Shown here: one piece after another, positions 1-23,072 of the stretch
How the letters are laid out: the number at the start of each line of letters is the position of its first letter
Position numbering within the stretch: the first letter of the stretch is position 1
Virus record (IMG/VR): IMGVR_UViG_3300007708_000027
Location: 1-23,072 of that record
DNA from: a virus
Direction: 5' to 3' (one strand)
DNA: 23,072 nt
Notes under the pieces: model-generated
The model's database searches: none
Told to the model about the DNA's origin: nothing
What the model saw: the letters and a program-made list of their open reading frames with translations, nothing else
Translations under genes and position numbers: made by a program

Positions 1-74
1 CCATATGCCCCTATTGACATTACGGTTATGATTATGATATGCTCAATTACATAGTATTGTTTAAATAGATATAA

Positions 75-139
75 CTATAGTATATGATATAGAATCTATA
101 GTATATATTCTCCACTATGCTCCACTTTACTCCACTATA
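75..139. repeat. Helically phased short direct repeats in intergenic DNA
   Basis: Two copies of an 11-bp word (CTATAGTATAT) lie at 75-85 and 96-106, exactly 21 bp apart. They are followed directly by three tandem 10-bp units at 110-119, 120-129 and 130-139 (ctccactatg, ctccacttta, ctccactata). Spacings of 21 and 10 bp correspond to about two turns and one turn of B-DNA, so all copies would face the same side of the helix. This is expected of a cooperative protein-binding site upstream of a minus-strand gene beyond the left edge. A binding role is inference; the repeats are directly visible. Confidence 0.6.
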
Positions 140-196
140 TAAGCCTTCTAAGGGCTATATGAGACAAGGAAAACGGGAGGGGGATATAGGAGTTAG

Positions 197-236
197 AGAC
201 CATTTGCTGTAATTTTCTACAGCTTATCCTTGGTCT
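197..236 (-). terminator. Nested inverted repeat, possible transcript 3' end
   Basis: An outer 6-bp stem (AGACCA 197-202 with TGGTCT 231-236) encloses an inner 6-bp stem (GCTGTA 206-211 with TACAGC 218-223, loop ATTTTC). It begins about 13 nt past the stop codon of the gene at 249-575, so it could end or protect that mRNA. There is no strong U-tract, so a classical intrinsic terminator is not demonstrated. A regulatory or operator role is equally possible. Confidence 0.35.
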
Positions 237-248
237 ATACTGTGCCTA

Positions 249-575
249 TTAGAGTATTGATCTCATATCAAAGGTATTAGATTCCATCTCTTGATAGAAA
301 TACTTCTTGCCTAACTCTATTAGATCCTTTAGTCCTTGGGGGTCTAATACGTATTGTATTGATTCCCCGCCCTTTTCGAGCTTAAGTGTGACGATGTAAA
401 CGTCATGTTCAGGGTTATGCTCGTATGTGGCTATACCAATAGGAGATAGGTCTATTACGTTCTCTATCCCAGCATCCTCTGGATCTCCAGGTACTGGAAT
501 CTCAGACTCTTTGATCAAGTCTGCTATCATTACCTTTTTCATGTACTTGCCATATGATGAGTTAAGTTTATCCAT
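249..575 (-). CDS. Hypothetical protein, leaderless (108 aa)
   Basis: I do not recognise this family. The product is an acidic, soluble-looking 108-residue protein with no membrane segment, signal peptide or cysteine motif. The start at 575 is supported by promoter spacing rather than a ribosome binding site: an extended -10 (TGC-TATAAT) ends exactly 6 nt before the ATG, so the mRNA should begin at or next to the A of the start codon. An in-frame ATG 11 codons later (MKKVMI) is an alternative but has no clear Shine-Dalgarno site. It is the leftmost gene of the window and is separated from its upstream neighbour by about 100 bp of repeat-bearing DNA, so it is probably its own transcription unit. 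Real gene likely; function unknown. Confidence 0.6.
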   Translation of the reverse strand: MDKLNSSYGKYMKKVMIADLIKESEIPVPGDPEDAGIENVIDLSPIGIATYEHNPEHDVYIVTLKLEKGGESIQYVLDPQGLKDLIELGKKYFYQEMESNTFDMRSIL

Positions 576-581
576 TATAGT

Positions 582-590
582 ATTATAGCA
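582..590 (-). promoter_or_regulatory. Extended -10 promoter of leaderless gene
   Basis: Reading leftward, TGC-TATAAT (582-590) is followed by 6 nt and then the ATG at 575. A TTGACA at 595-600 is too close to serve as the -35 of this -10. It lies 15 bp from a second TATAAT that overlaps the start codon. The extended -10 reading is preferred. Confidence 0.6.
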
Positions 591-629
591 TTTATGTCAA
601 CGTAGTTGACTAAACCCTCTCTCATTTTC

Positions 630-670
630 CGCTTCACTTTTTCGCTTCACTAAATGGGGCCTATATAGGC
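630..670. promoter_or_regulatory. Candidate operator: direct repeat plus 12-bp palindrome
   Basis: A 9-bp direct repeat (CGCTTCACT at 630-638 and 643-651, 13-bp period) is followed by a perfect 12-bp palindrome GCCTATATAGGC at 659-670. The block lies between the stop codon of the small gene at 675-803 and the leaderless promoter at 582-590. A palindrome with no loop suits binding by a dimeric protein better than an RNA hairpin. The role is inferred from position. Confidence 0.4.
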
Positions 671-674
671 TATA

Positions 675-803
675 TTAGTTATTTCTAGCTATCTTAGCAG
701 CCAGCATACGCATGCCTATGGCATTGGTTACTGACTCTTCGATCTCTATGGCCTCTATAGCCCTTGCAATCTCTTCTCTTAGTGTAATCTCATCTAGGCT
801 CAT
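675..803 (-). CDS. Small helical hypothetical protein (42 aa)
   Basis: The product is a 42-residue protein that starts MSLDEITLREEIARAIEAIE and continues as an almost uninterrupted amphipathic helix ending in basic residues. The ATG lies 1 nt after the stop codon of the upstream gene (805-1017). Its ribosome binding site GGGAG is embedded in the last codons of that gene, so the two are almost certainly translationally coupled. Length and composition suggest a small regulator or oligomerising helix, but I do not recognise a family. Confidence 0.6.
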   Translation of the reverse strand: MSLDEITLREEIARAIEAIEIEESVTNAIGMRMLAAKIARNN

Positions 804-804
804 T

Positions 805-1017
805 TTACTCCCATACCTTTAGCTTAAATATATCTGATGCCATCTCAGGATATGAATCTGCAAGATCTTGTAATACTTTGTTGTACTTTCTTTTACTGCC
901 GTAAACCTTTGCAGCCTGCAATCTTTTTAGTATATCCATAGCTTCTTTAGGAAGATCAACGCCAGAAGGCTTCGCCTTTGATGTATTAAGCATTGACTTG
1001 TCTCTAGATGATTTCAT
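805..1017 (-). CDS. Hypothetical basic protein, leaderless (70 aa)
   Basis: The product is a 70-residue Lys-rich, mostly helical protein with no cysteine motif or membrane segment; the family is not recognised. The start is well supported: TTGACT, a 17-bp spacer and TACAAT lead to the ATG 6 nt later, giving a leaderless transcript. It is followed after 1 nt by a coupled 42-residue gene, so the two form a short operon downstream of tRNA-Arg. A basic helical composition would suit nucleic-acid binding, but nothing specific shows that. Confidence 0.6.
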   Translation of the reverse strand: MKSSRDKSMLNTSKAKPSGVDLPKEAMDILKRLQAAKVYGSKRKYNKVLQDLADSYPEMASDIFKLKVWE

Positions 1018-1023
1018 ATATTT

Positions 1024-1052
1024 ATTGTACTATATGTTGGTGGGCTAGTCAA
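1024..1052 (-). promoter_or_regulatory. Sigma70-type promoter, leaderless
   Basis: -35 TTGACT (1047-1052), 17-bp spacer, -10 TACAAT (1024-1029), then 6 nt to the ATG at 1017. Both hexamers are one mismatch from consensus. Confidence 0.8.
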
Positions 1053-1180
1053 TAGCCTCTTTGCCCGCCTGGTTTTCATGATATTGCATATGAAAGTCAT
1101 ATAGCTGGTGTGTGACCGCACAAAAGCATATGGGACAGTGTGTGATCCATTGGGACTTATCCTCCCAGTGCTTACTCATG

Positions 1181-1251
1181 CTTCAGGTGAAGGAATCGGA
1201 CCTTCATTGTCGGTTTCGGAAACCGCTCTACGACCATTATAGGAACCTGAA
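1181..1251 (-). tRNA. tRNA-Arg (anticodon CCG)
   Basis: Reading leftward from 1251, the acceptor strands TTCAGGT and ACCTGAA pair perfectly over 7 bp. A 4-bp D stem, an anticodon arm with the 7-nt loop TTCCGAA (anticodon CCG), a 4-nt variable region and a perfect 5-bp T stem (GAAGG/CCTTC, loop TCCGATT) follow in the right order. The outermost anticodon-stem pair is a mismatch, and the T loop has TCC where TTC is usual. CCA is not encoded. CGG would be an unusual codon for so AT-rich a genome to support. The 5' end lies 5 nt past the stop codon of the gene at 1257-1358, so it is probably processed from that mRNA. Confidence 0.75.
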
Positions 1252-1272
1252 AAGGCTTATAGAGCCTTTTTT
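1250..1272 (+). terminator. Hairpin with T-tract between 33-aa gene and tRNA-Arg
   Basis: AAAAGGCT (1250-1257), a 5-nt loop and AGCCTTTT form an 8-bp stem that runs into six T residues on the plus strand. On the minus strand the same hairpin would be followed only by TTTTCAG and would overlap the first base of tRNA-Arg. It could therefore stop rightward transcription, or act as a leaky terminator or processing signal for the leftward transcript. Confidence 0.45.
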
Positions 1273-1358
1273 AGCTTCTTCATTGATCTATGAAACTTTA
1301 CGTATGTAATTGGATTCTTCCACCATTTAAGCGGAAGCTTTATCTTCTTCTTTGTCAT
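1257..1358 (-). CDS. Highly cationic micro-protein (33 aa)
   Basis: This 33-residue product is dominated by Lys and Arg (begins MTKKKIKLPLKWWKNP, ends MKKLKKAL), with a central WW pair. It could form a cationic amphipathic helix that binds membrane or nucleic acid. A good Shine-Dalgarno GGGAG lies 6 nt before the ATG, inside the 3' end of the upstream 2OG-oxygenase gene, with which it overlaps by 32 bp in another frame. That overlap explains the low-complexity Lys/Glu tail of the oxygenase. Its stop codon falls inside the hairpin at 1250-1272. Family not recognised; reality supported by the ribosome binding site and operon position. Confidence 0.55.
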   Translation of the reverse strand: MTKKKIKLPLKWWKNPITYVKFHRSMKKLKKAL

Positions 1359-1929
1359 TAGTCTCTCCCTTTTCTTTCTTAAATAAATAAAACTGTATTG
1401 TAATTCTTCTTCCGCCTAAATAAGGCTCAGTACCATGCAGCTGGTGATGGTCAAATGCCACAATGTCTCCAGCTAATGGTCTAATTGTTTTATCAAGCAA
1501 GCTAAAGTTCAAGCCGCCGCCTTCATAGTCATCAGTTAAATACATGCTTAGGCTTATGTCTGGAGTTATTTGATCTCCTCCAGTTGACCATCTGTCCACA
1601 TGTTGAACTAAATACCTACCTTTTTGTTCCCACTTAACTACTCTGTGAGAATCATACCTTTTTTCGTAATCTGCAATATCCCTGCCAGTATTCAATAAAA
1701 ATATTTTTGCTGCCTGAAGCATGGCATCAAGTATTTGAGTATACTCTACGTCTGGCTCTTTAAAAAAACAAAAATGTCCAGTTACGCCATCTTTGTTAAG
1801 CATCTCTTTCCAAGTTTTAAATTCTAGCCCAGATACAATTTTTTCTGGATCTTCTAAACAGTTTGAAATATGCATTACAGAAGAATTGAATGTCTCTACA
1901 ATCTTAAACTTATCCAAGGTGGATCTCAT
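1327..1929 (-). CDS. 2OG-Fe(II) oxygenase, prolyl-4-hydroxylase type (1 of 5)
   Basis: This 200-residue protein belongs to the 2-oxoglutarate/Fe(II)-dependent dioxygenases, which hydroxylate or otherwise oxidise a substrate while converting 2-oxoglutarate and O2 to succinate and CO2. The facial triad is visible: H110 and D112 in QHVD, and H165 in QLHGTEP. R175, ten residues after the distal His, is the usual 2OG-carboxylate ligand. The segment YLTDDYEGGGLNF (130-142) is the characteristic strand pair before the distal His. Residues 185-200 are a charged low-complexity tail that overlaps the next gene. The start has GGAG 7 nt upstream and overlaps the preceding membrane-protein gene by 20 bp. 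The substrate is unknown; related phage and cyanophage proteins are common but mostly uncharacterised. Confidence 0.85.
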   Translation of the reverse strand: MRSTLDKFKIVETFNSSVMHISNCLEDPEKIVSGLEFKTWKEMLNKDGVTGHFCFFKEPDVEYTQILDAMLQAAKIFLLNTGRDIADYEKRYDSHRVVKWEQKGRYLVQHVDRWSTGGDQITPDISLSMYLTDDYEGGGLNFSLLDKTIRPLAGDIVAFDHHQLHGTEPYLGGRRITIQFYLFKKEKGETNDKEEDKASA

Positions 1930-2143
1930 TTACTGGCTCCTTAGACCAATGTATGTAAGACCTAACATAAACTGCTGCATATGCTATTGCTGATAATATA
2001 AACCCATATTGTTTTGTTATAATTGCATACGTAATCCACAAAGCCTCATTAACCAATAGGATATGCCATCCCCATATTGTCTTTCGACCAACAAAGAATA
2101 TGCCTGTGACTCCAATGACTGCTAGGATATATGACCAATACAT
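1910..2143 (-). CDS. Small membrane protein, PnuC-like half (77 aa)
   Basis: The 77-residue product has about three hydrophobic helices (roughly 4-20, 24-44, 48-65) with conserved-looking WGW, NEALW and YVRSYIHW motifs. These resemble a segment of PnuC-type nicotinamide riboside/mononucleotide transporters, where WGW-N-E-LW patterns occur. It is far shorter than full PnuC (about 200+ residues), so it would have to oligomerise or do something else. The ATG overlaps the stop of the preceding 35-residue gene by 1 nt (TAATG). Membrane location is clear; transport is only a suggestion. Confidence 0.6.
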   Translation of the reverse strand: MYWSYILAVIGVTGIFFVGRKTIWGWHILLVNEALWITYAIITKQYGFILSAIAYAAVYVRSYIHWSKEPVNEIHLG

Positions 2144-2250
2144 TACTCAAAATCCTTCTGGGTCTCAAATATATCTATATCTTCTCTCATATCAAGATTG
2201 CCTAATAGATCTAAGTCTATGTATGCCTCAAGGTTATCTAGTATGCCCAT
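2143..2250 (-). CDS. Acidic micro-protein (35 aa)
   Basis: The product is 35 residues, begins MGILDNLEAYIDLDLLGNLD and is strongly acidic, with a predicted helix. Its start overlaps the end of the zinc-finger gene at 2234-2440 by 17 bp, and its stop overlaps the next ATG as TAATG. This two-sided coupling is the main evidence that it is translated. No family recognised. Confidence 0.5.
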   Translation of the reverse strand: MGILDNLEAYIDLDLLGNLDMREDIDIFETQKDFE

Positions 2251-2440
2251 TGTTTTTCTTCCTCATTCTCTTTGTTACGCTGGTTACTATTCCTAGCTTT
2301 TCCGCCTGCTCATCTATAGTGTTGTTTATAGCCATCTGGAATGACTCACACATCTTACATAAATCAAGCATTTCTGGATACTTAGCCCAAGCTTCCTTGT
2401 TAGTCTTGATCGAGCATTTATCGCACATTGAAACGGTCAT
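2234..2440 (-). CDS. Small zinc-ribbon-like protein (68 aa)
   Basis: This 68-residue protein carries two CxxC knuckles, CDKC (6-9) and CKMC (28-31), spaced as in a four-cysteine zinc site, and a very basic C-terminus (KRMRKK). The architecture suits nucleic-acid or protein binding. A TATAAT at 2465-2470 lies 24 nt upstream of the ATG, so unlike many genes here it would have a short leader, with a weak purine-rich ribosome site (AAGAGAAAG). No named family. Confidence 0.6.
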   Translation of the reverse strand: MTVSMCDKCSIKTNKEAWAKYPEMLDLCKMCESFQMAINNTIDEQAEKLGIVTSVTKRMRKKNNGHTR

Positions 2441-2465
2441 AGTATTTCTTTCTCTTAGATAACTA

Positions 2466-2750
2466 TTATACCCTAGTATCGTCTAGGCCTTCGGCTTCCC
2501 TCATCCATTGATCTTCCCATAAACCCATAAGTGATGTATTGCCAATATCATCAAAATAATATCTTTTATTAGATTCATTATAGGTCCAGCCATACCAAGT
2601 GTCTCCCTCTGACCAGGTAAGATTCATTGGGCCATATTTTGAATGTTCCCATAGTGATCTATCTACGGATTGATATAGCATTACTTCATCAAATACTGCA
2701 TGCCTCAGTGTGTCCCACCTGAATATCCTATTGACTAACCAATTAATCAT
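2466..2750 (-). CDS. Hypothetical Trp/Tyr-rich protein (94 aa)
   Basis: The product is a 94-residue soluble protein unusually rich in Trp and Tyr (TWYGWTYNESNKRYYFDD), which suggests a compact beta domain. A ribosome site AGGA precedes the ATG by 6 nt and overlaps the end of the upstream 2OG-oxygenase gene, from which it is separated by 3 nt. It is therefore co-expressed with that enzyme. I do not recognise a family; the aromatic composition would suit carbohydrate or protein contact, but that is speculation. Confidence 0.6.
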   Translation of the reverse strand: MINWLVNRIFRWDTLRHAVFDEVMLYQSVDRSLWEHSKYGPMNLTWSEGDTWYGWTYNESNKRYYFDDIGNTSLMGLWEDQWMREAEGLDDTRV

Positions 2751-2753
2751 TTT

Positions 2754-3419
2754 TTATCCTAGATCATTAGCAAATTTAGATACGTCTGAGTTTCCATTTT
2801 TCATTTCGTATTGTGGCACTAATAATTCAAATCTTCTTAGCTCTTCTGGAGTTGGATTATTTGGATCAACAGCAAACATTTCTTTATAAAAATATTTCTC
2901 TTTAACTAAGAATACGCTTGCAATAGATCGTCTTCCAGATATAACATCAGTTACTGCATGTCTTACTTTGTTTCCAAATATTATTACGCTTCCTTTTTTG
3001 GGTCTAAGTGTAACATCATAGTCTGGGAAAAATATTTCTCCGCCTTCAAATTCTTCTGGGTCATGAAGGTACGCAAGTATCGTGGCGCTAACCTGCTCAT
3101 AAGTTCCATCTGGAAGTGCCATAAAGTCTGTATGTGGGCCGTAGCCTGGGCCTGGGCCCCTGCTGTGTATAAAGGTCGACTTTGCTAACTTATATTTTAC
3201 TGCATTCAAATGCAAATGATTCTTGTACCACACATCTAAACACTTAAATATTGCATCATCTGTAACATCAAGGTATTCCTTGGTGTTAATTCTAGCGGTT
3301 ACCATGTCGTCATGATTTGGTGTCTTTTCCCAATTAGTAGGGTATTGTAATAATTCGTCAGGATTTTCTAGAGCGTCTTCAAAATACCAAACCTCATCTG
3401 ACATCTTTATCGGATTCAT
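2754..3419 (-). CDS. 2OG-Fe(II) oxygenase, prolyl-4-hydroxylase type (2 of 5)
   Basis: This 221-residue dioxygenase shows the complete motif set: H96 and D98 in GPHTDF, H154 in VRHAVTDV and R164 ten residues later. The segment between the triad members reads FEGGEIFFPDYDVTLRPKKG, the typical jelly-roll strand followed by the P-K-G turn. A glycine/proline-rich loop (RGPGPGYG, 87-94) precedes the first His. The N-terminal opening (WYFEDALENPDELL) is a recurring feature of this phage oxygenase group. A short C-terminal extension (residues 180-221) is not part of the fold. It follows the gene at 3441-4073 closely and overlaps nothing. Substrate unknown. Confidence 0.9.
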   Translation of the reverse strand: MNPIKMSDEVWYFEDALENPDELLQYPTNWEKTPNHDDMVTARINTKEYLDVTDDAIFKCLDVWYKNHLHLNAVKYKLAKSTFIHSRGPGPGYGPHTDFMALPDGTYEQVSATILAYLHDPEEFEGGEIFFPDYDVTLRPKKGSVIIFGNKVRHAVTDVISGRRSIASVFLVKEKYFYKEMFAVDPNNPTPEELRRFELLVPQYEMKNGNSDVSKFANDLG

Positions 3420-3440
3420 TTAGTTATACCTTTCTTCTTT

Positions 3441-4073
3441 CTAATCATAGCTTTTCCTTTTCCACGAGCTTTTTTTGTACCAGTCACTTGGCATTGATCT
3501 GCGATTCTTTTTTGAATTTTCAAAAAGTCCTGCCTCTACTTCTGCTTTCCATGAATCACGATTAAAAGGAATTAGTTGAGCTACTGGAGTACCAGCCTTT
3601 ATTAACCCTTCAAACCCCTTTTGGATATAAAATGGTATTGCACCATGTGGGACTATTGTAAAGTCTCCATCTATTATTCCACTTAAAGTAGTAAATGGCA
3701 AATCATATCTGTTAAAGGGATGAGTAAGTACTAGGCTTGCTCCAGCTGGTATATGGATAGCAATACAAAGATCCCATGCAAACTCTATATCATAGTGATT
3801 GAATGGGATTGTGTTTACACTTTGGGCGTCTCTATATGAGCCTTTATATATTGTGCCATCCTCTAACTTTATTTCTGGAGTTTTATTGTCATAGCTAACA
3901 TACAGATCATTTGGCAAAGTTATAATATATCCAGACATAAAGGCATCCAAAAATGGAACACATTTTTTTAAAGTTTTAGATGTGCTGCCCTTGTACCATT
4001 CGGGAATAAAGCTTTTAGCTGGCAAGAGGGGGTTGTTACTAAAAGCTTCATATCCAATAACATTTTTAGACAA
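3441..4073 (-). CDS. Conserved phage-type protein, dUTPase-like C-terminal pattern (210 aa)
   Basis: I recognise this as a family seen in marine and freshwater phages, usually annotated hypothetical (it resembles DUF6065-type proteins, not verified). Landmarks are CVPFLDAFMSGY (38-49), HPFNRYDLPF (118-127), SGIIDGDF (131-138) and GTPVAQLIPF (161-170). The last two resemble the dUTPase/dCTP-deaminase signatures GVID-D and RIAQL, hinting at a related trimeric beta fold, although catalytic equivalents are not certain. The C-terminus is basic. The start is a TTG (4073) that lies 1 nt after the stop of the glutathione peroxidase gene, which indicates coupling. Biochemical role unknown. Confidence 0.65.
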   Translation of the reverse strand: MSKNVIGYEAFSNNPLLPAKSFIPEWYKGSTSKTLKKCVPFLDAFMSGYIITLPNDLYVSYDNKTPEIKLEDGTIYKGSYRDAQSVNTIPFNHYDIEFAWDLCIAIHIPAGASLVLTHPFNRYDLPFTTLSGIIDGDFTIVPHGAIPFYIQKGFEGLIKAGTPVAQLIPFNRDSWKAEVEAGLFENSKKNRRSMPSDWYKKSSWKRKSYD

Positions 4074-4074
4074 T

Positions 4075-4542
4075 TTAATTCTTCTGTAAGGCTAACTCTA
4101 TTACGTTTTCCATTTCTTCTGGAGTAACATGTGGAGAAATTGCTGTAAATTCAGCATCATTAACAATGAATTTAGTAAAATTCCATGGAACTTCATCAAA
4201 CTCTGCTTTAGAAACTAAATATTTAAATAGCGGATGTGCATCTTCACCATTAACATTAATCTTTGTAGAGATTAAGAAGTCTACTCCATACCTTGTTTGG
4301 CAAAAATCTTTAATATCTTCATCAGTGCCAGGCTCTTGTTCATTAAATTGATTGCATGGGAATCCAATCACTACAAGCCCTCTATTCTCATGCTTTTTGC
4401 TAAGAGCCTGAAGTCCTTCGTACTGAACAGTAAATCCGCAATTGCTTGCAACGTTTACCAATAATAAAGTATTCTCTTTAAATTTTGACAGCTCAACAAT
4501 ATTGCCATTGTTATCTGTAAAACTGTAATCATAAACTGACAT
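4075..4542 (-). CDS. Glutathione peroxidase-family thiol peroxidase
   Basis: This is a cytoplasmic peroxidase that reduces H2O2 or organic hydroperoxides with a Cys, probably recycled by thioredoxin as in most bacterial members. With the ATG at 4542 the protein has 155 residues, normal for the family. Visible motifs are NVASNCGFT (peroxidatic Cys35), FPCNQF (resolving-type Cys plus catalytic Gln) and PWNFTKF (catalytic Trp and Asn), completing the Cys-Gln-Trp-Asn tetrad. The longer reading frame from 4560 is rejected as start because its first codons form the Shine-Dalgarno site (AAGGAG, 6 nt before the chosen ATG). It has its own promoter (4583-4611). Uncommon on phages; fits with ahpCD and thioredoxin nearby. 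Confidence 0.9.
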   Translation of the reverse strand: MSVYDYSFTDNNGNIVELSKFKENTLLLVNVASNCGFTVQYEGLQALSKKHENRGLVVIGFPCNQFNEQEPGTDEDIKDFCQTRYGVDFLISTKINVNGEDAHPLFKYLVSKAEFDEVPWNFTKFIVNDAEFTAISPHVTPEEMENVIELALQKN

Positions 4543-4582
4543 AATAATCTCCTTTTTCATGGCAAAATTGCCTTATATCTAT

Positions 4583-4611
4583 ATAATACTATTTATTGTT
4601 CAATCTGTCAA
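4583..4611 (-). promoter_or_regulatory. Promoter of the peroxidase transcript
   Basis: Consensus -35 TTGACA (4606-4611), 17-bp spacer and -10 TATTAT (4583-4588). Transcription would start near 4576 and leave a leader of about 34 nt that contains a small hairpin (GGCAA-TT-TTGCC) before the ribosome site. The -35 overlaps the last codons of the gene at 4600-4827. Confidence 0.8.
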
Positions 4612-4827
4612 CGGGGTATATCTATCTTCATCCATTATGATTTCATAGTAGAGCATCTCTGGTACATCATGACCCGCCTTAAGATGTTCATGAAGGTGAA
4701 CAAATAGGTGTTCGTCGTCCTTAATTGTTTCAGACTCTTCTGAAAGTAGGCAGGCTGCACAATAAATATACCCTTCGACATGTGGATATATGTATATATC
4801 GCTGTCAAAAAACCTGCTGTATGCCAA
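4600..4827 (-). CDS. Small Cys/His protein, possible zinc finger (75 aa)
   Basis: The acidic 75-residue product has CAAC near residue 23 and a HLHEHLKAGH run near residues 44-53, together resembling a C2H2-type zinc site. The start appears to be TTG at 4827, only 3 nt after the stop of the 41-residue gene upstream, with a weak GGGA ribosome site in that gene's end. Family not recognised. Function may be protein-protein or nucleic-acid binding, by analogy with other small phage zinc proteins. Confidence 0.55.
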   Translation of the reverse strand: MAYSRFFDSDIYIYPHVEGYIYCAACLLSEESETIKDDEHLFVHLHEHLKAGHDVPEMLYYEIIMDEDRYTPLTD

Positions 4828-4830
4828 AAT

Positions 4831-4956
4831 TTATCCCATGTACTTTAAATGAAAATGTTTTTCACACACATCTATTACAATACCAGTAAGTAGCTCTGGC
4901 TCTGAGTACTTACTTTCTAGTGGACAATAAAAGCAAGGTGGTATGTTATCTATCAT
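4831..4956 (-). CDS. Cys-containing micro-protein, leaderless (41 aa)
   Basis: This 41-residue protein has CFYC (8-11) and one further Cys at 31, plus His residues near the end (CEKHFH), so a small metal site is plausible. An extended -10 (TGA-TATAAT, 4963-4968) lies exactly 6 nt before the ATG, the same leaderless spacing found for many genes in the window, which supports both start and reality. It is followed after 3 nt by the gene at 4600-4827. No family recognised. Confidence 0.6.
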   Translation of the reverse strand: MIDNIPPCFYCPLESKYSEPELLTGIVIDVCEKHFHLKYMG

Positions 4957-4962
4957 GTATAC

Positions 4963-4971
4963 ATTATATCA
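4963..4971 (-). promoter_or_regulatory. Extended -10 promoter, leaderless
   Basis: TGA-TATAAT (4963-4971) followed by 6 nt and the ATG at 4956. It overlaps the 3' end of the upstream oxygenase gene; no good -35 is seen. Confidence 0.6.
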
Positions 4972-5544
4972 GTTTTTGTCATAAAAAGAAGTTGGGTGCT
5001 CATATATATAAGTTTGAGTCATGTATCTATTTCCACTTAATATTTCTAACACCTCGTGCTGTTTGTCACTTGGGAAAACTACCATTGAACCAGCTTTTGG
5101 CTTTATGCATAAATCATCATGAATAAAATCAATTTCTCCTCCAGTATAATCATCATTTATATATAGTATAGCGGTTAAAGATGGCTTTACAGGGTTGCCA
5201 TCTTTTTTTACATAGCTATATGCATCGCTATGTGCTGACATTTTAGATCCAGTATTGTACTCTCTAATCAAAAGCCAATCTTGTCCTACATTCTCATCAT
5301 TAAAATTTAATCCGTTGCATGAAGAATATTCTGCCACACAGTCAAAAAATACTTTTATCGCTTTTGAATGCAAATCTTCTCCTTTGCGTAAAAATACAGA
5401 TCTTCCAATTATTGTTTCCCCGCCACCCTTATTGGTATAATACTCCCATTTGTCATCTTGAATACCATCAATTAGTTCATTGGGGTTATCCAAAACATTA
5501 TGCCATTCCCATATTCCATTTTTTTTATTGATTGCCTTATTCAT
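4969..5544 (-). CDS. 2OG-Fe(II) oxygenase, prolyl-4-hydroxylase type (3 of 5)
   Basis: This 191-residue dioxygenase has H105 and D107 (SAHSDA), H163 (KQHEVLEI) and R173 ten residues after, the full iron and 2OG ligand set. YINDDYTGGEIDF (128-140) and KPKAGSMVVFPS (148-159) are the typical strands between the ligands. The beginning WEWHNVLDNPNEL is similar in layout to the oxygenase at 2754-3419, suggesting that the two are paralogues. The start overlaps the small zinc-finger gene at 5537-5665 by 8 bp. Substrate unknown. Confidence 0.9.
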   Translation of the reverse strand: MNKAINKKNGIWEWHNVLDNPNELIDGIQDDKWEYYTNKGGGETIIGRSVFLRKGEDLHSKAIKVFFDCVAEYSSCNGLNFNDENVGQDWLLIREYNTGSKMSAHSDAYSYVKKDGNPVKPSLTAILYINDDYTGGEIDFIHDDLCIKPKAGSMVVFPSDKQHEVLEILSGNRYMTQTYIYEHPTSFYDKN

Positions 5545-5665
5545 TTGTTACCTCAACCATTTTATTGCACCTTGTACATACATTATAAGTTTTACCAGTA
5601 AATGGGCATGAGCCTGCCTTTTCAAGCATATGACTTTTAATCTTACAAATCAATGAATTAAACAT
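5537..5665 (-). CDS. Small zinc-finger protein (42 aa)
   Basis: The product is a 42-residue protein with Cys at 7, 20, 30 and 33 (SCPFTGKTYNVCTRC), a pattern that fits a treble-clef or ribbon zinc finger. Similar small proteins with a CP-TGKT-x-CxxC core occur in actinobacteriophages, to my recollection. It overlaps the dNMP kinase gene by 8 bp at its start and the next oxygenase gene by 8 bp at its end, so it is embedded in the operon. Ligand and partner unknown. Confidence 0.6.
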   Translation of the reverse strand: MFNSLICKIKSHMLEKAGSCPFTGKTYNVCTRCNKMVEVTNE

Positions 5666-6203
5666 TCTTTTTCTCCCATAGCATATCCACTATATTATTT
5701 AAGTCTACCACACTGTAATCATTATCAATTATGTAGTCAAAGTTGTAGTTATCTAGATCTAATTCAGAAGAATGGTTAGTTACTGGGCCTACGCCATTCC
5801 TATTTATTCTCCAGACTTGCCCACCAATTGATTTTATTGCGTCTGCTTCATTTTTAAACCTTACATCACTTATAACTGCATTGTCTTCTTTAATACTATT
5901 CAAGGCAAGGTCAACCCAAAAGTTAATACCAAACATATCTCTTCCAACTTCTGTCCCAAATACTTGTAGGAGCCTGCGTATTTCTGGAGTATTTTCTTTA
6001 GCAACATCTAGACCACAGGTATCTACTAAATCTTTATATCTAAAATTACCTATACTGTCTGAATGAACTATGGGATTAAGCTTGTACATTGCTTCTTTCA
6101 TTGGTGCAGCAAAGGAGTACCGCGTAAACATGTGTTGCTCTACCAACCTGTCTGCAGCTGTATCTTTACCAGATCTAGCATATCCAGATAGACCAATTAT
6201 CAT
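5658..6203 (-). CDS. Deoxynucleoside monophosphate kinase (T4 gp1-like)
   Basis: This 181-residue P-loop kinase would phosphorylate dNMPs to dNDPs with ATP, feeding phage DNA synthesis. The Walker A variant GYARSGKDT spans 7-15, with the KDT ending that is typical of this group. RRLLQVFGTEVGRDMFGINFWV (76-97) and ISDVRFKNEAD (111-121) are the recognisable substrate/lid signatures. It overlaps the phosphatase gene upstream by 4 bp (ATGA), which pairs two nucleotide/nucleic-acid enzymes. Length is normal for phage members. Specificity for particular bases cannot be read from the sequence. Confidence 0.85.
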   Translation of the reverse strand: MIIGLSGYARSGKDTAADRLVEQHMFTRYSFAAPMKEAMYKLNPIVHSDSIGNFRYKDLVDTCGLDVAKENTPEIRRLLQVFGTEVGRDMFGINFWVDLALNSIKEDNAVISDVRFKNEADAIKSIGGQVWRINRNGVGPVTNHSSELDLDNYNFDYIIDNDYSVVDLNNIVDMLWEKKNV

Positions 6204-6670
6204 CTTTTAACCCCGTCCCATGTTCCTATTTTAGTAGTTGTAATCCCATTTTCTTCCCAAAGTCTAATAATGCTTGGATTGTCATCTACCGCATGCTTTA
6301 CATCCCAATACACTTCGATGTGCTCAAGAATATCTTTTTTGACTTCATAGTCTTCTCTATGATCATCATCTTGTCTCATAAATAAGGCATCATGTGGGAC
6401 ATCGTTATTCTTTAGCCATCTAGAAGTTAGAGCCCTATACTTTTCTTTTCTAGCAGTAACTATAATAATATCTAAATCATTACATACCTGCCAGACCATA
6501 TCAACTACATCTTTATGTGGATCACAGCTTATAGAAGCCTTATGAAAAGCATCATAATTTTTCTTAAATGATTCGCTAGACCTATCTTGATTTAGTATGT
6601 GGTGAAGTATTGGATCCACATCAACTAAGGTCCCATCTACGTCAAATATCCAGGCTGGCCTTTTTATCAC
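6200..6670 (-). CDS. HAD phosphatase, polynucleotide 3'-phosphatase type
   Basis: This 156-residue HAD-fold phosphatase matches the phosphatase half of T4 PseT (polynucleotide kinase/3'-phosphatase). Motif I FDVDGTL has D10 as nucleophile and D12 as acid, motif II is VTAR (71-74), a Lys pair lies at 111-112, and motif III is DDNPSI (129-134). The kinase P-loop domain is absent, so it could remove 3'-phosphates from DNA or RNA ends but not add 5'-phosphates. The start is GTG, overlapping the ahpD stop by 4 bp (GTGA). It may serve nucleic-acid repair; another small phosphate substrate cannot be excluded. Confidence 0.8.
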   Translation of the reverse strand: MIKRPAWIFDVDGTLVDVDPILHHILNQDRSSESFKKNYDAFHKASISCDPHKDVVDMVWQVCNDLDIIIVTARKEKYRALTSRWLKNNDVPHDALFMRQDDDHREDYEVKKDILEHIEVYWDVKHAVDDNPSIIRLWEENGITTTKIGTWDGVKR

Positions 6671-7179
6671 GCTGAGAGTATCTTTGCTAATGCATTAATT
6701 GTTGCTGCAATTCTTCCTATGTCACGTAGTTGTTCTACCGTGTATCCTTCTTGCTTTAATGTTTCATAATGTGCTTTAACACAAAAATGACATTTACCAA
6801 CAATAGACGATGCTAATGAATAAGCTTCAAACTTACCTTTGGTTGTGCCACCGTGAGAAGTAATAGCATTCATTCTTAGCTGAGCTGGTAGCCCCTTTAA
6901 GTTTACGTCATCAGCCATTTCAATAAATGGATACCAAACGTTATTCTGTGCCATGATAGCACCAGCAGTAAGGGCAGCATTTTTTTCAACTTCATCATTT
7001 GCATTAGCAGTAATAAAGGCAAGCAGCTTGCCATTGCCTGTTGCAAATGCTGCTGCTATTGAAATATACGTAGCATGCTCTACATCAATAGATGATCTAT
7101 TGATTACAGCATCAAGATTTAATTTGATGTCTTTAGCATATTCTGGAAGAGAATCCTTAAGCTGGTCTACCCATGTCAT
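6667..7179 (-). CDS. ahpD: Alkyl hydroperoxidase AhpD
   Basis: This 170-residue protein of the carboxymuconolactone decarboxylase fold acts as disulfide reductase partner of AhpC in actinobacteria, passing electrons from lipoamide. The proton-relay and redox residues E118, C130, C133 and H137 (GKCHFCVKAH) are at the same positions as in the mycobacterial enzyme, as I recall that numbering. It is therefore full length and should be active. The ATG overlaps the ahpC stop (TAATG), so the two are coupled exactly as in cellular ahpCD operons. Its presence inside a phage-like gene string is unusual and suggests acquisition from the host. Confidence 0.93.
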   Translation of the reverse strand: MTWVDQLKDSLPEYAKDIKLNLDAVINRSSIDVEHATYISIAAAFATGNGKLLAFITANANDEVEKNAALTAGAIMAQNNVWYPFIEMADDVNLKGLPAQLRMNAITSHGGTTKGKFEAYSLASSIVGKCHFCVKAHYETLKQEGYTVEQLRDIGRIAATINALAKILSA

Positions 7180-7715
7180 TATAGAGTTTCTCCACCTAAA
7201 GATCTGTTACATGCACATAGCTCACCAGTTTGTAATGCATCTAGTACACGAAGAGTTTCGTCTGGGTTTCTACCTACATCTAAATTGTTTACAGTTACAT
7301 GCTGAATTGTATTTTCTGGATCAATAATAAATGTTGCACGATATGTAACTCCAGATGGGTGATGTACACCAAGATCGTTAGCAAGCTGATGACCAGTGTC
7401 TGCAAATGACCATGAATTAGTTTTCTTTAGATCTTCATGTGCGTTACGCCATGCAATCTTACAAAATTCATTATCAACCGAACCAGTCATAAGAATGGCA
7501 TCTCTATCATTAAAATCATTTACTAATGCATCATATGCAACAATTTCTGTTGGGCATACAAATGTAAAATCCTTTGGATAAAAAGCAATAATCTTCCACT
7601 TTCCAGGGAAAGAGTCTTGATTTAATACTTCAAAAGAGCTATCTTCATAGCTTAGGGCTCCTGGCTTTACACCAGTAACTGCAAACGTTCCTAACTTATC
7701 TCCTACTGTTTTCAT
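7179..7715 (-). CDS. ahpC: Alkyl hydroperoxide reductase AhpC (2-Cys peroxiredoxin)
   Basis: This 178-residue peroxiredoxin reduces H2O2, organic peroxides and peroxynitrite. The peroxidatic C54 lies in FTFVCPTE with the preceding T51. The C-terminal GELCACNR supplies C167 and C169, the three-Cys arrangement characteristic of actinobacterial AhpC, whose reductant is AhpD. A strong ribosome site (AGGAG, 5 nt) precedes the ATG. The gene starts 31 nt after tRNA-Lys with no terminator between, so it is probably read from the tRNA promoter at 7904-7932. With ahpD, the peroxidase at 4075 and thioredoxin at 14176 it forms a peroxide-defence set. Confidence 0.95.
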   Translation of the reverse strand: MKTVGDKLGTFAVTGVKPGALSYEDSSFEVLNQDSFPGKWKIIAFYPKDFTFVCPTEIVAYDALVNDFNDRDAILMTGSVDNEFCKIAWRNAHEDLKKTNSWSFADTGHQLANDLGVHHPSGVTYRATFIIDPENTIQHVTVNNLDVGRNPDETLRVLDALQTGELCACNRSLGGETL

Positions 7716-7745
7716 TTTTCTCCTATATAGTTTATCTTACACGTG

Positions 7746-7818
7746 TGTCCCCAGATGGGCTCGAACCATCGACCCGCAGATTAAAAGTCTGCTGCTCTAC
7801 CAGCTGAGCTATAGGAAC
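7746..7818 (-). tRNA. tRNA-Lys (anticodon TTT)
   Basis: The acceptor stem GTTCCTA pairs with TGGGGAC with wobble pairs. The D arm contains GCTCAG-GGTAGAGC, the anticodon arm GCAGA-CTTTTAA-TCTGC gives anticodon TTT, and the T arm has GGTTCGAGCCC. CCA is not encoded. It follows tRNA-Asn by a single nucleotide. Confidence 0.93.
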
Positions 7819-7819
7819 G

Positions 7820-7892
7820 CTGTCCCACCTGGCCTCGATCCAGGGACATTCGAATTAACAGTTCGACGCTCTACCAACTGAGCTATGGGACA
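7820..7892 (-). tRNA. tRNA-Asn (anticodon GTT)
   Basis: A perfect 7-bp acceptor stem (TGTCCCA/TGGGACA), D arm GCTCAGTTGGTAGAGC, anticodon arm TCGAA-CTGTTAA-TTCGA (anticodon GTT) and a 5-bp T stem CCTGG/CCAGG are all present. CCA is not encoded. A promoter lies just upstream (7904-7932). Confidence 0.94.
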
Positions 7893-7903
7893 CTACAAAC
7901 TCA

Positions 7904-7932
7904 ATTATAGTATTTTACATAAAAATAGTCAA
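7904..7932 (-). promoter_or_regulatory. Promoter of tRNA-Asn/tRNA-Lys and probably ahpCD
   Basis: -35 TTGACT (7927-7932), 17-bp spacer and -10 TATAAT (7904-7909), placed so that transcription starts a few nucleotides before the 5' end of tRNA-Asn. No terminator separates the tRNAs from ahpC. Confidence 0.85.
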
Positions 7933-7938
7933 TAGATA

Positions 7939-8592
7939 TTAACCTATTGGCTTATAATTAATTAAGTTTAAAACACGATCAGAATCAAAGCCTTCAAAAG
8001 CTCTTGTCTCATCTGAAGTTGCCCAAAAAATTATTGCATATTTATTGCCAGATGTAATTTTTTTGCCCCCGTGCCATAAATCGGCTGGGAACAAAGACAG
8101 TTCTCTTGCTTTGGGCTTAAAGCAAAGCCCTCCCATAGAGTCTTCATACAATGGGAAAAATGATTCAGGAGTAAACTCTTCTAGGAATGTTGCTTCTCCC
8201 CCCTCATAATTATCATTTAGGTATAAAACCCCACTATAAGATAAAGAAGAAAATTCTCCATGAACATCCTGGTGTACTCTTAGCTGTATATCTTCGCTAA
8301 GCTTTGTTAATGAAAACCCATAAAAATATTGAGGATCTTCTGAAGGCAGTAGCTCTTCCTGTGCTTTCATAAATTTATCTGAATATTTTAAACAAATTTC
8401 TTCTATTTCTTTAAACATTGTGGCTGGCTTTTCATCTGGGAAAACTGCTCTGACTGCTAAGCCTTTGTTAAATGCAACTCCAATTCTATGTCTAAACATA
8501 GATGTGTCTGAATAATTTTTATCTATCCAGTCTATAAAAAAATCAGCATCTTCTTTGCTTATAAAATCTTCAACTACCTTTAATTTATCCAT
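7939..8592 (-). CDS. 2OG-Fe(II) oxygenase, prolyl-4-hydroxylase type (4 of 5)
   Basis: The 217-residue dioxygenase has H107 and D109 (RVHQDV), H174 (LWHGGKKI) and K184 ten residues later. Lysine rather than arginine as the 2OG-carboxylate ligand is as in classical prolyl 4-hydroxylases; the other four proteins here use Arg. YLNDNYEGGEATF (124-136) precedes an insertion of about 20 residues before the KPKARELSLFP strand. The N-terminus (VVEDFISKEDADFFIDWI) closely parallels the start of the second domain of the neighbouring double oxygenase, so the two are probably duplicates. It overlaps that gene by 8 bp and is the last gene of the operon before the tRNA promoter. Confidence 0.9.
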   Translation of the reverse strand: MDKLKVVEDFISKEDADFFIDWIDKNYSDTSMFRHRIGVAFNKGLAVRAVFPDEKPATMFKEIEEICLKYSDKFMKAQEELLPSEDPQYFYGFSLTKLSEDIQLRVHQDVHGEFSSLSYSGVLYLNDNYEGGEATFLEEFTPESFFPLYEDSMGGLCFKPKARELSLFPADLWHGGKKITSGNKYAIIFWATSDETRAFEGFDSDRVLNLINYKPIG

Positions 8593-9733
8593 TGTTTATT
8601 CCTCTTTCTTTTATATTTGTTGCCCATATAGGCATTGCTATTCTTGTACCATTTATAATCTCTGTTATTTCATGCAACTTTGTGGATTCAAAAATAACAA
8701 TACTAAGCTTTTCTGGGTCTATTGTTATATCTAAATCTAAAAACTTCAAGAACCCTCCATCAAAATCATTATTTAAATATATAACTCCGCTTCTAAATAA
8801 ATGTTCTGCGTCAATATGATTATCTACGTGTGCTGGCAGCCTAGTACCCTCTCCAAGCATGGTTAACCACTGTGCTGTTAAGAACAGATCTTTATCCTTA
8901 AACAGATTGATACACTCTAATAAAAACTTGTCAGAATACTTTGTTAATAAATCTATTATCTCTGTATGATTAGCAAAAGAATGGATTTCTGGCACATGGG
9001 ATTCATACCTAAATCTATTATTTATCTTAGCCTTTTCTGGGGTATAAAATTTTTCATCATTTAAATAGTTTTTTTGTATGTAATCTATTAGTATATCGGC
9101 ATCTTCCTGTGTAATAAAATCTTTTATGACATAAACCTTTAAATCTTTTTCTTTATCGCCAATTATCTTTGTTTCACATTCTGGCATAATGTCTATTAAT
9201 ATATGAACTCTATCATATTCGCTATTGTTGTCTACACTATGAAGCTTAAGGTTATTTATTTCATAACACTTACCTTCCTCCATATGTATTTCTTCACCGC
9301 CTACAGTGTAAGATACCTTATCATTTGTTATTAATGGTATGTGAAATCTTCTTACTGAAGATAAATAATCTCCACTATCCTTATGCACAAAAACTTTGCT
9401 GTTAGCATTTAGTTTTATTAAAAGTATCCTGGCAGATTGGCCCACCATCCTGTCCTCTAATTCTTTTACAATTGGATATACAAGATCATACATATCTTTA
9501 TCTAAAGTTTCTTTTGAAAATGAAGTTCCTTTTTCCCAATACAGGGAGGAGTTTTGAATAATATATGTATTTGTATTTACGTGTGGATTAGGCCTGCCTT
9601 CGTACACAGTACTTTGTCTAGACGTATCTATCTCCCACTCTTGAGAAAATTTTTCAACCCTGGTTTTTATATCTTCTATATTAAAAGATTTAAAATAAGA
9701 AAAATTAAAATCACGCTCAACTTTATTTTTCAT
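8585..9733 (-). CDS. Two-domain dioxygenase: Asp/Asn beta-hydroxylase fused to prolyl-4-hydroxylase type (5 of 5)
   Basis: This 382-residue protein contains two separate 2OG-Fe(II) domains. The N-terminal one (about 100-182) reads like the aspartyl/asparaginyl beta-hydroxylase family: H117 and D119 (FVHKDSGD), RRFHIPLITN (128-137), then H165 with R175. The C-terminal one (about 198-375) is prolyl-hydroxylase-like: H302 and D304 (PAHVDN), YLNNDFDGGFLKF (319-331), H354 and R364. Both keep every ligand, so two sequential or alternative oxidations are possible. It sits between a sulfotransferase (11-bp overlap) and a single-domain oxygenase (8-bp overlap), suggesting a three-enzyme modification pathway. 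Substrate unknown. Confidence 0.85.
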   Translation of the reverse strand: MKNKVERDFNFSYFKSFNIEDIKTRVEKFSQEWEIDTSRQSTVYEGRPNPHVNTNTYIIQNSSLYWEKGTSFSKETLDKDMYDLVYPIVKELEDRMVGQSARILLIKLNANSKVFVHKDSGDYLSSVRRFHIPLITNDKVSYTVGGEEIHMEEGKCYEINNLKLHSVDNNSEYDRVHILIDIMPECETKIIGDKEKDLKVYVIKDFITQEDADILIDYIQKNYLNDEKFYTPEKAKINNRFRYESHVPEIHSFANHTEIIDLLTKYSDKFLLECINLFKDKDLFLTAQWLTMLGEGTRLPAHVDNHIDAEHLFRSGVIYLNNDFDGGFLKFLDLDITIDPEKLSIVIFESTKLHEITEIINGTRIAMPIWATNIKERGINNG

Positions 9734-10538
9734 TTATTTCTCTTTCTCTTACCATAGAATAAACCTTGTAGTCTATTTCATTATTTTCTAGTATCTTTTC
9801 TTTATCATTATCTGTCAACATTTCAACAAGATCTTTTGTAGTATATATTTTGCCCTTATACAGTGTGCTCGATGAGTTGGAAATCTTTTTTGAGTTTAAA
9901 CTTATGTCAATACCGTGATTATCTTTAAACCATTTGGATATAGCAACATAATGTGAGCCTATATCGTCTACTGTATTTACAATACTAAATGACTCTATTC
10001 TGTTTTTTGCATTTTCAAAAGACGTCTTATCATTTTTAATAAACCAGTTGAATGCATTTCCTAGCTCAAAATTATGCTTCTTATATATATCATCTAAATT
10101 TTTTTCAAACTCTACAACATTTTGAAATACTACTTCATCTGTTGGATTGCATATATGTCTAGACTGGTAGTTGTTATGATCAAAAAATCCCTCATCTTTA
10201 AACAAGTAGTACTTGAGCTTATCAAAATAGTTGTCTATTGATCGGTATCTTGGTGTATCAAGATCATTTCTTCCATGTATAAAATTAAAATAAGATACTC
10301 TAGCCTCTATTGGGTTTCTTACTAAGCAAGAAACAGATATTCCTGGAAACTTTTCTATTGGGTAAGTGCCAAGGTGTCCAGCTATGTATACTTCGTTAGA
10401 TATAGGATAGTCATTAGGATATTGTGTGGTAGTATAACTTGAAATATTATTTTTATTAAGCTCTGATTTTAATTCAGAAGACAATCCTTTACCAGCCGTT
10501 TTGGGCACGTGCAAAAAATAAAGTCTATTGCTATTCAC
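9723..10538 (-). CDS. Sulfotransferase-like protein
   Basis: This PAPS-dependent sulfotransferase-like protein would move a sulfuryl group to a hydroxyl or amine of a sugar or other acceptor. The 5'-phosphosulfate loop is FLHVPKTAGKGL (K13 with the GTG start), and the 3'-phosphate motif LVRNPIEARVSYF has R74 and S82 separated by eight residues, as in the family. The start is taken as GTG at 10538. It forms a GTGA overlap with the upstream stop and has AGGA 6 nt before it; an ATG 8 codons further upstream lacks a ribosome site. Downstream it overlaps the double oxygenase gene by 11 bp. The acceptor is unknown. Confidence 0.8.
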   Translation of the reverse strand: MNSNRLYFLHVPKTAGKGLSSELKSELNKNNISSYTTTQYPNDYPISNEVYIAGHLGTYPIEKFPGISVSCLVRNPIEARVSYFNFIHGRNDLDTPRYRSIDNYFDKLKYYLFKDEGFFDHNNYQSRHICNPTDEVVFQNVVEFEKNLDDIYKKHNFELGNAFNWFIKNDKTSFENAKNRIESFSIVNTVDDIGSHYVAISKWFKDNHGIDISLNSKKISNSSSTLYKGKIYTTKDLVEMLTDNDKEKILENNEIDYKVYSMVREREINEK

Positions 10539-10756
10539 TCTTTGTCCTTTAGTCTCATCCACTTACCATACTTATTAGGATCTTTGCTTCCTATGTATTC
10601 CTGCCCAGTCTCTAAATCAATTAGTAGCCATTTGCCAGGAGCTTTTGTATGAACGGTTAGATCTACAGCTTTATCATACTCTGGAACTTGTGTACCTTGA
10701 TACATTTTAGGCAAAAATGTGTACGCATTGTCTAAAAGCTTTCTAAATTTTTCCAT
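10535..10756 (-). CDS. Hypothetical protein (73 aa)
   Basis: This 73-residue protein has a C-terminal half (KAPGKWLLIDLETGQEYIGS, then YGKWMRL) that looks like a small beta-hairpin domain and recurs, as I recall, in phage hypothetical proteins. A GGAG lies close (2 nt) to the ATG. It overlaps the sulfotransferase gene by the GTGA junction, so it starts the sulfotransferase-oxygenase-oxygenase run. No function can be assigned. Confidence 0.6.
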   Translation of the reverse strand: MEKFRKLLDNAYTFLPKMYQGTQVPEYDKAVDLTVHTKAPGKWLLIDLETGQEYIGSKDPNKYGKWMRLKDKE

Positions 10757-10776
10757 AACTCCAGGCCTTATTAAAA

Positions 10777-10866
10777 TTAAATAACCGATAAATCTAATAT
10801 TTTGTCTACTGCATCATCAATTGTAGGTGCATGCTCTTTAGAGCATGCACCACAACTTCTGCACAT
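10777..10866 (-). CDS. Cys-rich micro-protein (29 aa)
   Basis: This 29-residue product begins MCRSCGACSKEHAP, giving three Cys and a His in a tight N-terminal knot, followed by a short acidic helix. Its ATG overlaps the stop of the upstream gene (TAATG), the same junction type used repeatedly in this block. A perfect 11-bp hairpin (10826-10851) lies within the codons for GACSKEHAP. Metal or redox binding is plausible; no family recognised. Confidence 0.55.
   Translation of the reverse strand: MCRSCGACSKEHAPTIDDAVDKILDLSVI
10826..10851 (-). repeat. Perfect 11-bp stem-loop inside a coding region
   Basis: GGTGCATGCTC (10826-10836) and GAGCATGCACC (10841-10851) are perfect inverted repeats around a 4-nt loop. 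The hairpin is GC-richer than its surroundings and lies within the 29-residue gene, without a following U-tract. It could block ribosomes, define an RNase site or stabilise the mRNA of the upstream micro-genes. The structure is seen; the role is inferred. Confidence 0.6.
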
Positions 10867-11066
10867 TATATTTTTTTTCTACCAGTTTTTTTAGGAGGTC
10901 TTGGAGATGTACTTATCTCACGTCGAATTCCATGCTTATTGGTATCTATCTTTAATCCTTGTCGTGGAGCCTTACGTGTTGCTTCACGGCTTGTAACGGC
11001 ACCTGCAGCTGCACCATTTGGTGGTGGAGTTGTTCCTGTGCCATCTTCTTTTTGAAAATTACTCAT
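10866..11066 (-). CDS. Basic, disordered small protein (66 aa)
   Basis: The 66-residue product is rich in Gly, Pro, Ala, Arg and Lys (TGTTPPPNGAAAGA early, RPPKKTGRKKI at the end) and is probably disordered. The C-terminus could bind nucleic acid. Its ATG overlaps the stop of the 34-residue gene by ATGA and its stop overlaps the next ATG by TAATG. The opposite-strand frame across this stretch is rejected because this frame fits the chain of couplings. Confidence 0.6.
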   Translation of the reverse strand: MSNFQKEDGTGTTPPPNGAAAGAVTSREATRKAPRQGLKIDTNKHGIRREISTSPRPPKKTGRKKI

Positions 11067-11167
11067 TGTGTTAAACCTGAGTCACCGTCTCTTGAAGCAT
11101 CTGTGATTGTAACTGGGGTTACGCCCTTAGCGCTTCCTACTGTTTCGCATCCGCATTCGTAACACAT
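11063..11167 (-). CDS. Cys-rich micro-protein (34 aa)
   Basis: This 34-residue product starts MCYECGCETVGSAKG, with Cys at 2, 5 and 7, then a short Thr/Asp-rich tail. Tiny proteins with an MC-x2-CGC start are, to my recollection, common in actinobacteriophage genomes without known function. The start overlaps the upstream stop (TAATG) and the stop overlaps the downstream start (ATGA). A metal cluster or structural zinc site is possible. Confidence 0.6.
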   Translation of the reverse strand: MCYECGCETVGSAKGVTPVTITDASRDGDSGLTQ

Positions 11168-11346
11168 TAGTTGCAGTTCTCACAATTCTTTACTGCACAA
11201 GGGGCTTCGCCTCTTGTGTCTCTAGTGCATGCTGAACCAGAATTAACTGGCGCTGCTGGCACTACAGCCTCTACAGGCTTAACTGCTTCTGCTACTGCTG
11301 CTTCCATTGTCGGTGCAACTACTTCTTCTTTATCAAAGAGGCCCAT
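11167..11346 (-). CDS. Ala-rich protein with Cys-rich tail (59 aa)
   Basis: This 59-residue protein has three parts: a start MGLFDKEE, an Ala/Val/Pro-rich middle (about 9-37), and a tail with Cys at 40, 50, 55 and 58 (CAVKNCENCN). The arrangement suggests a flexible spacer carrying a small metal- or disulfide-stabilised knot. It begins 2 nt after the stop of the 53-residue gene and ends in a TAATG overlap with the 34-residue gene. Unrecognised family. Confidence 0.6.
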   Translation of the reverse strand: MGLFDKEEVVAPTMEAAVAEAVKPVEAVVPAAPVNSGSACTRDTRGEAPCAVKNCENCN

Positions 11347-11348
11347 TA

Positions 11349-11510
11349 TTACTTACCGTTGTTTCCTACTCCAGCGCCATCTTGTGTAGACTTGTCTGTT
11401 GCTGGAAAAGCTGCTGCTGGTGCCTGTCCTGTTGGGTTTAGATCCAAGTTATTTGAGCCTGATTGCTCGCCTGTCTCGTTAAATCCTGTTAAATTCAATC
11501 CATCTGACAT
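11349..11510 (-). CDS. Disordered small protein, first of micro-gene operon (53 aa)
   Basis: The 53-residue product is rich in Gly, Asn, Ser and Pro (begins MSDGLNLTGFNETGEQSGSN) and probably disordered. An AGGAG ribosome site lies 6 nt before the ATG, and an extended -10 (TGC-TATAAT, 11568-11573) about 58 nt upstream would give a 5' leader with a stable hairpin. It is the first gene of the block of five micro-genes. No cysteine, membrane segment or family. Confidence 0.6.
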   Translation of the reverse strand: MSDGLNLTGFNETGEQSGSNNLDLNPTGQAPAAAFPATDKSTQDGAGVGNNGK

Positions 11511-11536
11511 TTTATTTCTCCTATAGGTTTTTAATT

Positions 11537-11560
11537 TAGACGGGTCTAGAATGCCGTCTA
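11537..11560 (-). promoter_or_regulatory. 5'-leader hairpin of the micro-gene operon
   Basis: TAGACGG (11537-11543) and CCGTCTA (11554-11560) form a perfect 7-bp stem with a 10-nt loop. It lies between the promoter (TATAAT 11568-11573) and the ribosome site of the 53-residue gene. It is too short to call a riboswitch and is probably a stabilising or regulatory hairpin. Confidence 0.45.
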
Positions 11561-11567
11561 GTTAACT

Positions 11568-11576
11568 ATTATAGCA
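11568..11576 (-). promoter_or_regulatory. Extended -10 promoter of the micro-gene operon
   Basis: TGC-TATAAT reading leftward, with no good -35. In contrast to most promoters here it leaves a leader of roughly 50 nt, and the gene it serves has a strong Shine-Dalgarno site. Confidence 0.55.
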
Positions 11577-11593
11577 TTATCAACCAACAAAGG

Positions 11594-11737
11594 CTACTTA
11601 GATCCCTTTGCCCTTTGTCCCCTGTAGCCAGTTTTCTTTTTATTCATTGAACCAGGCTTCTTGTATCCAGCACCATTTGGCGTGGCAGCTATTCTTTGCT
11701 CTAAAGCTTTCTTAATTTTATCATTATGTTTTCCCAT
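11594..11737 (-). CDS. Very basic small protein (47 aa)
   Basis: This 47-residue protein is Lys/Arg-rich throughout (MGKHNDKIKKALEQRI, then GYKKPGSMNKKKTGYRGQRAKGSK), with a short N-terminal helix and a Gly-containing basic tail, as in small nucleic-acid-binding proteins. Its ATG overlaps the stop of the membrane-protein gene (TAATG). It is followed by the promoter of the micro-gene operon. Family not recognised. Confidence 0.6.
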   Translation of the reverse strand: MGKHNDKIKKALEQRIAATPNGAGYKKPGSMNKKKTGYRGQRAKGSK

Positions 11738-11955
11738 TATTTAACCCTGCTTCCATATTTAGCCCATACTCTTTCGTGCAAAAAGTATCCGAGCATCTCG
11801 CATGCTGTATAGATTATAGCAAATGTGCCAGCGTATTCCCAGTGGGCTTCGCCAGTAATTGCTTTTTCAAAAAAATATACCATTGTTCCAACAAAGCCAA
11901 TGTGTACTGCTGGCCAGGTAAAAGACTTATACATGCTTTTTTTATTAGATTCCAT
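11737..11955 (-). CDS. DUF2061-like membrane protein
   Basis: This 72-residue protein (ATG at 11955) has a short basic N-terminus, two hydrophobic helices and the ending GYFLHERVWAKYG. YKSFTW at the start and LHERVW at the end are hallmarks of the DUF2061 family of small inner-membrane proteins of unknown function. A TTG four codons upstream is a possible start, but GGGGA 5 nt before the ATG favours the ATG, which overlaps the monooxygenase gene by 11 bp. Confidence 0.7.
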   Translation of the reverse strand: MESNKKSMYKSFTWPAVHIGFVGTMVYFFEKAITGEAHWEYAGTFAIIYTACEMLGYFLHERVWAKYGSRVK

Positions 11956-12739
11956 TGTGTTCCCCAATCATTTCTTTTATCAAGTTGTGTACTGCTCCCT
12001 TATTTTTATCTTGTGAGTGATTACTAATTAATAAATCAGTTACTCCTAAATCCTTTAAGCTGTTTAATTGAATTTTAACGCTATCTGCATTACCGCATAC
12101 TGTCCATTCGCTTGATCCTGGCTTTTTAGATAGCATTTCTTCTAACTCTGCCTCTGAATCATTTATAATCACGCAAACTGATAGCATTTGCTTTTCATTC
12201 TTTACAAACTCAGGATTGTCATATAATTGCCTATGAAGGCCAAGCATTCCAAGGTGAGTGGCATTATATTTTCTAGCCAAAAGCCTAGTTTGGCTTGAAT
12301 GACCACCCATAACTATTTCAGATACAGTGTTATTTGATAATTCAAGAAACTTTGCTAGCCAATCATCTGTGTATTTTAACCTTTTTTCTTGTGTGTCTAA
12401 ATCTTCCCCAAACCAAATCATATCTTCTACGGATGTTTCGTCCTCCTGCAAATCTCCAGATACAATATTTAGCATAATCCTATTAGGAGATATTGTATGA
12501 AAAGCTCTGCATATCATTGCACAGTATTCTGGACTAATTGCATACGTTCTAATTGCTGGCATGTACTTAAATTTATGATTAAGGTCCAGAGCTCTTGCTG
12601 CTTTTACCCAATTATCATCTATCTTTGAATGATAAACAAGTAACATAGATTCATATCCTACGTCATCAACTATATTAGAAATAGTTTCAAGATGCTTAAT
12701 GCTAGCATCTAGACCACGATCAAACCAATGAAATCTCAT
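11945..12739 (-). CDS. Luciferase-like monooxygenase (LLM family)
   Basis: This 264-residue TIM-barrel protein belongs to the flavin (FMN or F420)-dependent luciferase-like superfamily. The best landmarks are RTYAISPEYCA (64-74), NRIMLNIVSGD (86-96), similar to the GR-x-NVV-GGD segment of alkanesulfonate monooxygenases, and VMGGHSSQT with the following RKYNATHL. It is shorter than cellular SsuD (about 380 residues) and may lack part of the C-terminal region, so activity and substrate are uncertain. The start is supported by a -10 TAGAAT exactly 6 nt before the ATG, just beyond the terminator at 12764-12795. Uncommon in phages; probably host-derived. Confidence 0.8.
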   Translation of the reverse strand: MRFHWFDRGLDASIKHLETISNIVDDVGYESMLLVYHSKIDDNWVKAARALDLNHKFKYMPAIRTYAISPEYCAMICRAFHTISPNRIMLNIVSGDLQEDETSVEDMIWFGEDLDTQEKRLKYTDDWLAKFLELSNNTVSEIVMGGHSSQTRLLARKYNATHLGMLGLHRQLYDNPEFVKNEKQMLSVCVIINDSEAELEEMLSKKPGSSEWTVCGNADSVKIQLNSLKDLGVTDLLISNHSQDKNKGAVHNLIKEMIGEHNGI

Positions 12740-12745
12740 ATATCC

Positions 12746-12754
12746 ATTCTATCA
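12746..12754 (-). promoter_or_regulatory. Extended -10 promoter, leaderless
   Basis: TGA-TAGAAT reading leftward, 6 nt from the ATG at 12739. It lies immediately after the terminator hairpin, so the monooxygenase operon is a separate unit. Confidence 0.55.
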
Positions 12755-12763
12755 TTTATATGT

Positions 12764-12795
12764 AAAAGGGGCAAGACTTTTGTCTTGCCCCTTTT
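12764..12795. terminator. Strong bidirectional intrinsic terminator
   Basis: A 14-bp perfect stem (AAAAGGGGCAAGAC with GTCTTGCCCCTTTT) closes a TTTT loop and has A/T flanks that give U-tracts in both directions. It lies 11 nt past the stop of the secreted-protein gene at 12807 and just upstream of the leaderless monooxygenase promoter. It is the clearest terminator in the window. Confidence 0.93.
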
Positions 12796-12806
12796 ATTTA
12801 AGTTAT

Positions 12807-13967
12807 TTACTTAACTAAGATAACCTTAGCCTTTGGGTTCTTTGCATTCCACTTTGTGGCTAGTGCATTGAATGACTTCTTTAAAGAAGCAAGTGCCTTA
12901 GCATTATCTGCTGTTAGCTTAGCAATAGCTGTATCCTTAGCAAGGACTACTGCATCTGAAGCAGCTTTTGCATCAGCAAGAGCCTTAGCAGAAGCAGCCT
13001 TCTCTGCTGCAAGAGCAGTTGCAGAAGCAGCCTTCTCTGCTGCAAGAGCAGCGTCTGAAGCAGCCTTGGCAGCAACAGCATCTGAAGCAGCCTTTACAAC
13101 TGCAGCATCTGAAATTGCTTTAGCAGCAAGTGCTGCATCCTTAGCAGCAGTTTGTGCTGCAAGTTCTGATACAAGATCACGAACTGTAATCTCTGCAAAA
13201 GGTGCTAGTGCACGAGCAGGTAATCCAACTACATCTGCAGTTGTTGCATCTGATGATGTTGTTGGGCTGAATGTAATTAGTGAGCGTGTTCCAGTTGCTG
13301 GAAGTGTTGCAGTAAACTTTGCAACTCCAAAATCTGAAAGTGTAGCACCAGTTGTTACTGTTGCTGTATCCATAACTGCTGTTGAAGCAAATACGGTTGC
13401 AGTAATTGACTTGGCAGATACCTTGTTTCCAAATGTATCAGTTGCAGTTACTGAAATATCCTGCTTTGTGCCAGCAGCACCAGCAGTAGGAGCTGATACC
13501 GTAAGAGTATTAATCTTACCAGCAGTTCCCTGTACGTAGTATGTAAGTGTTGTTCCGCCATTGGTGATTACAACTGTACCAATTGCTGTTGTCTTTGTAT
13601 AGACATAAAATGTTGCTGTTGTGCCTGTACCAGTTGCAACTGTCAAAGATGATGATCCTGACGCTGCTCCAATTGGTGCGGCTGTAGTGTGTAGAGCAGA
13701 AACGATTGTTGCGTTTGTTGCTACTACTGAAACGTTTGTTCCAACATCAACTGTTGCAATAAACTTTAGTGCATCTGCAGCATCAACTGTGTTGTCTGCA
13801 GGTACTGGCAATGAGGCAGGCGTTGCGATTGCTGATGCCGTAGTGTTTGCTACAGTGTCAAGCGATACAGCGACTGTCATTACAGCAGCACTTGCAGGTG
13901 TTGCTACCATTGTGCCCAAAGTCATGGCTGCAACCATGGCTAGTGCGATTTTCTTAAATGAGTTCAT
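12807..13967 (-). CDS. Secreted Ala-rich protein with Ig-like body and coiled-coil tail (386 aa)
   Basis: Residues 1-28 are a classical signal peptide (basic start, hydrophobic core, cleavage after TPASA). Residues 30-260 are rich in Ala, Thr, Val and Ser and look like repeated beta-sandwich domains, including an Ig/invasin-like stretch (KQDISVTATDTFGNKVSA). Residues 270-350 are an Ala-rich helical coiled coil with AAEKAASA and ADAKAASDA repeats, and the end (residues 360-386) is basic (WNAKNPKAKVILVK). Base composition is richer in GC than the neighbours. It resembles surface/S-layer proteins of planktonic actinobacteria and may be host-derived. AAGGAG precedes the ATG. A cell-surface or decoy role is inferred. 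Confidence 0.7.
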   Translation of the reverse strand: MNSFKKIALAMVAAMTLGTMVATPASAAVMTVAVSLDTVANTTASAIATPASLPVPADNTVDAADALKFIATVDVGTNVSVVATNATIVSALHTTAAPIGAASGSSSLTVATGTGTTATFYVYTKTTAIGTVVITNGGTTLTYYVQGTAGKINTLTVSAPTAGAAGTKQDISVTATDTFGNKVSAKSITATVFASTAVMDTATVTTGATLSDFGVAKFTATLPATGTRSLITFSPTTSSDATTADVVGLPARALAPFAEITVRDLVSELAAQTAAKDAALAAKAISDAAVVKAASDAVAAKAASDAALAAEKAASATALAAEKAASAKALADAKAASDAVVLAKDTAIAKLTADNAKALASLKKSFNALATKWNAKNPKAKVILVK

Positions 13968-14014
13968 TTAATTTATTCTCCTTATTTCCTCTGCCTCTTG
14001 TATGAAACAGAAAG

Positions 14015-14185
14015 TTAGTGTAGTTCATGTACCTTAACATGAAACGAGCAGGGATCTCCGCCTTCATCCCACTCTTGCATTTCTTCATCTGACATTGGTG
14101 GACCATCATGTGTATCGCAAAATACATCTGATATCCACCCTTTGTCATATCCAAAGCTCATCCATTCATCAAAACCTAGATCCAT
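14015..14185 (-). CDS. Small conserved phage-type protein (56 aa)
   Basis: This 56-residue acidic protein begins MDLGFDEWMSFGYDKGWIS and contains FCDTHDGPPMSDEE and GGDPCSFHVKV. The layout D/EW-x-GY-KGW, C-THDG-P, then E-G-DPC is, as I recall, typical of a small protein family in actinobacteriophages with no known function. Its two Cys and two His could bind metal. The ATG overlaps the thioredoxin gene end by 10 bp and has GGAAGAG upstream. An internal Met (residue 9) is a possible alternative start. Confidence 0.65.
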   Translation of the reverse strand: MDLGFDEWMSFGYDKGWISDVFCDTHDGPPMSDEEMQEWDEGGDPCSFHVKVHELH

Positions 14186-14478
14186 TCGGATATCTCTTCC
14201 AGGAACTTATGTTTTGGCATAGCTCCCTTAGTTCTCTTTACCTCTTTACCGTCTTTAAAAACGATAACTGTAGGTAAAGAAATAACATTGTATTTATCTG
14301 CACTGAATGTATTTTCATCTGCATCTATTTTTCCAATCCATACATTATATTCTGATGCTACTTCATCAAGTATGGGAGAAAATCTTTTGCATGGACTACA
14401 CCATTCAGCCCAGAAATCTACAAGGACTACATGATGAGAGCCAATAACTTCATCGAAATTACTGTCAGTTACAATCAT
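14176..14478 (-). CDS. trxA: Thioredoxin
   Basis: This 100-residue cytoplasmic dithiol oxidoreductase has the active site WAEWCSPCK (C27, C30), D21 in the buried position before it, and the cis-Pro motif SLPTVIVFKDGK. The dipeptide between the cysteines is Ser-Pro instead of the usual Gly-Pro, which can shift redox potential. The start overlaps the stop of the upstream small gene (TAATG). It could recycle the peroxidase at 4075 and provide electrons to a phage ribonucleotide reductase, as phage thioredoxins often do. Confidence 0.92.
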   Translation of the reverse strand: MIVTDSNFDEVIGSHHVVLVDFWAEWCSPCKRFSPILDEVASEYNVWIGKIDADENTFSADKYNVISLPTVIVFKDGKEVKRTKGAMPKHKFLEEISEWI

Positions 14479-14684
14479 TACTTATCCTTTAGTGCCTCTG
14501 CTGCTTCATTGAAGCGAATCATAAAATTTTGGATTATCCAAAATGTTGTTTCACCCGCATTTTTAGCCATTGCCTCAGATGCTTCTGGTGTTCTATCTTC
14601 TTGTGCTAGACCATTGTACCATTTCTGATACAGTTCCTGCCCAAGATCTTTTATAATTCCATCTAGAACTGTAATTTCAGCCAT
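14478..14684 (-). CDS. Hypothetical helical protein (68 aa)
   Basis: The product is an acidic, all-helical protein of 68 residues (starts MAEITVLDGIIKDLGQELYQ). The start is placed at 14684, where the ATG overlaps the subtilase stop by 8 bp. A longer reading from 14720 would run deep into the subtilase tail and lacks a ribosome site. It is coupled to thioredoxin by TAATG. I recognise no family; small helical proteins like this occur widely in phages. Confidence 0.55.
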   Translation of the reverse strand: MAEITVLDGIIKDLGQELYQKWYNGLAQEDRTPEASEAMAKNAGETTFWIIQNFMIRFNEAAEALKDK

Positions 14685-15822
14685 TAAGTTTTGCCATCCA
14701 TGCGGCTTTAGTTGCTGCAAGCTTGTCCTGAGCAGCTTTTAAATCAATTGCATACTGTTGTTCTGCTGCTGCAATACCCGCATTTACCTCTAGCTTTAAT
14801 GCTGCTGCCTTTGCATCTGCTAGTGCTTTTGCATCCGCTGCTGCTTTTGCATCTGCCAGCGCCTTCGCTGCAGCATCCGCTGCTGCTGAATTTGTAGGGG
14901 TAGCACTTACTGCATTAGAAAGTGTAATCAGTTTTTTAAATGTGCCCTGTCTACCAACAGTATTTACCGCATTAGCTTTCATACTATCAATTAATTTATT
15001 TCCAGATTGTCCAGATGCAGTCATTAATTTTAAATATGTTGCTGCTGCGACCTGCGTTGCAGAAGATGTACCAGCAATATTTTTAGAAATGTTTCCTGGA
15101 CCTACTGCAGGCATGTTGCCTAGAGCAAAGAAATCTAGGAGTGATGAGTCGTTATTGCTATAAGACGCAATTTCTCCAATTTGATCTACTGCTCCGACTG
15201 CAACTGTTTCTGGAATACATGAAGGCCAATCAATTCGTGAGTAATCACGTGAATTGCCTGCTGCAGAGAAAACTGGAATAGACATTGCGTTTAACTGTTG
15301 AATTGCAGATATTGTTCTTGGGAATATTGGACAATACTGTGTACCAGCCTTACCAAGCAAACCGCTGCTTCCTTGTGAAAGAGATACAGCCTTTACGTTA
15401 TATTTTGTTGCATTGTCTCTTAGCCATGCAAGTGCTGCAGAAATTGTTGATTCTCCAGTTGGCTTTCGCAATCCTGTAGAAGTATTTGCAATGATCTTAA
15501 TAAAAAGTATTTTAATGTTTGGGTTAGATGAAACTGCAGTAGTAGCCATAAATGTTCCATGGTCAAAACCATTTTTTGTAATTAGATCTGCTGGCATTGA
15601 TGCAGAGCCAGATCCTTCTTGAAAGTTAGTTCCATTTGGACATAACGCCCACTCAAGAATACAAACCTCTCCAACAATCTTTCCTTGAAGACTTGGAACA
15701 GATGTATCGATTGCTGTGTCTAGGATTGCTAGAACTGGTGCGTTTGCATCAGATGCCTGTGAAATTGCTACAGGTGATAGAAGTGATAAAGTAAGTACCG
15801 CCGTGATTAGTTTATTTTTCAT
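14677..15822 (-). CDS. Secreted subtilisin-family serine protease with coiled-coil tail
   Basis: This 381-residue secreted protease has a signal peptide (1-23, cleavage near SQA-SD) and an S8-family catalytic domain (about 28-305). D35 lies in LAILDTAID, H88 in GFDHGTFMA, oxyanion N190 in SAAGNS and nucleophile S253 in AGTSSATQ. All four key residues are present, so it should be active. Residues 315-381 are an Ala-rich coiled coil (ALADAKAAADA repeats, then AWMAKLNG) similar to the tail of the secreted protein at 12807. There is no long pro-domain. The gene has its own promoter, leaderless with 6 nt between TATACT and ATG. It could degrade host surface proteins, aid lysis or exclude competitors. 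Confidence 0.88.
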   Translation of the reverse strand: MKNKLITAVLTLSLLSPVAISQASDANAPVLAILDTAIDTSVPSLQGKIVGEVCILEWALCPNGTNFQEGSGSASMPADLITKNGFDHGTFMATTAVSSNPNIKILFIKIIANTSTGLRKPTGESTISAALAWLRDNATKYNVKAVSLSQGSSGLLGKAGTQYCPIFPRTISAIQQLNAMSIPVFSAAGNSRDYSRIDWPSCIPETVAVGAVDQIGEIASYSNNDSSLLDFFALGNMPAVGPGNISKNIAGTSSATQVAAATYLKLMTASGQSGNKLIDSMKANAVNTVGRQGTFKKLITLSNAVSATPTNSAAADAAAKALADAKAAADAKALADAKAAALKLEVNAGIAAAEQQYAIDLKAAQDKLAATKAAWMAKLNG

Positions 15823-15828
15823 ATCCTA

Positions 15829-15856
15829 AGTATACTAAATATACCAAGGTTGTCAA
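15829..15856 (-). promoter_or_regulatory. Promoter of the subtilase gene, leaderless
   Basis: -35 TTGACA (15851-15856), 16-bp spacer, -10 TATACT (15829-15834), then 6 nt to the ATG. The -35 hexamer contains the TGA stop codon of the upstream 50-residue gene. Confidence 0.85.
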
Positions 15857-16005
15857 GGGGTGGGCTTGTACCACTTTCCAGAATCTAAGTTTGTTCTATT
15901 ATTATCTTTTTCTATTATTTCATTTACTAATAAAATAAGTAAATCTGTTACAGCGCTGAGCTCTTCCACCCTTGCTTCTAAACGCTTAATTCTTTTATAT
16001 CTCAT
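15853..16005 (-). CDS. Coiled-coil small protein (50 aa)
   Basis: The 50-residue protein begins MRYKRIKRLEARVEELSAVT and has a hydrophobic-heptad helix through residue 35 (LLILLVNEII), then a polar tail ending WYKPTP. The pattern suggests a short coiled coil, possibly membrane-associated. It overlaps the preceding gene by 11 bp, and its stop forms part of the subtilase promoter. No family recognised. Confidence 0.6.
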   Translation of the reverse strand: MRYKRIKRLEARVEELSAVTDLLILLVNEIIEKDNNRTNLDSGKWYKPTP

Positions 16006-16366
16006 CGATGTTGCTCCTGTCTATTGGTGTAGGCGCTGTGGCAAGGCTACCGCAGGCTAAGCATTCCATGTCTAAGAAATATGTAGCTATTTCATAGTCT
16101 TTAAAAACTACTTTCACAATCCATACGTCTGACCCACATAAGCATGTATGGGTAGGGCTACCTCTCATATCTATAGCATTGTCATAGTCAACTGGTGGGA
16201 TGTATCTTGGATCATTAATTTCCATCAGGTTTAACATTTCTTTTACTGCTTCTTCATACTTATCTATATAGTAAAAGCCAATCTTAAATCTTTTAAAAAA
16301 CATAGTAAGGAAAAATATTGACAGTGTTACTGCAATAGAGACAGATATTATCAATGCTATTTTCAT
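15995..16366 (-). CDS. Membrane-anchored zinc-finger protein, leaderless
   Basis: This 123-residue protein has an N-terminal transmembrane helix (about 3-25) and a cytoplasmic part with CLCGS (75-79) and CLACGS (102-107), separated by the beta segment WIVKVVFKDYEIATYFLDME. The two cysteine pairs can form one zinc ribbon. To my recollection, soluble versions of this C-CGS/CxxCGS-ATAPTP domain occur in actinobacteriophages. The ATG at 16366 is chosen because TATAAT ends exactly 6 nt before it; a TTG two codons upstream would leave the start inside the promoter spacing. Function unknown. Confidence 0.7.
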   Translation of the reverse strand: MKIALIISVSIAVTLSIFFLTMFFKRFKIGFYYIDKYEEAVKEMLNLMEINDPRYIPPVDYDNAIDMRGSPTHTCLCGSDVWIVKVVFKDYEIATYFLDMECLACGSLATAPTPIDRSNIDEI

Positions 16367-16372
16367 ATACAA

Positions 16373-16378
16373 ATTATA
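16373..16378 (-). promoter_or_regulatory. -10 element, leaderless
   Basis: TATAAT followed by 6 nt and the ATG at 16366. A TATACA at 16396-16401 (17-bp spacer) may serve as a weak -35 within the end of the upstream gene. Confidence 0.6.
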
Positions 16379-16380
16379 CC

Positions 16381-16938
16381 TTAAACTTGGATATATGTAT
16401 AGGGGGCAGCCACGCTCATGTTAAACTCAGTTGCTGCCTCTAATGCTGCTTTTAATCTAAGCTTTGGGTTTTGCTGCTTTTTTGTTGCATGAAGGGCTCC
16501 AAGGGCTATCTGACCACCGCTTCCTTCTGCCATATAGTTAACTATGTTTTCTCCAACATGGAAGTCTTCGTCTATGGTAAAGAGTCTGCCGCATACTCCA
16601 ACTATAAAAATACCACCAGTGTCTTCCTCTGATGAAGAGCCAATGACTCCATACCCATGATCTTTAAATGCAGTCTTGATAGAATCAACAAACTTAGTTC
16701 TCATAAACTTGTCTAAGCCAGAATTTGTTTTAGTTGGTGTATATTTTGGAGGAGTCCACATGTATTGTAGGATTTGTCCCATTCTAAATGAGTCTGTGAA
16801 TGCAATACCGTATTGACCATTTTTAAAAACCTTTGGTTCTTTTCTAGATATGATCCAGCCAGTCTTGTCATCTGAAGCGGCATGGTCGGACCCCATGTAC
16901 ACAACTCCATTTTGGGCAATAGCAACAATACAAGTCAT
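16381..16938 (-). CDS. Proteasome beta/HslV-like Ntn hydrolase
   Basis: This 185-residue protein resembles proteasomal beta subunits and HslV. After removal of Met1, Thr2 becomes the N-terminal nucleophile (TCIVAIAQNG). D18 (mature Asp17) lies in MGSDHAASD, and a Lys in RKEPKVFK can act as the active-site Lys. GIAFTDSFRMGQIL and the C-terminal AEGSGGQIALGALHA segment, with G-S-G before the helix, match the fold. There is no propeptide and no partner ATPase nearby. It has its own promoter (leaderless). It could process phage or host proteins; similar proteins are annotated in some actinophages. Confidence 0.85.
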   Translation of the reverse strand: MTCIVAIAQNGVVYMGSDHAASDDKTGWIISRKEPKVFKNGQYGIAFTDSFRMGQILQYMWTPPKYTPTKTNSGLDKFMRTKFVDSIKTAFKDHGYGVIGSSSEEDTGGIFIVGVCGRLFTIDEDFHVGENIVNYMAEGSGGQIALGALHATKKQQNPKLRLKAALEAATEFNMSVAAPYTYIQV

Positions 16939-16944
16939 ATTTTC

Positions 16945-16973
16945 AGTATACTATTTTTAAAATTATTTGTCTA
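16945..16973 (-). promoter_or_regulatory. Promoter of the proteasome-like gene, leaderless
   Basis: -35 TAGACA (16968-16973, containing the TAG stop of the upstream gene), 17-bp spacer, -10 TATACT (16945-16950), then 6 nt to the ATG. Confidence 0.8.
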
Positions 16974-17288
16974 TTCGTCTTCTAAATGCAGGTCTAAATG
17001 CATGTCCATATGGCCTAATTTAAGTAAGGACTCTTCTAGGTCTGACTTAACATGAATAAGCTCTTGAAGAGCCTCATAGTATTTTTCTTTCCATTCATCT
17101 AAATCTTTTTCTAATTTATACAGCTTTATTTGAAGGTCTTTAAGTTCAATTAAAAGACCATCGTGTTGTTTTTCAGACAACCTAACTAATTCTTTTTTCT
17201 TGCTCTGCCTGTAATTAAAGAATACACCTACTAATCCGCTTGAAATAGAGGCTATTATTGTTATAATTATTTGGGTTGTATTTAACAT
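16971..17288 (-). CDS. Membrane-anchored coiled-coil protein (105 aa)
   Basis: One transmembrane helix (about 5-26) is followed by a charged linker (NYRQSKKKEL) and a long coiled coil (about 40-95) ending in a His/Asp-rich tail (MDMHLDLHLEDE). Topologically it resembles an inner-membrane spanin or a holin-accessory protein, but no lysis gene adjoins it and I would not call it one. TATAAT at 17298-17303 lies 9 nt before the ATG, giving a transcript with at most 2-3 leader bases. Similar proteins occur in actinobacteriophages, as I recall. Confidence 0.65.
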   Translation of the reverse strand: MLNTTQIIITIIASISSGLVGVFFNYRQSKKKELVRLSEKQHDGLLIELKDLQIKLYKLEKDLDEWKEKYYEALQELIHVKSDLEESLLKLGHMDMHLDLHLEDE

Positions 17289-17309
17289 TATTACATAATT
17301 ATACCGTAT

Positions 17310-17546
17310 TTAAACTAATAATTCAGATGCTTTTATGTCTTCTCCAACATATTTCTTTTTAGCAATATATTCCTTAACAACCTCGTGGCCGTATTGTCTG
17401 CCAGATAAAATTATTGTCCATCTAGGCTCAAACTTACTTGTTATGCATGTTTCACACATAAGCAAATTAATTGGGAGCAAGGCAGATCTTTTTAAATTTA
17501 AGTTAGCTTTACTCTTATTGCATGAGTAGCATAGTATTTTTTCCAT
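17310..17546 (-). CDS. Small zinc-finger protein (78 aa)
   Basis: The 78-residue protein contains CYSCNKSK (6-13) and MCETCI (30-35), forming a four-Cys zinc site near the N-terminus. The more basic C-terminal half includes EPRWTIILSGRQYG. The arrangement is familiar from actinobacteriophages, where it has no assigned role. GAGG lies 6 nt before the ATG. It is coupled to the preceding gene, whose stop overlaps the start. Confidence 0.65.
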   Translation of the reverse strand: MEKILCYSCNKSKANLNLKRSALLPINLLMCETCITSKFEPRWTIILSGRQYGHEVVKEYIAKKKYVGEDIKASELLV

Positions 17547-17740
17547 TAGTTTTCCTCTGTATTTGTAATTCCAATTTCATTTGAAACAATGAAATCGTTT
17601 GAATCAAAAAGCTCAATAACTTCTTCAAATCCGTCGTGATATTTTATAGAGGACATGTAGGCCCCATGTGAAACTATCACTCCGTATCTTTGTTCTGGGA
17701 TGATGTATACAATTGATGCCTCGTTACCTTGTTCTTCCAC
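17546..17740 (-). CDS. Hypothetical beta-rich protein (64 aa)
   Basis: The product is an acidic, beta-rich protein of 64 residues (QGNEASIVYIIPEQRYGVIV is its first half) with no cysteine. The start is placed at GTG 17740, where GGAGG precedes by 9 nt and the overlap with the upstream gene is 17 bp. An ATG at 17773 is possible but lacks a ribosome site and would overlap by 50 bp. It ends at the ATG of the zinc-finger gene. Family unknown. Confidence 0.55.
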   Translation of the reverse strand: MEEQGNEASIVYIIPEQRYGVIVSHGAYMSSIKYHDGFEEVIELFDSNDFIVSNEIGITNTEEN

Positions 17741-18047
17741 CTGGCTTTCCCTCCAACTCGACTCGTACCCCATATGATTCTAGGATCTTTTTAACCATCT
17801 CGATATAATCTATAACTCTCATTCTCATACTTCCATCGTACTGTGAAAAATTGTTTTCATATAGTCTTATTGCTAAAAATTCAGGATACTTTACAATATC
17901 CATCTGTAAGTCGTGTGCAGGGCTTTTGAGCTCTCTGACTTTCTGTGCCATTTCTTTTGTATAAAAAACTGGTTTGTTTGCCTCACCAGTCCATTCATTA
18001 ATACCATACTTAAAGTGATCTTTATCTTTATTTATAAAGTTAGCCAT
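17724..18047 (-). CDS. Hypothetical protein (107 aa)
   Basis: This is a 107-residue mixed-charge protein with a helical C-terminal half (MRVIDYIEMVKKILESYGV) and no cysteines, signal or membrane segment. AGGGA precedes the ATG by 5 nt, and the start overlaps the WhiB-like gene end by 8 bp. It is therefore translationally linked to the regulator, which makes a partner role possible. No family recognised. Confidence 0.6.
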   Translation of the reverse strand: MANFINKDKDHFKYGINEWTGEANKPVFYTKEMAQKVRELKSPAHDLQMDIVKYPEFLAIRLYENNFSQYDGSMRMRVIDYIEMVKKILESYGVRVELEGKPGGRTR

Positions 18048-18348
18048 GTAATCCCTTTATCTTTTTGTTTATCTCTTTTGTCTTGTGTGCATTTTTTGAT
18101 TTATCTGGACTGCCAGAACTAAGATAAACTCCGCCCCAAACTCCATAGTTGTCTGACTCTACGCCATACTTATAGCACATTGCTATTACTGGGCAAGACA
18201 TGCAAGCCTGATCAATACTTTTTGCTACGTTAACATCTGTTTCGTATGTATCAAAAAACAGATTTGTTTCCATCCCAAGGCACAGAGCTAAGTCCTGCCA
18301 TTGAAGCAGGTCTTTATCTAATCCAAGACTATTTAAAATTTTTGACAT
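18040..18348 (-). CDS. WhiB-like iron-sulfur transcription factor
   Basis: This 102-residue member of the WhiB family, known only from actinobacteria and their phages, is the strongest host marker in the window. The four cluster-binding cysteines are C23 (ALCLG), C49, C52 (CMSCP) and C58 (AMCYKYG), binding a [4Fe-4S] cluster. GVWGG (69-73) is the family's turn that contacts sigma factor. A basic tail (KTKEINKKIKG) follows, as needed for DNA contact. Phage members can act as dominant regulators of host WhiB targets such as septation. It overlaps its neighbours by 20 bp upstream and 8 bp downstream. Confidence 0.93.
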   Translation of the reverse strand: MSKILNSLGLDKDLLQWQDLALCLGMETNLFFDTYETDVNVAKSIDQACMSCPVIAMCYKYGVESDNYGVWGGVYLSSGSPDKSKNAHKTKEINKKIKGLHG

Positions 18349-18559
18349 ATTGTAATGGAAGCTTCCATAAACCGTCGTTGCTTATTGCAAATTCTTCTGC
18401 AATGCCCCACTCATTTTTGAATAGACCTTTTTTATTTGTAAAACCAGAATTATTTTTTTTCCAAATTACCAAAGAATAGTTATTCCAAAAAGATTTTATA
18501 TTTTTTGAATTAGATCTTTTTATAAAGACCTCTACTCCTAGCTCTGTCAAGTTAAGCAA
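18329..18559 (-). CDS. Hypothetical protein, TTG start (76 aa)
   Basis: This is a 76-residue basic protein with several aromatic residues (FWNNYSLVIWKK, NDGLWKLPLQYV), probably a small beta domain. The TTG start at 18559 is supported by GGAAG 4-5 nt upstream. It lies directly after tRNA-Leu and overlaps the WhiB-like gene by 20 bp, so tRNA-Leu, this gene and whiB are probably one transcript. Family unknown. Confidence 0.55.
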   Translation of the reverse strand: MLNLTELGVEVFIKRSNSKNIKSFWNNYSLVIWKKNNSGFTNKKGLFKNEWGIAEEFAISNDGLWKLPLQYVKNFK

Positions 18560-18575
18560 CGAACTTCCTATCTAG

Positions 18576-18659
18576 TACCCATAGTCGGATTTGAACCGAC
18601 ACTCCACGGTTGGAGGCAAATTTTAAGTCTGCTGCGTCTGCCAATTCCGCCATACGGGC
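18576..18659 (-). tRNA. tRNA-Leu (anticodon TAA)
   Basis: This is a class II tRNA. The acceptor is GCCCGTA with TATGGGT, the D arm contains GGCGGAATTGGCAGACGC, and the anticodon loop CTTAAAA gives anticodon TAA. A long variable arm (CTCC-AACC-GTGGAG region) and a 5-bp T stem GTCGG/CCGAC with TTCAAAT complete it. CCA is not encoded. A consensus promoter lies 16 bp upstream. Confidence 0.93.
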
Positions 18660-18674
18660 ATAATGCTTATTACT

Positions 18675-18703
18675 ATTATACCGTGACAAAACGGGCATGT
18701 CAA
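18675..18703 (-). promoter_or_regulatory. Consensus promoter of tRNA-Leu/WhiB transcript
   Basis: -35 TTGACA (18698-18703), 17-bp spacer and -10 TATAAT (18675-18680), both perfect. The -35 contains the TGA stop codon of the 48-residue gene upstream. It probably also drives the genes at 18329-18559 and the WhiB-like gene. Confidence 0.9.
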
Positions 18704-18846
18704 CTGTTTTTGGAGATCTTTATTACTTTGACAGCTTTAATTTCATCGTCTACATTAAATATATCAGATATATACTCCCTAGCATCTGCTTCTGAAAAAG
18801 CATCTACTTCGGCTAAAACTTCTAGCTTTATACTGTATTTATCCAT
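18700..18846 (-). CDS. Small acidic protein, leaderless (48 aa)
   Basis: This 48-residue protein begins MDKYSIKLEVLAEVDAFSEA and then alternates strand and helix (ADAREYISDIFNVDDEIKAV), resembling a ferredoxin-like half domain. An extended -10 (TGC-TATAAT, 18853-18858) is exactly 6 nt from the ATG. Its stop codon is shared with the -35 of the tRNA-Leu promoter. Family not recognised. Confidence 0.6.
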   Translation of the reverse strand: MDKYSIKLEVLAEVDAFSEADAREYISDIFNVDDEIKAVKVIKISKNS

Positions 18847-18852
18847 AATATA

Positions 18853-18861
18853 ATTATAGCA
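18853..18861 (-). promoter_or_regulatory. Extended -10 promoter, leaderless
   Basis: TGC-TATAAT followed by 6 nt and the ATG at 18846. It lies in the short gap after the gene at 18862-19152. Confidence 0.65.
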
Positions 18862-19152
18862 CTACTTAGCAGCTTTTTTGTCTACTGCTGAAAATGCTGC
18901 ATTAATTTCTGATACAGTTAATTTACCATCATCTAGGAATCCTCGTGCAAGCCTTTCAACTACGGTGGCAACGCCAAGAGTCCCAGCTAATATAACTGCC
19001 TTAGCTGTGCTAATTCCTACAACTGCACCTGCTCCAATTACGGATAATCCAGATGCTGCAAATACTGCAATTATACGCATAACAATATTATTGATACTTG
19101 CAATTGCTCCTGATCCTACCTGTTTTGGTTTTTCAATATATGCTTTTGCCAT
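18862..19152 (-). CDS. Small membrane protein, holin candidate (96 aa)
   Basis: This 96-residue protein has two hydrophobic segments rich in Gly and Ala (about 22-45 and 48-66), an N-terminal polar part (MAKAYIEKPKQVGSGA) and a C-terminal acidic amphipathic tail (DDGKLTVSEINAAFSAVDKK, EF-hand-like in look). The two-helix topology and small size fit class II holins, and it follows another small membrane protein by a 1-bp overlap. No endolysin is adjacent in this window, so the holin call is tentative. Confidence 0.55.
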   Translation of the reverse strand: MAKAYIEKPKQVGSGAIASINNIVMRIIAVFAASGLSVIGAGAVVGISTAKAVILAGTLGVATVVERLARGFLDDGKLTVSEINAAFSAVDKKAAK

Positions 19153-19382
19153 TACTTATCCTCTTTTCTTAGCGGGATTGTTATTAGCCAGACTATTGTT
19201 ACTGCTAATACTGCAATTCCAACTATGTCTCTTGCTGATCCCGTCAAAGTTAACCATGCAATAAAGAAGCCTAGGAGGGTGAATGCCTGTGCAATTAATT
19301 CCATTCCTGCATCTTTAAACCATTTAATTAATCCTTTTATAGCTTTACCTATTAGATTAAAGGCTTTTTTGATTATCTTCAT
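19152..19382 (-). CDS. Small membrane protein, possible holin partner (76 aa)
   Basis: A basic amphipathic N-terminal helix (KKAFNLIGKAIKGLIKWFKD, 5-24) is followed by two hydrophobic helices (about 28-46 and 50-70) and a charged tail. The stop of the PA14-protein gene overlaps its start, and its stop overlaps the next membrane gene. The pair of coupled small membrane proteins could be holin and antiholin, or anchors for the PA14 protein. Not proven by sequence. Confidence 0.55.
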   Translation of the reverse strand: MKIIKKAFNLIGKAIKGLIKWFKDAGMELIAQAFTLLGFFIAWLTLTGSARDIVGIAVLAVTIVWLITIPLRKEDK

Positions 19383-21484
19383 TTGTTCCTCCTCATGACT
19401 GCCCCTGCAATTTGTGATGCAATGACCACTGGGACAATTACTTCTTGTGCTTTTTCTCTCTGATCATCTGTCATATCCATACCTAATTCAGAGAAATTAG
19501 ATAGGAGTTCTGTAACATCCACTTCAAATACCGCTCCAAGTGGGTCTGCCAAAAATGCTTCTGTTTGTACTTCTGTTACTGCATCTGCTAATGTAAATGG
19601 CATTGGTGTTTCTCCTGCCTCCGCCTCTCTATCTGAGAACTCAACAAATGCTTCAGCAAGTGCTGGGTTAGACTTCATCTGCTCAGCAATCTGTGCAACC
19701 TCTGAAGGCTTAATACCAAGATCACTTGCTACCTCTGCTTTTGCTTCTTGTGTCAATGCTCTAAGTGTTTGGCTAACTGCTGTTACTTGTTCAGGGGAAA
19801 GAGTAACCAACTTATTGTCACTGCTTGTAAGGTTAGCAATAACATTAGATAGATCTTCTTCTGTTCCCGTTCCTTTTTCAGGAACAAGTGCTGCTAATAC
19901 TTCATCAGTAATTTCTACATCTGGTTCATTCCAAGGGTTCTCTTCTGGCTTTGGTTCTGGTCCAGGTTCTGGAGATGGTTCTGGGGCAGGCTCCTCAGTT
20001 GGTTCTGGGCTTGGCTCAGGAGTGGGTGGCTCCTCTGGGGTAGGCTCAGGTGTGGGCTGGTCTGTAGGGTCTACTGTAGGCTCTGGAGAAGGCTCTGGGG
20101 TAGGAGGCTCTTCTGCTGTAGGTTCAGGGCTTGGTTCTGGTGTAGGAGGCTCTTCTGGTGTTGGCTCTGGACTTGGCTCTGGGGTAGGTGGCTCTTCAGC
20201 AGTTGGTTCAGGACTTGGCTCTGGGGTAGGCTGATTGGCTGCAGCATTGGCTGCTGCTTGAGCAATAGCAGATTGAATTTCTCTTTGTGATTGTTCATCA
20301 TAGTAACGCCATGCGTTATCAATTGCACTGTTGACATTATTAATTGCTTGGTCATATGCATCTTCAGCATTATTTTTATTTTGTAATGCCGTTGCAACAT
20401 TTAAAACTGAGTTATTGTATTCGTTTGTTTTATTAGTTAAGGTTTGATTGTAACCGTTAAGTGTTGACGCTGCTTGGTTATAAACATTTAACTTATCATT
20501 GTATACATCCTGTGCTGCGTTCTTTGCAGCAAGTGCATTGTTGTAGTCGTTGGTTTGTTCCTGAGTTGCTCCTGGCCCAGAAGAAAATGTATTTAAATTA
20601 CAACTAAAGTTTTGTCCCCATACTCTTGGGTTTCCAGCATAGTCACATCCTGCACCAGTCCATCCTCCAGGAATACCCCATCCAAGATGATAAGATCCAG
20701 GGCCTCCACCGTTGTACCACCATATCTCTACATCAAAAACCTTATCTATTGTTACATCATATACAGGAGAGTAATTACTCCAAGTTGTTCCTTGCTCTAC
20801 CCAGTTGTCTATGGCCAATGATCCGTCAATATACATTCTAAAACCATCATCTGTATATCCTGCAAAGTAGGCCTGGGTAAACCATTCTGGTACTGTTATC
20901 TGTCCAGTAAACTTAACAATAAAATTTTCATACCGATTTCCGCACACTGGAAGTTGCATAGAGTTTGAGTTCCAAGTGCCACTACATAGTAATTGATTTG
21001 TGGCTGCTTGCCCATTTACTCTAATTAAACTGTATACCTCATATGCCAAACCTGCTCCACCAGCACTATTTAAGGCTTGCTGTGCTGTTTGTAAATTAAT
21101 ATTGGCTATTCCCAGTGCATCGTATGCATTATTCTTATTCTCTAAAGAAGTGGCTACTGTTACTGTTTGTCCATCTACTGCTGCTTGGGCTAAGTCTTTT
21201 TCTTCAAGTGCCGTGGCTTTTGCGTCAAGGGAGTCATCATATAGGTCAGAGGTCTGAGTCTGGGTTTCTTTTGCAGATAGGGCAAGATCATACTTGTTTT
21301 CTGCCTCTTCAATTAAGGATATAAATTCATCCTTGTATCCTAGGTCATCAATGCTATTATTTAGCTCTTCAATTTCTTGAGCGGCCAAGCTTAGGGGGTC
21401 ATCAGAATAAGCGGGTGACATAAAAAGCCATCCAAATGCAAGCATTGTGGCTGCTAATATTCTAAATAATTTATTCCTTTTCAA
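19379..21484 (-). CDS. Secreted PA14-domain protein with PEP-repeat linker (701 aa)
   Basis: Domains in order are: signal peptide (1-27, cleavage near AYS-DD); coiled coil (30-140); PA14-type carbohydrate-binding beta domain (about 148-275, with TDDGFRMYIDG at 211-221 and DVEIWWYNGGG); second coiled coil (305-415); a Pro-Glu repeat linker (419-513, units of PEPSPEPT and EEPPT); and an acidic helical C-terminal domain (520-701) ending in a hydrophobic stretch and RRNK. The TTG start has AGGGG 7 nt upstream. PA14 domains bind glycans, so adhesion to host surface polysaccharide is a fair inference. The protein could be a virion fibre or an anchored surface protein. The Pro-Glu repeat shows strong internal DNA repetition. 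Confidence 0.8.
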   Translation of the reverse strand: MKRNKLFRILAATMLAFGWLFMSPAYSDDPLSLAAQEIEELNNSIDDLGYKDEFISLIEEAENKYDLALSAKETQTQTSDLYDDSLDAKATALEEKDLAQAAVDGQTVTVATSLENKNNAYDALGIANINLQTAQQALNSAGGAGLAYEVYSLIRVNGQAATNQLLCSGTWNSNSMQLPVCGNRYENFIVKFTGQITVPEWFTQAYFAGYTDDGFRMYIDGSLAIDNWVEQGTTWSNYSPVYDVTIDKVFDVEIWWYNGGGPGSYHLGWGIPGGWTGAGCDYAGNPRVWGQNFSCNLNTFSSGPGATQEQTNDYNNALAAKNAAQDVYNDKLNVYNQAASTLNGYNQTLTNKTNEYNNSVLNVATALQNKNNAEDAYDQAINNVNSAIDNAWRYYDEQSQREIQSAIAQAAANAAANQPTPEPSPEPTAEEPPTPEPSPEPTPEEPPTPEPSPEPTAEEPPTPEPSPEPTVDPTDQPTPEPTPEEPPTPEPSPEPTEEPAPEPSPEPGPEPKPEENPWNEPDVEITDEVLAALVPEKGTGTEEDLSNVIANLTSSDNKLVTLSPEQVTAVSQTLRALTQEAKAEVASDLGIKPSEVAQIAEQMKSNPALAEAFVEFSDREAEAGETPMPFTLADAVTEVQTEAFLADPLGAVFEVDVTELLSNFSELGMDMTDDQREKAQEVIVPVVIASQIAGAVMRRNK
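19945..20230 (-). repeat. Internal tandem repeats encoding the Pro-Glu linker
   Basis: About ten units encoding PEPSPEPT/EEPPT fill this stretch. The plus strand shows repeated GGCTCTGG and GGAGGCTCTTCTG words. Such arrays expand and contract by slippage, so the copy number may vary between strains and may be mis-assembled. Confidence 0.85.
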
Positions 21485-21520
21485 CTATGACCCCTAAGTA
21501 AACAACATGTCTACATAGCA

Positions 21521-21548
21521 AGTATAGCAGAATGTTAGTTTAAACTAA
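21521..21548 (-). promoter_or_regulatory. Promoter with 14-bp palindrome, PA14 gene
   Basis: An extended -10 (TGC-TATACT, 21521-21529) precedes the TTG start by 37 nt. A perfect 14-bp palindrome TTAGTTTAAACTAA (21535-21548) occupies the spacer/-35 area, where a bound dimer would block RNA polymerase, so it is a candidate operator. Confidence 0.5.
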
Positions 21549-22447
21549 AGTTTGTCAACAATAAAATCATAAAAATCTTCTGCGATGTGCAGATGTTTAT
21601 GAGTGCCCCAATGAGGCATATGCCCATCTTTTCTATCTGCCCCACGATAAAATAACTCATGTTCTCTATTGTGATCTGTGTGACAATCTAGGGCATTAAA
21701 TTCTCCATAATTGTCAATGTCTCCTGTGTCTGTATTCCATGTAAACGCATCTATATGACAATAACCTTCATTATGTTTTGGATAAAACTTATTAATTTCG
21801 TTGTACACATACCCTTGATATTTTGGATCCCAATTGCTCCAAAAAAACTTTATATCATTAGATTTGCAGTACTGCCTTAACATATCAATAAAAATATTTT
21901 CATAAAAAAATACAAATTCTTCTGTCAATACCTCTTGTGGGTCATGAGGGGCTTTTGAATATTGTGCCAAACTTCCAGTCATTTCTGAATACTCAATTGT
22001 TGGCATCTCTTTATACTTTTCAAAATTACGTCTTTTAAATTCATTTTTAGTCTCCATTTTTCCTTTTGTGTATGGAGTCATTATTCTATAATCTGGGAAT
22101 AGTGCTACTACAATTTTTGGATTACCAAATTTTTCAAAGTAGTAGAAAGCTTTTGTAACTTGGCTAATGATTGAGTCACCACGAGCAGCCAAACTAGATG
22201 AACTTAAATTCATTTTTTTAGACAAGATATCTGTCCATGTATTTTCTTGTGGTATACCTTGTCCATATGTTTGAGAACATCCAAGGAATAACATATCTGA
22301 GTTGCCGTCGAACTCTTTGCTTCTATAGCCCAAACTATTAACATCATAATCTATTGAAATTATTTCTGAGTCTCTATGTTTTGGATGGGCATTAATTGGA
22401 AACTCTAATAGTTCATTGACAAAAAGTCTTTTAATATTTTCTATCAT
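21545..22447 (-). CDS. SGNH/GDSL-hydrolase-like protein (300 aa)
   Basis: The protein resembles the SGNH hydrolase fold (esterases and acyl-transferring or deacetylating enzymes of glycans). Block I appears as FLGCSQTYGQGI (54-65), with the candidate nucleophile Ser in GCSQTYG where GDS is usual. TWTDILSKK follows, as in the family. A C-terminal HWGTHKHLHIAEDF holds His residues near the end for the dyad. The usual GN block is not obvious (SLAARGDS is the best match), so the assignment is moderate. The start overlaps the FmdB-like gene by ATGA. It might edit acyl groups on host or phage glycans. Confidence 0.6.
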   Translation of the reverse strand: MIENIKRLFVNELLEFPINAHPKHRDSEIISIDYDVNSLGYRSKEFDGNSDMLFLGCSQTYGQGIPQENTWTDILSKKMNLSSSSLAARGDSIISQVTKAFYYFEKFGNPKIVVALFPDYRIMTPYTKGKMETKNEFKRRNFEKYKEMPTIEYSEMTGSLAQYSKAPHDPQEVLTEEFVFFYENIFIDMLRQYCKSNDIKFFWSNWDPKYQGYVYNEINKFYPKHNEGYCHIDAFTWNTDTGDIDNYGEFNALDCHTDHNREHELFYRGADRKDGHMPHWGTHKHLHIAEDFYDFIVDKL

Positions 22448-22632
22448 TTTGGATTATCTGTCTTATAGAATCCATTACCCTTAAATTGTATCCCAAATGG
22501 GGTAAAGTGCCTCATCATATCTGATTCACATTCAACACAGGTATATCCTGGATCTTTATCGGTGATAGATCTATTGATTGACATTAATGGATGTGCATCA
22601 TCATATGAGCATTTATATTCATAAATAGGCAT
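22444..22632 (-). CDS. FmdB-like zinc-ribbon protein, leaderless (62 aa)
   Basis: The protein opens MPIYEYKC and later has CVECESDMMRHF and FKGNGFYKTD, the signature of FmdB-family putative regulators. The second CxxC (32-35) is intact, but the first knuckle is reduced to one Cys (C8, CSYDDAH instead of CxxCG), so the ribbon may bind zinc differently or not at all. A perfect leaderless promoter supports the start. FmdB-type proteins are common in actinobacteria and their phages; their function is unproven. Confidence 0.8.
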   Translation of the reverse strand: MPIYEYKCSYDDAHPLMSINRSITDKDPGYTCVECESDMMRHFTPFGIQFKGNGFYKTDNPK

Positions 22633-22638
22633 TATACA

Positions 22639-22667
22639 ATAATACTACGTTTATGCTTTATTGTCAA
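22639..22667 (-). promoter_or_regulatory. Leftward arm of divergent promoter, leaderless
   Basis: -35 TTGACA (22662-22667), 17-bp spacer, -10 TATTAT (22639-22644), then 6 nt to the ATG at 22632. Confidence 0.88.
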
Positions 22668-22673
22668 GCAAAA

Positions 22674-22682
22674 TGCTATAAT
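22674..22682 (+). promoter_or_regulatory. Rightward arm of divergent promoter, leaderless
   Basis: Extended -10 TGC-TATAAT (22674-22682), then 7 nt to the ATG at 22690. No consensus -35 is seen. Its -35 region overlaps the spacer and -35 of the leftward promoter, so the two polymerases would compete. Confidence 0.65.
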
Positions 22683-22689
22683 AGATTAC

Positions 22690-23072
22690 ATGAAAGATTT
22701 TTATTATTTACATCTTAGCAAAGCTTCTGGTAGATTTTTTCGCAGATATGTTCTGGATGATCTTATAGTTTTGACAAGGCATGCAGATAATAATATGAAG
22801 TACCTCTGGCCAGAAACTCCAGTAGACGATTGGACACATCATGGATGGCATGATTTAATATCTGAAAATACTTATTTAATTTGTTCATTACGAGATCCAG
22901 TAGAAGTAATAATAAGCTATCTTATGCACCATGGTGGAATAAATAATAAAAATGATTTTTTTAGTAGGGTAAGGCTAAATGATAATATACAGTCTAAGGG
23001 ATTTATTAGATGGGAAGACAATATGGTTAATCCTGAAGCAAAGGTGGATTTTAATAAAGACTTGATATTGTC
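22690..23072 (+). CDS. Sulfotransferase-like protein, 3' end outside window
   Basis: This is the only plus-strand gene, open to the window edge (127 codons seen). The N-terminus YYLHLSKASGRFF (5-17) matches the 5'-phosphosulfate-binding loop with K11. ICSLRDPVEVIISYLMHHGG (64-83) matches the 3'-phosphate motif with R68 and S76 spaced by eight residues, as in PAPS-dependent sulfotransferases. It is related in layout to the sulfotransferase at 9723-10538, though not closely similar in sequence. A leaderless extended -10 promoter supports the start. Acceptor unknown. Confidence 0.7.
   Translation, partial: MKDFYYLHLSKASGRFFRRYVLDDLIVLTRHADNNMKYLWPETPVDDWTHHGWHDLISENTYLICSLRDPVEVIISYLMHHGGINNKNDFFSRVRLNDNIQSKGFIRWEDNMVNPEAKVDFNKDLIL

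Follow-up and report, generated by a model that had tools for sequence, protein, structure and literature searches.

What do a sulfotransferase-like protein and three 2OG-Fe(II) oxygenase domains, encoded by three overlapping phage genes, do together? The genes lie in a 23,072-bp virus record (the window, meaning the whole stretch of DNA analysed; GC 37%) in which the minus strand codes nearly every gene. The original prediction described three genes that overlap by 11 and 8 bp and are read in the order AST-FUS-OXY3, and the ORF coordinates agree: AST and FUS share positions 9723-9733 (11 bp), and FUS and OXY3 share positions 8585-8592 (8 bp). The relatives that we compared are metagenomic fragments, and the cassette is known here from sequence alone; 80 of 178 AST loci and 80 of 291 FN loci were taken into the collection counts. 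The features of the locus are as follows.

7745-7892, minus strand: tRNA-Lys and tRNA-Asn, the downstream boundary of the cassette, after OXY3
7939-8592, minus strand: OXY3, a third 2OG-Fe(II) oxygenase (217 aa, ATG start)
8585-9733, minus strand: FUS, a double 2OG-Fe(II) oxygenase (382 aa, ATG start)
8585-9139, minus strand: FC domain of FUS (PF13640, prolyl-hydroxylase-like), ligands H302, D304, H354 and R364
9171-9733, minus strand: FN domain of FUS (PF05118), ligands H117, D119, H165 and R175
9723-10538, minus strand: AST, a sulfotransferase-like protein (271 aa, GTG start)
10293-10319, minus strand: 3'-PB motif of AST, residues 74-82, RNPIEARVS
10374-10376, minus strand: H55 of AST, candidate catalytic base
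10488-10511, minus strand: 5'-PSB loop of AST, residues 10-17, HVPKTAGK, predicted to bind PAPS
10535-10756, minus strand: 73-aa gene with a 4-bp overlap between its stop and the start of AST, found in 8/8 close relatives

The possibility that the 73-aa gene encodes a peptide substrate was dropped, since a homologue in L071 is located apart from AST; the gene is probably a neighbour of the cassette rather than a member of the module.

We named AST a sulfotransferase on the basis of Pfam matches within its family, a profile match to ST-B (a second phage sulfotransferase, described below) and the invariant residues of its 5'-PSB and 3'-PB motifs. PF03567 (Sulfotransfer_2) was matched by 2 of 20 diverse family members, with a best E value of 7.2e-6, and the member in L034 scored 26.7 bits against a cut-off of 22; the window copy had no Pfam match. 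Profile-profile comparison (hhalign) of AST with ST-B gave a probability of 94% (E 1.2e-7) over the PAPS-binding half, and ST-B itself clearly belongs to PF03567 (E 4.5e-9 and 8.1e-7). Both PAPS motifs, H-x-PKT-x-G and R-x-P...S, were present in 37/37 dereplicated family members among the matches listed, and in this set H10, P12, K13, T14 and G16 of the first motif, R74, P76 and S82 of the second, and H55, which we infer to be the catalytic base, were all invariant. AST is thus predicted to be a PAPS-dependent sulfotransferase of a divergent phage subfamily, a call that is remote for the window copy. The family resembles Sulfotransfer_2 in its two motifs and its family-level match and differs from typical members in its divergence, with the window copy falling under detection. 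Bacterial relatives of AST showed merely 20-40% identity over short stretches, and none were found among 50,697 annotated GenBank phage records. Profile searches of the PDB returned chance matches only, the window's own record contained no PF00685 match, and an AlphaFold2 model built from a shallow alignment (pLDDT 38) was uninformative on the fold.

FUS had been read as an Asp/Asn beta-hydroxylase-type domain fused to a prolyl-hydroxylase-type domain, with all ligands present. The fusion and its ligands were borne out: residues 98-183 match PF05118 (E 2.4e-12; 47.4 bits against a curated cut-off of 22.6), residues 291-371 match PF13640 (E 5.3e-9; 37.4 bits against a curated cut-off of 27), and FN and FC each carry the full metal ligands and a 2OG-binding basic residue (R175 and R364, respectively). 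These ligands were unvarying among dereplicated relatives (49/49 for FN and 20/20 for FC, among the matches listed). The specific assignment of FN did not hold. Human AspH, which acts on protein Asp/Asn, has a two-His metal site without a carboxylate ligand, whereas FN retains D119, the pattern of proline hydroxylases. Because this aspartate ligand is kept, 'Asp/Asn beta-hydroxylase' is here the name of a Pfam family and not a substrate. The best solved-structure match of FN was L-proline cis-4-hydroxylase (4p7w; E 6.9e-6), and its core also matched proline-3-hydroxylase (1e5r; E 0.036), with the full His-x-Asp...His and Arg set. Unlike these enzymes, which act on free proline, FN is without their C-terminal region. 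The FUS model (pLDDT 62) was usable as a fold hint only, with low global TM-scores and many generic cupins; its top Foldseek matches include proline hydroxylase, AspH and the viral collagen prolyl hydroxylase vCPH of Paramecium bursaria chlorella virus 1 (5c5t/5c5u). The latter match is consistent with a prolyl-hydroxylase-type 2OG fold in FUS, although vCPH is a single domain from a eukaryotic virus and has no known sulfotransferase link.

OXY3 is a paralogue of FC (about 29% identity, cross-matches of about 1e-20). It matched the phage 2OG oxygenase family phrog_61 (E 1.8e-15), and its PF13759 match was sub-threshold. The key residues of OXY3 are H107, D109, H174 and K184, of which the first three were invariant in 19/19 dereplicated relatives among the matches listed; the 2OG-binding residue alternates between K and R, the sole variation among them. 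For the cassette genes, dN/dS against relatives was 0.06-0.17 once one OXY3 comparison, which was saturated, had been excluded. These values, together with the invariant catalytic residues, indicate that the enzymes are under purifying selection that keeps them active, as predicted from their sequences. We also observed that two PHROG families that carry the name 'DNA endonuclease (V)', phrog_2297 and phrog_274, have matches to the 2OG oxygenase domains found here, as do cyanophage genes annotated in the same way; the name is probably wrong.

In close relatives (60-86% identity), gene order and overlaps were kept in 8/8 cases. Synteny in these phages extends well past the cassette, and the informative cases are therefore the divergent phages (35-50% identity), in which the gene order and overlaps of the cassette recur. 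Recurrence in both groups argues that the arrangement is more than chance. Rather than being found separately in relatives, the genes of the trio co-occur, in the following arrangements.

AST-[FN+FC]-OXY3: divergent phages
AST-FN-FC-OXY3, with FUS as two separate genes in the same order: L071, L125
AST-FN-OXY3: L146
AST-FN: L032, L127, L134, L151
OXY3 relocated upstream: L067, L075
FN-APS kinase-AST: L157, L166

A sulfotransferase lay directly before FN in 39 of 47 dereplicated phage FN genes among the matches listed (26 AST and 13 ST-B); in 7 of the others AST was slightly downstream, and only the FN gene of L238 was without either sulfotransferase. By contrast, among the 60 remaining 2OG oxygenase genes of these loci just one was so placed (Fisher p 5e-20 with kinship ignored; phylogenetic non-independence inflates the linkage counts). 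OXY3 was within 3.5 kb of AST and FN for 18/18 dereplicated genes among the matches listed. Six of 37 dereplicated AST genes had no FN inside 3.5 kb, two of them with FN farther away, which suggests that AST is able to act without FN. The constant core is therefore a sulfotransferase plus FN, and FC and OXY3 are optional. The trio of the original prediction is a conserved, selected module, but it is merely one arrangement among several.

A profile search with FN only drew in phages without an adjoining AST, and the gene directly upstream in these phages was ST-B; the idea that lone FN genes have no sulfotransferase was rejected on this ground. Because ST-B was defined from the neighbours of FN, its own 13/13 co-occurrence with FN is circular; its Pfam identity, unlike that count, is not. 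On the FN tree the type of partner sulfotransferase changed at least five times, which indicates that the pairing outlasted replacement of the sulfotransferase. ST-B belongs to a second module type, in which ST-B, FN and a fusion of an APS-kinase-like domain to an HxGH nucleotidyltransferase follow one another, often in overlapping genes.

L046:4758-6654, L244:5398-7310 and L240:5408-7843: second module type
L223:5420-6558: second module type, kinase absent

The N-terminal half of the fusion, whose gene is often 3' of FN and overlaps it, matched PF01583 (E 7.4e-15; 55.7 bits against a cut-off of 21.1), covering profile positions 4-90 of 152 only, and scored 57.6 bits against NCBIfam apsK, under the cut-off of 138.7; its C-terminal half resembles NMN adenylyltransferase. 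As the match is partial, we call it APS-kinase-like and go no further. The gene was present in 28 of 38 records, including G001, G003 and G004 of the window's clade, and was found neither in the 23-kb window nor in the 120-kb ST-B/FN record G032. It is a possible source of PAPS for the phage module. The same phages also contain further small sulfotransferase-like genes, mostly with sub-threshold Pfam matches.

L263:13106-13705 and 14657-15265, L172:2288-2923 and L023:9979-10500, minus strand: small sulfotransferase-like genes

The pairing also occurs in cells. The FN profile gave four matches in 296 actinobacterial genomes, and three of the four are fusions of PF05118 (N-terminal) to a PF13469 sulfotransferase (Sulfotransfer_3, C-terminal) in one polypeptide.

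L268:583-2046, L269:1-2004 and L270:1-2004, minus strand: PF05118-sulfotransferase fusions

Like the phage core, these proteins pair a PF05118 hydroxylase with a sulfotransferase; they differ in being single polypeptides of cellular genomes, in their sulfotransferase family and in having no FC or OXY3. They support independently that PF05118 and sulfotransferase activities belong together. We found no report of a function for them in the literature.

The linkage of sulfotransferase and FN, the APS-kinase-like neighbour and the cellular fusions make hydroxylation followed by O-sulfation the best reading, and on balance we lean towards the cassette being a phage-encoded, PAPS-dependent hydroxylation-sulfation module. 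Such a chemistry had been proposed for the trio, and the ST-B swap, the APS-kinase-like gene beside FN and the actinobacterial fusions strengthen it. FN would hydroxylate an amino-acid-like position of the substrate using O2, Fe(II) and 2-oxoglutarate, and AST (or ST-B) would then move the sulfuryl group of PAPS to that hydroxyl or a nearby one. FC and OXY3, where present, may put further hydroxylations onto the same substrate, and the APS-kinase-like fusion elsewhere in these phages may help to supply PAPS. The target would be a polypeptide or a glycan that is secreted, part of the virion or exposed on a surface, not a free metabolite. Sequence supports the enzyme classes well; the order of the steps, the shared substrate and the activity are what we infer from it. 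A broader proposal, that phages generally carry a writer pair placing sulfated hydroxy-amino acids on virion, secreted or surface proteins, with swappable sulfotransferases and their own PAPS supply, is tentative and we think it doubtful.

Hydroxylation and sulfation might instead fall on the same phage-encoded or host-surface molecule with no sequence between them, the sulfotransferase using pre-existing hydroxyls (glycan, Tyr or Ser) and the oxygenases acting elsewhere. We consider this possible but unlikely. It would fit the AST genes without FN in L034 and L175, whose neighbours are tail-fibre genes and either a sugar epimerase (L034) or a PF11397-type GlcNAc transferase (L175), as well as the FC and OXY3 complement, which differs among lineages; however, the almost constant presence of a sulfotransferase directly adjoining FN and the existence of PF05118-sulfotransferase fusions in cells both favour coupled steps. 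It seems rather improbable that the genes tailor a small molecule, a hydroxylated and sulfated metabolite of amino-acid or nucleoside-like kind comparable to the products proposed for jumbo cyanophage halogenase/2OG clusters. Such a role has a published cyanophage precedent (PMC7824862), the nearest structures to FN (4p7w, 1e5r and 7v4f) have substrates that are either small intermediates of biosynthesis or free amino acids, and a flavin halogenase adjoins FN in ST-B phages, but the genes that we read in the window and in G001 showed no core biosynthetic enzyme, and the halogenase was present in 3/23 records only, none of them in the window's clade. That the genes are mere neighbours, co-inherited in one accessory region with no joint pathway, is very improbable: synteny in close relatives does reach well outside the cassette and these phages are rich in 2OG oxygenases (with as many as 12 PF13640 matches in one record), but adjacency survives 35-50% identity, gene fission, relocation of OXY3 and the replacement of AST by ST-B, and the control rate was just 1/60. 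A role in DNA modification was also considered and set aside, as we found nothing to connect the genes with the modification of nucleotides or DNA.

The nearest described phage systems are the clusters of jumbo cyanophage S-SSM6a, which contain an amino-acid halogenase, 2OG oxygenases, cupins and methyltransferases and were proposed to decorate a capsular glycan or make a secondary metabolite (PMC7824862). The cassette resembles them as a phage-encoded set of hydroxylating enzymes and differs in its hosts and in its PF05118-sulfotransferase pair, of which no counterpart is described for those clusters; the word 'sulfotransferase' is absent from the text of PMC7824862. The PF04820 halogenase, which with a carbamoyltransferase makes up the cyanophage cluster core, was found neither in the window nor in its clade. 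Our literature search, outside which much of the subscription literature lies, found no description of a phage hydroxylase-sulfotransferase module, in line with the initial impression that no such phage pathway had been described. Taken singly, the enzymes belong to known kinds, and the modular pairing of hydroxylase and sulfotransferase in phages is the new part. Judged by its sequences, this is a real, conserved and undescribed modification cassette. Many phage 2OG oxygenases have no role assigned to them, and a conserved partner enzyme, a likely cofactor gene and a cellular fusion here give one class of these a testable chemistry (+16 then +80 Da). If the target is a virion or surface protein, the post-translational modification would be a kind so far undescribed in phages and a possible means of altering adsorption, stability or superinfection.

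The surroundings of the cassette contain hints to host and target. A WhiB-like gene in the window (18040-18348, read by eye) suggests an actinobacterial host, since whiB serves as a pointer to such hosts in the literature (PMC6802176); aquatic actinobacteria are probable hosts, at phylum level at most. One actinobacterial MAG searched for the phage peroxiredoxin gave no match. In G001, a 2OG oxygenase island lies within a block of tail-fibre genes. On one side it adjoins an fn3 protein, which itself lies downstream of an Mtd_N-type protein; on the other is an S74-chaperone spike that includes a short collagen-like segment. This island, two AST contexts and the secreted-looking proteins of the window are hints to the target, none of them decisive; it is conceivable that the PA14-domain protein is a prolyl-hydroxylase substrate.

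L264:14146-18469 (G001, about 54.1-58.5 kb): 2OG oxygenase island
L034:2865-6780: AST relative without FN, sugar epimerase, tail-fibre genes
L175:297-2813: AST relative without FN, PF11397 GlcNAc transferase, 2OG oxygenase, tail-fibre genes
12807-13967 and 14677-15822 of the window: secreted-looking proteins
19379-21484 of the window: PA14-domain protein with a signal-peptide-like start and long PTPEPSPEP repeats, secreted-looking by eye

Some related phages have flavin halogenase genes of the tryptophan type near FN (PF04820, E about 1e-100; L244:7562-9103 and L172:4152-5702; also G032, G029 and G036). The window itself encodes three additional PF13640 2OG oxygenases (1327-1929, 2754-3419 and 4969-5544) and, as read by eye, glutathione peroxidase, AhpD-like, peroxiredoxin and thioredoxin genes (4075-4560, 6667-7715 and 14176-14478). 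The peroxiredoxin-AhpD pair had no match in L001, L003 or L006, though flanking genes were retained on both sides. A luciferase-like monooxygenase gene (11945-12739; PF00296, slightly under the cut-off) stays near the cassette even in distant phages.
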